64,000 nucleotides of DNA from Mycolicibacter hiberniae. GTDB taxonomy: Bacteria > Actinomycetota > Actinomycetes > Mycobacteriales > Mycobacteriaceae. The translations under genes were made by a program, and so were the position numbers. The DNA is taken from the NCBI RefSeq assembly GCF_010729485.1, contig NZ_AP022609.1, forward strand, positions 2,356,001 to 2,420,000, given 5' to 3'. Under the pieces are notes generated by a model. It did not search any database and was not told the DNA's origin. It saw nothing but the letters and a program-made list of their open reading frames with translations. Shown here one piece after another: positions 1 through 64,000 of this stretch (positions within the stretch are counted from its first letter, which is position 1; the number at the start of each line of letters is the position of its first letter).

Positions 1-561
1 GCACCGGTGCGCCGGCCACAGGTGGGGACCCGCACCCCGGTCCTGGCCGGCGACGGCGTCGACCTGGCCGCGGCGGTGCAGACCATCATCGAATCCGGCG
101 ACGACACGTTGGCTCGCGCGGTGGCGGCGGCCTTCGACGGCGCGACGCTCGCGGTGAGCTCGCACGACGGCCTGTTCGACCTGCAGCTGCGGCAACGGGG
201 CATGCTGCGGCCGCTGCGGGCCGCCGAGCTCTCCGACGGCACCCTGCGCTTCCTGTTGTGGGCCGCCGCGCTGCTGAGCCCGCAGCCACCGTCGCTGATG
301 GTGCTCAACGAGCCGGAGACCTCCCTGCATCCCGACCTGGTGGCACCGCTGACCGAGCTCATCCGGGCCGCAGCAGGCCGAACCCAGGTTGTGGTGGTCA
401 CCCACGCGCGGACCATGCCCGAACTGCTCGGGGCGGTGCCCGTAGCCGAGGCCGACCGCCACGACACCGCCGAGATCGAGGTGTACAAGGACTTCGGCGA
501 GACGCGGGTCGCCGGGTTGGGCCTGCTCAACACCCCGGCGTGGGACTGGGGCCGCCGCTGA
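1..561 (+). CDS. AAA/ABC-type ATPase, C-terminal part (5' end outside window)
   Basis: The reading frame is open from the first base, so the gene starts upstream of the window; only about 186 residues are visible. They carry the C-terminal half of an ABC/SMC-like ATPase: an LSDGTLRF signature-like motif near residue 77, a Walker B-like LMVLNEPETSLHP near residue 100, and an H-loop VVVVTH near residue 132. This matches the stand-alone predicted ATPases of the RecF/OLD-like class, which often act in DNA repair or as unknown ATP switches. The Walker A motif would lie upstream. The second residue of the Walker B core is Asn (LNEPE, not LDEPE), which is common in this class. No partner gene is visible; the next gene is on the opposite strand. 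Family is fairly sure, function unknown. Confidence 0.75.
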   Translation, partial: APVRRPQVGTRTPVLAGDGVDLAAAVQTIIESGDDTLARAVAAAFDGATLAVSSHDGLFDLQLRQRGMLRPLRAAELSDGTLRFLLWAAALLSPQPPSLMVLNEPETSLHPDLVAPLTELIRAAAGRTQVVVVTHARTMPELLGAVPVAEADRHDTAEIEVYKDFGETRVAGLGLLNTPAWDWGRR

Positions 562-584
562 GGTTCCTGGCGCAGGTGCGCGGA

Positions 585-1460
585 TCAGGAACCGGGCAGG
601 GCCGACCGCGACGGCCGCAGTGCCCGGCTGAACAGGGCGTTCGCCTGGCGCATGGCCACGCTGTAGGGCAGCCAGGCCAGCCGTTTGAAGGCATACAGCG
701 CCCGGATGTCGCCGGAGGTGTAGACCAGGTAGCGGTTGCGGGCCACGCCGGCCAGGATCTTGTCCGCCGCCTTCTCCGGCGACACGGCGTGACCGGCAAA
801 GCGGCCCACCCATTTCTCCACGTGCGGGTCCTCGCGGTCCACGCCGGCGATCTCGACGGTGTTGACCAGCCCGGTCTTGACCGCGCCCGGAACCACCACC
901 GACACCCCGATCTTGTGACGGGCCAGATCGAAGCGCAGTACCTCCGACACGCCGCGCAGGCCGTACTTGCTGGCGGAATAGGCGGCGTGCCAGGGCAAGG
1001 CCACGATTCCGGCCGCCGAGGACACATTGACCAGGTGGCCGCCGCGGCCGCCGGCCACCATCTGCGGCAGGAACGATTCGATGACGTGGATCGGGCCCAT
1101 CAGGTTGATGTCGACCATCTTTCGCCACTGCTGGTGGGTCAACCGGTCGACGGTCCCCCACGCCGACACCCCGGCGATGTTCATCACGACATCCATGGCG
1201 GGGTGCCGCGCATGAATGTCTTCGGCGAAGGCGGCGACAGCGTCGTAGTCGGCGACGTCGATCGCCCGGTGCTCGGGCACCAGCGCGCCCAGAGCGCGTG
1301 CGTCGGCGACCGTTTCGGCCAGGCCCTCGGCATTGCGGTCGGTCAGGTACAGCTCGGCACCATACTCAGCCAACCGCAACGCGGTGGCCCGTCCGATCCC
1401 GCTCGCCGCTCCGGTGATGAAGCACCGCTTTCCCCGGTAGTACTGCCCTAGGCGTGTCAT
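585..1460 (-). CDS. Short-chain dehydrogenase/reductase (Rv3057c-like)
   Basis: A 291-residue classical SDR. The Rossmann motif TGAASGIG is at about residues 16-23, and the catalytic Ser-Tyr-Lys set is seen as VSSAAG followed by YSASK. The start used is ATG at 1460 (MTRLGQYYRGKR), which puts the glycine motif at the usual distance from the N terminus; the open frame further upstream is only the antisense of the TetR gene. It lies downstream of the TetR gene on the same strand and next to CYP136-type P450s, the same order as Rv3057c-Rv3058c-Rv3059. It may oxidise or reduce a hydroxylated lipid or steroid-like product of the P450s; the substrate is unknown. Confidence 0.85.
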   Translation of the reverse strand: MTRLGQYYRGKRCFITGAASGIGRATALRLAEYGAELYLTDRNAEGLAETVADARALGALVPEHRAIDVADYDAVAAFAEDIHARHPAMDVVMNIAGVSAWGTVDRLTHQQWRKMVDINLMGPIHVIESFLPQMVAGGRGGHLVNVSSAAGIVALPWHAAYSASKYGLRGVSEVLRFDLARHKIGVSVVVPGAVKTGLVNTVEIAGVDREDPHVEKWVGRFAGHAVSPEKAADKILAGVARNRYLVYTSGDIRALYAFKRLAWLPYSVAMRQANALFSRALRPSRSALPGS

Positions 1461-1540
1461 GGCTGCAGACGATACCGGCGGTATCGCGCACCGATGCCCC
1501 GATCCCCCGGGACACGGCGGCACGCGCGGGGCCGCCGCGC

Positions 1541-2206
1541 CTAATCCACGCGGCCGCCCCACAGGGCGTTGCGCCACAGTGCCTCGAGCACCTCCACCCC
1601 ACGACCCACATCCCCGGAGGAACCCAGGAACGCGCTGTCGCCGGAGAGCATGTAGGCGGTGGTGGCCGCCAGGGTACGCACCAGCGCCGGAAGGTCCGTA
1701 CTGATCGGATTCGCCGTCCCGGCGGCCATCTCGTCGGTGATCACAGCGACGACCTGGTCGATCACCGCGTCGATCTGGGCGTCGAGCAACTCGCGGATCT
1801 CGGCGTCGCTGTTGCGCGCGATGTTGCACGCCGACATCACCGGGTCGTTGTGGGCGTAGACCGCTGCCGCACTGCCCACCATGCGCCGCGCGAACTCCGC
1901 CGGCGACTCGTCAGCGCCCCGCGGCGCGAAGTACTGCGTCAGCTCTTCGAGCTCATGTGTGGCCTCGGCGAGGATCTGCGCCAGTACCGCGTACTTGGAG
2001 TCGAAGTAGAAGTAGAACCCCGAGCGGGCCACCCCGGCCCGGTCGCTGATGGTGCTCACAGACAGTTCCGCGAAGGGTTTTTCCTCCAGCAGTTCCCGTA
2101 CCGCCTGAACTATCGCCTGACGTTGCTTGTCACCCCGCCGCATCGGCTGATCGTCGGAAGACCGCCCGCCCACGTCATCCTCAGTGTTCACCTTTGCACC
2201 TTGCAT
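1541..2206 (-). CDS. TetR-family regulator, EthR-like (Rv3058c-like)
   Basis: About 221 residues with an N-terminal TetR helix-turn-helix (RGDKQRQAIVQAVRELL, then SVSTISDRAGVARSGFYFYF). The FYFYF motif and overall length resemble EthR. The ligand-binding domain follows (SACNIARNSDAEIRELLDAQI). The start is ambiguous: GTG 2209, ATG 2206 or a GTG near 2191 could serve; ATG 2206 is given. It is divergent from the first CYP136 gene, with a TTGAC-N4-GTCAA palindrome between them at 2228-2241 that is repeated before the second P450. It therefore probably represses the P450 genes and itself and responds to a lipophilic ligand (inference). The SDR at 585-1460 lies 80 bases downstream and may be co-transcribed. 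Confidence 0.85.
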   Translation of the reverse strand: MQGAKVNTEDDVGGRSSDDQPMRRGDKQRQAIVQAVRELLEEKPFAELSVSTISDRAGVARSGFYFYFDSKYAVLAQILAEATHELEELTQYFAPRGADESPAEFARRMVGSAAAVYAHNDPVMSACNIARNSDAEIRELLDAQIDAVIDQVVAVITDEMAAGTANPISTDLPALVRTLAATTAYMLSGDSAFLGSSGDVGRGVEVLEALWRNALWGGRVD

Positions 2207-2227
2207 CACGCCGCACCGGATTCAAAC

Positions 2228-2256
2228 TTGACAGGCGTCAATTTTAATCCAAAGAT
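2228..2256 (+). promoter_or_regulatory. Promoter with palindromic operator before first CYP136 gene
   Basis: The palindrome TTGAC-AGGC-GTCAA lies at 2228-2241. Its left half forms a perfect -35 hexamer TTGACA (2228-2233). Seventeen bases further on is AAAGAT (2251-2256), a weak -10. The block is repeated at 3867-3895 with the same spacing to the start codon (81 versus 82 bases). A repressor bound here would cover the -35. The divergent TetR gene is the obvious candidate. Confidence 0.6.
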
Positions 2257-2308
2257 GAGGGCCAAGTGACGGTTGCCACAATTCCGTCCGGGCTGTTAAG
2301 GAGCGTTT

Positions 2309-3784
2309 GTGACCACGATCAGCACGCCGCGTTACCTGCTGGACCAGGCTAAGCGCCGCTTCGTCCCCACAGTCAACACCATCCCCGGGATGGGGTTGCT
2401 GGAAAAGCGGCTGATGAGCGTCGACTGGCCGCAGAAGACGTTGGCGGCTCCCCCGGCGGGCAGCGGCCTCAAGCCCATCGTCGGCGACTCCGGTCTGCCG
2501 CTGCTGGGGCACATCGTCGAGATGTTCCGCCAGGGCCCGGACTTCCCGCTGCACCTGTACAACACGCGCGGACCGATCACCTTCGCCGACTCGCCCATCC
2601 TGCCGTCGATCGTCGCGCTGGGACCGGACGCCACCCAGACGATCTTCACGAACAAGAACAAGGACTTTTCGCAGAAGGGCTGGCTCCCGGTGATCGGGCC
2701 GTTCTTCAACCGCGGCCTGATGATGCTGGAGTTCGACGAGCACATGGCGCACCGGCGGATCATGCAGTCCGCCTTCACCCGGCCCCGGCTGGCCAGCTAC
2801 GTCGAGGACATCGACCGGGTGGCGTCGGCGATCGTGGCCGGCTGGCCCACCGACGACAACCGCTTCCTGGTGTACCCGGCCATGAAGGAACTGACCCTCG
2901 ACGTCGCATCGGTGGTGTTCATGGGCCACGAGCCGGGCAGCGATCACCAGCTGGTCACCAAGGTCAACCGCGCCTTCGAGCAGACCACCCGGGCCGGCGG
3001 CGCGATCATCCGCACCGGGGTGCCGCCGTTCAAATGGTGGCAGGGTCTGCAGGGCCGGAAGCTGCTCGAGGAGTACTTCGTCGAGCGGGTCAAGGAGCGC
3101 CGTAACGCCGAGGGCAACGACATGCTGACAGTGCTCTGTCACACCGCGGATGACGACGGCAACAGCTTCTCCGACGAAGACATCGTCAACCACATGATCT
3201 TCCTGATGATGGCTGCTCACGACACCACCACCTCGACCGTGACCACCATGATCTACCACCTGGCCGCCCACCAGGACTGGCAGGACCGGGCCCGGGACGA
3301 ATCGGCCCGGCATGGCGACGCGCCGCTGGACATCGAGGCCCTGGAAAAGCTGGAGACCCTCGACCTGGTGATGGACGAGTCGCTGCGGCTGGTGACCCCG
3401 CTGCCGTTCAACATGCGCCAAACCGTGCGCGACACCGACCTGCTGGGCTACTACGTGCCGGCCGGCACCAACGTGGTCACCTGGCCCGGGATGAACCACT
3501 GGCTGCCCGAGCTCTACACCAACCCGCGGCAGTTCGACCCCGAGCGGTTCCTCGAGCCGCGCTCGGAGCACAAGAAGCACCGCTACGCCTGGGCCCCGTT
3601 CGGCGGCGGTGCCCACAAGTGCATCGGAATGGTGTTCGGCCGCCTCGAGATCAAGACGGTGCTGCACCGGTTGCTGCGCCAGTACCGGATCGAGCTGGCC
3701 CACCCGGGCTACCAGCCGCGCTGGGACTACGGCGGCATGCCCATCCCGATGGACGGGATGCCGATCGTGCTGCGCCGGCTCTAG
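2309..3784 (+). CDS. cyp136: Cytochrome P450, CYP136 type (copy 1)
   Basis: A 491-residue P450 resembling M. tuberculosis CYP136 (Rv3059) over its whole length, including the N terminus (YLLDQAKRRF). The I-helix oxygen-binding motif is AAHDTTTS near residue 310, the K-helix ExxR is ESLR near 356, and the heme loop FGGGAHKCIG has its Cys ligand at residue 438. The start is GTG 2309 with an AAGGAG ribosome site at 2298-2303. A haem monooxygenase of this kind needs ferredoxin and a reductase; neither is adjacent, although fprA lies 30 kb away. The substrate of CYP136 is not established. It is followed in tandem by a second, clearly related copy with its own copy of the promoter. Confidence 0.93.
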   Translation: MTTISTPRYLLDQAKRRFVPTVNTIPGMGLLEKRLMSVDWPQKTLAAPPAGSGLKPIVGDSGLPLLGHIVEMFRQGPDFPLHLYNTRGPITFADSPILPSIVALGPDATQTIFTNKNKDFSQKGWLPVIGPFFNRGLMMLEFDEHMAHRRIMQSAFTRPRLASYVEDIDRVASAIVAGWPTDDNRFLVYPAMKELTLDVASVVFMGHEPGSDHQLVTKVNRAFEQTTRAGGAIIRTGVPPFKWWQGLQGRKLLEEYFVERVKERRNAEGNDMLTVLCHTADDDGNSFSDEDIVNHMIFLMMAAHDTTTSTVTTMIYHLAAHQDWQDRARDESARHGDAPLDIEALEKLETLDLVMDESLRLVTPLPFNMRQTVRDTDLLGYYVPAGTNVVTWPGMNHWLPELYTNPRQFDPERFLEPRSEHKKHRYAWAPFGGGAHKCIGMVFGRLEIKTVLHRLLRQYRIELAHPGYQPRWDYGGMPIPMDGMPIVLRRL

Positions 3785-3866
3785 TTCCCGCACCTGGCAC
3801 ATCAGCTCCTGACACGCCCGCGCCACGCGGCTCGGGACTTCGCGCGTCGCCACGCTGCGATCAGCC

Positions 3867-3895
3867 TTGACAGTCGTCAAGTTTGATCCAAGGAT
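3867..3895 (+). promoter_or_regulatory. Duplicate promoter-operator before second CYP136 gene
   Basis: The palindrome TTGAC-AGTC-GTCAA is at 3867-3880, with TTGACA as the -35 (3867-3872), a 17-base spacer and AAGGAT (3890-3895) as a weak -10. It matches the block at 2228-2256 in motif, spacing and downstream bases (both continue into a CAAGTGACGG stretch and end with a GGAGCG ribosome site). The duplication that made the two P450s evidently included the control region. Confidence 0.6.
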
Positions 3896-3948
3896 TGGCG
3901 ATCAAGTGACGGGCGCCACAGCCCGTCGGGCGCGTCAAAGGAGCGTCA

Positions 3949-5427
3949 GTGACGACGATCAGCACGCCGCAGTATCTGATCGACCAGGCCAAGCGCCGGT
4001 TCACGCCGTCGTTCAACAACTTTCCCGGTATGGGGGCGCTGGAAAAGCGGCTGTTGAACATGGAGTTCCCGGAGAAGAAGCTCGCCGAGCCGCCCCCAGG
4101 CAGTGGCCTCAAGCCGGTCCTCGGCGACTCCGGGCTGCCCATCCTGGGGCACATGATCGAGTGGCTGCGCGGCGGCCCGGACTACCTGATGCGCCAGTAC
4201 CACACTCACGGCCCACTGTTGTTCGGTGATTCGCCTGTGTTGCCCACCGTTGCAGCGCTGGGACCCGATGCGACGCAGGCCATCTACTCCAACCGCAACA
4301 AGGACTATTCGCAACAGGGATGGGTCCCGGTGATCGGGCCGTTTTTCAACCGGGGGCTGATGCTGCTGGATTTCGAGGAACACCTGTTCCATCGCAGGAT
4401 CATGCAGGAGGCGTTCGTCCGACCCCGCCTCGTCAGCTACGTCGAACAGATCGACCGGGTCGCCTCCCAGGTGATCGCCGACGACTGGGTCACCGATGAC
4501 CCCCGCTTCCTGCTCCACCCAGCGATGAAGGAACTCACCCTCGACATCGCCGCGCTGGTGTTCATGGGACATGAGCCCGGCACCGACCATGAGCTGGTCA
4601 CGAAGGTCAACAAGGCGTTCACCACGACCACCCGCTCCGGCAACGCAGTGATCCGAACCAGCGTGCCGCCCTTCGCATGGTGGCGTGGCCTCAAGGCCCG
4701 TGCGCTCCTGGAGGACTACTTCACCGCCCGGGTCCAGGAACACCGCGGCAAAGAGGGCGACGACCTCCTCACGGCGCTGTGCTATGCCGAAGACGAGGAC
4801 GGCAACCGATTCTCCGACACCGACATCGTCAACCACATGATTTTTCTGATGATGGCAGCCCACGACACGTCGACGTCGGCAGCCACCTCCATGGTCTATA
4901 ACCTGGCCCGCAACCCGGAATGGCAGCAACGCTGCCGTGACGAATCGGATCGCCTGGGCGATGGACCGCTCGACATCGAGTCCCTGGAGAAGCTGGAATC
5001 GCTGGATTTGGTGATGGACGAATCAATCCGCCTGGTAACGCCGGTGCAGTGGGCGATGCGCCAGACCGTCCGCGACACCGAACTCCTGGGCTACTTCCTG
5101 CCTGAGGGCACCAATGTCATCGCCTACCCGGGAGTGAACCACCGTCTTCCTGAGTTGTGGACGGAACCAATGAAATTCGACCCAGACAGGTTCACCGAAC
5201 CGCGTAGCGAGCACAAGCGGCACCGCTACGCGTTCAGTCCGTTCGGCGGCGGTGCGCACAAGTGCATCGGCATGACCTTCGGTCGGCTTGAGGTCAAGGC
5301 GATCGTGCACCGGTTGCTACGACGGTACCGGCTGGAGTTGCCGCGTCCCGACTATCAGACACGCTGGGACTACGGCGGCATGCCCATTCCGGCGGACGGG
5401 ATGCCGATCGTCTTGCGCCGGCTTTAG
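3949..5427 (+). CDS. cyp136: Cytochrome P450, CYP136 type (copy 2)
   Basis: A 492-residue P450 close to copy 1 and, at the N terminus and heme region, even closer to what I recall of Rv3059 (RRFTPSFNNFPGM; QWAMRQTVRDTELLGY). The I-helix motif AAHDTSTS lies near residue 311, ESIR near 357, and the heme Cys at residue 439 in FGGGAHKCIG. GTG 3949 is the start, preceded by AAAGGAG. It has its own promoter-operator, so the two copies are probably controlled by the same regulator but transcribed separately. The copies differ at active-site-flanking positions (LPFNMRQ in copy 1, VQWAMRQ here), which suggests divergent substrate choice. Haem monooxygenase, substrate unknown. Confidence 0.93.
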   Translation: MTTISTPQYLIDQAKRRFTPSFNNFPGMGALEKRLLNMEFPEKKLAEPPPGSGLKPVLGDSGLPILGHMIEWLRGGPDYLMRQYHTHGPLLFGDSPVLPTVAALGPDATQAIYSNRNKDYSQQGWVPVIGPFFNRGLMLLDFEEHLFHRRIMQEAFVRPRLVSYVEQIDRVASQVIADDWVTDDPRFLLHPAMKELTLDIAALVFMGHEPGTDHELVTKVNKAFTTTTRSGNAVIRTSVPPFAWWRGLKARALLEDYFTARVQEHRGKEGDDLLTALCYAEDEDGNRFSDTDIVNHMIFLMMAAHDTSTSAATSMVYNLARNPEWQQRCRDESDRLGDGPLDIESLEKLESLDLVMDESIRLVTPVQWAMRQTVRDTELLGYFLPEGTNVIAYPGVNHRLPELWTEPMKFDPDRFTEPRSEHKRHRYAFSPFGGGAHKCIGMTFGRLEVKAIVHRLLRRYRLELPRPDYQTRWDYGGMPIPADGMPIVLRRL

Positions 5428-5458
5428 TTTCCGCCGCCGCTCGCCACGCTGACGTCGC

Positions 5459-5926
5459 TCACCCTGCCGTCAACAGCCGATTGACGCACGTGACGACGGC
5501 ATCCACAGCCGATGCCCCGGCGTCGGGCGCGAAGCCCACCGCCCAGGCCGCCGTCCGGCCATTGGACCCGTGGATGAAGGTTGCTATCTCGTTGCCGCAA
5601 CCAAGCTGATGAAACCCCAGAATTTCCACTGTGATTCCGCGCTCGTACAGCATCTCGGTGAGCGCTGCCAGCGGGCCGTGCGCCGCCGCGGTGCAGGTGC
5701 CGGTTCGGTCTCCCAGGGCGATCGTCGCCTGGTAGGTGCGGCCCCGTAGCCCCAGCCGTGCCGCGGGCCGGTCGGCGTCCAGGCAGCGCCACCGGCCCAG
5801 CCGCAGGGGCCCGGCGCAGCGGCCATAGGCCGCCACGAAACCGTCCCAGCTGAGCTGGGCGGCCGGATCCTGCAGTTCGCGCGGGAGCCGGGTCTGGAAT
5901 TGGTCCGCAAAGGATGTGCTGCTCAT
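5459..5926 (-). CDS. Stand-alone LeuA regulatory-domain-like protein
   Basis: A 155-residue protein. The region from about residue 60 (GRTYQATIALGDRTGTC) to the end (WAVGFAPDAG...AVVTCVNRLL) resembles the C-terminal allosteric, leucine-binding domain of 2-isopropylmalate synthase (LeuA): an ATI/G strand, HGPLAALTEML helix, EILGFHQLGCGNEIATFIHG, then a closing helix ending VNRLL. The catalytic TIM barrel is absent. Such a protein could bind leucine or a related amino acid, or modulate the full-length synthase; that is inference. A 14-codon leader peptide rich in Leu/Val and a long hairpin lie just upstream (5963-6045), which strongly favours amino-acid-dependent control. It converges with the P450 gene. 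Family moderately sure, function unknown. Confidence 0.6.
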   Translation of the reverse strand: MSSTSFADQFQTRLPRELQDPAAQLSWDGFVAAYGRCAGPLRLGRWRCLDADRPAARLGLRGRTYQATIALGDRTGTCTAAAHGPLAALTEMLYERGITVEILGFHQLGCGNEIATFIHGSNGRTAAWAVGFAPDAGASAVDAVVTCVNRLLTAG

Positions 5927-5962
5927 GGTGCGGTCTTTTCTTCTCGGGAGAGCGACCGACGG

Positions 5963-6030
5963 GTAGTAGCTTCCGACCCACAGCGGGGGTCGGTCTTGGA
6001 TCAGACCCCGCTGCGGGTGCCGGCTACTAC
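5963..6030 (-). promoter_or_regulatory. Attenuator-like inverted repeat before the LeuA-like gene
   Basis: Arms GTAGTAGC (5963-5970) and GCTACTAC (6023-6030) pair perfectly. Inside them, 5977-5991 pairs with 6004-6017 with one mismatch and one bulge, and GGTCT/AGACC (5992-5996 with 6003-6007) closes the apex. A competing hairpin, CCGACCC (5973-5979) with GGGTCGG (5987-5993), uses part of one arm, so the two folds exclude each other. The Val-Val codons of the leader peptide form the base of the long stem. There is no clear U-run, so the output may be translational or through a non-canonical terminator. Confidence 0.65.
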
Positions 6031-6045
6031 GAGAAGATGACGCAT
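6001..6045 (-). CDS. Leader peptide MRHLLVVAGTRSGV
   Basis: A 14-codon reading frame starting ATG at 6045 and ending TGA at 6003-6001. Its fourth to seventh codons are Leu (CTT), Leu (CTC), Val (GTA), Val (GTA), directly in front of the hairpin that precedes the LeuA-like gene. Small leader peptides with runs of regulatory codons are the hallmark of ribosome-mediated attenuation, and leader-linked RNA elements are known upstream of actinobacterial leuA genes. A ribosome waiting for charged tRNA-Leu or tRNA-Val would hold the 5' arm open. There is no strong ribosome site, but a promoter-like pair places the RNA start about three bases before the ATG, giving a near-leaderless message. Confidence 0.65.
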   Translation of the reverse strand: MRHLLVVAGTRSGV

Positions 6046-6054
6046 GATCACACC

Positions 6055-6084
6055 AGGCTAGTGGCCGCTGCGACCGGTGTGCAA
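6055..6084 (-). promoter_or_regulatory. Possible promoter of the leader peptide
   Basis: On the minus strand, TTGCAC (6084-6079), an 18-base spacer and TAGCCT (6060-6055) fit a mycobacterial -35 and TANNNT -10. Transcription would start near 6048, three bases before the leader ATG. It lies within the 67-base gap after the poxB stop codon. Confidence 0.4.
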
Positions 6085-6112
6085 GAGATTTATGGCCGAC
6101 GCCCGTATCGGC

Positions 6113-7849
6113 TCAACTCAAGATGCGACGCGCCACGTTGGTGCTCACCAAATCCAGCAGTTCGTCGCCGCGACCGGCCAGGACGGTGCGGATCGCGTAG
6201 AGCGAGAACCCTTTGGCCTGTTCGGCGGTGATGGCCGGGGGGATCGTCAGTTCCTGGCGGGCGGTCACCACGTCAACGACAGCCGGACCGTCGTAGGCGA
6301 AGGCCTCGGTCAGTGCCGCCTCGAGGTGCCCCGGCTGCTCCACCCGCCGCCCGAACATGCCCAGGGCCGCGGCGACGGCGCTGAAATCCGGATTGGTCAA
6401 CTCGGTGCCGAAGGTGACGATGCCGGCGGCCTTCATCTCCAGCTCGACGAAGTTCAGCGACGAGTTGTTGAACACGATCACCTTGACCGGCAAGCGATTC
6501 TGCATCAGCGTGAGCAGCTCACCGAACCCCATGGCCAGTCCCCCATCGCCGGCCAACGCGACAACCTGACGCTGTTTGTCCACCGACTGGGCGCCGATCG
6601 CATGCGGTAGCGCGCACGCCATGGTGCCGTGGTTGAACGACCCGATAAGCCGTCGTGGCCCGTTCATGGTGAGGTAGCGCGCCGCCCACACCACCGGCGA
6701 GCCGACGTCGACGGTGAACACCGCGTCGTCGGCGGCAAGCCGATCAGCCACCGCGGCAACGTATTCCGGACGTATCGGGGTGCGGTCCCGATCGTTGGAC
6801 GCCAGCGCGTCGAGTCCCCGGCGGGTCTTGCGGTAGTGCTTGAGCGATTTCTCCAGGTGAGCGGAGTCGGTCTTGTCCACCAGCAGCGGCCGTAACGCGC
6901 CCACGGTGTCGGCGACCCGACCGCGTAACCCGAGGTCGATCGGAGTGCGCCGGCCGAGGTTGCGGCCACGGATATCGACTTGGATGATCTGCGCACGGTC
7001 GGGATAGAACTGCTGGTAGGGGAAGTCGGTGCCGAGCATCAGCAGCACATCGGCTTCCCGGATCGCCTTGTAGCCGGAGGCGAATCCGAGCAGCCCGGTC
7101 ATGCCGACGTCGTAGGGATTGTCGTATTCGATGTACTCCTTGCCCCGCAGGGCGTGCACTATCGGGGCCTGCAGGGTGCGCGCCAGCTCGATCACCTGGT
7201 CGTGGGCGCCGGCTACCCCGGCGCCGGCCAGGATGGTCACGTTGCCGGCCGCGTTGAGCATCGCAGCGGCTGCGCGCAGCGCGTGCGCGTCGGGGTGGCA
7301 CACCGATGCGGTGGGCAGCACCGGGCGCACTCCCCAGGCGGTCTGGTCGAGCCGGTGGCCGAGGATCTCACCCGGTACCACCACGACGGCGACGTCGTTC
7401 TCCTCGACCGCCGCCCGCATCGCCAGGTCCAGGATGCGCGGCGCCTGCTGGGGCCCGCCGATCAGCTCGCAGTAGACGCTGCATTCCCGGAACAGGTCCT
7501 GCGGGTGGGTTTCCTGGAAGTAGTCGGAGCCGATCTCGGCCAGCGGAATGTGGGCGGCGATCGCCAGCACCGGCACCCTGCTGCGATGCGCGTCGAACAG
7601 GCCGTTGATCAGGTGCAGGTTGCCCGGTCCGCAACTGCCGGCGCATACCGACAGCCGACCGCGAAGCGCCGCCTCCGCGGCTGCGGCGAAAGCAGCGGAC
7701 TCCTCGTGGCGCACCTGTTCCCAGGCGACGTCGCCGGCCCGGCGGATCGCGTCGGTGAGCCCGTTGAGGCTGTCGCCGGGAATCCCGAAGATGCGCTGCA
7801 CCCCGCTGCGGTGGAGGGTGGCGACGACATGATCTGCGACGGTAGCCAT
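6113..7849 (-). CDS. poxB: Pyruvate dehydrogenase (quinone), PoxB type
   Basis: A 578-residue thiamine-diphosphate enzyme that closely follows E. coli PoxB. It has the activating Glu in RHEESAAFAAAAEA near residue 50, GSCGPGNLHLINGLFDAHRS, HALRGKEYIEYDNPYDVGM in the FAD domain, and the TPP/Mg motif GDGG...NNSSLNF around 435-465. It would oxidise pyruvate to acetate and CO2 and pass electrons to the quinone pool as a peripheral membrane enzyme. The C terminus retains the IPPAITAEQAKGFSLYAIR segment that matches the PoxB lipid-activated tail region. The start is ATG 7849 with a strong GAGGAGG site just upstream, rather than the longer frame to 7876. The leader peptide and LeuA-like gene follow on the same strand. 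Confidence 0.92.
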   Translation of the reverse strand: MATVADHVVATLHRSGVQRIFGIPGDSLNGLTDAIRRAGDVAWEQVRHEESAAFAAAAEAALRGRLSVCAGSCGPGNLHLINGLFDAHRSRVPVLAIAAHIPLAEIGSDYFQETHPQDLFRECSVYCELIGGPQQAPRILDLAMRAAVEENDVAVVVVPGEILGHRLDQTAWGVRPVLPTASVCHPDAHALRAAAAMLNAAGNVTILAGAGVAGAHDQVIELARTLQAPIVHALRGKEYIEYDNPYDVGMTGLLGFASGYKAIREADVLLMLGTDFPYQQFYPDRAQIIQVDIRGRNLGRRTPIDLGLRGRVADTVGALRPLLVDKTDSAHLEKSLKHYRKTRRGLDALASNDRDRTPIRPEYVAAVADRLAADDAVFTVDVGSPVVWAARYLTMNGPRRLIGSFNHGTMACALPHAIGAQSVDKQRQVVALAGDGGLAMGFGELLTLMQNRLPVKVIVFNNSSLNFVELEMKAAGIVTFGTELTNPDFSAVAAALGMFGRRVEQPGHLEAALTEAFAYDGPAVVDVVTARQELTIPPAITAEQAKGFSLYAIRTVLAGRGDELLDLVSTNVARRILS

Positions 7850-7925
7850 GTCCGTCCTCCTCAAGCGAGGCTGCAACGGTGTGCGTGCCGAAGGGTGATA
7901 CCCCCGGCACGCACACCGGCAAACG

Positions 7926-10091
7926 CTACTTGATCAGCGGATCGCGGGGCATGCCCAGAATTCGCTCCGCGATCTGGTTGCGCGTCACCTCCGAGGTGCC
8001 GCCGGCGATCGCGATACCGCGCGCTCCCATCACCATCCGGCCGGCCAGCGCACCCGGGCCGTCGTCCAGGGCCACATCGGGACCGAGCAACGCCGCTCCG
8101 ATCGCCGCCCCGTCCCCCATGTGCTCGGCCAGCTTCAGCTTGGTCACGTTGCCCTCCGGGCCCGGCCCTGCGCCGGCGATGCTGCGCGCCACCCGGCGCA
8201 GGTTCAGCAACCGCAGCGCGTGCTCGTCGGCGACGAACCGGCCGATCCGCACTTCCGCGTCGGCCACTGCGTGGCGGTGTTGCTGGGCCAGGGCGATCAG
8301 CTGCTGGTCGATCCCCGCGGTGAAGCCGCCGCCCCCACCGATGCTCACCCGCTCGTTGCCCAACGTGGCCCGGGCCACCTTCCAGCCTTCATTGACCTGT
8401 CCCACGACGTCCTCATCGGGAACGAAGACGTCGTTGAAGAACACCTCGTTGAACTCTGAGCCGCCGGTGATCTGACGCAGCGGCCGCACCTCGACACCGG
8501 GGGCGTGCATGTCGACGATCACCATGGTGATTCCGGCGTGCTTGGGCACCTCGAAGTCGGTACGCACGGTGGCCAGGCCGCGCCGGCACAGGTGCGCCCC
8601 GGAGGTCCACACCTTCTGGCCGGTGATCTTCCAGCCGCCCTCGACCCGGGTTGCCTTGGCCTTGACCGCGGCGGCATCCGAGCCGGCGCCGGGCTCGGAG
8701 AACAGCTGGCACCAGATCTCCTCCTGGCGCAGCGCCTTCTCCACGAATCGCTCGATCTGCCAGTCGGTGCCCTGCTGGATCAGGGTCAGGATCACCCAAC
8801 CGGTGATCGAGTAGTCAGGCCGCGTGATACCGGCGGCGCTGAACTCCTGCTCGATCACCAGCTGCTCGATGGCGTCCGCTGCCCTGCCCCACGGCTTGGG
8901 CCAGTGCGGCATCACGTAGCCGGTCGCGATCAGCCGATCCAGCTGTTCGTCGGCGCTCAGCGCTGCGATCTCGGCGGCGTCGGCCTGGATGCGGGTGCGC
9001 AGCTCCTCTGCCTCGGGCGGCAGGTCCAGGCTGTTGGACCGGGTGATGCCGGCTGCGGCGCTGTCGAAGACCGCCTGGGCCGGGGCATCGCCGCCGAACA
9101 GCGCCTGCACCGTCAGGGCGCGGCGCAGCTGCAGGTGGGCGTCGTGCTCCCAGGTGTATCCGATACCGCCGTGCACCTGGATGTTGAGTTCGGCGTTGCG
9201 CACGTAGGCGGGGAACGCCAGCGTGGCGGCGACCGCGGCGGCCAACCGGAAAGCGAACTCGTCCTCGCCGTCGGCGCGTGCGGCGTCCCAGACCGCGGCG
9301 GTCGCAGACTCTGCGGCGACCAGCATGTTGGCGCAATGGTGCTTGATCGCCTGGAAGGTGGCGATGGTGCGACCGAACTGCTCGCGCACCTTGGCGTACT
9401 CGACGGCCGAGTCGGTGCAGTCGCCGGCGCCGCCGACCGCCTCAGCCGCCAACACCAGCCGGGCGCGCGCGAGCGCAGACTCGCGCCCGCCGGAGAGCGT
9501 GTCATCGGCACTGACCCCCACACCGGTCAGCGTCACCCGCCCGGACCGGCGGGTCGGGTCCAGGTTGCCCGGCACGTCGACGTTGACTCCCGCCCGATCC
9601 CGCTCGAGCACCAGCACGTCCTCGCCGGCGGCGACCAGCAACAGGTCGGCCAGGCCCGCGCCCAGCACCAACCCCGCGTCACCGGAGGCCACCCCGCCGT
9701 CCAGGACGACGTCACCGGCCAGCCCCACCCCGGCGGTGACGGAGCCGTCGATCAGCCCCGGGAGCAGACGCGCCTGCTGCTCGGGGGTGCCGGCCGCGGC
9801 GATCACCGCCGACGCGATGACGGTCGGGACGAATGGTCCCGGGGCCACCGCGCGGCCGAGCTCCTCGATCACCACCACCAATTCGGGCAGCCCGAAGCCC
9901 GAGCCGCCGTACTCCTCACCGATGTGCAGGCCCAGCCAGCCCAGCGCGGCAAGTTCGCTCCAGAACGACGGCAGTGCCTCGTCGTCGGCGTCCAGCAGCG
10001 CACGCGCGGCCGCGCGGGCCTTCTGCGCGGTCAAGAAACCGCGGGCCACGTCGGCCAGTTCGCGGTGGTCGTCGGTTATTCCAATTCCCAT
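7926..10091 (-). CDS. fadE22: Fused double acyl-CoA dehydrogenase, FadE22 type
   Basis: 721 residues, the same length as Rv3061c (FadE22) as I recall it. Two acyl-CoA dehydrogenase units are joined head to tail. Residues 1-345 form a divergent unit with VHGGIGYTWEHD near 305. Residues 350-721 form a second unit with FSEPGAGSDAAAV, WKITGQKVWTSGA and a terminal AIAGGTSEVTRNQIAERILG. The first unit has lost the usual catalytic-Glu EGT-type motif but keeps the arginine-rich helix, like the paired alpha/beta ChsE-type dehydrogenases of steroid breakdown, so the fusion may be a heterodimer in one chain. It would form alpha,beta-double bonds in acyl-CoA with FAD. An SDR of hydroxyacyl-CoA dehydrogenase type lies immediately upstream and is probably co-transcribed. 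Confidence 0.9.
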   Translation of the reverse strand: MGIGITDDHRELADVARGFLTAQKARAAARALLDADDEALPSFWSELAALGWLGLHIGEEYGGSGFGLPELVVVIEELGRAVAPGPFVPTVIASAVIAAAGTPEQQARLLPGLIDGSVTAGVGLAGDVVLDGGVASGDAGLVLGAGLADLLLVAAGEDVLVLERDRAGVNVDVPGNLDPTRRSGRVTLTGVGVSADDTLSGGRESALARARLVLAAEAVGGAGDCTDSAVEYAKVREQFGRTIATFQAIKHHCANMLVAAESATAAVWDAARADGEDEFAFRLAAAVAATLAFPAYVRNAELNIQVHGGIGYTWEHDAHLQLRRALTVQALFGGDAPAQAVFDSAAAGITRSNSLDLPPEAEELRTRIQADAAEIAALSADEQLDRLIATGYVMPHWPKPWGRAADAIEQLVIEQEFSAAGITRPDYSITGWVILTLIQQGTDWQIERFVEKALRQEEIWCQLFSEPGAGSDAAAVKAKATRVEGGWKITGQKVWTSGAHLCRRGLATVRTDFEVPKHAGITMVIVDMHAPGVEVRPLRQITGGSEFNEVFFNDVFVPDEDVVGQVNEGWKVARATLGNERVSIGGGGGFTAGIDQQLIALAQQHRHAVADAEVRIGRFVADEHALRLLNLRRVARSIAGAGPGPEGNVTKLKLAEHMGDGAAIGAALLGPDVALDDGPGALAGRMVMGARGIAIAGGTSEVTRNQIAERILGMPRDPLIK

Positions 10092-10112
10092 GGGAAATCT
10101 CCTGGTCTTCGT

Positions 10113-10871
10113 TTACTTGGGGGCGAAGCGCTGGCCGGCGTCCAGGCGCAGGCACTGGCCGTTGAGCATCGGGTTGTCGACGACAGCGGCAACCAGCTTC
10201 GCGAACTCCTCCGGCCGGCCCAGGCGCTTGGGGAACGCCGCGTCCTTGGTCAGGGCCGTGGCGAACTCCTCCGGGATGCCCTTGGTCAGGCCGGTGGCGA
10301 ACAGGCTCGGCGCGATCGCGAGTGCCCGAATGCCCACCGAACCGAGGTCACGTGCCATGGTCAGGGCCATACCGGCGACGCCCGCCTTGGCGGCGGTGTA
10401 GGCGACCTGGCCGATCTGCCCCTCGAAGGCGGCGATGGAGGCCGTGTTGATGATGACGCCGCGCTCGTCGTCTTCGGGTTCGTTGGTACTCATGTGTGCC
10501 GCGGCCAGCCGGTTGATGTTGAAGGTGGCGATCAAGTTCAGGTCGATCACCGCGCGGAAGGACTCCAGGTCGTGCGGGCCGGACTTGGACAAGGTGCGCT
10601 TGGCGATACCGCCGCCGGCGGTGGTGACGATGACGTGCAGCCCGCCCAGGCCCTCGACCGCCGCGGCCAGGGTCTGCTCGGTGCCGTCGAAGTCGGTGAT
10701 GTCCACCGGGTAGAAGGTCCCGCCGAACCCGTCCGCGACCTGTTTACCCTCCGAGCCCTCGCGGTCGAGGATCGCCACGTCGGCTCCCCGGGAGGCCAAC
10801 AGCTCCGCGGAGGCACGCCCCATGCCGGAGGCGCCGCCGACGATGATGACCTTCTTGCCGTTGATGTCCAT
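10113..10871 (-). CDS. SDR, 3-hydroxyacyl-CoA dehydrogenase type
   Basis: A 252-residue short-chain dehydrogenase with VGGASGMGRA (about residues 11-20), NTASIAAF carrying the catalytic Ser, and YTAAKAGV with Tyr and Lys. Sequence style (MDINGKKVIIVGGASGMG, a C-terminal LNGQCLRLDAGQRFAPK) resembles human type 10 17-beta-hydroxysteroid/3-hydroxyacyl-CoA dehydrogenases and their mycobacterial relatives. The start is ATG 10871, with GAAGGGG correctly spaced; a GTG two codons upstream overlaps that site. It lies 21 bases upstream of fadE22, so the two probably form a short beta-oxidation operon: dehydrogenation, then, after hydration elsewhere, oxidation of the hydroxyl. It diverges from cstA. 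Confidence 0.88.
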   Translation of the reverse strand: MDINGKKVIIVGGASGMGRASAELLASRGADVAILDREGSEGKQVADGFGGTFYPVDITDFDGTEQTLAAAVEGLGGLHVIVTTAGGGIAKRTLSKSGPHDLESFRAVIDLNLIATFNINRLAAAHMSTNEPEDDERGVIINTASIAAFEGQIGQVAYTAAKAGVAGMALTMARDLGSVGIRALAIAPSLFATGLTKGIPEEFATALTKDAAFPKRLGRPEEFAKLVAAVVDNPMLNGQCLRLDAGQRFAPK

Positions 10872-10898
10872 GTACACCCCTTCGCCACCGTTACGGAA

Positions 10899-10920
10899 AA
10901 TCTAGTAGTTGAGAATCTAG
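10899..10920. promoter_or_regulatory. Direct repeat AATCTAG in the SDR/cstA divergent region
   Basis: AATCTAG occurs at 10899-10905 and again at 10914-10920, 15 bases apart, in the 118-base gap between the divergent SDR-fadE22 and cstA units. On the minus strand the first copy supplies a TAGATT -10-like hexamer. It may be a binding site or simply part of a promoter; weak evidence. Confidence 0.3.
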
Positions 10921-10989
10921 GACAAGCTATCGTTCCGCTCGGAAACCGCTGCCCCTCGGGCATCGCTAGAAGGCCCCCAGGAGGTACAC

Positions 10990-13257
10990 GTGGCCGCACC
11001 GACCGCGCCGGAGATTGTGGAACGACGCGACGGGTCGGTCACCTATGTGCATACCGACCCGGAGCTGCCCCCGGTAGCGGTCATCGACCGCTCACCGATC
11101 TCCGCACGCCACAAACTGGTGTTCGGCGGGCTCGCCGTCGCAGGAGCCGTGGCGTGGGCATCGATAGCGTTCGCCCGGGGCGAGCAGGTGAACGCCGTGT
11201 GGTTCGTGGTCGCCGCGGTGTGCACCTATATCATCGGATTCCGTTTCTACGCAAGGCTTATCGAACATCGCATCGTGCGCCCGCGCGATGACCACGCCAC
11301 CCCCGCAGAGATCTTCGAGGACGGCACCGACTATCTGCCGACCGACCGCCGGGTGCTCTTCGGCCACCATTTCGCCGCAATCGCCGGTGCGGGCCCACTG
11401 GTGGGCCCGGTGCTGGCCACCCAGATGGGCTACCTTCCGGGCGCCATCTGGATCGTGATCGGCGCGGTGGTGGCCGGCTGCGTGCAGGACTACCTGGTGT
11501 TGTGGTGCTCGGTACGCAGACGGGGCCGGTCGCTGGGCCAGATGGCCCGCGAGGAACTCGGCCCGATCGGCGGTGCCGCCGCAATCATCGGGGTGCTGGT
11601 CATCATGGTGATCCTGATCGCGGTGCTGGCCCTGATCGTGGTCCGGGCATTGGCGGTCAGTCCCTGGGGCGTGTTCTCCATCGCGATGACAATTCCCATC
11701 GCCCTGTTCATGGGGTTCTACCTGCGGTTCCTGCGGCCAGGCCGGGTTTCCGAGGTCTCCGTGATCGGGGTCGTCGCCCTGCTCGGCGCTGTCGCCGCGG
11801 GCAAGTGGGTCGCCGACACCTCCTGGGGCACAGCATGGTTCACGCTGTCTCCGGTGACGTTGTCCTGGTGCATCATCGGCTACGGCTTCGCCGCCTCGGT
11901 GCTGCCGGTGTGGCTGCTGCTCGCCCCGCGCGACTACCTGTCGACCTTCATGAAGGTCGGCACGATCGCGCTGCTGGCGGTCGGCATCGTGATCGCCCAC
12001 CCGGTGATGGCCGCTCCGGCCATCTCCGAGTTCGCCCGCACCGGCGACGGGCCGGTGTTCGCCGGTTCGCTGTTTCCGTTCCTGTTCATCACCATCGCCT
12101 GCGGCGCGTTGTCCGGATTCCACTCGCTGATCGCCTCCGGCACCACCCCCAAGCTGCTGGAAAAAGAGAGCCAGATGCGCCTGATCGGCTACGGCGGCAT
12201 GCTCACCGAGTCTTTCGTGGCGGTGATGGCGCTGATCACCGCGTCGGTTCTGGACCAGCATCTGTTCTTCACGCTCAACGCACCGGTCGCCGCAACCGGC
12301 GGTACCGCCTCGAGCGCCGCCGCCTACGTCAACGGGCTGGGTCTCAGCGGTGCGCCGGTGACCGGCGAACAGATCGCCGATGCGGCCGCCGCCGTCGGCG
12401 AACAGTCCATCGTCTCGCGCACCGGCGGTGCCCCGACCCTGGCCCTGGGGATGGCCGACGTGCTGGGTCAGGTGTTCGGCGGGCCGGGACTCAAGGCCTT
12501 CTGGTACCACTTCGCGATCATGTTCGAGGCCCTGTTCATCCTGACCACCGTCGACGCCGGCACCCGGGTGGCACGGTTCATGCTCGCCGACGCGCTGAGC
12601 AACCTGGGCGGCCCCCTGCGCCGGCTGGCGAACCCGAGTTGGCGGGTCGGGGCGTGGGCGTGCAGCCTGGCCGTGGTAGCCGGCTGGGGTTCGATTCTGC
12701 TGATGGGCGTTACCGACCCGCTCGGCGGGATCAACACCCTGTTCCCGCTGTTCGGTATCGCCAATCAGTTGCTGGCGGCCATCGCGCTGACCGTGGTCAC
12801 CGTGATCGTGATCAAGAAGAGCCGGGGCAGCTTTGGTCTGAAATGGGCTCTGGTGCCAGGCATTCCACTGCTGTGGGATCTGACGGTCACCATGACGGCA
12901 TCGTGGCAGAAGATCTTCTCCGGAGACCCCCGAGTGGGTTACTGGACGCAGCACTTCGCCTACCGGGCCGCCGAGCGGGCCGGCGAGACATCGTTCGGAT
13001 CGGCGGCCAACGCCGAACAACTGCATGACGTAGTGCGCAACACCTTCGTCCAGGGCACGTTGTCGATTCTGTTCGCCGTCCTGGTGGCAGTGGTGGTGAT
13101 CGCTGCAATCGTGGTGTCACTGCGGGCGATTCGTGGTGCAGCGTCGACCGCCGAACCGCCACCGGTGCCGTCGCGCCGGTTCGCCCCGGCCGGACTGATC
13201 CCCACGGCCGCCGAGCGGGAGGTGCAGGCGCAATGGGACGCCCGTTCCGCGGGTTAG
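10990..13257 (+). CDS. cstA: Carbon-starvation protein CstA (pyruvate/peptide transporter family)
   Basis: A 755-residue polytopic membrane protein with many hydrophobic segments. It shows the CstA N-terminal signature around residues 70-165 (YIIGFRFYARLIEHRIV, PTDRRVLFGHHFAAIAGAGP, then GCVQDYLVLWCSVRRRGRS), and later GGINTLFPLFGIANQLLA and WDLTVTMTASWQKIF. The start is GTG 10990 behind an AGGAGGT site. In E. coli, CstA and BtsT take up pyruvate or peptides during carbon starvation; a similar role is likely in the plasma membrane. It overlaps by 25 bases the small YbdD-type gene, a conserved partnership. The length is close to that of Rv3063. Confidence 0.93.
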   Translation: MAAPTAPEIVERRDGSVTYVHTDPELPPVAVIDRSPISARHKLVFGGLAVAGAVAWASIAFARGEQVNAVWFVVAAVCTYIIGFRFYARLIEHRIVRPRDDHATPAEIFEDGTDYLPTDRRVLFGHHFAAIAGAGPLVGPVLATQMGYLPGAIWIVIGAVVAGCVQDYLVLWCSVRRRGRSLGQMAREELGPIGGAAAIIGVLVIMVILIAVLALIVVRALAVSPWGVFSIAMTIPIALFMGFYLRFLRPGRVSEVSVIGVVALLGAVAAGKWVADTSWGTAWFTLSPVTLSWCIIGYGFAASVLPVWLLLAPRDYLSTFMKVGTIALLAVGIVIAHPVMAAPAISEFARTGDGPVFAGSLFPFLFITIACGALSGFHSLIASGTTPKLLEKESQMRLIGYGGMLTESFVAVMALITASVLDQHLFFTLNAPVAATGGTASSAAAYVNGLGLSGAPVTGEQIADAAAAVGEQSIVSRTGGAPTLALGMADVLGQVFGGPGLKAFWYHFAIMFEALFILTTVDAGTRVARFMLADALSNLGGPLRRLANPSWRVGAWACSLAVVAGWGSILLMGVTDPLGGINTLFPLFGIANQLLAAIALTVVTVIVIKKSRGSFGLKWALVPGIPLLWDLTVTMTASWQKIFSGDPRVGYWTQHFAYRAAERAGETSFGSAANAEQLHDVVRNTFVQGTLSILFAVLVAVVVIAAIVVSLRAIRGAASTAEPPPVPSRRFAPAGLIPTAAEREVQAQWDARSAG

Positions 13258-13427
13258 GGCGGGCCGCCCGCCACATCGGCTGGTACTGGTCATCGCTGTT
13301 GGGCGACAACCATTACCGTCGTTACCTGGAGTACCGGCACCGCGCGCATCCCGGCGAACCGGTGCTCTCCGAGCGCGACTACTGGCGGCGCCGCCATGAC
13401 GCCACTCCCGGGGCGCGCTGCTGCTGA
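13233..13427 (+). CDS. YbdD/YjiX-family small protein (CstA partner)
   Basis: 64 residues, ATG 13233 inside the end of cstA in another frame. The body NHYRRYLEYRHRAHPGEPVLSERDYWRRR and the terminal GARCC match the YbdD/YjiX family, whose E. coli member ends GGARCC. The C-terminal Cys pair is typical of the family. These proteins are almost always encoded directly after CstA-like transporters and are presumed to assist or control them; the mechanism is unknown. The overlap implies translational coupling with cstA. No terminator hairpin was noticed after it. Confidence 0.88.
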   Translation: MGRPFRGLGRAARHIGWYWSSLLGDNHYRRYLEYRHRAHPGEPVLSERDYWRRRHDATPGARCC

Positions 13428-13547
13428 TCCCACCGTGTCCAAACCTTAATGAAGCCTTGACCGTCTCGTGGGCATGTGCTCACGGACTATCGGCACGAAC
13501 CTCCCTAGCATCAACGGCGATAACCCAAGTCAGAAGATGGGGAAGGT

Positions 13548-14351
13548 ATGCCGACGATGTGGACATCCGTGCGATCTGCAATGGTGGTGATCGGTGTCGC
13601 GGTCACAACGCTCGTGACGCCCGGACTGAGTTCCGCCGCCGCCACGCAGCCCCCAGTGACCGGGATCGCCTCGATCCAGCCGGCGTCGGGCGCTGTCGTC
13701 GGCGTCGCGCACCCGGTCGTGGTGACGTTCTCCGCACCGGTGAGCGACCGAAGCGCCGCAGAGCGCAGCATCGCGGTGCGTTCCAACCCGCCGATGACCG
13801 GAAGCTTCGACTGGGTCGATGACACCGAGGTGCAGTGGATCCCCGACCGATACTGGCCGGCGCACAGCACCGTGGCACTGTCGGTGGGCAAGCGATCCGT
13901 CGACTTCAGCACGCGCGCAAAGGTGGTGGGGGTGGCCAGCATCTCGGCACACACCTTCACCGTGACCGTCGACGGCGAGGACGCCGGCCCGCTGCCCACC
14001 CCGCACCACCGCCCGCACTGGGGCGAGGACGGGGTGCTGCCCGCCACCATGGGCAAGACCGAATACGAGACGCCGACCGGCAACTACACCGTGCTGGCCA
14101 AGGACCGCAAGGTCGTGATGGACTCCAGCAGCGTCGGCGTCCCGATCGACTCCGCCGAGGGCTACCGCTTCGAGGTCGAGCACGCGGTACGCATCACCCG
14201 GCGGGGGCTCTATGTCCACTCCGCGCCCTGGGCACTGCGTTCGTTGGGACTGGAGAACGTCAGCCACGGCTGCATCGGACTGAGCCCCACCGACGCGGAG
14301 TGGTACTTCGACCGGGTCAACATCGGCGACCCGGTGATCATCACGGAGTGA
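13548..14351 (+). CDS. L,D-transpeptidase with signal peptide
   Basis: 267 residues. The N terminus (MPTMWTSVRSAMVVIGVAVT) and following Ala-rich stretch form a secretion signal with a cleavage site near SSAAA. A bacterial Ig-like domain covers about residues 38-120 and the YkuD catalytic domain about 130-267. The catalytic loop reads VSHGCIGLSP with the nucleophile Cys at residue 242 and His two residues earlier; an upstream GLYVHSAPW supplies the second conserved His. It would form 3-3 cross-links in peptidoglycan at the outer face of the membrane, like the short LdtMt1-type enzymes. ATG 13548 follows a GGGGAAGG site. It converges with the P450 gene, leaving 16 bases. Confidence 0.9.
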   Translation: MPTMWTSVRSAMVVIGVAVTTLVTPGLSSAAATQPPVTGIASIQPASGAVVGVAHPVVVTFSAPVSDRSAAERSIAVRSNPPMTGSFDWVDDTEVQWIPDRYWPAHSTVALSVGKRSVDFSTRAKVVGVASISAHTFTVTVDGEDAGPLPTPHHRPHWGEDGVLPATMGKTEYETPTGNYTVLAKDRKVVMDSSSVGVPIDSAEGYRFEVEHAVRITRRGLYVHSAPWALRSLGLENVSHGCIGLSPTDAEWYFDRVNIGDPVIITE

Positions 14352-14367
14352 TTGCGTGTCGCTGCCT

Positions 14368-15624
14368 CTAGGACGCCGACGCGCCGCCGAATTCCACCGG
14401 CATGGCATCGATCCCGTTGATCCACGGCAAAACCGACCGGGACGGGCGACCAAGCCGGCGAATGTCGGGAACGATGTCGGCCAGGGCGCCGAAGATCAGG
14501 TCGATCTGCATCCGGGCGAGGTTGGCCCCAATACAGTAGTGCGCGCCCGGTGCCCCAAAACCCAAGTGGGGGTTGGGGCTCCGCAGGATGTCGAACGTGA
14601 ACGGGTGGTCGAAGACCTCCTCGTCGTAGTTGGCCGAGCCGTAGAACATACCGACCCGCTGGCCCTTGCCGATGAGCACCCCGCCGAGTTCGGCATCGCG
14701 CAGGGCGGTGCGTTGAAAGGAGATGACGGGCGTCGCCCAGCGGACCACCTCGTCGGCCATGGTGGCGGGCCGCTGCTCCACGAACAGCCGCCATTGATCC
14801 GGGTGGTCGAAGAATGCCAGCATCCCCTGCGAGGTGGCGTTGCGGGTGGTCTCGTTGCCGGCCACCATCAGCATCATCACGTAATAGCCGAATTCCAGCG
14901 GGGTCAGCTGTTCACCGTCGATGGTCGCGGTCACCAGGGCGGTCGCGATGTCGTCCCGCGGGCGGGCCTTGCGGTCTTCGGCCATCTGGTAGGCGTATCC
15001 CAAAAGTTCGGCGGAGGCCTGGATTCCGTCGGCCCCGGCGTCCGCGTCGCCGTTGCCGCCTCCCACCAGACGATTGCTCCAGTCGAAGACCTGGCGGCGT
15101 TCGGCGGCTGGAACGCCGATCAGCTCGCAGATGGTCGCCAGTGGCAGTTGCGAGGCGACGTCGGTGACGAAGTCGCCGGTGTTGCGCTCAGCGGCCGCCG
15201 AAACGATTTCGCGGGCTTGCCGGTCCAGTGCGGACCGCATATCGGCGACCACCCGGGGCGTGAATCCGCGTGAGACGATCCTGCGCAGCTTGGCGTGCTT
15301 GGGGCCGTCCAGGAACAACATGATGTTGTCGCGGCTGGCGTCGTGGAGTTCTTGATTGGTGGTGGTGTTGGTGCGGATCAGGGAGCTGTTCTCGTGCGAG
15401 GAGAAGACCTCGTCCTGCAGCGATACCGCCCGAACATCGGCGTGCCTGGTGACCACCCAGTAGCCCTCGTCGGGGTAGCCGGAGACGCCGAACGGCTGCG
15501 CGTTCCACCAGATCGGTTCGCAACGGCGCAGCAGCGCGAACTCCTCATGCGGAACCCGCTCGCCGATGAGGCCGGGATCGGTGAAGTCGAACCCCTCCGG
15601 TAACAGGCGCTGGGTCTCGGTCAT
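14368..15624 (-). CDS. Cytochrome P450, CYP125-like
   Basis: 418 residues. The I-helix motif VAGNETTRNA lies near residue 255, the ExxR helix reads EVVRWATPV near 290, and the heme loop is FGAPGAHYCIGANLAR with Cys at residue 364. Phrases such as VRWATPVISFQRTALRD and YGSANYDEEVF resemble CYP125 (cholesterol C26/27-hydroxylase) and, less closely, CYP124 and CYP142. It may oxidise the end of a sterol or branched lipid side chain, but no cholesterol genes are adjacent, so the substrate is open. ATG 15624 follows AAAGGGAG. It converges with the transpeptidase gene. Confidence 0.88.
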   Translation of the reverse strand: MTETQRLLPEGFDFTDPGLIGERVPHEEFALLRRCEPIWWNAQPFGVSGYPDEGYWVVTRHADVRAVSLQDEVFSSHENSSLIRTNTTTNQELHDASRDNIMLFLDGPKHAKLRRIVSRGFTPRVVADMRSALDRQAREIVSAAAERNTGDFVTDVASQLPLATICELIGVPAAERRQVFDWSNRLVGGGNGDADAGADGIQASAELLGYAYQMAEDRKARPRDDIATALVTATIDGEQLTPLEFGYYVMMLMVAGNETTRNATSQGMLAFFDHPDQWRLFVEQRPATMADEVVRWATPVISFQRTALRDAELGGVLIGKGQRVGMFYGSANYDEEVFDHPFTFDILRSPNPHLGFGAPGAHYCIGANLARMQIDLIFGALADIVPDIRRLGRPSRSVLPWINGIDAMPVEFGGASAS

Positions 15625-15986
15625 CGCGCTCCCTTTCGCTCTCGCCTACCGGCGTCTGCCGGCCCGAACGTTCACCGCCGATGACGCAGACCGGTGCGGG
15701 GACACCGAAAAAGGCCGGCGCACAGTGCCCGTCGCTCGGGCCGGATCCGGTGGCAGCCGCCGCTCAGCGGCGCGCGCGCACAGAAGCGTGGCGCACAGAC
15801 GCGCTCACGCGACAGCCCGGTGGGCGGGACCGGGATGACGCCCTGCAGCGCAATGCCAACGCCGCCGACGGTCGGGTGCTGCACGCCATGGCCCCCTTCT
15901 CGCAGAGGCGATCGTATGCCACCGATCCTGGGGACGTAGCTGATTCAGGCAAGCCGTGGCATGGCTGCTCTGGCACACTCAAGGCG
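15625..15986. other. 362-base gap, no gene supported
   Basis: This lies between the divergent P450 and D-2-hydroxyacid dehydrogenase genes. An open frame from 15681 runs into the dehydrogenase, but its residues resemble no N-terminal domain of that family and have low-complexity Arg/Ala composition. I see no convincing promoter or RNA; it presumably carries the two divergent promoters. Confidence 0.5.
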
Positions 15987-16967
15987 ATGCGTTCTGACTT
16001 GCCCGCCGGGACACCGCGGCTGCGCATCGCGGTGCTCGATGACTACCAGGGCATCGCCGAAACGGTGGACTGGTCGACCATCCCGCGTCCCGTCACGCTG
16101 CTGGCGATCCGGGAGCACATCAGCTCCGATGCCGAACTCGCCGTCCGCCTGGCCGACTGCGAAGTGGTGGTGGCGATGCGAGAACGAACGCCGATCGGAG
16201 CCGGGCTGCTGGCCCGGCTGCCCGCGTTGAAATTGCTGATGACCACTGGCGCGTTCAACGCCGCCATCGACGTGGCCGCCGCCCACCGCCTGGGGGTCAC
16301 CGTGTGCGGAACCGACGGCACCATCGCGCCGACAGTCGAACTCACCTGGGCCTTGATCCACGCCCTGCAGCGTCATCTGATCGTCGAGGACACGGCGCTG
16401 CGGGCCGGGCGGTGGCAGCAGACCGTCGGCGCCGATCTCGCCGGCGCGACGCTGGGGCTGGTGGGACTGGGCCGTATCGGCCGGCGGGTCGCGGCGGTGG
16501 GCCGCGCCTACGGCATGCGCGTGATCGCGTGGAGCCCGCACCTGACCCCCGAGCGCGCCGCCGCGGCCCAGGTGGAGCTGGTCAGCCGGCGCACGCTGTT
16601 CGAGACCGCCGATGTGGTGTCGCTGCACCTGGTGCTCTCCGATTCGACCCGCCGGCTGGTCGGCCGGATGGAGCTGGCCGCGATGAAACCCAGCGCAATC
16701 CTGATCAACACGTCACGGGGCGGGTTGGTCGATGAGGATGCGCTGATCGACGCGCTGCGCACGGCCGGCATTCGCGGTGCGGGGCTCGACGTCTACGACC
16801 GGGAGCCGCTGCCGGCCGATCACCCGCTGACCGCGCTGCGCAACACCGTGCTGACCCCGCATCTGGGTTACGTGACCGAGAACTGCATGAACATCTTCTA
16901 TCGCGATATCGTCGACGGAATCGCCGGTTATTGCCTAGGCGAACCGCGGCGGCTGATAAATCCGTGA
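15987..16967 (+). CDS. D-2-hydroxyacid dehydrogenase (D-3-phosphoglycerate dehydrogenase-like)
   Basis: A 326-residue NAD-dependent dehydrogenase. The nucleotide motif GLVGLGRIGRRVA lies near residue 155. The active-site Arg is in LINTSRGGLVDEDAL near 240, the Glu in YDREPLPADHPL near 272, and the catalytic His in LTPHLGYVTE near 295. Family members oxidise or reduce D-2-hydroxy acids; this size, without a regulatory ACT domain, is not biosynthetic SerA. The start is ATG 15987 with AAGG just upstream, because the conserved domain begins at IAVLDDYQGIAE about 13 residues later. It is monocistronic, ending ahead of a bidirectional terminator. The exact substrate is unknown. Confidence 0.85.
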   Translation: MRSDLPAGTPRLRIAVLDDYQGIAETVDWSTIPRPVTLLAIREHISSDAELAVRLADCEVVVAMRERTPIGAGLLARLPALKLLMTTGAFNAAIDVAAAHRLGVTVCGTDGTIAPTVELTWALIHALQRHLIVEDTALRAGRWQQTVGADLAGATLGLVGLGRIGRRVAAVGRAYGMRVIAWSPHLTPERAAAAQVELVSRRTLFETADVVSLHLVLSDSTRRLVGRMELAAMKPSAILINTSRGGLVDEDALIDALRTAGIRGAGLDVYDREPLPADHPLTALRNTVLTPHLGYVTENCMNIFYRDIVDGIAGYCLGEPRRLINP

Positions 16968-17081
16968 CGTCCGCCCGCGCCAAATTCAATTAAGACATTC
17001 TGTAACAATTCAGCGGCACTCAGATAACTTTTGCACAAAGAGCGGCGCCGCGTCCGCTTCGACCTTTTTCGCTAAATGAAA

Positions 17082-17113
17082 AAAGGTCCGCGAGCAGTTG
17101 CTCGCGGACCTTT
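17082..17113. terminator. Perfect bidirectional terminator hairpin
   Basis: Arms 17082-17095 and 17100-17113 pair over 14 bases (AAAGGTCCGCGAGC and its complement) around an AGTT loop. A-run and T-run ends on either side suit both strands. It separates the converging dehydrogenase and Pro/Ala-rich protein genes. Confidence 0.9.
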
Positions 17114-17124
17114 ATCCAGCCGTG

Positions 17125-17628
17125 CTATTTCGTGCCGCCCGCCAAACCGATGGGAGCGCTGATGGCGTCCGTCATCAGACCCGCGATGGGACTGGCCGCG
17201 GCCGCTCCAACGGGCCCCGGCGCCACCAGCGGCACGGGCGCAGGCAATCCGGGCACCACCGGTATCGGGGCGATCGGAATGGGAGCGACCGGCCCGGGCA
17301 GACCCATCGGCACAGGCCCGGCCAGATGGGCCAGGTCGGCCGCAGCCGGCCCACAGGGAGCCTCCGTGCCAGACACCAGCGTCGCATCCGCGGGCCCGGG
17401 CGCCGCGCCGACCGGGCCGGCGATGGGAACCGCGCCCGCGACCGGGGCCGCAACGGGGGCCGCGCCGTCAGCCGAAGACAGAGCGACGACACCGCCCGCA
17501 CACACCGGTCCCCCCAGAGGCAGGGACCTGACGGGAACAGCCCCCGCCTGACCACTGACAATTACTGCGCCCGCATAAAAGCCAATTCCGGCGAATATCG
17601 CCTTACTAAGTCTCCCGAGGCTCTTCAC
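17125..17628 (-). CDS. Secreted Pro/Ala/Gly-rich protein, function unknown
   Basis: 167 residues starting at GTG 17628 with GGAG upstream. MKSLGRLSKAIFAGIGFYAG plus a following hydrophobic stretch form a signal peptide, probably cut after GQAGA near residue 30. The mature part is dominated by Ala, Pro, Gly and Val in loose repeats such as PVAAPVAGAVPIAGPVG and PIPIAPIPVVPGLPAPVP, with two Cys (near residues 43 and 92) that could form a disulfide once exported. Small secreted proteins of this composition are common in mycobacteria, and few have a known role. It is monocistronic, ending 12 bases before the bidirectional terminator. I do not recognise a specific family. Confidence 0.7.
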   Translation of the reverse strand: MKSLGRLSKAIFAGIGFYAGAVIVSGQAGAVPVRSLPLGGPVCAGGVVALSSADGAAPVAAPVAGAVPIAGPVGAAPGPADATLVSGTEAPCGPAAADLAHLAGPVPMGLPGPVAPIPIAPIPVVPGLPAPVPLVAPGPVGAAAASPIAGLMTDAISAPIGLAGGTK

Positions 17629-17841
17629 GCAAAACTCCGATGATTAGTATCCAGCCCCCCCGGACACGCAATCTGATGACTGCAAAAAGAACCGTATCAC
17701 ACGCGTGTAAGTAGCCGGCCCGGCCAATGAATTCGTTACCGATCCGATGCGGAGCGACCACCGGGACTCTCGTTTGCCGGATATGGCGTCGCAATTTCTG
17801 TGCGATCGGCGCACAGCGGCCGGAAAAACCCTCAAAATGAG

Positions 17842-17914
17842 TGGAGCTAAGGGGACTCGAACCCCTGACCCCCACACTGCCAGTGTGGTGCGCTACCAGC
17901 TGCGCCATAGCCCC
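17842..17914 (-). tRNA. alaV: tRNA-Ala (GGC)
   Basis: Read on the minus strand, the acceptor stem GGGGCTA pairs with TAGCTCC (one G-U), the T arm is AGGGGTTCGAGTCCCCT, and the anticodon arm is CCACA-CTGGCAG-TGTGG with anticodon GGC. It is 73 bases long without an encoded CCA. It reads the GCC/GCU alanine codons, the dominant class in this GC-rich genome. The symbol is only a generic tRNA-Ala label. Confidence 0.93.
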
Positions 17915-17975
17915 GCGTTGTCGTGCTCATCGAAGCTACACCACAGCCGCACCAAGGTTCAAAACGCCCACCCTT

Positions 17976-17995
17976 CCGGCCTGATTTCAGGCCGG
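17976..17995 (-). terminator. Hairpin overlapping the Gre-like gene's stop codon
   Basis: CCGGCCTG-ATTT-CAGGCCGG, an eight-base perfect stem at 17976-17995, contains the TGA stop (17987-17989) of the Gre-like gene. There is no U-run, as is usual for mycobacterial terminators. It may also affect termination of translation. Confidence 0.55.
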
Positions 17996-18436
17996 ATGCT
18001 GGGTCTGATGCAGCCCGTAGGGCACCGCGTCGAGCAGCGTCACCGTCACGCTGGCGCCGCTGGGCACCTGATAGGTGCGCTGCTCCCCCGGCCGGGCGCC
18101 GGTGATCGCCATGCCCAGCGGCGACTGCGGCGAATAGACCTCAAGCCCACCCTGGTCGTCGTCGCGCACCCCCAGCAGGAAAGTCTCGGTTTCGCCGTCG
18201 CTGTAGCGGACCGTGAGCACCATGCCCGGCTCGGCGACCCCGTCGTCGGGCGGGTCCTCACCGACCACCGCCACCGCCAGCAGGTCGTGGATCTGATGAA
18301 TCCGGGCCTGGCGGGCCTGCTGTTCGTCGATGTCGACGTTGCCCGAATCCCCTTGTGGGGCGGACAGTTCCGCCAACTCGGCCAGCAGCCTTTCCTTGGT
18401 CTGCGGTGTCATCCAGACACCGTTCGAATCAGTCAT
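17987..18436 (-). CDS. GreA/Rnk-like transcription factor (Rv3788-like)
   Basis: 149 residues. A short helical N-terminal part (TPQTKERLLAELAEL...QARIHQIHDLL) would be an abbreviated Gre coiled coil. The C-terminal Gre FKBP-like domain follows: MVLTVRYSDGETETFLLG, YSPQSPLGMAITGARPGEQRTYQVPSG and a final strand SVTVTLLDAVPYG. The SPLGxAxxGxxxGD/E signature identifies the GreA/GreB/Rnk superfamily. It resembles the Gre-factor homologue Rv3788, which binds the RNA-polymerase secondary channel without cleavage activity; a similar regulatory role is inferred. ATG 18436 has a clear AAGGAG site. It is close to tRNA-Ala but is separately transcribed. Confidence 0.82.
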   Translation of the reverse strand: MTDSNGVWMTPQTKERLLAELAELSAPQGDSGNVDIDEQQARQARIHQIHDLLAVAVVGEDPPDDGVAEPGMVLTVRYSDGETETFLLGVRDDDQGGLEVYSPQSPLGMAITGARPGEQRTYQVPSGASVTVTLLDAVPYGLHQTQHPA

Positions 18437-18492
18437 CGACAGTTCTCCTTTGCCACAGCATTTGATTACCCAGCCCGCCAACCCCGGCCGGG

Positions 18493-19749
18493 TCAGCGCA
18501 ACGGATCCAGGTCACGCAACACGGCGGACTGTTTGCCGGTTGTGATCTGCTCGGCCAACAGCCGGCCCGTCACCGGGCCGTGCGTCATGCCCCACATACC
18601 GTGCCCGCCGGCGACGTAGACGCTGCGCGGGCACACCTCCCCGACCAGTGGCCGCCCGTCCGGGCTGACGGGCCGTGGCCCCACCCACACGTCGGTGCGT
18701 TCGTCCCAGCGGACACCGTCGAGCAGAGGTCTGGCGGCAGCGACGATCGCTTCGACGCGGACCGGCACGACCGGGGAGTCGGGATCGCCGAACTCCATGG
18801 TGCCGGCGACCCGAAGACGGGCGTTCAACGGCGTGCAGGCCACCCGGGCCTCGGGCAGATAGATCGGCCCGGTGACCGGCTTGTCCACGGGCACGGAAAA
18901 CGAGTAGCCGCGTCCAGCCCGCACCGGCACCCGGACCCAGCGCGCCGCCAGCCGTGACAGCCACGCGCCGCTGGCAATCACCGCGGCCGCCGCCGTCAGG
19001 GTCGTCCCGTCACGGGCGGTCACGGTCACGGCGTCACCGCTGGGCGACACATCGGTGACGTCGAGCACGTGCAGGGCAGCGCCGCGTTCGACCACCGCGC
19101 GGCCCAGAGCGGACACGAATCGCCCCGGGTCGAGGAAGCGCTGACCGTCGATCTGCACCCCGGCGGCGACCGCCGCGGAGGCCAGCGGCACCCGTTCAGC
19201 CAGTGCCGCACCGGTCAGTTCGGTGCTGAACACCGGCTGACCGGCCTCGGAGAACCGGCGCAGTCCCTCCAGCCACCGCTCGGCATCTGCCGAGGTACGG
19301 AATATCGCGGTGAACGGCGCATTGGTGACCGGCGCGTCGACCCCGTTGGCCAGCAGGACGTCGTAGGCCTCGATGCACTCCGCGCTCAGCGGCGCGTTCG
19401 CCCGCACCGCTCGGCGCCACGCCGCCGGGCGGCTGTTCGTGGCGAAGCGCGCCAAAAACGCCCACAGTGCCGGTCCGGATTTCAGCGGTACCTGCAGCGC
19501 CGCGGTCCGGCTGAACAGCGACCGCAGCCCGAAGCGCAGGTTGGCCGGTTCGTTGAGCGGAATGGCCAGTGCCGGGGAGATCCAGCCGGCGTTGCCCCAC
19601 GAGGAGCCGGCCGCAACGCCGACCCGGTCCACCAGGGTGACCTCGACGCCGCGCTCCTGCAGAAACCAGGCGACGGACAACCCGACGATGCCGGCACCCA
19701 CCACGATCACCGACCGTGGCGCACCGTCGATCCGGTTGGCCGCATCCAT
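18493..19749 (-). CDS. FAD-dependent amino-acid dehydrogenase/oxidase (DadA-like)
   Basis: 418 residues of the DAO family. The N-terminal FAD motif VIVVGAGIVGLSVAWFL covers about residues 15-31, VTLVDRVGVAAGSSWGNAGW follows, and a C-terminal VGPRPVSPDGRPLVGEV plus VYVAGGHGMWGMTHGPVTG closes the FAD site. This arrangement is that of D-amino acid dehydrogenase DadA, which deaminates D-amino acids and feeds electrons to the respiratory chain; related enzymes act on sarcosine or glycine, so the substrate is not fixed. The PucR-type regulator gene lies 59 bases upstream on the same strand. PucR proteins often regulate neighbouring amine or purine catabolism, so co-regulation is likely. Confidence 0.83.
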   Translation of the reverse strand: MDAANRIDGAPRSVIVVGAGIVGLSVAWFLQERGVEVTLVDRVGVAAGSSWGNAGWISPALAIPLNEPANLRFGLRSLFSRTAALQVPLKSGPALWAFLARFATNSRPAAWRRAVRANAPLSAECIEAYDVLLANGVDAPVTNAPFTAIFRTSADAERWLEGLRRFSEAGQPVFSTELTGAALAERVPLASAAVAAGVQIDGQRFLDPGRFVSALGRAVVERGAALHVLDVTDVSPSGDAVTVTARDGTTLTAAAAVIASGAWLSRLAARWVRVPVRAGRGYSFSVPVDKPVTGPIYLPEARVACTPLNARLRVAGTMEFGDPDSPVVPVRVEAIVAAARPLLDGVRWDERTDVWVGPRPVSPDGRPLVGEVCPRSVYVAGGHGMWGMTHGPVTGRLLAEQITTGKQSAVLRDLDPLR

Positions 19750-19808
19750 TACTCCATGATGCGACGGCCATCACCCGCACGGTTTGACCGATTCGCACAA
19801 CAGCGGTC

Positions 19809-21362
19809 TTAGAGTTTGTCGAGTTCCGACATGCCACCGGCTGCGAGCTCGATCATCGCCGCGAACCGGGTGCGGGGATCCTCCAGACCCAGCGGCGTGA
19901 CTTCCGCCATCTTCCGCAGCCGGTAGCGCACCGTGTTTTCGTGCACGCCGAGCTGGTCAGCGGCCCGCGTCGAATCACCCTGGGCATCCAGCCAGGCCCG
20001 CAGCGTTGCCACGTACGGCGTGTTGTGGGTGGCGTCGTGCTGACCCAGCGCCGCGACCGGCCCGCGGGTCGGCACCCGCCCGGCCCGTGCCGCGGTATGC
20101 AGGCGGCGCAGCACGATCTCGTCCCAGGATTCGTCGTAGGCCGGCGGCACGCCCTGCGGCGGCCCCGCTTCGTGCAGCGCCAGGCACTCCTGCGCCTCGC
20201 GGCGCGCAGCGGCCAGCTCGGCGGCCGTGGCGACCGCACTGATCCCGGCCAGCACCCTGGCATTGGGCGGCAGCACCCCGGCCAGGCCACGCACCCACTG
20301 CCGGGCCACCTCGGCGTCTGCGGCCGGCAACAGCGTGTAGACGGTGTCGGCGGCCAGTGCGCTGCGCCCGGGACGCGACCAGCCGAATCCGGTGGTGACC
20401 GCCTCGAACGCCAAGAGCAGCCCGGCGTGGGGTTGCGTGGCGAGGCGCGTGTGCACGGCGATCACCCGCAGCGGCGCCTGCGGCAGCCCCAGTCTGGCCA
20501 CCAGGGCAACTGCATCGGCGGGGTCGGTCCCGCCGTCGAGGAGCCGGGACACCCAGTCCGATTCGACCTGCCGTTCCAGATCCGCGCTGGCGCGCGACCG
20601 CAGCAGGTGCAGGGCGACGGTGCGGGCGCCGTCGGACAGGGCGATCAGGCGCTCACCGCACAAGGCAGCCGGAGTGGCCACCCAGACCGCACCCAGCAGT
20701 TCCCGGCCGGCGCGCACCGCCACCACCATCCGGCCGGTCAAGCCGTGCGAGGAATCGGCAGCGACGAACAGTGGGTCGTCGTGCAGTTCCAGATGCGTCA
20801 GGACGCCGCGCTGCGCGAACAACGCGCGCACCGCCTCGGACTCCTGGCGATTCAGGATGGTCGCCGAGCGCGCGGGGTCGGCATGCCGCTGGCCGCTGGA
20901 GTACGCCAGCAGCCGGCCCGATTCGTCCTCGATGGTGACGGCACCAGCCACCGCTTCGGCGAGGCTGTCGGCCACGGCGAACAGGTCGGTGGGGCCGCGA
21001 CCCGATTCGGTCTCCCGGCCTTCGAGCACCAGCCCATAGACCACCGCGGCCAGCTCGCTCCAGGACACCGCCGCGTCGACCACCAGCACCGCCAGCGCCT
21101 CGCCCTCCGCGACGAAGGCGGTCTTGTCGTCGTCGTCGCGCACCAGCACCGCGGAGGATTTCGCCGCCACCGCCCAGCGCACCGCCTCTTTTACCGAGCG
21201 GGCACCGACCGCCAGCAGGACGTCGCCGACAACGACCCGCTCACCGCTCACCTCGTGCATCACCACACTGCTCAGCGATGTCGTCCTCGGAATGGAGCAG
21301 AACCTCAGCCGAACCCCGTAGCTGCCCACCACGTTGACCAGCCGGTCCAGTGTCACCATCAT
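19809..21362 (-). CDS. PucR-family transcriptional regulator
   Basis: 517 residues. The N-terminal PucR-type sensory domain (TLDRLVNVVGSYGVRL, then VVVGDVLLAVGARSVKEAVRWA) is followed by a middle GAF-like/GGDEF-like region and a C-terminal helix-turn-helix: LRAWLDAQGDSTRAADQLG then HENTVRYRLRKMAEV near residues 470-490. Two adjacent ATG codons (21362, 21359) and a GTG (21356) could all start it. It overlaps the end of the MFS gene by about 122 bases in another frame on the same strand, an unusually long overlap. Probable targets are the MFS permease and the flavoprotein that flank it (inference). Confidence 0.88.
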   Translation of the reverse strand: MMVTLDRLVNVVGSYGVRLRFCSIPRTTSLSSVVMHEVSGERVVVGDVLLAVGARSVKEAVRWAVAAKSSAVLVRDDDDKTAFVAEGEALAVLVVDAAVSWSELAAVVYGLVLEGRETESGRGPTDLFAVADSLAEAVAGAVTIEDESGRLLAYSSGQRHADPARSATILNRQESEAVRALFAQRGVLTHLELHDDPLFVAADSSHGLTGRMVVAVRAGRELLGAVWVATPAALCGERLIALSDGARTVALHLLRSRASADLERQVESDWVSRLLDGGTDPADAVALVARLGLPQAPLRVIAVHTRLATQPHAGLLLAFEAVTTGFGWSRPGRSALAADTVYTLLPAADAEVARQWVRGLAGVLPPNARVLAGISAVATAAELAAARREAQECLALHEAGPPQGVPPAYDESWDEIVLRRLHTAARAGRVPTRGPVAALGQHDATHNTPYVATLRAWLDAQGDSTRAADQLGVHENTVRYRLRKMAEVTPLGLEDPRTRFAAMIELAAGGMSELDKL

Positions 21363-22593
21363 CCGAGCCTAGCCACGCCGCGTCCGCGACCCCGCCGATC
21401 GGCTCGCTGTCCCGGGTCTCGGGCGCCCACACCCACGTGACCGCCGCCACCAGCAGCACCCCACCGCTGATTGCGAAACCCCATTCGAAGGACAGCCGCT
21501 CGGCGATCTGGCCGACCGCGACCGAACCCACGATCGAGCCGAAGTCGGCCATCATCTGATAGGTCGCCACCGCGGTGCCCGCCCGGGCCTGGTTGCCGAC
21601 GAGGTCGGAGATGACCGCCTGCTGCGGGGAGCCGTAGATGCCCGACGCCACCCCGGTCAGGTATGCCACCACCAGGAACACCGCCAGCGACGTGCTGGCG
21701 CCCAGCAGGACGGTCGTCACGCCACACGCCGCCAGCCCGACCATGAGCAGGCCCCGGCGCCCGATCCGGTCGGAGAGCTGACCGCTGGGAAGCACCGCAC
21801 AAACGTTGCCGACTCCCACCGTGGCCAGCGCCAAACCTGCAAAGGCCGGTCCCCGGTCCAAGACCTCGGTGATGAACAACGGCAGCAGGGCGACCCGTAA
21901 GCCGAACACCGACCAGCCGGTGGCGAAGTTCGACAACAGCGCGGAACGGTAGGCACGATTGCCCAACGCCTCCCGCACCGACACCGTGGGCCCGCTGGAC
22001 TCCGCCGGTGCGGCCAGATGCGAGTGACGCAGGCTGACGAACACGCCGGTGGCCGTCACCAGCAGCACCGACCCGTAGAACAGGAACGGGGCGTTGAGGC
22101 CGAATCCCGCGGTCAGGCTCCCCAGAATCGGCCCGCCCACGGTGCCGAGCAGAAACGCCGTGGCGAACATGCCCGCGACCCGGCCGCGCGCGTCCTCGGG
22201 ACTGATCCGGATCATCAGACCCACCGCCGCGATGAAGAACATGGTCGATCCGACACCGCCGAGCGCGCGGAAGAAGAGCAGCTGCCAGTAGGTCTGGACG
22301 AAGGCGCAGGCCATGGTGGACACCGAGACGATCAGCAGGCCGGCGACGTAGACCTCGCGCTCGCCGCGGCGTTGCACCAAGAGACCGCTGACCGGGGCGA
22401 ACAGCAGGCGCGTCAGCGCGAAGGCCGTGATGAGGAAGGTCGTCGCGGAGATGCTCACCCCGAAATGACGCGCGTAGACCGGCAATACCGGCGACACCAC
22501 CCCGTAGCCCAGCGCGATCAGCACGTTGGCGCCGAGCAGCACCCAGATCTCCCGCTGCAGCCGCGCAGGGGCGGCCGGAGAGTCGGAAGTCAC
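21241..22593 (-). CDS. MFS transporter
   Basis: 450 residues with about twelve hydrophobic segments between residues 15 and 410. Major-facilitator motif A-like loops appear as GLLVQRRGEREVY after helix 2 and SGQLSDRIGRRGLLMVG in the second half. Most likely an efflux or uptake permease of the DHA1 type; substrate unknown. The last 40 residues (from about LGSDDG) are hydrophilic and are encoded by bases that also encode the start of PucR. The start is GTG 22593. TAAAGT lies six bases upstream of it (22600-22605), which predicts a leaderless message. It probably forms a unit with pucR and the flavoprotein. Confidence 0.85.
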   Translation of the reverse strand: MTSDSPAAPARLQREIWVLLGANVLIALGYGVVSPVLPVYARHFGVSISATTFLITAFALTRLLFAPVSGLLVQRRGEREVYVAGLLIVSVSTMACAFVQTYWQLLFFRALGGVGSTMFFIAAVGLMIRISPEDARGRVAGMFATAFLLGTVGGPILGSLTAGFGLNAPFLFYGSVLLVTATGVFVSLRHSHLAAPAESSGPTVSVREALGNRAYRSALLSNFATGWSVFGLRVALLPLFITEVLDRGPAFAGLALATVGVGNVCAVLPSGQLSDRIGRRGLLMVGLAACGVTTVLLGASTSLAVFLVVAYLTGVASGIYGSPQQAVISDLVGNQARAGTAVATYQMMADFGSIVGSVAVGQIAERLSFEWGFAISGGVLLVAAVTWVWAPETRDSEPIGGVADAAWLGSDDGDTGPAGQRGGQLRGSAEVLLHSEDDIAEQCGDARGER

Positions 22594-22599
22594 CCGATA

Positions 22600-22605
22600 A
22601 CTTTA
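22600..22605 (-). promoter_or_regulatory. -10 hexamer for a leaderless MFS message
   Basis: TAAAGT on the minus strand, followed by six bases and then the GTG start. This TANNNT-N6-start arrangement is typical of mycobacterial leaderless transcripts. No good -35 was found. Confidence 0.4.
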
Positions 22606-22688
22606 GACAGCCTCGGTAATCTCTGCCTCGGGAGGCTTGATGATCGACAACGGCCGCAAGAGCGAGCCCCCTGGTCGTTGGGCCGGCA

Positions 22689-23057
22689 TCACTGCCGCGA
22701 CAACATCTTGGCCAGCACGGCGGCCTGACTGCCGTCGAGGTCTCGGGTAGCCGTCACCAGGGTCGCGGTCTTGTGCCCGCGGGCCAGCACGCGCAGGCCG
22801 GCCAGCGCGGTGGCGCCGGCCTCGGTCTGCAGTTCGGCCTCATAACGGGTGACGAACTCATCGAAGCGCTCGGGCCGGTGGTCGTACCACTTGCGCAACG
22901 CGGTTGACGGCGCGACGTCTTTGAACCAGTGCCCCACCCGCGGATCGTCCCTGCGCAGCCCGCGGGGCCACACCCGGTCCACGAGAATCCGTTGACCGTC
23001 CTGCGCGCGGACGTCGTCGTAGACGCGGGCCACCCGGAATGTGGTTGCAGGGCTCAT
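22689..23057 (-). CDS. DUF488 protein (YeaO-like, Rv3073c-like)
   Basis: 122 residues with the DUF488 pattern: VARVYDDVRAQDGQRILVDRVWPRGL at the N terminus, WFKDVAPSTALRKWYDHRPERFDEF in the middle, and ATLVTATRDLDGSQA near the end. The conserved Arg-Val-Trp-Pro-Arg-Gly and Asp-His-x-Pro motifs are intact. Length and sequence agree with Rv3073c as I recall it. The family is widespread but has no established biochemical role. ATG 23057 is the start. It stands alone between the MFS and aldehyde dehydrogenase genes, 39 bases upstream of the latter's stop. Confidence 0.85.
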   Translation of the reverse strand: MSPATTFRVARVYDDVRAQDGQRILVDRVWPRGLRRDDPRVGHWFKDVAPSTALRKWYDHRPERFDEFVTRYEAELQTEAGATALAGLRVLARGHKTATLVTATRDLDGSQAAVLAKMLSRQ

Positions 23058-23096
23058 GCCCCAGGCTATCGCCGCCCCGGCCGGCGCTGACCGACC

Positions 23097-24620
23097 CTAG
23101 CCGTTGCGCGGCCGCATTCCGAACCGCCGCCGCCCACGCGCCGAGAACGCACGCATGACGGCCAGCGCAATCCCCATCCGGCGCTTGGAAGCCGGGTACC
23201 ACAACAGTTCGGACTTCTGAGTGGGAACCCGTGGCGCCGTAATCGCCTGCTGCCGGCAGTATTTGATGATCCCGGCTGCGCCTCCAGCCCGGTAGCCGAT
23301 ACCGGACTGTTTCCAGCCGCCCATCGGCAGCCCGGGGCAGAACACATTGACCAAGGCATCGTTGATGTTGACCGCGCCCACTTCCAGCCGGCGCGCCAAC
23401 CGCTGCCCGCGGCGTTTGTCTGCCGTCCACACCGTGGCCGACAGTCCGTACGGCGAGTCATTGGCCAACCGGACGGCCTCGTTCTCGTCGGCGACCTTGA
23501 TCACCGGCAGGGTCGGGCCGAACGTCTCCTCGGCCATGCACGACATCTCCGGCTCCACGTCGGCGAGCACGGTCGGGGCGAAGTAGGTGCCCACTCCGGT
23601 GGGCTTGCCGCCGGCGAGCACCCGCGCGCCGGCCGCGGTCGCCTCCTCGACGTGGCGCGACACGATGTCGCGCTGCGCCGCGGTGGCCATGGCACCGGTG
23701 TCGCCGTCGTGGCCCTGCTGCATCCCGCCGACCCGGGCGGCCAGCTTCGCGACGAACTCGTCATAGACGGGTGCTTCGACGTACACCCGCTCCACCGATA
23801 CGCACACCTGTCCGGAGTTGAACATGCCGCCCCAGGCAATGCCGTTGGCAGCGCGTTCGAGATCGGCGTCGGCCAGCACGATCGCCGGATCCTTGCCGCC
23901 GAGCTCGAGGCCGTAGGGAATCAGCCGCTCGGCGCATGCCACCGCTACCTTGCGACCGGTGGCCGTCGACCCGGTGAACTGCAGGAAGTCGGCATGCTCG
24001 ATCAGCGCCTGGCCGGTCTCCCCGTAACCGGTGGCCAGGCCCAGCACCGGCGGGGCACCGATCTCGGTCCAGCCGCGCACGAACTCGACTGCCGACAGCG
24101 GTGTCACCTCGGACGGCTTGAGCAGCACCGCCGCGCCGGCGGCAAGCGCAGGCGGTACGTCAAGGCCGGGCATGGCGAACGGGAAGTTCCACGGCGTGAT
24201 GACGCCGACCAACGGATACGGGCGGTAGGCGGTGGTGAAGCGCTTCACCTGATAGACCGGGCTGTGCGCCTTGGGATGCCGGTCGGCGAGAAACTCCTTG
24301 GCGTGGGTGGCCCAGTAGTTGATGGCGTCGCTGGTGGCCACCGCCTCCAGACTGGCGTCGACGTACGACTTTCCGGTCTCCGAAATCAACACCTCGGTGA
24401 TGTGGTCGGCGTGGTCGAGGATCCATTCCTGCCACGCCAGCATCCAGCGCTTGCGGCCCGCCGGACCGAGCTCCTCCCATTCCGGTTGCGCGGAAACGAG
24501 TTGGGCGGCCTTGGCCGCCACCATCTCGGAGCCATCGACAGGCACCGTGCCCGCTACCGCGCCGGTGGCGGGGTTGTGCACGGTGATCAGCGACTCAGTC
24601 CTGGGCTGCACAGCGGTCAT
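23097..24620 (-). CDS. Aldehyde dehydrogenase (succinate-semialdehyde dehydrogenase-like)
   Basis: A 507-residue NAD(P)-dependent ALDH. The oxyanion Asn is in ITPWNFPFAM (residue 145), the cofactor region KPSEVTPLSA near 168, the general-base Glu239 in GLELGGKDPAIV, and the catalytic Cys273 in NSGQVCVSVERVY. The sequence class is nearest to GabD2-type enzymes (Rv1731), but the specific aldehyde is unknown. The start is ATG 24620 with a GGGAG site; the open frame to 24962 upstream has no family match. An SDR lies 127 bases upstream on the same strand, and together they could oxidise an alcohol to an acid in two steps. Confidence 0.88.
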   Translation of the reverse strand: MTAVQPRTESLITVHNPATGAVAGTVPVDGSEMVAAKAAQLVSAQPEWEELGPAGRKRWMLAWQEWILDHADHITEVLISETGKSYVDASLEAVATSDAINYWATHAKEFLADRHPKAHSPVYQVKRFTTAYRPYPLVGVITPWNFPFAMPGLDVPPALAAGAAVLLKPSEVTPLSAVEFVRGWTEIGAPPVLGLATGYGETGQALIEHADFLQFTGSTATGRKVAVACAERLIPYGLELGGKDPAIVLADADLERAANGIAWGGMFNSGQVCVSVERVYVEAPVYDEFVAKLAARVGGMQQGHDGDTGAMATAAQRDIVSRHVEEATAAGARVLAGGKPTGVGTYFAPTVLADVEPEMSCMAEETFGPTLPVIKVADENEAVRLANDSPYGLSATVWTADKRRGQRLARRLEVGAVNINDALVNVFCPGLPMGGWKQSGIGYRAGGAAGIIKYCRQQAITAPRVPTQKSELLWYPASKRRMGIALAVMRAFSARGRRRFGMRPRNG

Positions 24621-24747
24621 ATGGGGCTCCCGGTCTCGGTCCTGCGAGGAAGCTGTGACCTCGCCGTAGGTGATGGTCAGATGCTGCCTGGGAATTGTCA
24701 AGGTCAACCAGGGGCGGACATTGCCCGAGGGCCGGCGGGCATTGTCG

Positions 24748-25545
24748 CTATTGCGCGAGGTATCCCCCGTCGACGGGCAGCACGGCGCCGGTGATGAAGG
24801 AGGCGTCGTCGGAAGCGAGGAAGACGATGGCACTGGCAACTTCGGCCGGTTCGCCGATACGGCCCATCGGGTGCATGCGTTCGACGGCCGCCAAATAGGC
24901 TGAGCCACCCGGCTCCTCCGGGAAGCGCCTGACCCGTTCGGTGCGAATCGTCCCGGGGGCAACGGCGTTGACTCTGATCCCCCGGTCGGCCCACTCGACC
25001 GCCAAGTGCTTGGTCAACCCGCTGGCGATGAACTTGGCGGGTCCGTAGGCCGCCTGCCGCTTCTGCCCGGCGAGCCCCGAGATCGACGAGAGACAGACGA
25101 TCGCGCCACCGCCGGTTGGCAGCATCGCCTCGATTGCGAATTTGCACGTGAGGAACATGCCGCGGCCATCGATGGCCATGACACTGTCCCAGTCAGCGGC
25201 GGTCACCTCTTGCGCATCGCCGAGCGGGATGATGCCGGCGTTGGCGACCAGCACGTCGAGCCGTCCGAAGCGGTCGACCGCCGCCCTGATCATTGCCTCC
25301 GCGTCGGTCTGGACCGAGACGTCGCCGATGACTGTCTCAACCTCCGCGCCGGATTGCCGCAGTTCATCGGCGAGCGCCAGCAGCGGCTCGGCTTGAATGT
25401 CAGTCAGGACCAGACGCGCACCTTCACGGGCGAAGAGCACAGCGGTGGCCCGGCCGATACCAAAGGCTGCCCCGGTGATCACAGCCGACTTTCCGGGGAG
25501 ACGTCCTTGGGATCCTTGTGGTCCTTGGGCTCCGCATTTCGTCAT
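24748..25545 (-). CDS. Short-chain dehydrogenase/reductase
   Basis: About 265 residues. The Rossmann motif TGAAFGIGRA lies near residues 24-33, the NAG motif as VANAGIIP near 105, the catalytic Ser in CLSSISG, and Tyr-Lys in YGPAKF. The C terminus ends in the common SFITGAVLPVDGGYLAQ. The start is uncertain: ATG 25545 is used, and no strong ribosome site is visible. It precedes the aldehyde dehydrogenase gene on the same strand, suggesting a shared pathway. Substrate unknown. Confidence 0.82.
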   Translation of the reverse strand: MTKCGAQGPQGSQGRLPGKSAVITGAAFGIGRATAVLFAREGARLVLTDIQAEPLLALADELRQSGAEVETVIGDVSVQTDAEAMIRAAVDRFGRLDVLVANAGIIPLGDAQEVTAADWDSVMAIDGRGMFLTCKFAIEAMLPTGGGAIVCLSSISGLAGQKRQAAYGPAKFIASGLTKHLAVEWADRGIRVNAVAPGTIRTERVRRFPEEPGGSAYLAAVERMHPMGRIGEPAEVASAIVFLASDDASFITGAVLPVDGGYLAQ

Positions 25546-25737
25546 CTGCGCATCATCTGCGGTCGCCCCTACCCCTACTTGTCTGTGCGCCGCGCATGTC
25601 AACGCGACAGCTCGCGATCGAGGTCTCGCCACCGGGCGGGACGCGAACAGGATATGTCCGAGCGGGTGATTTCCCGACGCATTCGCCACCGTGGCGCAGG
25701 AAGCAAGGGCCCGGTTCCCCAGGTTGCGGTCCAGCTG

Positions 25738-25781
25738 AAACGGCAGCGGGCCAGGACTTGTCGTCCTGGCCCGTTCCGTTT
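25738..25781 (-). terminator. Terminator of the tmRNA gene
   Basis: The stem CGGGCCAGGAC (25747-25757) and GTCCTGGCCCG (25763-25773) has a five-base loop. It is extended by AAACGG (25738-25743) and CCGTTT (25776-25781). It starts seven bases after the tmRNA 3' end. Confidence 0.85.
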
Positions 25782-25787
25782 CAGTTG

Positions 25788-26172
25788 TGGAGCTGCCGGG
25801 AATCGAACCCGGGTCCTACGGCATTCCCTCAAGACTTCTCCGTGCGCAGTTCGCTATGTCTCTACTTGGATCTCCCGGTCACGCGAACAAGCCGAGATGA
25901 CGATCCCAGTCGCTGTTGGTGTCCCGATACATCCCGCGACCGGACGTATCGGTGGATCCCTCTAGTCGATGCCAGGGTCCGGGCCGAGGGAGGTCCCGGT
26001 CTGACAGGCCCGCCTCGCTTAGGCAGCGAGGGCGAAGTCGCTCTGAAGAGCGACCTTAGCCGGCGTAAGTGCCTTGGCGCTTACTTGTTTACAGCGACGC
26101 TTACGGTGGTCTCCTGCCTGCACCGGCACGCTTCCCTTGATTCGACACACGCAGTCGAAACCTTTCAGCCCC
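25788..26172 (-). ncRNA. ssrA: Transfer-messenger RNA (tmRNA)
   Basis: About 385 bases. The 5' GGGGCTG pairs with the 3' CAGCTCC of the tRNA-like domain, and the T arm with GGGTTCGATTCCC is present; no CCA is encoded. The 3' half closely matches my recollection of M. tuberculosis ssrA. The tag frame, starting at GCC 26078-26076 in the context GTAAGC-GCC (as in M. tuberculosis), stays open for 19 codons to TAA 26021-26019 and encodes AKALTPAKVALQSDFALAA. The M. tuberculosis tag as I know it is 12 residues (ADSHQRDYALAA). The extra codons include a 7-bp hairpin (26037-26054). With SmpB it rescues stalled ribosomes and marks their products for proteolysis. smpB lies 3 kb away on the same strand. 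Confidence 0.95.
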
Positions 26173-26515
26173 CTGTCCTTATTCTCTGTCGCCCCACCAC
26201 TTCAGTGGGACAACCCATCGTACCGGCCTACAACGACACGACACGACCATTTCTTCCCGTCCGCCGGGGGTGGTGCCGCGACGCAGGCCCCTTGGGAGCG
26301 GCCGACCACCTGGGGCCGAACGGGCCCATGGGTCCATCGGACGAGGGCTCGCCGGCAGTGGGTGGCACTACCGGAACCCTCGCCGACCCCGTACAACGGT
26401 GCACGCCGGTAGACAACATTTGAACTTTTGACCTGGATCGTCAAAACTTGTCAACCAGAAAGTTGATGACTATTCTCGGAGCGGCGACGCGTGAAGCGGA
26501 TGCGCGTCCACTGAA
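26173..26515. other. 343-base gap between tmRNA and response regulator genes
   Basis: The gap contains the divergent promoters. A good promoter for the plus-strand regulator lies at 26448-26476. Short open frames between 26200 and 26440 on both strands have no recognisable protein features and no ribosome sites, so I leave them out. A clear -10 for the tmRNA was not identified. Confidence 0.5.
26448..26476 (+). promoter_or_regulatory. Promoter of the LuxR-type regulator gene
   Basis: TTGTCA (26448-26453), a 17-base spacer and TATTCT (26471-26476) make a near-consensus promoter. Transcription would begin near 26483. The region just upstream is AT-rich for this genome and contains repeated GTCAA half-sites (for example 26440-26444 and 26451-26455). 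Confidence 0.6.
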
Positions 26516-27274
26516 GTGTTCATCAGCTCGCCCGGTGGGCCAGCTCGGAGATACCAGGGGGGCCAGGCAGGCTTGACCGGGGAACTCGAGGCCAACGCAA
26601 CCGATTCCTGCGTCGGCTCATCCGCTATCACGGTCGCCGTCATCGATAGCCACGATGTCGTCCACGCCGGCATCGGTGCGTGGTGCGCACAGGCCGATCC
26701 GGCGATCGACATCCTGGGTAGTTTTCACAGCACCACGGAGATGCTCGCGCGCTACCCCAACATTCCCAACGAGATCGCCGTCGTGATTTTCGACGTGTTC
26801 ATCGACGGCGATCGGCCGGCCTTCGATGCCCTGCGCGCCATGTGCCAGGCGGGACAGCGGGTCATCGTCTACTCCCAGCTGTCGACCGATGAAGTGATCC
26901 TGACCTGCCTGGAGGTCGGCGCGGTCACTTATCTGGTGAAGACCGAGGGGCAGCGGCACCTCATCGACGCCATCCAGGCGGCGCACACTTCCGAGCCCTA
27001 CGTCGGGCCGCAGATGGCCAAGGCGCTGGCGAGCGACCAGACGTCGGGACGCGCCAACCTCTCCGACCGCGAGAAGGAGGTGCTGATCACCTGGTTCCAG
27101 ACCGAGAGCAAGGAACTGGTCGCCGGCCGGCTGCACATCGCTCCGACCACGGTCCGCACCCACCTCCAGCGGGCCCGGGCCAAGTACGCGGCGGTGGGCA
27201 GGCCCGCGCCCACCAAAGCGGCGTTGCTCGCCCGAGCCATCGAAGACGGCGTCTTGAGCCTGGGCGACTTGTGA
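26516..27274 (+). CDS. NarL/LuxR-type response regulator (orphan)
   Basis: Up to 252 residues. The receiver domain runs from about residue 38 to 160 (ITVAVIDSHDVVHAGI with the acidic pocket, VIFDVFIDGD with the phospho-acceptor Asp, and YLVKTEG with the conserved Lys). The C-terminal LuxR helix-turn-helix is about 180-245 (LSDREKEVLITWF, PTTVRTHLQRARAKY). The start is uncertain: GTG 26516 is given; TTG 26573, which has a purine-rich site before it, would remove 19 residues with no family match. No histidine kinase gene is nearby. Targets unknown. Confidence 0.8.
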   Translation: MFISSPGGPARRYQGGQAGLTGELEANATDSCVGSSAITVAVIDSHDVVHAGIGAWCAQADPAIDILGSFHSTTEMLARYPNIPNEIAVVIFDVFIDGDRPAFDALRAMCQAGQRVIVYSQLSTDEVILTCLEVGAVTYLVKTEGQRHLIDAIQAAHTSEPYVGPQMAKALASDQTSGRANLSDREKEVLITWFQTESKELVAGRLHIAPTTVRTHLQRARAKYAAVGRPAPTKAALLARAIEDGVLSLGDL

Positions 27275-27284
27275 TCCGGCCGGC

Positions 27285-27881
27285 TCAGGCGCCCGCGGCG
27301 GCCAGCGCCCGGGTCAGCGGGCCGCGGTCCCACGATTCGCGATCGGTGCTGTTCGCCAGCACCACGGTTTGCTGATCCGTCCCGTCTCCGTAGACGATCA
27401 CGCATGCATACGACGATGGGTCGTCGATGCCGGACAGCAGGCGCCCGTCACACGTCTGTTCGGCGAGCTCGGTGATGGTCCCGAGCACATCGTCGCCCTC
27501 AGCCTGCCGGAATCCGTGCACGCCATCGGCTGTCGCCGAGTCGATCCACCAGATCCCCGCCACCGGCACCGCCGTGATCGACGCCCCGGCCATGGTCTGG
27601 ACCGCCTCAACCGGGGCCAGATAGGCGCCGATCCGGCGAGGTGCACGCAGAAACGTCTGGATGACGGCGGCCACGCCCGGATGGGCCCGGTAACCCCCCT
27701 CGGGGTCTGCGGCAATGATTCCGCGGGCGGCCAGCGACCGAAGCCCCCGTACCGCGGCCTTGGTGAGTTCGTCGGACGTCGCGGCCACGGTGGCCAGTCC
27801 AGTCGGCCAGGCCCGCCCCAGCATGGCGGCCAGCGCGACTACCTCGTCGTCAGTGAGCATCATTGCCTGCGCGGCCAGCAT
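27285..27881 (-). CDS. Unknown protein, second gene of a two-gene unit
   Basis: 198 residues from ATG 27881, whose A is also the last base of the upstream gene's TGA, so translation is coupled. The N-terminal part (MLTDDEVVALAAMLG, then ELTKAAVRGLRSLAARGII) looks like a small winged-helix or EspG-like helical start. A Gly/Ala-rich middle and a C-terminal beta-rich part (GIWWIDSATADGVHGF; SYACVIVYGDGTDQQTVVL) follow. The layout is reminiscent of ESX secretion-associated EspG chaperones, but I cannot claim homology. No transmembrane segment is seen. It converges with the response regulator gene, leaving 10 bases. Confidence 0.65.
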   Translation of the reverse strand: MLAAQAMMLTDDEVVALAAMLGRAWPTGLATVAATSDELTKAAVRGLRSLAARGIIAADPEGGYRAHPGVAAVIQTFLRAPRRIGAYLAPVEAVQTMAGASITAVPVAGIWWIDSATADGVHGFRQAEGDDVLGTITELAEQTCDGRLLSGIDDPSSYACVIVYGDGTDQQTVVLANSTDRESWDRGPLTRALAAAGA

Positions 27882-28333
27882 CAGCTGCCCGTCGCGGGGA
27901 AACAGAATTTCGAGATCAATTTGGGCAGGTAGCGCCGCCGGCTCCCATCGCCGGAGACCGGGAACGCGGCGTCGGTCGCGGCGGCGGCAAGAATGAAGTC
28001 GGCTTTGGCGAAATCGCTGACAACGCCGCCCCACCGAGTGGCCGCCTCACGGTCGAGGTAGTTGCTCGTGGTACCGAATGCCGCCGTACCGATCGCCGTA
28101 CCGATGCCGATCGGCCACAGCGACGTCTGCCCACCGGGATCCTGATACGCATCAAACGGGCTCGGGAACTCCCCGGGCGCTGGGGCACCGCCGCGGCCAC
28201 TACACAGTGTCGGCGCCCCGCCGGACTTAGGGCCCGGGGCGCGCTGGCCAAGGATCGGCGGAGCGCCCGGCGTCGTGATTCGGCGCCGCAACGCACGCAG
28301 CTGATCGACGCCTGCGCCGACGGGCCCGAGCAT
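27881..28333 (-). CDS. Unknown protein, first gene of a two-gene unit
   Basis: 150 residues starting at ATG 28333, which has a strong GGAGGAG site; longer frames upstream lack one. It has a basic N terminus (GVDQLRALRRRI), a Pro/Gly-rich linker with one Cys (residues 23-55), a hydrophobic Gly/Ala stretch LWPIGIGTAIGTAAFG near 75-90 that could be a membrane hairpin, and a basic C terminus. I recognise no family. It is coupled to the next gene by a one-base stop-start overlap, so the two products probably work together. Confidence 0.6.
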   Translation of the reverse strand: MLGPVGAGVDQLRALRRRITTPGAPPILGQRAPGPKSGGAPTLCSGRGGAPAPGEFPSPFDAYQDPGGQTSLWPIGIGTAIGTAAFGTTSNYLDREAATRWGGVVSDFAKADFILAAAATDAAFPVSGDGSRRRYLPKLISKFCFPATGS

Positions 28334-28448
28334 ACGTCTCCTCCGGTCATCCGCTCCATGCTCGCCGCAGTTGGCGATCACGTCTGACGCTAACAACCCA
28401 AGCCGATCTGGCCCGTCACCCGAACGTATGAATCTGCGCGCGCTTTCG

Positions 28449-29294
28449 CTATCGGGCCGTGATCATCGCTATCGAAACCACTGCTGCTGCCATGCCCAGC
28501 AGCTGGCCGTAGTGCACCCGCTCGCGCAGCACCACAATGGCCAGCACCACAGTCACGGCCGGGAACAGCGCTATCAGCACGCTGACCGACGACAGCTCCG
28601 ATCCCCGCAGCGCCAGCAGCATCGCGATATTGGCCGCCGCGTCCGACAGACCCGCCAGCAGCGCCAGCCGCAGCGGCCTGCCGGTGGGCAATCCCCGTTC
28701 GCCCGCTCCGCCCGCCGCGGTGAGCACCAGCACCGCGGCCGCCACCCGCGCAAACGCCAGCGGCCACAGGCCGGAATCCGCTGGAGCCTGGTGGATGAAC
28801 ACGAAGTCCAGTCCGAACATCACGCCGGCGCCAACGGTCAGCCACGCCACCTTGCGGGTGAACCGGTGCAGCCGGATGTCCTCATCGGTGGCCTGCCGGC
28901 TCACCAGGGCCACCGCCACCAGCGCCAGCGCGATACCGCCGTAGGCCACCGGCCCGGGCCGCTCCCCCAGCGTCAAGCCGACCACGACCGGAACCGCGGC
29001 GGTGAGCACCGCCGAGATCGGCGACACCACTGAGATGGGCCCCGCGCCCAAAGCGGCGTAGAACCACCATCCGCCCAGCCCCAGCGCGATGCCCGAAGCC
29101 GTGCCCCAGCCGACCGCGCCCGGGGGAATCGGGCCGCCCACCGCGACGGCGAGCGTGCCCAGGACCACCAGCGCCACCGGGTAGGACACCAGGACCACCC
29201 GCAGGGCGGGGACGCGACGTGCGGCGAGGCCGCCGGCGAAATCGCTGACCCCGAAACCGGCCGCTGACATCAGCGCCAGGACGGCGCCGGTCAC
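28449..29294 (-). CDS. EamA/DMT-family permease
   Basis: 281 residues with ten hydrophobic segments in two repeated halves, the EamA pattern. The first half has [15 protein letters not shown] and [23 protein letters not shown]; the second half has the matching [27 protein letters not shown]. It is likely an exporter of metabolites or amino acids; substrate unknown. The GTG start 29294 overlaps the smpB TGA by three bases, so it is translationally coupled to smpB at the end of the prfB-to-smpB cluster. Confidence 0.85.
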
Positions 29295-29791
29295 ATGCCC
29301 TTGGCCCGCCGGCCCAGCGCCCGGGTGACCTCGCGTTGCGCATCACGACGGGCGAGGTCCTGGCGCTTGTCGTGGGCCTGCTTACCGCGGGCCAGCGCCA
29401 GTTCGACCTTGACCTTGCCCTCGTTGAAGTACACCGACAAGGGCACCAGGGTGAGATTGCCGTCGCGGATCTTGCCGATCAGCATGTCGATCTGACGCCG
29501 GTGCAGCAGCAGTTTGCGGGTGCGGCGCGGATCGTGGTTGGTCCAGGTGCCGTGCTGGTACTCGGGAATGTGCATATTGCGCAGCCACACCTCGCCGTCG
29601 TCGACGGTGGCGAACGCGTCGACCAGGGAGGCCTGACCGGCCCGTAGGCTCTTCACCTCCGTGCCGACCAGCGCTACTCCGGCCTCGTACACGTCGAGGA
29701 TCGCGTAGTTGTGCCGCGCCTTGCGATTCGACGCGACAATCTGCTTCCCCGACTGCTTCTTGCGGCCCTTGTCCGCCGACTTCTTCGCCAC
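29291..29791 (-). CDS. smpB: SsrA-binding protein SmpB
   Basis: 166 residues. The core from [19 protein letters not shown] to the end matches Smp[61 protein letters not shown], and a basic C-terminal tail ([22 protein letters not shown]) that enters the mRNA channel in place of a codon. It binds tmRNA (25788-26172) and delivers it to stalled ribosomes. The start taken is GTG 29791, two bases after the ftsX stop, so it is coupled to ftsX; the N terminus is about six residues longer than in M. tuberculosis and rich in Lys. Confidence 0.95.
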
Positions 29792-29793
29792 CG

Positions 29794-30687
29794 CTACCGC
29801 CGGACGTACAGTCGAAGCGTCACGTATGCCGTCGCTCCGGCCATCGCCGCGCCCAGTAACAACAGAATCGGCGAGATGTAAAGGATGTCGGCGTAGTCGA
29901 TACGCGCGATCAGATGCGCTTGATAGAACTGGCTCAGCGCGTTGTCGAGGAACAGTGCGCGCACCACGATCAGGCCCCCGATCGCAATGATAACGCCCAC
30001 CGTGGCAGCCAATACCGCCTCGACAAGGAACGGCAGCTGGGTGTACCAGCGGCTGGCACCGACCAGGCGCATGATGGAAACCTCGGTGCGGCGGGTGTAG
30101 GCGGCCACTTGAACCATGTTGGCGATCAACAACACGGCCCCGACCGCCTGCACCAGGGCAACCGCAAACGCGACACTGCTCAGGCCGTCGAGCACGGCAA
30201 ACAGTCGATCGATCAGTTTCTTCTGGTTCAGGACGCTGAGCACACCCGGCTGGCCCAGCATCGCGGCGTCGAAATCCTTGCTCTGCTCCGGGTTTTCGAG
30301 CTTGACGATGAACGAGGCCGGGAAGGAGTCCTTGCTGGCCACGTCCTTGAATTCGGGAAACTTGCGGATCGCGTCGGCGTAGGCGTCGTCGGAGTTCAGA
30401 TACCGCACCGACTTCACGTCGTCGCGTTGCTCGATCTGCTCCCGCAGCGCCTTGCATGCCTGGCCGTCGCAATTGGGGTCGTCGGCAGCGACGTCGGGGT
30501 CGAGGAACACCTGCGATTCCACCCGGTCGAGGTAGATGGCGCGCGACTGGTCGGCCAGGCGCACCACCAGCAGACCGCCCCCGAACAGGCCGATCGAGAT
30601 CGCGGTGGTGAGGATCATCGCCGCCGTCATGGTGATATTGCGGCGCAGGCCGGTGACGACCTCGTTGAACAGAAAGCCGAAGCGCAC
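29794..30687 (-). CDS. ftsX: Cell-division protein FtsX
   Basis: 297 residues with a first membrane helix at about 20-42, a periplasmic domain (about 45-165) carrying a Cys pair in NCDGQAC, and three further helices near 170-195, 225-250 and 265-290. With FtsE it forms the membrane complex that signals through the outer domain to a peptidoglycan hydrolase (RipC in M. tuberculosis). ATG 30687 lies one base after the ftsE stop. Confidence 0.95.
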
Positions 30688-30688
30688 G

Positions 30689-31378
30689 TCAGCGGTCCAT
30701 CCCGTAGACGCCGCGCTGTTCGTCGCGCACCAGACGCCCCAGCGACAGCTCGACCACCCGCTGGCGCATCGAGTCGACGATGTGGTGGTCGTGAGTCGCC
30801 ATCAGCACCGTCGTTCCCGTGCGGTTGATCCGCTCCAGCAGGTCCATGATGTCCTCACTTGTCTCCGGGTCCAGGTTCCCCGTCGGCTCGTCGGCCAGCA
30901 GCACCAGTGGCCGGTTGACGAAGGCCCGCGCGATCGCGACGCGCTGCTGCTCGCCGCCGGACAACTCGCCGGGCAACCGGTTGGCCTTTCCGGACAGCCC
31001 GACCATCTCCAAGACCTCCGGGACGACCCGATTGATCGTCTCCGGCTTCTTGCCGATGACCTCCAGCGCGAACGCGACGTTTTCGAAGACCGTCTTCTGC
31101 TGCAACAACCGGAAGTCCTGGAAAACGCATCCGAGTACCTGGCGCAGGCTGGGGATATGGCGGCCGGCCAGTTTGTTGACGTGAAACTTCGACACCTGAA
31201 TGTCGCCCGACGTGGGCGTCTCCTCGGCGAGCAGCAGTCGCATGAACGTGGACTTGCCCGAGCCGGACGGGCCGATCAGGAACACGAACTCGCCCTTGTC
31301 GATCTTGACGTTGATGTCGTCGAGCGCCGGACGGGCCGACGCTTTGTACTGCTTGGTGACATGGTCGAGCGTGATCAT
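30689..31378 (-). CDS. ftsE: Cell-division ATP-binding protein FtsE
   Basis: A 229-residue ABC ATPase that is nearly identical to my recollection of Rv3102c. Walker [10 protein letters not shown] is near residues 38-46, the Q-loop in [10 protein letters not shown], the signature [14 protein letters not shown], Walker [13 protein letters not shown], and the H-loop ATHDHHIV. It powers FtsX at the division site. ATG 31378 is preferred over the adjacent GTG 31381 because the family starts [11 protein letters not shown]. Confidence 0.96.
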
Positions 31379-31391
31379 CACGGCACGCAGT

Positions 31392-31934
31392 TTAGCCCTG
31401 CGGGGCGACTGGACCGGGCGGGGACGCGGGTATCGCCGGGCCGGGCGGGGCGGGATTCTCCGGGGCGACGGGCGGCGCGGTGGACGGGGGCACCGGCGGG
31501 CCGGGCTCGGCTGGCTCCGGCGCGACCGGGGCCGGCGGGCACAGCGGCGGACAGAACGGGAACCCCGGAACCGGGGTCGGCGCCGGCGGCTCGGTGGGCG
31601 GCTGTTCGGCCGGGACCGGCGCCTCGGTGGTGGTGGGCGTGGGTGTCACGGTCTTGGTGATGGTCACCGGCGGCTGCTGGAGCCGGGTGCGCGGCACCCA
31701 GGTATAGGCCGGGTCGGGGATGAAGCCCGGCGGCACCACCTGGGGTGCGGGCGGCGGCGCCTGCTCCTCGCGGTAGCCGTCGTAGAGCCACCACACCGCC
31801 ACGAAGGCGACGACGAGCACCAATGTGGAGGTGCGGACCCGGCCCCCGAACAGGTGCGAGGGCCAGCGCCATCGCCGGCGGTCGGAGGTGTCCGACGGCT
31901 GCGGCGCCTCAGCGGGCTGTGCCGCGCTGCTCAT
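31392..31934 (-). CDS. Proline-rich membrane-anchored protein (Rv3103c-like)
   Basis: 180 residues. A cytoplasmic basic N terminus ([17 protein letters not shown]) leads into one membrane helix ([16 protein letters not shown], about 37-52). The rest is an outward-facing Pro/Ala/Thr-rich tail with a Cys pair in [10 protein letters not shown]. The same gene position and composition occur in M. tuberculosis (Rv3103c). Function unknown; lying directly upstream of ftsE, it may have a cell-envelope role. The start ATG 31934 overlaps the mscS stop by one base. Confidence 0.85.
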
Positions 31935-32836
31935 CACAGCGCCTCCACCGGCTTGACGTCACCGGCGGTGACGACGCCGGCCGACGCCAGTGCCCGGACC
32001 ACCTGGATGCGCAACCGCCGGCCCACCTCGAACTGCTTGCCGGGCAGGGTGCGAGCCACCATGCGCAGGTTGACCACACCGAGCTCGATGCTTTCGACCC
32101 CCATGATCGACGGTTCGTCCAGCAGCAGGTCCCGCAGCGGGGCGTCGGCCTCGCGGGCGGTCACACACACCTGGTGCAGCACCTCGTTGACCCGGGTCAG
32201 GTCGGCGCTGGTGGGCACCGGGATGTCGACGACGGCGCGAGCCCAGTCCTTGGACAGGTTCAGCGACCGGACGATATTGCCGTTGGGAACGGTGAACACC
32301 TCCCCGTTGGGGGTGCGCAGCTTGGTCACCCGCAATGTCACGTCCTCGACGGTTCCCAGCGCCTCCACCGATGCCCCGATCATGCTCAGCTGCACCAGAT
32401 CGCCGAAGCCGTATTGCTTTTCGGTAATGATGAAGAACCCGCTGAGCAGGTCCTGCACCAGTTTCTGGGCGCCGAAGCCGATCGCGCCGCCGATCACCGC
32501 GGCCGGTCCCACCAGCGACCCGATCGGGATGTCGAGAATGCTGGTGATCTGGACGGCAACCATCACACACAGCAACACCACCGAGAGCCAGGAGATCACC
32601 GAGGCGACTGCCTGGCGGTGTTTGGAGGCCTCCGACCGCACCAGCGCGTCACTGGCCTGGAATCCCAGTTCCAGCCTCCGGGTGACGCGATGCGCCGCCC
32701 AGTTGATGAACCTGGATGCCAGCACCGCCGCGATGAGCAGCAGGACGATCTGCAGGCCCTTGGTCATGACCCACTCGCCGATCTGACCGCGCCACAGGTC
32801 GTGCCAGCGCAGTCCCGGGGAGAACGCCAAGACCAT
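31934..32836 (-). CDS. MscS-family mechanosensitive channel (Rv3104c-like)
   Basis: 300 residues. The N-terminal membrane helices lie around 25-45, 75-95 and 100-125, with the pore helix TM3 as GPAAVIGGAIGFGAQKLVQDLLSG; the soluble beta domain follows (FGDLVQL, VEDVTLRVTKLRTPNGEVFTVPNG). That GFGAQ...G pattern and the PNG loop define the MscS family. The protein would release solutes under membrane tension. ATG 32836 lies four bases after the prfB stop and its own end overlaps the next gene, so it is part of the prfB-smpB cluster. Confidence 0.9.
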   Translation of the reverse strand: MVLAFSPGLRWHDLWRGQIGEWVMTKGLQIVLLLIAAVLASRFINWAAHRVTRRLELGFQASDALVRSEASKHRQAVASVISWLSVVLLCVMVAVQITSILDIPIGSLVGPAAVIGGAIGFGAQKLVQDLLSGFFIITEKQYGFGDLVQLSMIGASVEALGTVEDVTLRVTKLRTPNGEVFTVPNGNIVRSLNLSKDWARAVVDIPVPTSADLTRVNEVLHQVCVTAREADAPLRDLLLDEPSIMGVESIELGVVNLRMVARTLPGKQFEVGRRLRIQVVRALASAGVVTAGDVKPVEAL

Positions 32837-32840
32837 GCGC

Positions 32841-33956
32841 TCAGTCTCCCTCGGGCCTGTTGCGCCAGCGGATGCCGGCCTCCAGGAATCCGTCGATGTC
32901 CCCATCGAGCACCGCGGCGGGATTGCCGACTTCATACTCGGTGCGCAGGTCTTTGACCATCTGGTACGGGTGCAGCACATAGGAGCGCATCTGGTTGCCC
33001 CATGAGCTGCCCCCGTCACCTTTGAGCGCATCCATCTCGGCGCGCTCCTCGGATCGCTTGCGCTCCATGAGCTTGGCCTGCAGCACCCGCATCGCCGAAA
33101 CCTTGTTCTGCAACTGCGACTTCTCGTTCTGACAGGTGACGACGATCCCGGTGGGGATGTGGGTGAGCCGGACCGCCGAGTCGGTGGTGTTCACCGACTG
33201 TCCGCCGGGCCCGCTGGAGCGGTACACATCAACTCGGACATCTCCTTCGGGGATGTCGATGTGATCGGTGGTCTCCACCACCGGCAGCACCTCGACCTCG
33301 GCGAACGACGTCTGCCGGCGGCCTTGGTTGTCGAACGGGCTGATCCGCACCAGTCGGTGGGTGCCCTGCTCCACAGACAGGGTTCCGTAGGCGAAGGGCG
33401 CGTGCACCGCGAAGGTGGTGCTTTTGATCCCGGCCTCTTCGGCATAGGAGGTGTCGAACACCTCGACGCTGTAGTTGTGCTGCTCGGCCCAGCGGATATA
33501 CATCCGCATCAACATCTCGGCCCAGTCCGCGGCATCCACACCGCCCGCACCCGAGCGGATCGTGACCAGCGCCTCGCGCTCGTCGTACTCGCCGGACAAC
33601 AGGGTGCGGACCTCCATGGCCTCGACGTCGGCGCGCAGCGACGCGAGCTCGGCGTCGGCATCGGCCAGCGCCTCGGCGGCGGCCGCGCCCTCCTCCTCGG
33701 CCGCCAGCTCGTAGAGCACCGGCAGGTCGTCGAGGCGGCGCCGGAGTTCCTCCACGCGGCGCAGCTCTCCCTGAGCGTGGGACAACTCGCTGGTCACGCG
33801 CTGCGCGCGGGCCTGGTCGTCCCACAGGTTCGGATCGGACGCCTCGTGTTCAAGCTTTTCGATGCGGCTACGCAGGCCGTCGACGTCGACCACCCGCTCC
33901 ACCGTGGTCATGGTGGTGTCGAGGGCGGCAATCTCAGGCTGGCGGTCTGTTTCCAC
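32841..33956 (-). CDS. prfB: Peptide chain release factor 2
   Basis: 371 residues with the RF2 tripeptide SPF ([15 protein letters not shown]) that reads UGA/UAA, and the catalytic GGQ in [20 protein letters not shown], which triggers peptide release in the ribosome. The N-terminal coiled coil and PCRF domain ([19 protein letters not shown]) are complete. The gene is in one frame: the programmed frameshift of E. coli prfB is absent, as usual in actinobacteria. The start is GTG 33956. First gene of the minus-strand cluster that includes smpB, and divergent from fprA. Confidence 0.96.
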
Positions 33957-34053
33957 GTTTATCGAGGTTACCGGCGGCCATTGGCACGCGACCTCTAGCA
34001 TCGGGGTTGCACGGTGCGTGAACGACTTCCGATGAGGAAAGAAGGTTCCATTG

Positions 34054-35514
34054 ATGCGGCCCTACCACGTCGCGATCGTCGGCTCCGGTCCGTCCGGCTA
34101 CTTCGCCGCGGCGGCCCTGCTCAAGCTGGCCGGGGGCGGCGAGGTTGACGTGCACGTCGACATGCTGGAGATGCTGCCGACACCGTGGGGGCTGGTGCGT
34201 TCGGGCGTGGCGCCGGATCACCCGAAGATCAAGTCGATCAGCGCTCAGTTCGAGAAGACCGCCGCCGATCCCCGATTCCGGTTCTTCGGCAACATCACCG
34301 TCGGCGAGCACGTGCTGCCCGAGGAACTGGCCGAACGCTACGACGCGGTGATCTACGCGATCGGTGCGCAGTCGAATCGCCAACTGGGCATCCCCGGCGA
34401 GGACCTGCCCGGCAGCGTCGCCGCCGTGGATTTCGTCGGCTGGTACAACGCGCATCCGCACTTCACCGACCACGCACCCGACCTGTCGTGCACACGCGCC
34501 ATCGTGGTCGGCAACGGCAACGTGGCGCTTGACGTGGCCCGCATCCTGGTCAGCCAGCCCGACGAGCTTCGCCACACCGACATCGCCAACCACGCCCTGG
34601 ATCTGCTCGGTTCGCGCGGCGTGGAAGAGGTGGTGATCGTGGGCCGGCGCGGCCCGCTGCAGGCCACGTTCACCAGCCCGGAACTGCGCGAACTCGGACA
34701 CCTCAAAGGCCTCGACGACGTCGACGTGGTGATCGACCCCGCCGAATTCGCCGGCATCACCGATGCGGACATCGACGCGGCCGGCAAGCATGCCCGGCAG
34801 AACATCAAGGTGCTGCAGACCTATGTCGGGCGCCCGACCCGCCCGGGGCATCGCCGGATCGTGTTCCGGTTCTGCACGTCGCCGATCGAAATCCGCGGCA
34901 ACGGCCGGGTCGAGGAGATCGTGCTGGGCCGCAATGCGTTGACGACCGACGAGCAGGGCCGGGTCAGCGCGCGCGACACCGGCGAGCGCGAGGTGCTGCC
35001 GGCCCAGCTGGTGGTGCGCTCGGTCGGCTATCGCGGCGTGCCGATGCCGGGGCTGCCGTTCGACGAACGCAGTTGCACCATTCCCCACACCGGCGGCCGG
35101 ATCGAAGGCACCAACGATCAATACGTGGTGGGCTGGATCAAGCGGGGGCCCTCCGGGGTCATCGGCTCCAACAAGAGCGACTCGCAGGCCACCGTCGACA
35201 CGCTCGCCGCAGACCTGGCCGCCCGCGCGGCAGCGGGTGCTCTGCCCGACCGCGGCGCCGACTACGAGACGACCCTGCAGCAGTGGCTGCTGTCACGACG
35301 GCCGGAGCTGGTCACCACCGACCACTGGCAGCTGATCGACGCCCACGAGCGGTCCACCGGTGAGCCGCATGGCCGGCCCCGGGTCAAGCTGGCCAGCGTC
35401 GACGAAATGCTGCGGGTCGCGCACGGGTCGGACGCCACCGAGTCCTGCCCGGAGTGCGATTGCGCGGGGCCGACGTCGTTGACGGTGCCATTACCGGAGT
35501 CGCAGTCGCCGTAG
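34054..35514 (+). CDS. fprA: NADPH-ferredoxin reductase FprA with extra C-terminal tail
   Basis: 486 residues. The FAD motif [17 protein letters not shown] is at residues 5-21, [20 protein letters not shown] follows, and the NADPH motif [15 protein letters not shown] is near 155. The body ends like Rv3106 ([20 protein letters not shown]). FprA passes electrons from NADPH to ferredoxins and so supports P450s and Fe-S enzymes. About 25-30 residues beyond the M. tuberculosis end contain the Cys cluster CPECDC (near residue 468). ATG 34054 is used; a TTG directly before it also opens the frame. An AGAAGG ribosome site precedes it. Confidence 0.95.
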
Positions 35515-35529
35515 CCGTAGCCGCGAAGG

Positions 35530-35853
35530 TCACTCCCCCGGCGGCCCGGTCAGCATCCAGTTGTCCGGATTGCGCGGTGAGTACTTCACCGTCAACAGGT
35601 CGCCCACGCTGGGCCAGTTGCTGACGTCGACCGCGTATCTCTGATAGACCTCGTGCTCGGCCACCGTCGGACCGTGCAGGACACCGGTGATGGTGACGTA
35701 TTGCGCACCGGTGGCTTCGGGCCGCGGGCTGACACCGGTGACCAGCACGGTGCCCTCCTGGGCTTCCCCACGCGGCCCCGATCGGAGGAATCGCGGCGCC
35801 AGGAACACCGCCAGAATCGCCACCAGCAACAGCAGTGCCCCGAACTCCCACAT
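35530..35853 (-). CDS. Small membrane-anchored protein, unknown function
   Basis: 107 residues: an N-terminal membrane helix ([17 protein letters not shown], residues 4-20), then a soluble beta-rich domain ([53 protein letters not shown]) that resembles the DUF3592-like domain of outward-facing small proteins. On the minus strand TACCAT lies six bases before the ATG, which predicts a leaderless message. It diverges from hisN with only 23 bases between start codons. Family uncertain. Confidence 0.7.
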
Positions 35854-35876
35854 GCGGCCATGGTAGGACTTTCGCC

Positions 35877-36677
35877 ATGGCGCAGATCAACGACAATCTC
35901 GATGACGACCTCACGCTCGCCCTGGCCCTGGCCGATCGGGCGGATGAAATCACCCTGGCGCGCTTCGGTGCACTCGACCTGCGGGTCGACACCAAACCGG
36001 ATCTGACCCCGGTGACCGACGCCGACCAGGCCGTCGAAACCGCCCTGCGCGAGGTGCTGGTGGCGCAGCGCCCGCACGACGAGATTCTGGGCGAGGAATT
36101 CGGTGGCACCGCCACGTTCACCGGGCGCCAATGGATCATCGACCCCATCGACGGCACCAAGAACTTCGTGCGGGGTGTCCCGGTGTGGGCCACTCTGATC
36201 GCCCTGCTGGAGGACGGCGTGCCGATCCTCGGGGTGGTCAGCGCCCCGGCGTTGCACCGGCGCTGGTGGGCAACCCGAGGTCAGGGCGCGTTCGGCTCGG
36301 TCGCCGGTGCGCCGGCGCGGCGGTTGTCGGTGTCCTCGGTGGCCGACGTGGGCTCGTCGAGCCTGACCTTCGCCGGGCTGAACTATTGGGGTCCGCGCGG
36401 CCTGCGCGAGCAGTTCCTGGGGCTGACCGAGGCGGTGTGGCGAGCCCGTTCCTACGGCGATTTCTGGGCGTACTGCCTGGTCGCCGAGGGCGCGGTGGAC
36501 GCGGCCATCGAGCCCGCGGTGTCGGTGTGGGATCTGGCCGCCGTCGACATCTTGGTGCGCGAGGCGGGCGGGGTGTTCACCGACCTGTCCGGTAACCCCG
36601 GCCCGCACGGCAACTGCGCGGTGGCCGCCAATCCCGCCCTGCACCCGCAGGTGCTGGCGGCGCTCACGCCACGGTAG
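35877..36677 (+). CDS. hisN: Histidinol-phosphatase HisN (inositol monophosphatase family)
   Basis: 266 residues. The inositol-monophosphatase metal site is complete: Glu in GEEFG near 79-82, [12 protein letters not shown] near 95-106, and [15 protein letters not shown] near 220. This matches Rv3137, the HisN-type histidinol-phosphate phosphatase of mycobacteria. It would remove phosphate from histidinol phosphate in histidine biosynthesis, using Mg2+. ATG 35877 is chosen because the domain begins soon after and an ATG further up lacks support. In M. tuberculosis hisN is followed by pflA and fadE24; pflA is missing here. Confidence 0.9.
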
Positions 36678-36729
36678 CCGGCAGCCGGCGCGGGCGGCGG
36701 CTGCGGGCTTCGTCACACCTTACTTACGA

Positions 36730-36755
36730 GTCACCTTACTTCAGAGTAAGGTGAC
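36730..36755. promoter_or_regulatory. 26-base perfect palindrome upstream of fadE24
   Basis: GTCACCTTACT (36730-36740), TCAG, AGTAAGGTGAC (36745-36755). The left arm is echoed at 36712-36725 (GTCACACCTTACTT). A possible -10 TAAGGT (36747-36752) with a weak -35 TTACGA (36724-36729) at 17-base spacing would place the palindrome across the promoter, as expected for a repressor operator. It lies 36 bases upstream of the fadE24 ATG. Confidence 0.7.
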
Positions 36756-36790
36756 TGCCATCGGCACCTTCCATCGAGTGAGGCTCTGAC

Positions 36791-38206
36791 ATGACTGATA
36801 TCGCCCCCGCCACCAACGGCTCAACGGTCGGGCTGAACAGCCGCGCCAGCGGCGTCGGGTCGGTTCCGCACAAGCGCAGCCCGATCGCGGCAGCATTGGC
36901 ACTGGTCACCCCGCTGGTCAGCCAGGACTTCCTGGACCGCTACCGCCTGCGCCAGCCACTCAACAAAGGCCTGCACTACGGGGTCAAGACGGTATTCTCC
37001 GTCGCCGGCGCCTCCACCCGCCAGTTCAAGAAGGTCCAGGGCCTGGGCAAGGCGCCGACCCGGCTCAGCGCCCCCGGCAAAGGGGGCGAAGGCGCCAAAG
37101 GCGCAGACTACTTCGACCTGACCCCCGACGACGACCAGCAGATGATCATCGACACCGTCAAGGAGTTCGCCGCCGAGTTGCTGCGGCCGGCGGCGCACGA
37201 TGCCGACGAGGCCCTCGACTACCCGCGCGAACTGCTCGGCAAGGCAGCCGAACTGGGCGTCACGGCCATCAACATCCCGGAGGACTTCGACGGAATCGCC
37301 GCGCACCGCGCCGCGGTGACCAATGTGCTGGTCGCCGAGGCGCTGGGGTACGGCGACATGGGCCTGGCGCTGCCGATCCTGGCGCCCGGCGGGGTGGCCG
37401 CGGCGTTGACCCACTGGGGCAGCGGCGATCAACAGGCCACCTATCTGCCCGAGTTCGCCGGCGAGAGCGTCCCGCAGGCCTGCGTCGCGATCACCGAGCC
37501 GCACCCGCTGTTCGACCCGACCAGCCTCAAGACGACCGCGGTGCGCACGCCCAGCGGCTACCGCCTCGACGGCGTGAAGTCGTTGGTGCCGGCCGCCGCC
37601 GACGCGGAACTGTTCATCGTGGCGGCCCAGCTGAACGGCAAGCCCGCCCTGTTCCTCGTCGAGTCCTCGACACCGGGCCTGACCGTCAAGGCAGACCCCA
37701 GCATGGGCCTGCGGGCGGCCGCCCTGGGGCAGATCGAGCTGGACAAGGTGACGGTTCCGCTGAGCGCCCGCCTGGGCGAGGACGCCGCGACCGATTCCGA
37801 TTACTCGCAGGCCCTCGCGCTGTCCCGGTTGGGCTGGGCCGCCCTGGCGGTGGGCACCTGCCACGCAGTCCTCGACCACGTCATGCCCTACATCAAGGAG
37901 CGCGAGGCGTTCGGCGAGCCGATCGCCCACCGTCAGTCGGTGGCATTCATGTGCGCCAACATCGCCATCGAGCTCGACGGCCTGCGCCTGGTGACCTGGC
38001 GCGGCGCGTCGCGGTGCGACCAGGGACTGCCGTTCATCCGGGAAGCCGCTCTGGCCAAGCGGCTGGCGACCGACAAGGGCATGCAGATCGGCCTGGACGG
38101 GGTGCAGCTGCTCGGCGGCCACGGCTACACCAAGGAGCACCCGGTGGAGCGCTGGTACCGCGATCTGCGGGCACTCGGCGTCGCCGAGGGCGTTCTGGTC
38201 ATCTGA
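36791..38206 (+). CDS. fadE24: Acyl-CoA dehydrogenase FadE24
   Basis: 471 residues. After an N-terminal extension of about 110 residues comes the acyl-CoA dehydrogenase fold: DYPRELLGKAAELGVTAINIPEDFDG, ACVAITEPHPLFDP, FGEPIAHRQSVAFMCANIAIEL, and LGGHGYTKEHPVERWYRDLRAL. Size and the N-terminal extension agree with Rv3139. The final helix lacks the common EGTxE motif. It is followed after 49 bases by fadE23; the two proteins probably form a heteromeric dehydrogenase, as other paired FadE proteins do. ATG 36791 follows GAGTGAGG. Confidence 0.9.
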   Translation: MTDIAPATNGSTVGLNSRASGVGSVPHKRSPIAAALALVTPLVSQDFLDRYRLRQPLNKGLHYGVKTVFSVAGASTRQFKKVQGLGKAPTRLSAPGKGGEGAKGADYFDLTPDDDQQMIIDTVKEFAAELLRPAAHDADEALDYPRELLGKAAELGVTAINIPEDFDGIAAHRAAVTNVLVAEALGYGDMGLALPILAPGGVAAALTHWGSGDQQATYLPEFAGESVPQACVAITEPHPLFDPTSLKTTAVRTPSGYRLDGVKSLVPAAADAELFIVAAQLNGKPALFLVESSTPGLTVKADPSMGLRAAALGQIELDKVTVPLSARLGEDAATDSDYSQALALSRLGWAALAVGTCHAVLDHVMPYIKEREAFGEPIAHRQSVAFMCANIAIELDGLRLVTWRGASRCDQGLPFIREAALAKRLATDKGMQIGLDGVQLLGGHGYTKEHPVERWYRDLRALGVAEGVLVI

Positions 38207-38255
38207 GCCGGCCACCACACCAAGCAAACTCCGCTGCGAACACGAAAGTCTGATC

Positions 38256-39464
38256 ATGGCAATCAATCTGGAACTGCCCCGCAAGCTGCAGGAAGTCATC
38301 GAGATGACCCATGCCGGGGCGGCCGAGATGCTGCGACCCATCTCGCGCAAGTACGACGCACGTGAGCACGCCTACCCCGTCGAGCTGGACACTTTGGAAA
38401 CCCTGTTCGAAGGCGTCTCGGGGGCCGGCGGTAACGCGATGGCCGGCGCCGAGGCCTTCCGGTCCTCCGGCGAGCAGACCGGGAACCGCAACGGCGCCAA
38501 CATGGCGGCGCTGCTGCAGGTGCTCGAGATGAGCTGGGGCGACGTCGCGTTGATGCTGTCGGTGCCCTACCAGGGCCTGGGCAACGCGGCGATCTCCGGC
38601 GTGGCGACCGACGAACAGCTCGAGCGGCTGGGCAAGGTGTGGGCCGCGATGGCCATCACCGAGCCCAGCTTCGGCTCCGACTCGGCTGCGGTGAGCACCA
38701 CGGCGACCCTGGACGGGGACGAATACGTCATCAACGGCGAGAAGATCTTCGTCACCGCCGGCTCGCGGGCCACCCACATCGTGGTGTGGGCGACGCTGGA
38801 CAAGTCGTTGGGCCGCGCGGCGATCAAGTCATTCATCGTGCCGCGCGAACACCCGGGCGTGATCGTGGAGCGACTGGAGCACAAGCTCGGCATCAAGGGC
38901 TCCGACACCGCGGTGATCCGGTTCGACAATGCCCGCATCCCTAAGGGCAACCTGCTGGGCAGCCCGGAGATCAACACCGAGAAGAGCTTCTCGGGGGTGA
39001 TGGAGACCTTCGACAACACCCGCCCGATCGTGGCGGCCATGGCGGTCGGGGTGGCGCGCGCCGCGCTCGAAGAGCTGCGCACGATGCTCACCGCTGCCGG
39101 CATCGAGATCTCCTACGACAAGCCGGCGCACGCCCAAAGCGCCCCGGCCGCGGAATTTTTGCGGATGGAGGCGGACTGGGAGTCGGCCAACCTGCTGACA
39201 CTGCGCTCGGCGTGGCAGGCCGACAACAGCATCCCCAACTCCAAAGAGGCGTCGATGGGCAAGGCCAAAGCGGGCCGGGTCGCCAGCGACATCACTCTCA
39301 AGGCCGTCGAAATGGCCGGCACCCTGGGCTATTCCGAGCAGACCCTGCTGGAGAAGTGGAGCCGCGACTCCAAGATCCTCGACATCTTCGAGGGCACCCA
39401 GCAGATCCAACTGCTGGTGGTGGCCCGCCGGCTGCTGGGCCTGTCCTCCGCCGAGCTCAAGTAG
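38256..39464 (+). CDS. fadE23: Acyl-CoA dehydrogenase FadE23
   Basis: 402 residues with AITEPSFGSDSAAVSTTA, YVINGEKIFVTAGSRATH and the catalytic-Glu region DIFEGTQQIQLLVVARRLLG, so this is the catalytically standard partner of FadE24. The middle contains KLGIKGSDTAVIRFDNARIP, the acyl-binding loop. Matches Rv3140 in order and size. It would insert a double bond in an acyl-CoA with FAD and pass electrons to ETF. The M. tuberculosis neighbour fadB4 is replaced here by the catabolic island. A strong hairpin follows. Confidence 0.92.
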   Translation: MAINLELPRKLQEVIEMTHAGAAEMLRPISRKYDAREHAYPVELDTLETLFEGVSGAGGNAMAGAEAFRSSGEQTGNRNGANMAALLQVLEMSWGDVALMLSVPYQGLGNAAISGVATDEQLERLGKVWAAMAITEPSFGSDSAAVSTTATLDGDEYVINGEKIFVTAGSRATHIVVWATLDKSLGRAAIKSFIVPREHPGVIVERLEHKLGIKGSDTAVIRFDNARIPKGNLLGSPEINTEKSFSGVMETFDNTRPIVAAMAVGVARAALEELRTMLTAAGIEISYDKPAHAQSAPAAEFLRMEADWESANLLTLRSAWQADNSIPNSKEASMGKAKAGRVASDITLKAVEMAGTLGYSEQTLLEKWSRDSKILDIFEGTQQIQLLVVARRLLGLSSAELK

Positions 39465-39488
39465 GCCCGGCCGGTACTGCCGTACGAC

Positions 39489-39522
39489 CGAATCGCACCC
39501 GCGGCCCCGCGGGTGCGATTCG
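39489..39522. terminator. Terminator after fadE23
   Basis: A perfect 14-bp stem: CGAATCGCACCCGC (39489-39502), six-base loop GGCCCC, GCGGGTGCGATTCG (39509-39522). There is no T-run, but it is strong and correctly placed 25 bases after the fadE23 stop. It separates fadE24-fadE23 from the following island. Confidence 0.8.
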
Positions 39523-39574
39523 TGCGTAGCGCTGCCCCCGCCCGGTGCGACCCCTTGCCCACGCCCAAAAGAAA

Positions 39575-39594
39575 AAGTAATGTTGCTTTTACTT
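39575..39594. promoter_or_regulatory. AT-rich inverted repeat before the catabolic island
   Basis: AAGTAA (39575-39580), eight bases, TTACTT (39589-39594), in an unusually A/T-rich stretch 28 bases before the first island gene. Candidate operator for the TetR protein encoded at 44072-44686; its TTACT/AGTAA elements recall those of the fadE24 palindrome, but in the opposite arrangement. Confidence 0.4.
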
Positions 39595-39621
39595 ATTGAG
39601 GCCGATCTCCGGGAGTCGCCC

Positions 39622-40716
39622 ATGGAATCCTTCGTCCACCTGCGCAAAGGCACGACCCCGCGTCGTGTGCACGCCGACCTCGACGGACTCAAAGACGACG
39701 AGCTGGGCCGTGGCGGCTTCACCGGCCGCACGGCCAACATGTACCGCCGCAACGACCCCACCGCCTACCGCGCTGAGGGCCCGCTGCGGCCGGTCGACGT
39801 GCTGGGCGCACTCCTGCAGCCGACCGACGCCTCCGACGCCGCCGGCGACCCGCTGCTGTTGTTCAGCAATGCCGACTGCCGCATCCGGCTCTCGCGGCGC
39901 ACCGCCGAGATGCCGTTTCACGTCCGCTATGTCGACGGCGACCTGCTCTGCTTCGTCCATGCCGGGTCGGGCCAGCTGGAGACCGAATTCGGCCCGCTGG
40001 ACTACCGCGAGGGCGATTGGCTCTACCTGCCCAAGGCGACCACCTGGCGACAGCTGCCCGCGGCCGAGACCACGCTGCTGATGATCGAGGCCACCGACGA
40101 GTTCCGGGTCCCGTCACCCGGGCCGCTGGGCCGGCACTTCCCGTTCGACCCCTCCCTGGTGGTCATCCCCGAGCCGGCACCCATCGACGACGACGGCCGC
40201 GAGAACTACGAGGTCCGGCTGATCCACGACGGCGGGCCCACGACGCTGCACTACCAGCACCATCCGATCGACGTCGAAGGCTGGCGCGGCGACAACTTCC
40301 CGTTCTCGTTCAACATCGCCGACTACAACGTGGTGACCTCCGACAGCGTGCACCTGCCGCCCACGGTGCATCTGTTCATGGAGGCAACCGGGGTCTACGT
40401 GATGAACTTCCTGCCCAAACCCGCCGAACAGGTGGCCGGAACCGAACGCACCCCGTGGTATCACCGCAACGTCGACTTCGACGAGATCGCGTTCTTCCAC
40501 GGCGGTTCGCTCTACGGCGTCCCGATGCCGCCCGGCCTGATCAGCCACGCCCCGCAAGGCGTGCATCACGGCGCCCCGGAGAAGGCCCGGGAGCGGGCAC
40601 GCCGCAAATTCGACGACTACGACCGGGTGGACTGGCAGGTCATCGCCATCGACACCCGCCGCCGCCTCATCCCCTCCCCCGAAGTACTGGCCGCCGACTT
40701 AGGACAACACGCATGA
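39622..40716 (+). CDS. Homogentisate 1,2-dioxygenase-like cupin protein
   Basis: 364 residues starting at ATG 39622 behind GGGAG. The architecture is that of homogentisate dioxygenase: an N-terminal beta domain (SFVHLRKGTTPRR; DLLCFVHAGSGQLETEFGPL with cupin-type spacing) and a C-terminal domain containing YHRNVDFDEIAFFHGG and SHAPQGVHHGAP. In the known enzyme iron is held by His, Glu (six residues later) and a second His; here HRNVDFDE offers Asp at +6 and Glu at +7, and VHHGAP supplies the second His. A ring-cleaving dioxygenase for a homogentisate-like compound is the best guess. First gene of the island; its stop overlaps the next start. Confidence 0.75.
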   Translation: MESFVHLRKGTTPRRVHADLDGLKDDELGRGGFTGRTANMYRRNDPTAYRAEGPLRPVDVLGALLQPTDASDAAGDPLLLFSNADCRIRLSRRTAEMPFHVRYVDGDLLCFVHAGSGQLETEFGPLDYREGDWLYLPKATTWRQLPAAETTLLMIEATDEFRVPSPGPLGRHFPFDPSLVVIPEPAPIDDDGRENYEVRLIHDGGPTTLHYQHHPIDVEGWRGDNFPFSFNIADYNVVTSDSVHLPPTVHLFMEATGVYVMNFLPKPAEQVAGTERTPWYHRNVDFDEIAFFHGGSLYGVPMPPGLISHAPQGVHHGAPEKARERARRKFDDYDRVDWQVIAIDTRRRLIPSPEVLAADLGQHA

Positions 40717-41894
40717 CCGCCAAGCACGACTACGAACGAATCCCCTATCTGATCGCCTATCAGAACAATTCGGGCGTTCGCGATGTCTACGGCGGGGTCG
40801 CCGAACTCGTGGTGCTGGAGAGCTACCTGCTGCGCCCGGACACCCCGAGCGACACCGTGCTGGTGTTCATGCACCCGATCGGCGGCGGGGCCTACCTGCC
40901 GATGGTCAACGCCCTGGCCCGCGCCGGCAACCACGTCATCTACTGCAACAGCCGATTCCGCGGCACCGACTCCGCACTGCTGATGGAGAAGGTGGTCGAG
41001 GACCTCGGCGAATGCATCAAAGACGCCAAGAACCGGCTCGGTTACCGCAAGGTGGTGTTGGCCGGCTGGAGCGGCGGTGGATCGCTGTCGATGTTCTACC
41101 AACAGCAGGCGCAGCGCCCGACGGTGACGTCGAGCCCGTCGGGCGACGGGCCCGACCTGACCAAGCTGAACCTTATCCCGGCCGACGGCGTGATGCTGCT
41201 GGCCGCGCACATCAGCCGCCACGGCACCCTGACCGAGTGGCTGGACGCCTCGATCCTCGACGAGTCCGACCCGACCAAGCGCGATCCCGAACTCGACCTC
41301 TACAACCCGGACAACCCCAACCAGCCGCCGTACACCGCGGAGTTCCTGGAGCGTTACCGGGCCGCCCAGATCGACCGCAACCGCCGGATCACCGCCTGGG
41401 TCAAGGCGAAGCTGGCCGAGTTCAAACAAGCCGGCCTGCCCGATCAGGAGTTCGGGTTCGTGGTGCACGGCACCATGGCCGACCCGCGCTGGCTTGACCC
41501 GACGGTCGATCCCAACGAACGCACCCCCGGCAGCTGCTATCTGGGCGACCCCGCGGTGGTCAACATGAGTCCGGTCGGGTTGGCGCGGTTCTGCACCCTG
41601 CGCAGCTGGCTGTCACAGTGGAGCTATGACGACGCGCACGGCGACGGTGTCGACTGCGGACGCGACATCACGGTGCCCGCACTGGTGATCGGGAACATGG
41701 CCGACGACGCCTGCACTCCCAGCCACACCCGCCGGCTGTTCGAGGCGATCGGCACCGAGGACAAGGAGATGCACGAAATCCCCGGCGCCAACCACTATTA
41801 CGCCGGACCGGACCAGCGTGACGCGCTGCGACAGGCCGTGCAGATCGTCAGCGATTGGCTGGGCCGACATGATTTCGTAGGCTCGTCGGCATGA
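40713..41894 (+). CDS. Alpha/beta hydrolase
   Basis: 393 residues. The nucleophile elbow is GWSGGGSLSMF (Ser near residue 119). The acid is probably Asp in VIGNMADDACTPSHTR, and the catalytic His is in IPGANHYYAGP near the C terminus. The N-terminal oxyanion strand reads VLVFMHPIGGGAYLP. A lid region of roughly 100 residues interrupts the core after the elbow. It may hydrolyse the product of the dioxygenase or an ester precursor; the substrate is unknown. Its ATG overlaps the dioxygenase stop by four bases, so the two are coupled. Confidence 0.8.
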   Translation: MTAKHDYERIPYLIAYQNNSGVRDVYGGVAELVVLESYLLRPDTPSDTVLVFMHPIGGGAYLPMVNALARAGNHVIYCNSRFRGTDSALLMEKVVEDLGECIKDAKNRLGYRKVVLAGWSGGGSLSMFYQQQAQRPTVTSSPSGDGPDLTKLNLIPADGVMLLAAHISRHGTLTEWLDASILDESDPTKRDPELDLYNPDNPNQPPYTAEFLERYRAAQIDRNRRITAWVKAKLAEFKQAGLPDQEFGFVVHGTMADPRWLDPTVDPNERTPGSCYLGDPAVVNMSPVGLARFCTLRSWLSQWSYDDAHGDGVDCGRDITVPALVIGNMADDACTPSHTRRLFEAIGTEDKEMHEIPGANHYYAGPDQRDALRQAVQIVSDWLGRHDFVGSSA

Positions 41895-41934
41895 CGACCG
41901 CCGCCGACGATGCAGAACGGAGCGCAGCGCAGTG

Positions 41935-43161
41935 ATGGGGAGGAGCGGCGGCAATAGCCCCGCCACCGGCGCGCTCGACGGCATCCGGGTGCTGGAACTG
42001 GGCACCCTGATCTCCGGGCCCTTTGCCGGACGCCTGCTCGGCGACATGGGCGCCGAGGTCATCAAGATCGAACTGCCCGGCAAACCCGACCCGCTGCGCA
42101 CCTGGGGACAGGCCGAGCTCGACGGACACCACTTCTTCTGGACCGTGCACGCCCGGAATAAGAAGGCCGTCACGCTGGACCTGCGCACCGACGCGGGCCG
42201 CGAGCTGTTCCTGGAACTCATCGACGCATCCGACATCGTGGTAGAGAATTTCCGGCCCGGCACGTTGGAGCGCTGGGGGCTGGGCTTCGACGTCCTGCGC
42301 CAACGCAACAAGGGCATCATCTTGGTGCGGGTCTCCGGCTACGGACAGACCGGCCCGGACGCCCACAAGGCCGGATACGCCTCGGTCGCCGAGGCCGCGA
42401 GCGGCTTGCGGCACATGAACGGCTTTCCCGGCGGGCCCCCGCCCCGGCTGGCGCTTTCACTCGGCGACAGCCTCGCGGGCATGTTCGCCGCCCAAGGTGC
42501 GCTGGCAGCCCTGTACCGGCGCACCGTCACCGGCGAAGGCCAGGTAGTCGACGTCGCCTTGACCGAATCCTGTTTGGCCATTCAGGAATCCACTATCCCC
42601 GACTACGACATCGGCGGCGTGGTGCGCGGGCCGTCGGGCACCCGGCTCGAAGGCATCGCCCCGTCGAACATCTACCAGTCGGCCGACGGCAGCTGGGTGG
42701 TGATCGCCGCCAACCAGGACAGCGTGTTCGCCAGACTGTGCCAGGCCATGGGCACCCCCGAGCTGGCGACCGACCCGCGGTTCGCCGACCACATCGCGCG
42801 GGGCCGCAACCAGGACGAGCTGGACGCCATCATCGCCGCGTGGGCCGCGCAGCGGCAGCCCGACGTCATCATCGCGACGCTGAGCGACGCGGGGGTGATC
42901 TCCGGCCCGATCAACACCGTGGCCGAGGTGGTCAAGGACCCCCAGCTGCGGGCGCGCGGCATGCTCGCCGAGCACTGGGACGAAGGCGCCGAGCGCACCG
43001 TGTTGGGGCCCGGTGTCATCCCGGTGCTGACGGAGAGCCCGGGCACCATCCGCAACGCCGGTTCGGCACGCCCCGGGCAGCACAACGAGGAGATCTACAC
43101 CGGTCTGCTCGGCAAAACCACGGCGGAGTTGGACGCCCTGCGCTCCGAGGGGGTGCTGTGA
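41935..43161 (+). CDS. Class III CoA-transferase (CaiB/BaiF family)
   Basis: 408 residues. Typical features are LDGIRVLELGTLISGPFAGRLLGDMGAEVIKIE at the N terminus, NKKAVTLDLRT, FRPGTLERWGLG, and the catalytic Asp in LSLGDSLAGMFAA near residue 180. It would move CoA between acids, for example to activate the acid released by the hydrolase. The start could be GTG 41932 or ATG 41935; the latter is used. It overlaps the following lyase gene by four bases. The carbon skeleton is unknown. Confidence 0.9.
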   Translation: MGRSGGNSPATGALDGIRVLELGTLISGPFAGRLLGDMGAEVIKIELPGKPDPLRTWGQAELDGHHFFWTVHARNKKAVTLDLRTDAGRELFLELIDASDIVVENFRPGTLERWGLGFDVLRQRNKGIILVRVSGYGQTGPDAHKAGYASVAEAASGLRHMNGFPGGPPPRLALSLGDSLAGMFAAQGALAALYRRTVTGEGQVVDVALTESCLAIQESTIPDYDIGGVVRGPSGTRLEGIAPSNIYQSADGSWVVIAANQDSVFARLCQAMGTPELATDPRFADHIARGRNQDELDAIIAAWAAQRQPDVIIATLSDAGVISGPINTVAEVVKDPQLRARGMLAEHWDEGAERTVLGPGVIPVLTESPGTIRNAGSARPGQHNEEIYTGLLGKTTAELDALRSEGVL

Positions 43162-44063
43162 GCACATTGCCCGGCCAGGTCAGCATCCGCGAGGTGGCAC
43201 TGCGTGACGGCTTGCAGATCGAGGCGCCGATCCCGCTGAGCGCCAAACTCGAACTGCTGGCCGCGATCGCCGCCACCGGAGTGCGCGAGGTCGAGGTGAC
43301 CTCTTTCGTCTCCCCGACCAAGGTTCCCGCCCTGGCTGATGCCGCCGAGCTCGCCGCCGAACTCTGGCGCTACCCCGAGTTGGAGTTCTCCGCGCTGGTC
43401 GCCAGTCCCGGCGGCGCCGCCCGCGCGGTGGCCGCCGGGCTGAAGTCGCTCGAGTACGTGGTCTGCGCCTCGGATACCTTCAGCACCGCCAACGTCGGAC
43501 GGCCCACCGCACAGGCGGTCGCAGCGATCAGCGACATCGCCGGCATCGCCCACGACGCCGGCGCCTCGGTCGAGGTCATCATCGCCACCGCGTGGGACTG
43601 CCCGTTCGACGGCCCGACCGCGCCCGGGCGCGTCACCGACATCGCCGCCACGGCAAGCGCGCTGGGGGTCGACCGACTGGCCATCGCCGACACCATCGGC
43701 ACCGCCACGCCACGCCGGGTCACCGACCTGATCGCGGCGGTGGTGCCGCTCATCGGCGACATCCCGTTGGGAGCACACTTCCACAACACCCGCGGCGCGG
43801 GGCTGGCCTGCGCCTACGCCGCTATTCAGGCCGGAATCACCCGGCTCGACGCCTCCGCCGGCGGGCTGGGCGGCTGTCCCTTCGCTCCCGGCGCCACCGG
43901 CAACATCTCCACCGAGGATCTGGTCTACCTGCTGGGTGACTGCGGTATCGAGACCGGCATCGACCTAGACGCCGCCATTGCCGCAGCCGGCGTGGCCAGT
44001 TCGGTCGTCGGCCATACGCTGCCCAGCGCCCTGCTGGCCGCCGGCGACCGGAAGCGGGACTGA
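43158..44063 (+). CDS. HMG-CoA lyase-like enzyme
   Basis: 301 residues. The HMGL TIM barrel begins VSIREVALRDGLQIEAP (Arg and Asp of the active site). The metal-binding GAHFHNTRG lies near residue 205, and the signature loop with the catalytic Cys reads GGLGGCPFAPGATGNISTED near 237-256. All catalytic residues of HMG-CoA lyase are present. It would cleave a 3-hydroxy-3-methylglutaryl-CoA-type substrate to acetyl-CoA and a keto acid; with the CoA-transferase upstream it may act on a related hydroxy-diacid. The GTG start overlaps the previous stop (GTGA). Confidence 0.9.
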   Translation: MSTLPGQVSIREVALRDGLQIEAPIPLSAKLELLAAIAATGVREVEVTSFVSPTKVPALADAAELAAELWRYPELEFSALVASPGGAARAVAAGLKSLEYVVCASDTFSTANVGRPTAQAVAAISDIAGIAHDAGASVEVIIATAWDCPFDGPTAPGRVTDIAATASALGVDRLAIADTIGTATPRRVTDLIAAVVPLIGDIPLGAHFHNTRGAGLACAYAAIQAGITRLDASAGGLGGCPFAPGATGNISTEDLVYLLGDCGIETGIDLDAAIAAAGVASSVVGHTLPSALLAAGDRKRD

Positions 44064-44071
44064 GCGCCTCG

Positions 44072-44686
44072 ATGTCCACCCAGCGTGAGCTCAGTTCAAA
44101 AGGACGCCTGACACGCGGGGCGATCGAGCAAGCCGCCAGGGAGTTGTTTGCCGAGCGCGGTTTTCACGGGACCACGCTGGCCGACATCACGTCATCGGCC
44201 GGAAAGTCCACGGCGGTGCTCTACCGCTACTTCAACGACAAGGAAGATCTGCTCGCCGCTTTGGCGGAGTCCTTCCTCACCGAGGTTGTCGAGCCCTCGG
44301 GGCTGAACATGCGGCTGCCGAAGTCCCCGGAGGACACTGAGTTCTTCTCGTCGGTGGTCAATGCCTATTGGTCGATGTTCAAGCCGAACATCGGTGTCAT
44401 GATCGCCGTCGCTCAACTGGCGGGGACCAGCGAGAGATTCGCCGCGCTGCAGAACGAGTTCCGGCGGTTCGGCCGGGACATAGTGGCCGAATCGGTGCGA
44501 CGCGCCCAGCAGCAGGGCTATGCTCTCGACCTCGACGCCGACCACATCGCGGCCGCCATCGCGCTGCTGTTCGAGAACTTCACCGTCGTGTTCGTCGGAC
44601 CCTCGGGTCCGGACTGGCGGATCAGCGACAGCGACGCCATCGCAACGCTGTCGACGATCTGGAGAAAGACGCTGTACGGCCGTTGA
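44072..44686 (+). CDS. TetR-family regulator
   Basis: 204 residues. The N-terminal helix-turn-helix runs GAIEQAARELFAERGFHGTTLADITSSAGKS then LYRYFNDKEDLLAAL (about residues 16-68), with a helical ligand-binding domain behind. It is embedded in the island eight bases after the lyase gene and 36 before the acyl-CoA dehydrogenase gene, so it is probably the local repressor and is induced by a pathway acyl-CoA. Candidate sites are the inverted repeat at 39575-39594 and the fadE24 palindrome (inference). Confidence 0.88.
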   Translation: MSTQRELSSKGRLTRGAIEQAARELFAERGFHGTTLADITSSAGKSTAVLYRYFNDKEDLLAALAESFLTEVVEPSGLNMRLPKSPEDTEFFSSVVNAYWSMFKPNIGVMIAVAQLAGTSERFAALQNEFRRFGRDIVAESVRRAQQQGYALDLDADHIAAAIALLFENFTVVFVGPSGPDWRISDSDAIATLSTIWRKTLYGR

Positions 44687-44722
44687 CTGTGCCCGCCCAA
44701 AAGACCATCTGAAGGAGAAGCA

Positions 44723-45964
44723 ATGGACTTCACACTGCCGGAACACCTTCCCGGACTGCTCGCCGAGATGGACGAGTTCATCGAGCGCGAGATCGCGCCG
44801 CTGCAGTCCGATCACATGCAGTATTTCGACCACCGCCGGGAGTTCGCCCGTACCGATGTGGAGCGCGGCGGAGTCCCCCGGCGCGAGTGGGAGGAGCTGC
44901 TCGACGAGATGCGCCGGCGCGCCGACGCCGCCGGCTGGCTGCGCTACGCGTTGCCGTCCTCGCTGGGCGGTCGCGACGGCACCAACGTGGACATGGCGGT
45001 GATCCGGGAGCACTTGGCGCACAAAGGCCTGGGCCTGCACAACGACCTGCAGGACGAGTCGTCGATCGTGGGCAACTTCCCCCAGGTCATCATGATGGAG
45101 CGGTTCGGCACCGACGAGCAGCGCAAGGAGTTCTCCGAGGCCCTGATCACCGGCGAGCGATCGATGGCCTTCGGCTTGACCGAACCGGACCACGGTTCGG
45201 ATGCCACCTGGCTGGAGACCCGCGCTGAGCTCGACGGTGACACCTGGGTGATCAACGGCGCCAAGCGTTTCAACACCGGTGTGCATCGTGCCACTCACGA
45301 CCTGGTCTTCGCCCGAACCTCCGGCGAGGCCGGATCGGCACGCGGCATCACCGCTTTCCTGGTGCCCACCGACACCCCGGGGTTCACCGTCCCGTTCTAC
45401 TGGTGGACCTTCAACATGCCCTCCGATCACGGCGAGGTCGAGCTACGCGACGTGCGCGTTCCCGCCGGCGCGGTGCTCGGCGAGGTCGACGGCGGTCTCG
45501 ACGTGGCCCAGACATTCCTGCACGAGAACCGGATCCGGCAGGCCGCCTCGAGTCTGGGCGCCGCGCAATACTGCATCGACCGCGCGGCCGAGTACGCCCG
45601 CAAACGCATCGTGTTCGGCAAGCCGCTGTCGGTCAACCAGGCGGTGCAGTGGCCCTTGGCCGAGTTGCAGACCGAGGCGCAGATGGTGCGGCTGCTGGTC
45701 AACTACGCGGCCTGGCACCTGGACCGCGACCACCACCTGGAGGTCTCGGACAAGGTGTCGATGGCCAACTACCGGGCCAACCGGCTGGTGTGCGAGGCCG
45801 CCGACCGAGCAATGCAGATCTACGGCGGCCTGGGCTACTCCCGCCACGAGCAGTTCGAGCACATCTACCGGCACCATCGCCGCTACCGGATCACCGAAGG
45901 CGCTGAGGAGATCCAGATTCGCCGCGTTGCGCAGCGGCTGTTCGGGTTCGACCGGCGGCGATGA
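44723..45964 (+). CDS. Acyl-CoA dehydrogenase (ACAD11/LvaC-like context)
   Basis: 413 residues. AFGLTEPDHGSDATWLETRAEL and WVINGAKRFNTGVHRATHD form the FAD/acyl site; the C terminus has QIYGGLGYSRHEQFEHIYRHHRRYRITEGAEEIQIRRVAQRLFG. This last segment and the gene's place before an APH-type kinase resemble the dehydrogenase half of ACAD10/ACAD11 and bacterial LvaC, which remove phosphate from 4-phosphoacyl-CoA to give an enoyl-CoA. A conventional dehydrogenase role is the alternative. GGAG lies before ATG 44723, and the end overlaps the kinase start by four bases. Confidence 0.88.
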   Translation: MDFTLPEHLPGLLAEMDEFIEREIAPLQSDHMQYFDHRREFARTDVERGGVPRREWEELLDEMRRRADAAGWLRYALPSSLGGRDGTNVDMAVIREHLAHKGLGLHNDLQDESSIVGNFPQVIMMERFGTDEQRKEFSEALITGERSMAFGLTEPDHGSDATWLETRAELDGDTWVINGAKRFNTGVHRATHDLVFARTSGEAGSARGITAFLVPTDTPGFTVPFYWWTFNMPSDHGEVELRDVRVPAGAVLGEVDGGLDVAQTFLHENRIRQAASSLGAAQYCIDRAAEYARKRIVFGKPLSVNQAVQWPLAELQTEAQMVRLLVNYAAWHLDRDHHLEVSDKVSMANYRANRLVCEAADRAMQIYGGLGYSRHEQFEHIYRHHRRYRITEGAEEIQIRRVAQRLFGFDRRR

Positions 45965-46938
45965 GCGTCGAGCAGCTGGCCGACCGGCTGGCCGGGGTGC
46001 TGGAGCCGGTCTTGGGCCCCGTCACGGTCGAGGGCCTGCGCGCCCTGACCGGCGGCGCCAGCCGGGCCACCTGGGCTTTCGACGCCGTACCGGCGACCGG
46101 CGAGCGCCGGTCGTTGATTCTGCGCACCGGTCCGCTCGATGAGATCCACGCCAGCATGGAACTCGAGGCGGAGGCGCAGCGTGCCGCAGGCGAGGCCGGT
46201 GCGCCGGTGCCGAACGTGCTGATCGCCGACAATTCTCCTGCGGCAGTGGGGAACCCGTATCTGATCTGCGACCTGATCAGTGGCGAGACGGTCGTTCGAC
46301 GAATCGAGCGCCAGCTCGACGACCCCGGCCGTGAGCGGCTGCTGACTCAGTGCGCACAGGCACTGGCCGCTATCCACCGGGCCGACCCGGGCGGCATCGC
46401 GCTCAGCGCCGAAGATCAGCTCACCGCCTGCCGGGCGCAGCTCGACAGCATGCCCGACACCACGGCACCCTTCGAATGGGCATTTCGACGGCTGGCCGCG
46501 CACCGTCCCCCGCCGGTGCCGGCGCAGCTGGTCCACGGCGACTTCCGGATGGGCAACCTCATGGTCAGCGGCGACGGCGACCTGGCAGGCGTACTGGACT
46601 GGGAGCTGGTACACGTCGGCGACGGGTGCGAGGACCTGGCCTGGTTCTGCCTGCGGGCCTGGCGCTTCGGCGCGCCCCTGGAACGCGCCGCCGGCGGGCT
46701 GGGCGGAATCGACGCTCTGCTGGCCACCTACGAGCAGGCGACCGATACCCGAGTGGATAAAGACCGATTCGACTGGTGGTTGCTGTTGGGCACACTCCGA
46801 TGGGGCATCATCTGCCGCTACCAGGCGCATCGTCACCTGAGCGGTCAGACCCGTTCGGTGGAACTGGCCACCATCGGCCGGCGAGTCTCAGAGACCGAGT
46901 GGGATCTGTTGCGGCTGCTCGACGGGGTCCGGCCGTGA
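45961..46938 (+). CDS. APH-type phosphotransferase (LvaA/ACAD10-11 kinase-like)
   Basis: 325 residues of the aminoglycoside-phosphotransferase fold. The catalytic loop HGDFRMGNLMV lies near residue 193 and the Mg-binding Asp in GVLDWELVHVGDG near 213. The N-terminal part GLRALTGGASRATWAF covers nucleotide binding. Proteins of this branch beside acyl-CoA dehydrogenases phosphorylate 4-hydroxyacyl-CoA rather than antibiotics. Four-base overlaps on both sides bind it to the dehydrogenase and the small DUF6285-like protein. Confidence 0.88.
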   Translation: MSVEQLADRLAGVLEPVLGPVTVEGLRALTGGASRATWAFDAVPATGERRSLILRTGPLDEIHASMELEAEAQRAAGEAGAPVPNVLIADNSPAAVGNPYLICDLISGETVVRRIERQLDDPGRERLLTQCAQALAAIHRADPGGIALSAEDQLTACRAQLDSMPDTTAPFEWAFRRLAAHRPPPVPAQLVHGDFRMGNLMVSGDGDLAGVLDWELVHVGDGCEDLAWFCLRAWRFGAPLERAAGGLGGIDALLATYEQATDTRVDKDRFDWWLLLGTLRWGIICRYQAHRHLSGQTRSVELATIGRRVSETEWDLLRLLDGVRP

Positions 46939-47282
46939 GCGCCGGGGGCCGCCGGCCCACCGCTGCCGAACTGGTCGCCGCGGTCACCGAGTTCCTGGAC
47001 ACGGCGCTGGTGAACAACGCCCAGGCCGGCACCGACGGCCAGGTCAGATTCCACGCCCGAGTCGCGGCCAACGCGCTGCGAATTGTCGAGCGCGAGCTCA
47101 ACGACACCACCGCCGGTGCCGTCACCGACGCACTGGCGGGCCTGGGCTTCGCCGACGAGGCCGAGCTGGCCGCGGCCATCCGGGCCGGCGACCTCGACGA
47201 CCGGCCGGCGGAGCTGACAGCCTGCCTGTACACCCTGGTGGAGCATCGGCTGGCAATCGACCATCCGGGATACGCCCAGTAG
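46935..47282 (+). CDS. Small DUF6285-like protein, probable kinase partner (LvaB-like)
   Basis: 115 residues, all-helical: PTAAELVAAVTEFLDTALV, VRFHARVAANALRIVERELND, ADEAELAAAIRAGDLDD, then YTLVEHRLAIDHPGY. The RFHARVAANALRIVERE segment is typical of the DUF6285 proteins that follow such kinases. In the Pseudomonas levulinate pathway a small protein, LvaB, is needed by the kinase LvaA; the same gene order suggests an equivalent role, but homology to LvaB itself has not been checked. GTG 46935 overlaps the kinase stop. Confidence 0.7.
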   Translation: MSAGGRRPTAAELVAAVTEFLDTALVNNAQAGTDGQVRFHARVAANALRIVERELNDTTAGAVTDALAGLGFADEAELAAAIRAGDLDDRPAELTACLYTLVEHRLAIDHPGYAQ

Positions 47283-47370
47283 CTCCCAAGAGTGACTGTG
47301 CGACAGTCGCTTCGACGGTGCTGCGCCAAACCCGGTGTGGCCGAGGCACCCGCGCAGTAGCATCTGCACC

Positions 47371-47775
47371 GTGTCCGACTCCAATGCCGCGCTGCGAATC
47401 CTTGTCTACAGCGACGACGCCGCGACTCGTGAACGGGTGATCACCGCGTTGGGCAGGCACCTGCACCCCGACCTGCCGGAACTGAGCTATGTCGAGGTCG
47501 CGACCGAGCCGGTGGTGATCCGGCAGATGGATGCCGGGGGAATCGACCTGGCCATCCTCGACGGCGAGGCCACGCCGGCCGGCGGCATGGGCATCTGCAA
47601 ACAGCTCAAGGACGAGCTCTCCCCGTGCCCCCCGATCGTGGTGCTGACCGGCCGCGCCGACGACGTCTGGCTGGCCAAGTGGTCGCGCGCGGACGCCGCG
47701 GTGGCCCACCCGGTGGACCCCATGGCGCTGAGCCATGCGGTGCTGGGACTGCTGCGCACGCCGACGCCCCGCTGA
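47371..47775 (+). CDS. Receiver-only response regulator (Rv3143-like)
   Basis: 134 residues consisting only of a CheY-like receiver: ILVYSDDAATRERV with the acidic pair, LAILDGEATPAGG with the likely phosphorylated Asp near residue 66, VVLTGRADD, and AVAHPVDPMAL in the place of the usual KP motif, where His replaces Lys. The missing Lys argues for phosphorylation-independent or altered signalling. Rv3143 has the same size and lies just before nuo in M. tuberculosis. GTG 47371 is the start. No kinase is adjacent. Confidence 0.85.
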   Translation: MSDSNAALRILVYSDDAATRERVITALGRHLHPDLPELSYVEVATEPVVIRQMDAGGIDLAILDGEATPAGGMGICKQLKDELSPCPPIVVLTGRADDVWLAKWSRADAAVAHPVDPMALSHAVLGLLRTPTPR

Positions 47776-47783
47776 CGCGGGCG

Positions 47784-47881
47784 CCCAGCTTCGGCTCTCC
47801 TGCGTCGAGCCTCGCTGAGCCGCCCGGCTGATACGGCGGCCCCAGCTTCGGCTCTCCTGCGTCGAGCCTCGCTGAGCCGCC
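47784..47881. repeat. Two perfect copies of a 41-base direct repeat
   Basis: Bases 47784-47824 and 47841-47881 are identical over 41 positions, at a 57-base period. Each copy contains the inverted elements CGGCTC and GAGCCG and can fold into a hairpin. They begin nine bases after the stop of the receiver gene, so they may act as a double terminator; they could also be members of a genome-wide intergenic repeat. Confidence 0.85.
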
Positions 47882-47930
47882 GGATTAGGGCAGCTCAGGG
47901 GCGAATTCCCCTGTCGCCGTTACCGCTACA

Positions 47931-47946
47931 GGTGACGCCCGTCACA
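47931..47946. promoter_or_regulatory. CRP-type binding site upstream of nuoA
   Basis: GGTGACGCCCGTCACA matches the CRP consensus TGTGA-N6-TCACA at all positions but the first, and contains the GTGAC-N4-GTCAC form favoured by mycobacterial CRP (Rv3676). Its centre lies 109.5 bases upstream of the nuoA ATG and about 68 bases upstream of the start predicted from the -10 at 47995-48000, a position suited to activation. Confidence 0.65.
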
Positions 47947-47994
47947 GTTGGCGGCAATTTCGTATTCTTCCCCAACCGCCTCGTGGCAGCGGGC

Positions 47995-48000
47995 TAGGCT
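47995..48000 (+). promoter_or_regulatory. Putative -10 of the nuo operon promoter
   Basis: TAGGCT fits the mycobacterial TANNNT -10. No -35 is visible at the right distance (47972-47977 is CCAACC), which would fit an activator-dependent promoter. The 5' untranslated region would be about 40 bases. Confidence 0.4.
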
Positions 48001-48047
48001 GTGCTTGAAGTCACATCGGCGCCCGGAAGGGAACTACGTCACTGAGC

Positions 48048-48425
48048 ATGAACCTGTACCTGCCGATCCTGGTCCTTGCCGCGCTCGCCGCCGGTTTCGC
48101 CGTATTTTCAGTGGTCATCACCGCCCTGATCGGCCCCTCGCGCTACAACCGGTCGAAGCTGGAAGCCTACGAATGCGGCATCGAGCCCACCGACCAGCCC
48201 GTGAGCGGCCCGCACGCCCCGCCCGGGCAGCGGTTCCCGGTGAAGTACTACCTGACCGCGATGCTGTTCATCGTCTTCGACATCGAGATCGTTTTTCTCT
48301 ACCCCTGGGCGGTTGCCTTCGACGGACTGGGCATATTCGCCCTCGTCGAAATGGTGCTGTTCGCCGCCATCGTGTTCGTCGCCTACGCCTACGTCTGGCG
48401 GCGCGGGGGCCTGAATTGGGACTGA
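48048..48425 (+). CDS. nuoA: NADH dehydrogenase subunit A
   Basis: 125 residues with three membrane helices (about 5-27, 68-90, 95-117) and the conserved loop YECGIEPTDQP on the quinone-site side, containing the Cys that changes accessibility between active and resting complex I. First of 14 nuo genes. Complex I moves electrons from NADH to menaquinone and pumps protons. nuoB starts 19 bases downstream. Confidence 0.95.
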   Translation: MNLYLPILVLAALAAGFAVFSVVITALIGPSRYNRSKLEAYECGIEPTDQPVSGPHAPPGQRFPVKYYLTAMLFIVFDIEIVFLYPWAVAFDGLGIFALVEMVLFAAIVFVAYAYVWRRGGLNWD

Positions 48426-48444
48426 TTTGGAGTAGGCGGCATAC

Positions 48445-48999
48445 ATGGGATTAGAAGAGCAGCTCCCCAGCGGACTCCTGCTGTCCACCGTGGAGGACCT
48501 GGCCGGATACTTCCGTACCGGTTCACTGTGGCCGGCGACCTTCGGGCTTGCCTGCTGCGCGATCGAGATGATGTCGACGATGGCGCCCGACTACGACCTG
48601 TCCCGGTTCGGGATGGAGGTGTTCCGCGCCTCCCCGCGCCAGGCGGACCTGATGATCGTGGCGGGCCGGGTCAGCCAGAAGATGGCGCCGGTGCTGCGCC
48701 AGATCTACGACCAGATGGTGGAGCCCAAGTGGGTGCTGTCGATGGGGGTGTGCGCCTCCTCCGGCGGCATGTTCAACAACTACGCGATAGTGCAAGGAGT
48801 TGACCATGTCGTCCCAGTCGACATCTACCTGCCCGGCTGCCCGCCCAGGCCGGAGATGCTGATGTATGCAATCCTCAAGCTACACGAGAAGATTCGCTCG
48901 ATGCCCTTGGGCGCCAACCGGGAGCAGGTGATCACCGCGACCGAGGAGGCGGCCCTGTCGGCCCCCTCCACCTGGCAGCTGAAGGGGCTGCTGCGATGA
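48445..48999 (+). CDS. nuoB: NADH dehydrogenase subunit B
   Basis: 184 residues. The N2 iron-sulfur ligands are visible: the tandem Cys in [12 protein letters not shown], the Cys in GVCASSGG and that in [11 protein letters not shown]2 passes electrons to the quinone, so this subunit sits at the junction of the peripheral arm. The end overlaps nuoC by four bases. Length and motifs are normal. Confidence 0.97.
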
Positions 49000-49679
49000 C
49001 CGAACCCAACGGCAGCCCCGAAGACGTGATCAAGGTGCGTCGCGGCCTGTTCGGCCCGCCGGGCAGCGGCGACACGTCCGGATACGGGCGACTGGTGGCC
49101 GAGGTCGCCCTGCCCGCAGAGACGCCGCGGCCCTACGGCGGATACTTCGACGAGCTCGTCGACACCCTGACTGCGGGCTTGCAGCGCAACGGGATTGAAT
49201 TCGATGACGCGGTCGAGAAGGTCGTGGTGTACCGCGGCGAGCTCACCCTCTACGTCCGTCGCGCGCAGCTCCCGGCGGTGGCCCAACTCCTGCGCGACGA
49301 TCCGGCACTGCGCTTCGAGCTGAGCCTGGGAGTCTCCGGTGTGCACTACCCCGGCGACGTCGACCGCGAATTACATGCGGTCTATCCGCTGCGTTCCATC
49401 ACTCACAGCCGCCGAGTCCGGCTGGAAGTCACTGCCCCCGATGCGGATCCGCACATTCCGTCATTGTTCGCGATCTATCCGACCACGGACTGGCACGAAC
49501 GAGAGACCTATGACTTCTTCGGGATCATCTTCGACGGCCATCCGTCGCTGACCCGAATCGAGATGCCCGACGACTGGCACGGCCACCCGCAGCGCAAGGA
49601 CTACCCGTTGGGCGGCATCCCCGTCGAGTACAAGGGCGCGCACATACCGCCGCCGGACCAGCGGAGGGCTTACAAGTAA
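48996..49679 (+). CDS. nuoC: NADH dehydrogenase subunit C
   Basis: 227 residues of the 30-kDa subunit: a variable N terminus, then [20 protein letters not shown] and the family signature [18 protein letters not shown] near residue 165. It is separate from NuoD, unlike the fused NuoCD of E. coli. It supports the quinone site in the peripheral arm. The last base of its stop is the first base of nuoD. Confidence 0.96.
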
Positions 49680-50992
49680 TGAGCACCGACACACCGCACA
49701 CCGTCTTGAATGTCGGTGGGCAGGAATGGGATCAGGTTGTCGAGGCCGCCAAGGCCGCTGACCCCGGCGAGCGCATCGTGGTCAACATGGGCCCCCAGCA
49801 CCCTTCCACCCACGGCGTGCTGCGGCTGATCCTGGAACTCGAGGGCGAGACGGTGACCGAAGCCCGTTGCGGCATCGGCTACCTGCACACCGGCATCGAG
49901 AAGAATCTGGAGAGCCGCTACTGGACCCAGGGCGTCACATTCGTGACGCGGATGGACTACCTTTCGCCGTTCTTCAACGAAACCGCCTACTGCCTGGGCC
50001 TGGAGAAGCTGCTCGGCATCACCGATGACATCCCCGAGCGTGCCAGCGTCATCCGGGTTCTGATGATGGAACTCAACCGGATCTCCTCGCACCTGGTGGC
50101 GCTCGCTACCGGGGGCATGGAACTGGGGGCCTTGTCGGTGATGCTGTTCGGCTTCCGGGAACGCGAGCTGGTGCTCGACATCTTCGAGGCCATCACCGGT
50201 CTGCGGATGAACCACCAGTACGTCCGGCCCGGCGGGGTGTCGGTCGATCTACCCGACGACGCGATTCCGCAGATCCGCGACTTCTTGAAACTGATGCCCA
50301 AGCGGCTCAAGGACATCGAAGATCTGCTGACCGAGAACTACATCTGGAAGGCCCGCACCAAAGGGGTGGGCTATCTGGACCTGACCGGGTGCATGGCGCT
50401 GGGCGTCACCGGCCCGGTCCTGCGCTCGACCGGCCTGCCCTATGACGTGCGGCGCGCCGAACCGTATTGCGGCTACCAGGACTACGAATTCGATGTGATC
50501 ACCGATGACGGCTGTGACGCCTACGGCCGCTACCTGATCCGCATCGCCGAGATCAAGGAGTCCCTGAAAATCGTCGAACAGTGTGTAGAACGGTTGGCCA
50601 AGCTGCACGGAGAGCCGGTGATGGTCTCCGACCGCAAGATCGCCTGGCCGGCCGACCTCAAACTCGGCAAGGACGGGCTCGGCAACTCGCGCGAGCACAT
50701 CGGCTGGATCATGGGCCACTCGATGGAAGGGCTTATCCACCACTTCAAGCGAGTCACCGAGGACCTGTGGGTGCCGCCCGGACAGGTGTTCGTCTCCGTC
50801 GAGTCGCCCCGCGGCGAACTGGGGGTGCACATGGTCAGCGACGGCGGTACCCGCCCCTACCGGGTGCACTACCGGGACCCGTCGTTCACCAACCTGCAGG
50901 CCGTGGCCGCCATGAGCGAGGGCGGGCTGATCGCCGACGTGATCGCCGCGGTTGCCAGCATCGACCCGGTCATGGGCGGAGTGGACCGGTGA
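49679..50992 (+). CDS. nuoD: NADH dehydrogenase subunit D
   Basis: 437 residues of the 49-kDa subunit with the quinone-site loop [13 protein letters not shown] (about 38-50), then [12 protein letters not shown], and a C-terminal [18 protein letters not shown]. It is related to the [NiFe]-hydrogenase large subunit but lacks metal Cys ligands. Forms the quinone pocket with NuoB. Its stop overlaps the nuoE GTG by four bases. Confidence 0.97.
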
Positions 50993-51831
50993 GCGCGGCG
51001 GCCGGCGAGTTCGACCGGGCCGGCGTCAACAAGACCGGGCGCGGCCGGTTGATGCCGCCCACCGCCGGAACCGATGGCAACCGGGTCTTCCTGCAGTTGG
51101 GCCGCCAGCCCGAAGAACCCAACCAGTTCAACTACCCGGACGCTCCGACCAGTTACGCCCCCGATGTTCGGGCCCGGCTGGAGGCCGACGCCAAGGAGAT
51201 CATCGGGCGCTACCCGCAGCCCCGCTCGGCGATCCTGCCGCTGCTGCATCTGGTGCAGGCGCAAGACACCTACATCACCCCGGCCGGGCTGGCTTTCGTC
51301 GCCGAGCTGCTCGGGCTGACCAGTGCCGACGTCTCCGGTGTGGCGTCGTTCTACTCGATGTACCGCCGTGATCCCACCGGCAAGTACCTGGTCGGGGTGT
51401 GTACCAACACGCTGTGCGCGGTGATGGGCGGCGACGCCATCTACGACGAGCTCAAGAGTCATCTGGGTGTCGGCAACGATCAGACGACTGAGGACGGGGC
51501 CATCACCTTGCAGCACATCGAGTGCAACGCGGCGTGCGACTACGCACCCGTGGTGATGGTGAACTGGGAGTTCTTCGACAATCAGACCCCGGAATCGGCC
51601 CGCGAGCTGGTGGACAAGCTGCGCGACGACGCCGAGGTGCGGCCCACCCGCGGGATGCCGCTGTGCAGTTTCGCCGCCAACGAACGAATTCTCGCCGGTT
51701 TCCCCGACGAGCGCCCCGACGACGGCCAGGGCGGCGCCGGTGCGGCGACGCTGGCCGGCCTGCAGGTGGCCCGTGAGCACGGGATGACAGCGCCGGAGCC
51801 AGACGCAAACACCCGTGGGGGCGAGAAATGA
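50989..51831 (+). CDS. nuoE: NADH dehydrogenase subunit E
   Basis: 280 residues from GTG 50989. The thioredoxin-like domain carries the N1a [2Fe-2S] ligands in [12 protein letters not shown] and [11 protein letters not shown]. About 25-30 residues longer than the M. tuberculosis protein as I recall it; the C-terminal part ([20 protein letters not shown]) is hydrophilic and Gly/Asp-rich. Part of the NADH-oxidising module with NuoF and NuoG. Its stop overlaps nuoF by four bases. Confidence 0.95.
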
Positions 51832-53165
51832 CACGCGCCGAGGGCACACCGCTGACACCGGTGCTCAGCAGCTACTGGGACGACCCCGAATCGTGGACGC
51901 TGGAGACCTACCGCCGCCACGACGGCTACACCGGGATGCGGCGCGCGCTGTCGATGACCCCCGACGAGGTCATCGACCTGGTCAAGGACTCGGGGTTGCG
52001 CGGCCGGGGCGGCGCCGGGTTCTCCACCGGGACCAAGTGGTCCTTCGTCCCGCAGGGCAGCGAGGGCGCCGGGGCCCGCCCCCACTACCTGCTGGTCAAC
52101 GCCGACGAGTCCGAACCCGGCACCTGCAAGGACATGCCGCTGCTGATGGCCACGCCGCACGTGCTCATCGAGGGCATGATCGTGTGCTGCTACGCCATCC
52201 GGGCCCGCCACGCCTTCATCTACGTGCGCGGCGAGGTGGTTCCGGTGGTCCGCCGGCTGCAGGCCGCGGTGGCCGAGGCGTACGCGGCGGGGCTGCTGGG
52301 CACCGACATCGGCGGCAGCGGCTTCGACCTGGACATCACCGTGCACGCCGGGGCGGGCGCCTACATCTGCGGTGAGGAGACCGCGCTGATCGAGTCGCTG
52401 GAGGGCTACCGGGGCCAGCCCCGGCTGCGCCCGCCGTTCCCCGCCGTGGCCGGGTTGTATGCGTCGCCGACGGTGGTCAACAACGTCGAATCGATTGCCA
52501 GCGTTCCCGCCATCCTGCGCAACGGAGCCGAATGGTTCCGCTCCATGGGCACCGAGAAGTCCCGCGGGTTCACCCTGTATTCGCTGTCGGGTCACGTCAA
52601 CCGGCCCGGCCAATACGAAGCGCCGCTGGGCATCACACTGCGCGAACTGCTCGGCTACGCCGGCGGGATACGCGACGGGCACCGGCTGAAGTTCTGGACG
52701 CCGGGTGGGTCGTCGACCCCGATCCTGACCGAGGAGCATCTCGACATCCCGCTGGACTACGAGGGCATGGCCTCGGCCGGATCCATGCTGGGCACCAAGG
52801 CGTTACAGATCTTCGACGAGACCACCTGCGTGGTCCGTGCGGCCGCGCGCTGGTCGGAGTTCTACAAGCACGAATCCTGCGGGAAATGCACACCCTGCCG
52901 GGAGGGCACCTACTGGCTGGTGCCCATCTACGAGCGGCTGGAATCCGGCCGGGGCACCCCCGAAGACCTCGACACCCTGCTCGACATCGCCGACGTCCTG
53001 TTCGGGAAGTCCTTCTGCGCCTTGGGCGACGGCGCGGCGATGCCGGTGAAGTCGTCGATCGAGTACTTCCGTGACGAATACATCGCCCACCTCGACGGGG
53101 GCTGCCCGTTCGACCCGAAAGCGAGCATGTACGTGGCAGGTGGAATCCGCGGCGGTGTGGCGTGA
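51828..53165 (+). CDS. nuoF: NADH dehydrogenase subunit F
   Basis: 445 residues. The FMN/NADH-binding segment is [17 protein letters not shown] near 57-73, followed by [12 protein letters not shown] and YVRGEVV. The N3 [4Fe-4S] cluster is held by [12 protein letters not shown] near residue 348 and a Cys about 40 further on ([11 protein letters not shown]). This is the NADH entry site. Four-base overlaps on both sides. Confidence 0.97.
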
Positions 53166-55561
53166 CTCAAAGCGCTCAGCCGGATGGTCAGGAAACGGTC
53201 ACCCTCACCATCGACGACCAACAGATCACCGTCCCCAAGGGCACCTTGATCATCCGCGCGGCCGAGCAGCTGGGCATCGAGGTCCCGCGGTTCTGCGACC
53301 ACCCGCTGCTGGACCCGGTGGCCTGGTGCCGGCAGTGCATGGTCGAGGTGGAAGGCCAGCGCAAGCCGCAGCCGTCGTGCGCGGTGGCCGCCGCCGACGG
53401 CATGGTGGTACGCACCCAGCACACCTCCGCCGAAGCCGACCGGGCCCAGCACCTGGTGATGGAGCTGCTGCTGATCAACCACCCGCTGGACTGCCCGACC
53501 TGCGACAAGGGCGGAGAGTGCCCGCTGCAGAACCAGGCGATGGCACACGGGCGCTCCGAGACTCGCTTCGAAGAGGCCAAGCGGCACTACCCCAAGCCGA
53601 TCAACATCTCCGCCCAGGTGCTGCTGGACCGGGATCGCTGCATCCTGTGCGCACGCTGCACCCGGTTCGCCAACGAGATCGCCGGGGACAAACTCATCGA
53701 GATGATGGACCGCGGCGCCCTGCAGCAGGTCGGCATCTACAGCGACACCCCGTTCGACTCCTACTTCTCGGGCAACACCGTCCAGATCTGCCCGGTGGGC
53801 GCTCTCACCGGCGCCTCCTACCGATTCCGGGCCCGGCCCTTCGACCTGGTTTCCACGCCGAGCGTCTGCGAGCACTGCGCCTCGGGCTGCGCTCAGCGCA
53901 CCGACCACCGGCGCGGCAAAGTGATGCGGCGACTGGCCGGCGACGACCCGGACGTCAACGAGGAGTGGAACTGCGACAAGGGCCGCTGGGCCTTCACCTA
54001 CGCCACCCAGAGCGACCGCATCACCACACCGCTGGTCCGCGACGACAGCGGAAACCTGGTTCCCACCTCCTGGCCGCACGCGGCGGCGGTTGTCGCTCGG
54101 GGCCTGGCTGCGGCCCGCGGCCACACCGGGGTGCTGGTCGGCGGCCGGATGTCGGCCGAAGACGCCTACAGCTACGCCAAGTTCGCCCGGCTGGCACTGC
54201 ACAGCGATGACATCGACTTCCGGGCGCGGGCGCACTCCGCCGAGGAGGCCGCGTTCCTGGCCGCCCGGGTGGCCGGCCGCGGTATCGAGGTCAGCTATGC
54301 CGACCTGGCGGCCGCGCCGGTGGTCCTGCTGGCCGGGCTGGAACCCGAGGAAGAGTCGCCGATCGTCTTCCTGCGGCTGCGCAAGGCGGCCCGCAAGAAC
54401 ACCACCCAGGTGATCAGCGTCGCCCCCTTGGCCGATCGCGGCCTGGCCAAGATGTCCGGCACCCTGCTGCCCGTCGTTCCCGGCGGCGAGGCCGCCGCTC
54501 TGGACGACCTGCACACCGCCGACATCGGGCAATCGCTGCGCCAGCCGGGCGCGGTGATCCTGGTCGGCGAACGTCTGGCGAGTTCGCCGGGAGCCCTCTC
54601 GGCGGCGGTCCGGCTGGCCGAGGCCACCGGCGCCAAGCTGGCGTGGGTGCCCCGACGTGCCGGCGAGCGCGGCGCGCTGGACAGCGGCGCGCTGGCCGGG
54701 CTGCTCCCCGGCGGGCGTCCGCTGGAGGACCCGGGCGCGCGAGCCGAGGTCGCACGGGCATGGGGCCTCGACGGCCCCGACGGCCTGCCGTCGCAGGCCG
54801 GGCGCACCACCGACGCCATCCTGGCGGCCGCCGGCGACGGCACCCTGCAGGCACTGCTGGTCGGCGGGGTCGAACCGGCCGACTTGGCCGACCCGGCAGC
54901 GGCTTTGGCGGCCCTGGACGCGGTGGGCTTCCTGGTCAGCCTCGAGCAGCGGCACAGCGAAGTCACCGAACGCGCCGACGTGGTGCTGCCGGTCGCGGTC
55001 GCGGCCGAGAAAGCCGGCACCTACGTCAACTGGGAGGGCCGGCACCGTCGGTTCGGCGTCGCCCTGGGAGACAGCGGCGCCCTCCCGGACCGGCGGGTGC
55101 TCGACGTCATCGCCGAGGAAATGGGCGTGCCGCTGGGTCTGTCCACCCTGGAAGCGGCCCGCGAGGAGCTGGCGGCGCTGCGTAGCTGGGCCGGTGACCG
55201 GCCCGCCGGGCCGGACGTGGCCGCGGGCCCGCCGCCGCAACCCGGCAGCGGTGAAGCGGTGCTGGCCGGCTGGCGCATGTTGCTCGACGAAGGACGGTTG
55301 CAGGCCGGTGAACGCAACCTGGCGGCCACCGCCCGCACACCGGTGGCGCGCCTGTCGGCCACGACAGCCGCCGACATCGGTGCCGCAGCAGGGGATCCCA
55401 TCACGGTCAGTACCGAGCGCGGCCGAATCACCTTGCCGCTGGCGATCACCGACATGCCGGACAACGTGGTGTGGCTGCCGATGAACTCGGCCGGCTCGGC
55501 GGTACACCGGGACCTGGGGGTCAGCCCCGGCGCGACAGTACAGATTGGACGCACACCATGA
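53162..55561 (+). CDS. nuoG: NADH dehydrogenase subunit G
   Basis: 799 residues from GTG 53162. The N-terminal ferredoxin-like part holds N1b ([16 protein letters not shown] plus Cys in QPSCAV), N5 ([17 protein letters not shown] with an upstream His), N4 ([11 protein letters not shown] ... ICPVGAL), and the extra N7 cluster found in a subset of bacteria (CEHCASGC and [11 protein letters not shown]). The C-terminal molybdopterin-type domain is retained without a cofactor function. The GTG start overlaps the nuoF stop. Confidence 0.96.
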
Positions 55562-56787
55562 GCGATCCTTTGTGGTTGATGCTGGTCAAGGTGCTGGGCA
55601 TCTTCTTGTTTCTGCTTCTGACGGTTGTCCTGGCAATCGTCATCGAACGCAAAGTCGTGGGCCGCATGCAGATGCGCCCCGGCCCGAACCGGGTGGGGCC
55701 CAAAGGCTGGCTGCAGAGCCTCGCCGATGCGATCAAGCTGGCACTCAAGGAGGACATCACCCCCTTCAACGTCGACCGGGTGATCTACGCTCTGGCCCCG
55801 GTCATTTCGACGGTGCCGGCGATCACGGCGTTCGCGGTGATTCCCCTGGGTCCCGAGGTCAGCATCTTCGGCCACCGCACCGCGTTACAGCTGGCAGACC
55901 TTCCGATCGCGGTGCTGTTCGTCCTGGCGATGTCCTCGATCGGCGTGTACGGAATCATCCTGGCCGGCTGGTCGTCGGGTTCGGTCTATCCCCTGCTCGG
56001 TGGAATCCGCTCCACCGCCCAGGTGATCTCCTACGAGGTCGCGATGGGACTGGCGTTCGCCTCGGTGTTCCTCTACGCCGGGACGATGTCCACCTCGGGA
56101 ATCGTGGCGGCCCAGGACCGGGTGTGGTTCGCGTTCCTGTTGATGCCGGCCTTCCTGGTGTACCTGACCGCGATGGTCGGCGAGACCAACCGGGCGCCGT
56201 TCGACCTGCCCGAGGCCGAGGGCGAACTCGTCGGAGGCTTTCACACCGAATACTCGTCGCTGAAGTTCGCGCTGTTCTTCCTGGCCGAATACATCAACAT
56301 GACCACGGTGTCCGCGGTCGCCGTCACGCTGTTCCTCGGCGGTTGGCACGCACCGTTCCCGTTCAACATGTGGCCGGCCGCCAACACCGGCTGGTGGCCA
56401 CTGTTGTGGTTCACCGCGAAGCTGTGGGGTTTCATCTTCGTCTACATCTGGCTGCGCGGCACCCTGCCCCGGTTGCGCTACGACCAGTTCATGGCGCTGG
56501 GCTGGAAGATCCTGATCCCCGTGGCGCTGACCTGGGTGCTGCTCGCCGCCGGGATGCGCAGTCTGCGCAACGACGGCTACGAGAATTGGCAACTGGCACT
56601 GGCCGGCCTGAGCACGCTGACCACGGTCGTGGTGCTGCTGGCGCTGCACCGGCGCTTCAGCGCGTTGAACACCCGTCGCTCCGAATCGGCGCCGGCGCCT
56701 CCCGTCGTCGCACCGGAAGGATCATTCCCCACCCCACCGCTGCCGCAACGCCCGTCGTCGCGGGCCAAGGAGGACATCCATGGCTAG
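55558..56787 (+). CDS. nuoH: NADH dehydrogenase subunit H
   Basis: 409 residues with eight membrane helices and the conserved loops [20 protein letters not shown] and [19 protein letters not shown] that line the quinone tunnel and E-channel. The C-terminal 40 residues are hydrophilic and Pro-rich ([18 protein letters not shown]). ATG 55558 overlaps the nuoG stop by four bases; the 3' end overlaps nuoI by eight. Confidence 0.96.
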
Positions 56788-57349
56788 CCTCAGAGACGCC
56801 CTGGCCGGGTTCGGCGTCACGTGGAAGACGATGTTCAAGCGGCCGATCAACGACGGCTACCCGGAGCGCAAGAAGCCGACGGCGCCGCGGTACCACGGCC
56901 GGCACCGCCTCAACCGGCACCCGGACGGGCTGGAGAAATGCATCGGCTGCGAGCTGTGCGCGTGGGCCTGCCCGGCCGACGCGATCTATGTGGAGGCCGC
57001 CGACAACACCGACCAGGAGCGTTTCTCCCCCGGCGAACGTTATGGCCGGGTCTACCAGATCAACTACCTGCGCTGCATCGGCTGCGGGCTGTGCATCGAA
57101 GCCTGCCCCACCCGCGCACTGACCATGACCAACGAATACGAGATGGCCGCCGACAACCGTGCCGAGCTGATCTGGGAGCGCGAGCAGTTGCTGGCACCGC
57201 TGGAACCCGGCATGGTGGCCCCGCCGCACGCGATGCCGCCCGGCGCCACCGAAAAGGACTACTACTTGGGCAGGGTCAGCCCGAACGGACTCGACGCCGA
57301 CCCTGATCTGTTCGTCATGCTGGACCGAGTGAAGCAGGGCAAAGCCTGA
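56780..57349 (+). CDS. nuoI: NADH dehydrogenase subunit I
   Basis: 189 residues. Two tandem [4Fe-4S] ferredoxin motifs, [17 protein letters not shown] (about 54-70) and [17 protein letters not shown] (about 99-115), hold clusters N6a and N6b that connect NuoG to NuoB. Starts inside nuoH (eight-base overlap); its last stop base is the first base of nuoJ. Confidence 0.97.
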
Positions 57350-58176
57350 TGGGCGGCCAACTGCTCGCCGCCGACATCGTCGTGCGCACCTCCACCGGGG
57401 AGGCGGTCACGTTCTGGATCCTCGGCGTGGTCGCCGTCATCGGGGCCATCGGGGTGGTCACCGCCGCCAAAGCGGTGTACTCGGCACTGTTTCTGGCGAT
57501 GACGATGCTGATCCTGGCGGTGTTCTACTTTGTCCAGGACGCGATGTTCCTCGGCGTGGTGCAGATCGTGGTCTACACCGGCGCGGTGATGATGCTGTTC
57601 CTGTTCGTGATGATGCTGATCGGTGTCGACTCGGCCGAGTCATTGGCGGAGACTCTGCGCGGCCAGCGGGTCGCCGCGACGCTTTCGGGCATCGGGTTCG
57701 GGATGCTGCTGATCGCCGGGATCGGTGGGGCGACCATGCACCTGCGCGGTATCAGCACACCGGCAGCGACCCCGACCGGATCGGCGGACCTGAGCCAGCA
57801 CAACGTCGAAGGCCTCGCGGCGCTGATCTTCACCCGCTATCTGTGGGCGTTCGAGCTCACCAGCGCGTTGCTGATCACTGCGGTGCTCGCAGCGATGGTG
57901 CTGACCCACCGTGAGCGACTGCAGCCCCGAATGACCCAGCGGGAGCTGTCTATCCAGCGCTTCCAATCCGGCCGGCGGCCCACACCACTGCCCACCCCCG
58001 GTGTCTACGCGCGCCACAACGCCGTGGACGTCGCCGCTCGCCTGCCCGACGGGACGTTCTCGGCGCTGTCGGTGTCGGACACCTTAACCCACCGCTGGGT
58101 CGACGCCACCGGCAATGCCGAACACGCCGCCGACCCGTCCGCGGGAACTCCAGCCGGCAACGGGGAGGACCAGTGA
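57349..58176 (+). CDS. nuoJ: NADH dehydrogenase subunit J
   Basis: 275 residues. Five membrane helices lie in residues 20-190, with the conserved TM3 stretch [21 protein letters not shown] containing a pi-bulge region important for coupling. A hydrophilic C-terminal tail of about 80 residues follows, as is normal for actinobacterial NuoJ. The stop overlaps nuoK by four bases. Confidence 0.95.
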
Positions 58177-58472
58177 ATCCGGAGAACTACCTGTACCTGT
58201 CGGCGATGCTGTTCACCATCGGCGCCACCGGAGTGCTGTTGCGCCGCAACGCCCTGGTGATGTTCATGTGTGTCGAGCTGATGCTCAATGCCGCCAACCT
58301 GGCGTTCGTCACCTTCGCGCGGCTGCACTCTGCGCTCGACGGCCAGATGGTGGCGTTTTTCACCATGGTCGTCGCCGCCTGTGAGGTGGTGATCGGCCTG
58401 GCCATCATCATGACGATCTTCCGGGCCCGGCGATCGGCCTCGGTCGACGATGCGAACTTACTGCGCGGCTAG
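58173..58472 (+). CDS. nuoK: NADH dehydrogenase subunit K
   Basis: 99 residues, three membrane helices. Conserved acidic residues are in [16 protein letters not shown] (helix 2) and in [13 protein letters not shown] (helix 3); both belong to the proton-transfer path. Homologous to MrpC. GTG 58173 overlaps the nuoJ stop; nuoL follows after 15 bases. Confidence 0.96.
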
Positions 58473-58487
58473 GAGTTTGGGAGCCCT

Positions 58488-60428
58488 ATGACGAATCTGA
58501 GCCAGCTGAGCTGGCTGCTGGTTGGCCTGCCGACCGCCGGTGCGCTGATCCTGTTACTCGGCGGGCGCCGAACCGACCGGTGGGGGCACCTGCTGGCCTG
58601 CGCCACGGTGCTCGGCTCGTTCGGGATCGGCCTGGCCCTGCTGGCCGACATGCTGGGCCGAGGCCCCGACGACCGGTCGATCCACACCCACCTGTTCAGC
58701 TGGGTGCCGGTGGGTGCCCTGCAGGTCGACTTCGGAGTGCTCATCGACCAGCTCTCGATCTGCTTCGTGCTGCTGATCACCGGCGTGGGCGCGTTGATCC
58801 ACATCTACTCGACCGGCTACATGAAGCACGATCCCGACCGCCGGCGCTTCTTTGCCTACCTGAACCTGTTCGTCGCCGCGATGCTGCTGCTGGTGGTCGC
58901 CGACAACTACCTGGGCCTCTACGTCGGCTGGGAAGGCGTCGGTCTGGCGTCCTACCTGCTGATCGGCTTCTGGTACGCCCGGCCGGTGGCGGCCGCGGCG
59001 GGCAAAAAGGCCTTCGTTTCCAACCGCGTCGGCGATATCGGACTGTCCTTGGCCATGTTCGTGATGTTCGCCGGATTCGGCACGCTGTCCTTCGACGGCC
59101 TGTTCGGCGCGGTCGGCGAGGCCGGTCCCAGCGGCCTGACCACTGCCATCGGTCTGCTGCTGCTGGTGGGCGCCTGCGCCAAGTCCGCACAGGTGCCGCT
59201 GCAGGCGTGGTTGTTCGACGCGATGGAAGGCCCGACACCGGTATCGGCGCTGATCCACGCCGCCACCATGGTGACCGCCGGCGTCTACCTGATCGTGCGG
59301 TCGGGCCCGGTGTTCGACCTGTCCCCCGACGCCCGCCTGGCCGTGGTCGTGGTCGGCGCCCTCACGTTGCTGTTCGGTGCCATCATCGGCTGCGCCAACG
59401 ACGACATCAAACGGGCCCTGGCCGCCTCCACGGTGAGCCAGATCGGCTACATGGTGCTGGCCGCGGGCCTGGGCCCGGCCGGCTACGCGGTGGCGATCAT
59501 GCACCTGCTCACCCACGGTTTCTTCAAAGCCGGACTGTTCCTGGGCTCCGGGTCGGTGATGCACGGAATGAACGACGAGCAGGACATGCGTCGCTACGGC
59601 GCCCTGCGCAGCTTCATGCCGGTGACCTTCGTGACGTTCGGGTTGTGCTACCTGGCGATCATCGGGGTGCCGCCGTTCGCCGGCTACTGGTCCAAGGACG
59701 CCATCATCGAGGCCGCACTGGCCACCGGCGGCACCCGCGGCTGGGTCCTGGGGGCCGTGACCATCCTGGGCGCCGGTATCACCGCCTTCTACATGACCCG
59801 CGTGATGCTGATGACGTTCGGCGGCGAACGCCGTTGGGCGGCCGACGAGAGCGAGGTGACCGCGGAGCGGGCACTGCAGCACCCGCACGAATCGCCGTCG
59901 GTGATGACCTGGCCGATGATCGTGCTGGCGGTCGGCGCCGTCTTCGCCGGCGGTGCGCTGGCCGTCGGCGGGCGCTTGGAGCACTGGCTGGAGCCGGTGG
60001 TCAGCTCGGTGGCGGCGGTCGGCGAACACCACGCAGCGCACGCCATCCCGGCCTGGCTTACCGGAGCCATCACCCTGGGAGTCGTCCTGGTCGGTGTCGC
60101 GGTGGCCTACAACATGTACGGCCGCAAGCCGATACCGATCACCGCTCCCACCGACGTCTCGGCGCTGACGGTGGCGGCCCGCAACTATCTCTACGGCGAT
60201 GCCTTCAACGAGGAGGTGCTGATGCGTCCGGGTAACCGACTTGCCCAAGACCTGGTCAAGGTGGACGACGGGGTGGTCGACGGCTCGGTCAACACCGGAG
60301 CGGGGCTGGTGGCGATCGCCTCATATCTGGTGCGGCGCCTACAGACCGGCTTCGTGCGCTCGTATGCGCTGACGATGCTCGCCGGTGCGGTCCTGGTCGT
60401 GGCGATGGTGCTGGCGGTGCAGCTGTGA
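58488..60428 (+). CDS. nuoL: NADH dehydrogenase subunit L
   Basis: 646 residues, antiporter-like. Key residues are Glu in [16 protein letters not shown] (near 146) and Lys in [31 protein letters not shown]. The C-terminal part contains the long lateral helix and a final anchor ([19 protein letters not shown]). It is the distal proton pump of the membrane arm. The stop overlaps nuoM by four bases. Confidence 0.96.
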
Positions 60429-62029
60429 ACGCCAACACGAGCGTGCCCTGGCTGAGCCTGCTGTGGCTGCTGCCACTGGTCGGCGCCGGACTGGTGATCG
60501 TGTTGCCGGCCGGCCGGCCGGGCCTGGCGAAGTACACCGGCCTGCTGGTCAGCCTTGCCACGCTGGGGGTGGCCGTCGTGGTCACCGTCGGGTTCGACAC
60601 CACTCCGGTGGCCGCCCCCTACCAGTTCGTCGAATCCCATTCCTGGATTCCGGCGTTCGGGGCGAGCTACACCCTCGGGGTGGACGGCATCGCGGTGATC
60701 CTGGCGTTGCTGACCGCCGGGCTGGTGCCGCTGTTGATGCTGGCCGGATGGAACGACGGGGAGACCGGCGCCGATGCTGACGACGCGCCGCGCCCGGCAG
60801 TTCGCGCGCGGGGACCGCACGCATTCGCGGCGCTGACGCTGACCGTCGAGGCGATGGTGCTGATCTCGCTGGTCTCGCTGGACGTCCTGCTGTTCTACGT
60901 GTTCTTCGAAGCCATGCTGATCCCGATGTACTTCATGATCGGCGGCTTCGGCAGGGGCGCGAAGCGTTCCCAGGCAGCCCTGAAGTTCCTGCTGTACAAC
61001 CTGTTCGGGGGCCTGATCATGCTGGCCGCCGTGATCGGGGTCTACGTGGCCAGTTCCGGGGCAGGCTCGTCTGGCGGTACGTTCGACTTCCGGGAACTGG
61101 TCTCGACCTTCTCGCCGGCGACCACCACCGTGGATCCGGGCGTCCTCAAGCTGCTGTTCGCCGGCTTCATGTTCGCCTTCGCGGTCAAAGCTCCGCTGTG
61201 GCCGCTGCACCGGTGGCTGCCCGACGCGGCGGTGGAATCCACTCCCGCGACCGCGGTGCTGATGATGGCGGTGATGGACAAAGTGGGCACCTTCGGGATG
61301 CTGCGCTACTGCCTGCAGTTGTTCCCGGACGCGTCCACCTATTTCCGGCCGACCATCATCGCGCTCGCGGTCATCGGAGTGGTCTACGGCGCGATGGTGG
61401 CGATCGGGCAACGCGACATCATGCGGTTGATCGCCTACACCTCGATCTCCCACTTCGGGTTCATCATTCTGGGGATCTTCGTGATGACCAGCCAGGGACA
61501 GAGCGGTTCGACGCTGTACATGCTCAACCACGGATTGTCCACGGCGGCCTTGTTCTTGATCGCCGGATTCCTGATCGCCCGGCGCGGCGGCACTCGGGCG
61601 ATCGCCGACTACGGTGGCGTGCAGAAGGTGGCCCCGGTGATGGCCGGCACCTTCATGGTCGCCGCGATGGCCACCCTCTCGCTGCCGGGCCTGGCCCCGT
61701 TCATCAGTGAATTCCTGGTTCTCATCGGCACGTTCAACCGGTATTGGGTGGCGGCGGCGGTCGGCTCCACGGCGTTGGTGTTGTCGTCGATCTACATGCT
61801 GTGGCTGTACCAGCGGGTGATGACCGGGCCCGTCGCGCACGGCAATGAACGCATCCACGATCTGGTCCCGCGCGAGTTGCTGGTCGTCACACCGTTGATC
61901 GCGCTGTTGCTGTTCCTCGGCTTCTATCCCAAACCGGCGCTGGACATCATCAATCCGGGCGTCGAGCACACCTTGACCACGATCGGCCAGACCGACCCGG
62001 CACCGCTGACCGCTGAGGGGGCGCACTGA
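60425..62029 (+). CDS. nuoM: NADH dehydrogenase subunit M
   Basis: 534 residues, antiporter-like, with [17 protein letters not shown] (conserved Glu) and [21 protein letters not shown] (conserved Lys), then [15 protein letters not shown] central proton-pumping subunit. GTG 60425 is the start; nuoN begins two bases after its stop. Confidence 0.96.
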
Positions 62030-62031
62030 CC

Positions 62032-63633
62032 ATGGCGGGCATGCCAATCCCATCTGTCGAATACGGCCTCGTGTTACCGCTGCTGATCGTTTTCGGCACC
62101 GCGGTGGCCGGTGTGGCCGTCGAAGCGTTCGTCGCGCGTCGGGCGCGCTATGCGACCCAAGTGCTGCTCGCCGTCGGCGGCCTGGCCGCCGCGTTCGCCG
62201 CAATCGTCGAAGTGGGCCGCGAGCTGCCGGCCGACGGCCGTGTCGCGGTGCTGGGCTCGATGGCGGTGGACCGGCCGGTGCTGGTGCTGCAGGCCACCAT
62301 CGCACTGGTGGGGATCATGGCCGTGGTGTTCATGGCGGAGCGCAACATCGGCACCGGCGTTGCCGAAGGTCCGGGAGCCGCGGCCGCGCCGACGGCACCG
62401 CCACGCGCGGGCATGGACTCGTTCACGCCCCAGGCGTCGGCGGTACCCGACAGCGTCGCCGAACTCGACGCCGCCCGGGCCGGGGTGACCCAGACCGAGG
62501 TGTTCCCGCTGACCGTGCTGGCGATCGGCGGCATGATGGTGTTCCCCGCCGCCAACGATCTGGTCACCATGTTCGTGGCACTGGAAGTGCTCTCCCTGCC
62601 GCTGTATCTGCTGTGCGGTCTGGCCCGCTACCGCCGCCTGCTCTCCCAGGAAGCAGCCCTGAAGTATTTCTTGCTGGGCGCGTTCTCCTCGGCGCTGTTC
62701 CTGTTCGGCGCCGCTTTGCTGTACGGCGCCACCGGGACACTGACCCTGACAGAGATCGGCGAGCGGCTGTTCGCCCACAGCGGCGACCCGCTGGCGCTGA
62801 TCGGTGCCGGCCTGATCCTGGTCGGCCTGTTCTTCAAGGTCGGCGCCGTGCCCTTCCATTCATGGGTGCCCGATGTCTATGTCGGGGCGCCGACACCGGT
62901 CACCGGATTCATGGCGGCCGCCACCAAAGTCGCCGCCTTCGGGGCGATGCTGCGCATCCTCTACGTCGCGCTGCCGGCGCTGCACGACCAGTGGCGTCCC
63001 CTGCTGTGGCTGATCGCAATCGTGACCATGGTGGTCGCCACCATCGCGGCGATCACCCAGACCGAGGTCAAGAGGATGCTCGCCTATTCCTCGATCGCGC
63101 ACGCGGGTTTCGTGCTGACCGGCGTCTTGTCGGCGATCCCGGCCGGCATCTCGGCGACGCTGTTCTACTTGGTCGCCTACAGCTTCTCCACCGTGGGCGC
63201 CTTCGCCGTGGTGAATCTGATCCGCGGCTCCGGCGGTGAAGAGGAACTCGACATGGCCCGGTGGGCCGGGCTGGGCCGGCGCTATCCGGTGGTGGGCTTG
63301 CTGTTTTCGATGTTCCTGCTGGCCTTCGCCGGCATTCCGCTCACCAGTGGCTTCATCAGTAAGTTCGCGGTCTTCAAGGCCGCCGCCGAAGGCGGTGCCG
63401 CACCGCTGGTGGTGGTGGGCGTGGTCGCCAGCGGTGTGGCCGCCTACTTCTACGTCCGGGTGATCGTGTTGATGTTCTTCACCGACTCCCCTGCCGATCC
63501 GCCGAACCTGGTTCTGCCCAGCGTGTGGAGCAAGGCGGCGATCGCCCTGTGCGCAGCGGTGACGGTGTTGCTGGGAGTGTTCCCGCAACCGCTGCTGGAC
63601 CTGGTGGACGCGGCAACGCAATTCGCGCAGTAA
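62032..63633 (+). CDS. nuoN: NADH dehydrogenase subunit N
   Basis: 533 residues, antiporter-like, with VALEVLSLPLYLLCGLARY, KVGAVPFHSWVPDVYVGAPTPVTGF and LAYSSIAHAGFVLTG. An extra hydrophilic stretch of about 50 residues (near 115-160, rich in Ala/Pro) separates two early helices, as in other mycobacterial NuoN. Last gene of the operon. A weak GC-rich inverted repeat follows near 63643-63672. Confidence 0.95.
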   Translation: MAGMPIPSVEYGLVLPLLIVFGTAVAGVAVEAFVARRARYATQVLLAVGGLAAAFAAIVEVGRELPADGRVAVLGSMAVDRPVLVLQATIALVGIMAVVFMAERNIGTGVAEGPGAAAAPTAPPRAGMDSFTPQASAVPDSVAELDAARAGVTQTEVFPLTVLAIGGMMVFPAANDLVTMFVALEVLSLPLYLLCGLARYRRLLSQEAALKYFLLGAFSSALFLFGAALLYGATGTLTLTEIGERLFAHSGDPLALIGAGLILVGLFFKVGAVPFHSWVPDVYVGAPTPVTGFMAAATKVAAFGAMLRILYVALPALHDQWRPLLWLIAIVTMVVATIAAITQTEVKRMLAYSSIAHAGFVLTGVLSAIPAGISATLFYLVAYSFSTVGAFAVVNLIRGSGGEEELDMARWAGLGRRYPVVGLLFSMFLLAFAGIPLTSGFISKFAVFKAAAEGGAAPLVVVGVVASGVAAYFYVRVIVLMFFTDSPADPPNLVLPSVWSKAAIALCAAVTVLLGVFPQPLLDLVDAATQFAQ

Positions 63634-63674
63634 GCGGGGTATGCCCGTCGCCCCGGGCGGGTACACCCCCGGAT

Positions 63675-64000
63675 ATGGGCGACGAGTCATTTCAGCAGCT
63701 GGTCAGCATGCTGGACTACACCATGTTCGTAGTCACCACCCGGGCACACGACGAGACCTCGGGCTGCCTGGTGGGCTTCGCCACCCAGACCAGCATCGAT
63801 CCGGCGAGATTCCTGGTGGGAATTTCCAAACGCAATCACACCTTCGCCGTGGCGGCCGCATCCGAGCACTTGGCCGTCCACGTGCTGGCCCGCCAGGACA
63901 AGGAGCTGGCCCGGCTGTTCGGCAGCCAGACCGGGGACGACATCAACAAATTCGAGCACTGCGCCTGGCACCGCGGTCCGGAGGGCATGCCCATCCTCGA
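63675..64000 (+). CDS. Flavin-reductase-like protein (3' end outside window)
   Basis: The frame opens at ATG 63675 and runs off the end, showing 108 residues: MGDESFQQLVSMLDYTMFVV, then ETSGCLVGFATQTSIDPARFLVGISK and HTFAVAAASEHLAVHVLARQD. This is the N-terminal half of the FMN-binding split-barrel flavin reductase family, which supplies reduced flavin to monooxygenases or acts alone. It is on the same strand 41 bases after nuoN; whether it is co-transcribed is unclear. No partner monooxygenase is visible in the window. Confidence 0.8.
   Translation, partial: MGDESFQQLVSMLDYTMFVVTTRAHDETSGCLVGFATQTSIDPARFLVGISKRNHTFAVAAASEHLAVHVLARQDKELARLFGSQTGDDINKFEHCAWHRGPEGMPIL

Follow-up and report, generated by a model that had tools for sequence, protein, structure and literature searches.

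A putative LEU-element variant with a leucine-valine leader upstream of a stand-alone LeuA-type regulatory domain gene in mycobacteria

On the minus strand of the Mycolicibacter hiberniae genome, a small gene is preceded by a short reading frame with consecutive leucine and valine codons and by an RNA segment that could fold in more than one way, which raises the question of whether the gene is under the control of a translated leader and, if so, what such a leader regulates. We addressed this in a window of 64,000 nucleotides (the whole stretch of DNA that was analysed), part of a 4.4 Mb single-contig genome. A sequence-only reading of the locus had proposed ribosome-mediated attenuation of a stand-alone sensor-like domain, with a 14-codon leader, a 68-base inverted repeat whose 5' arm holds the valine codons, a competing inner hairpin and a nearly leaderless start.

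Layout of the locus and distribution of the gene

The following features were placed on the minus strand (window coordinates):

6055-6084, minus: promoter-like sequence seen by eye, with -35-like TTGCAC (6084-6079), an 18-base spacer and -10 TAGCCT (6060-6055)
6001-6045, minus: leader reading frame of 14 codons, MRHLLVVAGTRSGV and a stop, with Leu-Leu-Val-Val at 6036-6025
6030-6037, minus: 5' strand of stem P1, TCTTCTCG (leucine codons), with its partner at 5946-5939 at the ribosome-binding site (8 pairs; minimum free energy fold)
6023-6030, minus: 5' strand of stem P2, GTAGTAGC (Val-Val-Ala codons), with its partner at 5970-5963
6006-6016, minus: 5' strand of stem P3, CCGCAGCGGGG, with its partner at 5988-5978
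5989-5995, minus: 5' strand of the pseudoknot, GACCGAC, in the loop, 5 bases 3' of the leader stop
5978-5988, minus: 3' strand of P3, CCCCGCTGTGG
5963-5970, minus: 3' strand of P2, GCTACTAC
5954-5960, minus: 3' strand of the pseudoknot, GTCGGTC; alternatively, its CGGTC with GACCG (5935-5931) before the start codon
5931-5946, minus: ribosome-binding region CGAGAAGAAAAGACCG, made up of the P1 3' strand CGAGAAGA (5946-5939) and the competitor GACCG (5935-5931)
5459-5926, minus: gene for a 155-aa stand-alone relative of the LeuA C-terminal regulatory domain, without a catalytic domain

The leader runs from an ATG (6045-6043) to a TGA (6003-6001) and encodes M R H L L V V A G T R S G V, as had been proposed. 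The 68-base inverted repeat was likewise found, and corresponds to P2 (6030-6023 with 5970-5963), GTAGTAGC pairing with GCTACTAC and enclosing P3 (CCGCAGCGGGG with CCCCGCTGTGG); the inner hairpin CCGACCC/GGGTCGG is present at 5993-5973. The predicted fold of 6048-5910 had a free energy of -55.5 kcal/mol, compared to -40.7 (sd 3.7) in 200 shuffled sequences (z = -4.0), none of which was as low. The box TAGCCT does stand nine bases before the ATG, and a sigma-70 consensus promoter scan listed no promoter at 6055-6084. The pseudoknot GACCGAC:GTCGGTC, the P1 pairing at the ribosome-binding site and a related element at the leuA of the same genome had no counterpart in the sequence-only reading.

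Two adjacent, similar P450-like genes (window 2309-5427, plus strand) are convergent to the small gene, and a gene for a poxB-like ubiquinone-dependent pyruvate dehydrogenase (6113-7876, minus strand) lies upstream of the leader. Among 80 named loci, 68 had full flanks, and in these a convergent P450 was the 3' neighbour of the small gene in 68 of 68, while the poxB-like gene was upstream in only 25 of 68. An operon with the poxB-like gene was rejected on these counts, and because the upstream neighbour varies in this way while the P450 is constant, we assign the leader to the small gene.

The 155-aa protein matched the tail of the NCBIfam LeuA model (456-562 of 564, E 8.8e-7), far below the cut-off of that model, and scored 14 bits against PF08502 (LeuA_dimer), below the gathering cut-off of 24.9, while 36 of 40 relatives matched PF08502 at E values up to 0.1 (best 2.3e-6). 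In hhalign comparisons, the family aligned with the LeuA C-terminal domain (11 sequences) at E 4.9e-10 and with the C-terminal domain of a second LeuA paralogue (6 sequences) at E 2.5e-15. Profile scores also favored the paralogue, both as means of 40 members (43.9 bits, vs 23.7 bits for LeuA) and for the window protein (40.5 vs 31.6 bits). A PDB sequence search with the single protein returned nothing at 1e-3, and a search with the profile returned only the Mycobacterium tuberculosis LeuA (E 0.008). By these comparisons, the protein is distantly related to the LeuA C-terminal domain and occurs on its own, with the domain of the second paralogue as its nearest kin; it shares profile kinship with the allosteric (dimerisation) domain of LeuA described by PF08502, but falls below the Pfam cut-off and carries no catalytic domain. 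The view of the gene as a stand-alone domain of LeuA-regulatory type thus agrees with NCBIfam, Pfam and profile comparison alike, and we infer that it may have arisen from the second LeuA paralogue via loss of the enzyme part. The only name given by NCBI, 'homocitrate synthase' (on 7 among the 120 homologues listed), is likely a misannotation of a LeuA-type C-terminal domain without a catalytic domain.

We sought the small protein in 297 genomes of the genus and obtained matches in 290. Of these, 28 had E values of only 9.7e-9 to 7.8e-4, as seen for the LeuA enzyme; by count from the match table, the stand-alone protein was present in 262 of the 297 genomes, with E values no higher than 6.3e-18. 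Judged by this protein, the nearest named relatives were Mycolicibacter engbaekii (94% identity), heraklionensis (90%) and nonchromogenicus (89%). Upstream DNA was examined for 88 of the 262 (29 + 59 loci, picked from the best-scoring rows), and the element was upstream of the gene in all 88, with 85 located by pattern and three (L009, L075 and L086) carrying single changes in GGTCTGA that place them outside it. The element was also found in four of four lower-scoring genus loci (L263-L266) and in 11 of 15 loci from other genera of the family (L248, L249, L252-L257 and L259-L261). Two of the remaining loci, L250 and L251 from a small-genome genus, showed by eye a stem and pseudoknot of the same arrangement but different sequence (GGACTAACC:GGTTGGTCC and GGACTGACC:GGTCGGTCC), with few letters in common with the mycobacterial element, and were not picked up by the pattern scripts or by the leuA-only model described below; no element was found in the other two of the 15, L258 and L262. 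In 248 sampled genomes of the order and 148 of the class, no stand-alone form occurred outside this family, and the matches found there were within open frames of 585-673 aa.

Conservation of the leader frame and of the RNA fold

Having located the element in relatives, we can ask whether the leader is a genuine reading frame. In all 85 pattern-located genus loci, a start codon 6-10 bases 3' of a TANNNT box was in frame with the leader stop, and this frame was unique in 84 of them, the remaining locus having one in another frame as well. The frame was kept across leader lengths of 13, 14, 15, 16, 17, 18 or 20 codons and across 12 different distances from leader stop to gene start; in L086, which is not among the 85, the stop is TAA instead of TGA. 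The proposed 14-codon frame is thus retained in 85 of 85 loci, and by its sequence the leader is a genuine reading frame. In 72 of the 85 loci, 7 or 8 bases lay between the end of the TANNNT box and the leader start, compared to nine in the window (in this count, the script placed the rows of L028 and L084 on an upstream start). Because of this spacing, we read the leader mRNA as leaderless or nearly so, with its start codon at the promoter-proximal 5' end, much as had been suspected for the window. Outside the genus, the frame from the ATG of L248 stops at a UAG ahead of the usual stop, and the leaders of L254-L256 were cut at a point that is no start codon.

The codons of the leader are unusual. 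Across 80 distinct leader-to-start sequences, comprising 51 distinct leaders and 44 peptides, the 249 valine codons included 157 GTA, 86 GTC, 3 GTG and 3 GTT; the GTC codons were mostly the last codon, which lies inside stem P3. GTA is rare in eight genes of the window (9 of 316 valine codons) compared to these leaders. Both GTA codons were pairable in 39 of the 80 sequences and, in 36 of 80, both were kept though the 3' arm cannot pair with both. The excess of branched-chain codons was modest, with a mean of 3.6 Ile, Leu and Val codons per leader compared to 2.7 expected from window composition. Conservation of the Leu and Val codons in relatives had been put forward as a check by the sequence-only reading: at least two valine codons besides the last codon were present in 83 of 85 leaders, and four of 85 (L005, L006, L063 and L073) lacked a leucine codon. 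Per leader, the stand-alone class had means of 1.4 Leu and 2.1 Val (90 loci), similar figures were found in other genera (1.6 Leu and 2.0 Val; 10 loci), and leuA leaders had 3.1 Leu and 0.8 Val (23 loci). If the leader codons set the signal, the unit would read valine as well as leucine.

The RNA core was nearly invariant in 81 distinct genus sequences, more than expected by chance, although the genus rows were located by a pattern with GGTCTGA and CGGTC and the invariance of those letters is partly by choice. RNAalifold found the stems in the genus alignment, and 0 of 19 pairs had changed on both sides; we therefore rejected the genus-only alignment as proof of the fold. Because the genus sequence is too conserved for covariation, a cross-class alignment was needed, and we assembled 37 hand-chosen sequences (18 from the genus, 9 from other genera and 10 from leuA), cut at a pseudoknot-like motif. 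In this set, P3 was paired in 407 of 407 cells (100%) and had changes on both sides in four pairs. The pseudoknot was paired in 92.2% of cells, with two such pairs, one pseudoknot pair switching from A-U to G-C in 14 sequences and another being unpaired in 22 of 37. P3 and the pseudoknot together were paired in 96.7% of cells, compared to 30-55% in slid controls, and had 42 cells with changes on both sides, compared to 15.5 in shuffled alignments. The number of pairs changed on both sides was 6 vs 4.6 shuffled, a value matched by 6 of 500 shuffles, while further pair types (16 vs 15.7 shuffled, reached by 313 of 500 shuffles) were no better than shuffled. The compensatory changes that the sequence-only reading had looked to are thus absent within the genus, but appear across classes.

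A motif-free check, in which the 14 bases that follow the leader stop were searched for their best stem with the downstream leader, returned the GACC-GGTC pairing in 83 of 85 genus sequences, 11 of 11 sequences of g2, g3, g4 and g7, and 21 of 23 leuA sequences; this best stem exceeded its shuffles (p <= 0.05) in 79 of 85, 7 of 11 (other genera) and 14 of 23, respectively. The inner hairpin at 5993-5973, to which the sequence-only reading had given the role of competitor, was paired in 79% of cells, hardly above its shuffles and less well kept than P3 (100%) or the pseudoknot (92%), the best retained of the long-range features, and was rejected as the main switch. P1 (TCTTCTCG with CGAGAAGA) has its 8 pairs in the window, and exceeded shuffles in 29 of 85 genus sequences, in 1 of 30 within the GTGCC group and in 2 of 23 leuA sequences. 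The competitor pairing of GTCGGTC with GACCG[A/G]C-like letters before the gene start had a best stem of 6.2 compared to 4.3 shuffled, and was above shuffles in 41 of 85 genus sequences at p <= 0.05 and in 4 of 85 at 0.01, with none of 23 leuA, none of 5 g2 and 1 of 8 other sequences above shuffles at p <= 0.05.

Kinship with the LEU element of leuA

An element of this kind is known. Seliverstov et al. (2005, PMC1262725) described the LEU element before leuA of Actinobacteria, made up of a leader reading frame that contains a run of leucine codons, a pseudoknot, and a base stem in which leader codons pair with the ribosome-binding site. A leuA leader frame was reported as ribosome-protected in M. 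abscessus (PMC4974804), and a leuA leader is also reported in Corynebacterium glutamicum (PMC4046766). The leuA of the window genome has a related element of its own, with leader VLRALLLGRRDGV and a stop, and pseudoknot GACCGGC:GCCGGTC. The leuA and stand-alone elements share a leader frame ending within a stem (GGGGUCUGA) and a P3 stem with a pseudoknot, and may share a pairing of leader codons with the ribosome-binding site, which exceeded shuffles in only 29 of 85 genus and 2 of 23 leuA sequences. They keep stem and pseudoknot with different letters (GACCGGC:GCCGGUC at leuA vs GACCGAC:GUCGGUC here). They differ in that the window class adds stem P2, formed from the valine codons, and that its target is a stand-alone regulatory-domain protein, not an enzyme.

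Kinship was also detected by a covariance model (R2) built from 25 leuA leaders only. The window site was the best match of this model in the window (28.3 bits, E 6.5e-5; next 0.12) and, across the 4.4 Mb genome, came second after leuA (E 0.0045; third 0.15), with the match spanning positions 18-58 of 77, that is, P3 and the loop without the pseudoknot 3' strand. Given 25 stand-alone loci, the model recovered 21 of the 21 that bear the element (E <= 2.6e-4) and did not find L250, L251, L258 or L262. Rfam gave no LEU family match at E up to 1 and, elsewhere in the window, placed a tmRNA gene at 25785-26172 and a tRNA gene at 17842-17914, both on the minus strand.

A mixed model located sites in 123 of 199 genomes of the order. 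At 17 of 20 further sites, a LeuA-family enzyme followed in frame (10 leuA and 7 second LeuA paralogues), and at the remaining three (L306, L310 and L316) the script picked another frame. The paralogue sites (L299, L301, L303, L305, L308, L309 and L311) came from several genera, including two mycobacterial genomes (L308 and L309). By eye, their elements have the same stem and pseudoknot layout, with consecutive Leu codons and no Val pair in the leader, unlike the window element, and their target is a LeuA-family enzyme (463-598 aa in the seven loci). These 17 of 20 sites suggest that LEU elements go with LeuA-family genes, the window one going with a stand-alone piece.

Taken by its sequence features, the element is a variant of the LEU element, with a Leu-Val-Val leader and rare GTA codons in place of the leucine run; we file it as a variant because the leader has two Leu then two Val codons, with class means of 1.4 Leu and 2.1 Val and no Leu in four of 85 leaders. 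The sequence-only reading did not know the controlled gene as a described unit. The element belongs to a published type (PMC1262725) and the gene is widespread (262 of 297 genomes), but a search of open-licence PMC listed no report of a stand-alone LeuA domain with such a leader, and the words homocitrate, regulatory domain, paralog and leuA2 were absent in a word search of PMC1262725. For the LEU element itself, described in 2005, we found no settled mechanism.

A possible translational switch and its alternatives

What might the element do? We consider it reasonably probable that this variant LEU element controls the stand-alone LeuA-type regulatory domain as a translational switch set by the charging of leucine and valine tRNA; the leader and RNA would then probably tune the small protein to leucine and valine supply. 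Transcription would start at or just before the leader start codon, and a ribosome loaded at the 5' end would read the leader of 13-20 codons, usually with one or two Leu and two consecutive GTA (Val) codons. The RNA from the Leu/Val codons on would fold into P3, whose loop would pair downstream as the pseudoknot. In the OFF state, base pairs that reach into the ribosome-binding site of the gene, or lie next to it, would be formed by P1 and P2, which include the leader codons, and, in mycobacteria, also by the pseudoknot 3' strand. When charged tRNA suffices, the ribosome would reach the stop and sit over the loop strand 5 bases further on; the pseudoknot could then not form, and GTCGGTC would be available to close off the ribosome-binding region. 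When Leu- or Val-tRNA is scarce, a ribosome halted at codons 4-7 would mask the P1 and P2 strands, the pseudoknot would form, and the gene would open for translation, which amounts to a starvation-ON switch. Only five bases lie between the leader stop and the loop strand, which should therefore be covered by a ribosome at the stop but left bare by one at codons 4-7.

In nested folds, placing a ribosome footprint at the Val codons left the ribosome-binding site more open than placing it at the stop for only 40 of 85 sequences, and ribosome masking alone was rejected as the opener on this inconsistency. When the pseudoknot strands were blocked, the ribosome-binding site was the more open in 77 of 85; the mean unpaired fraction with this block was 0.443, with a control block of the next 7 bases nearly as good (0.407) and other control blocks at 0.246 and 0.266, and the pseudoknot block was the best of the four in 46 of 85. 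Published leader mutants count against the proposed switch: in Streptomyces coelicolor, no effect was reported for codon changes in the leader of ilvB, and the outcome of such changes in that of leuA did not agree with classical attenuation (PMC1262725).

The same mutants, which do not fit classical attenuation at either leuA or ilvB, speak for an alternative that we hold to be unlikely, namely that a regulatory protein binds the RNA and that the leader codons serve only the stem sequences. Seliverstov et al. proposed for leuA a protein binding of this type, by orthologues of the helicase-like ML1624 (PMC1262725), and the very high nucleotide conservation, beyond the needs of pairing, would be consistent with it, although the search for the rows relied on part of this core. 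Against it, 85 of 85 loci retain the leader frame despite seven different leader lengths, both GTA codons are kept in the 36 of 80 sequences where not both are pairable, and the exchange of TGA for TAA in L086 still yields a stop.

A second alternative, which we judge quite unlikely, is that control is exerted on transcription, through a Rho-dependent or weak intrinsic terminator ahead of the gene that the hairpins either constitute or uncover. The ilvB1 leader of M. tuberculosis, proposed to sense 'LVVI' with GUA codons similar to those found here, is described as a transcription attenuator (PMC13236596), Rho-dependent control has been proposed for cys leaders (PMC1262725), and five T in eight bases after the stem were found in 11 of 23 leuA and 4 of 5 g2 sequences. 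However, just 12 of 85 genus sequences had such a T-rich stretch, and a scan of the minus strand at 4500-7500, restricted to loops of 3-8 bases, gave no terminator-like site. Because of the lack of terminator-like sites on this strand and the few T-rich stretches in the genus, control at the level of translation appears more likely than at that of transcription. The ilvB1 attenuator shares its branched-chain codons with the window leader, but has a Rho-independent terminator, of a kind not found here, and acts on transcription (PMC13236596). Of the ribosome-mediated attenuation in the sequence-only reading, the translated branched-chain leader thus holds up (frame in 85 of 85, GTA in 157 of 249), but transcription attenuation of the textbook type is unlikely.

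We regard as highly improbable an aptamer for which leucine, valine or a keto acid is the direct ligand and the reading frame an accident; the compact conserved pseudoknot would suit such a riboswitch, as would the LeuA-family enzyme at every readable target of the 20 further sites (17 of 20), but the frame and rare codons are conserved in the leaders, and Seliverstov et al. judged direct ligand binding unlikely as conserved unpaired bases are lacking (PMC1262725).

For the translational switch that we prefer, the poly-Cys attenuator ORFs of mycobacteria (Canestrari et al. 2020, via PMC9031893) offer a further comparison. These leaderless short ORFs, likewise with consecutive codons of one amino acid, are said to slow the ribosome when Cys is short, and leaderless Cys leaders act as attenuators in M. 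smegmatis (PMC9031893); they differ from the window leader in having Cys codons instead of Leu/Val codons, with a conserved stem and pseudoknot found here. In PMC1262725, conserved hairpins with the potential to be terminators were not found at the mycobacterial cys leaders.

Our findings widen the range of the LEU element from leuA to a small set of LeuA-family genes. They also reveal a natural codon swap, from a Leu run to Leu-Val-Val on the same scaffold, which offers a direct way to test leader translation vs protein binding for LEU elements. In addition, they provide a starting point for finding out what a conserved mycobacterial protein does, one that bears the NCBI name homocitrate synthase though it has no catalytic domain.

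Joint reading of Val and Leu fits, as an inference from the known pathway, a protein that acts where 2-ketoisovalerate is shared between the two. We offer as a tentative and rather doubtful idea that the small protein acts as a dissociable regulatory subunit that descends from the second LeuA through loss of the catalytic domain, with the LEU leader kept. It would join or inhibit a LeuA enzyme at the point where 2-ketoisovalerate is divided and, through its Val-shifted leader, rise in valine (plus leucine) shortage, the LEU elements forming one circuit. If true, the LEU circuit would set both the amount of LeuA and the split of 2-ketoisovalerate between valine and leucine. One genome, G455, fits the subunit role, as a single case, because its second LeuA (L303) ends at 463 aa without a C-terminal domain, with no regulatory domain seen by eye in the three forward frames of the following 700 bases, while a stand-alone domain gene with a LEU element of its own (L257) lies elsewhere, about 135 kb from L303.
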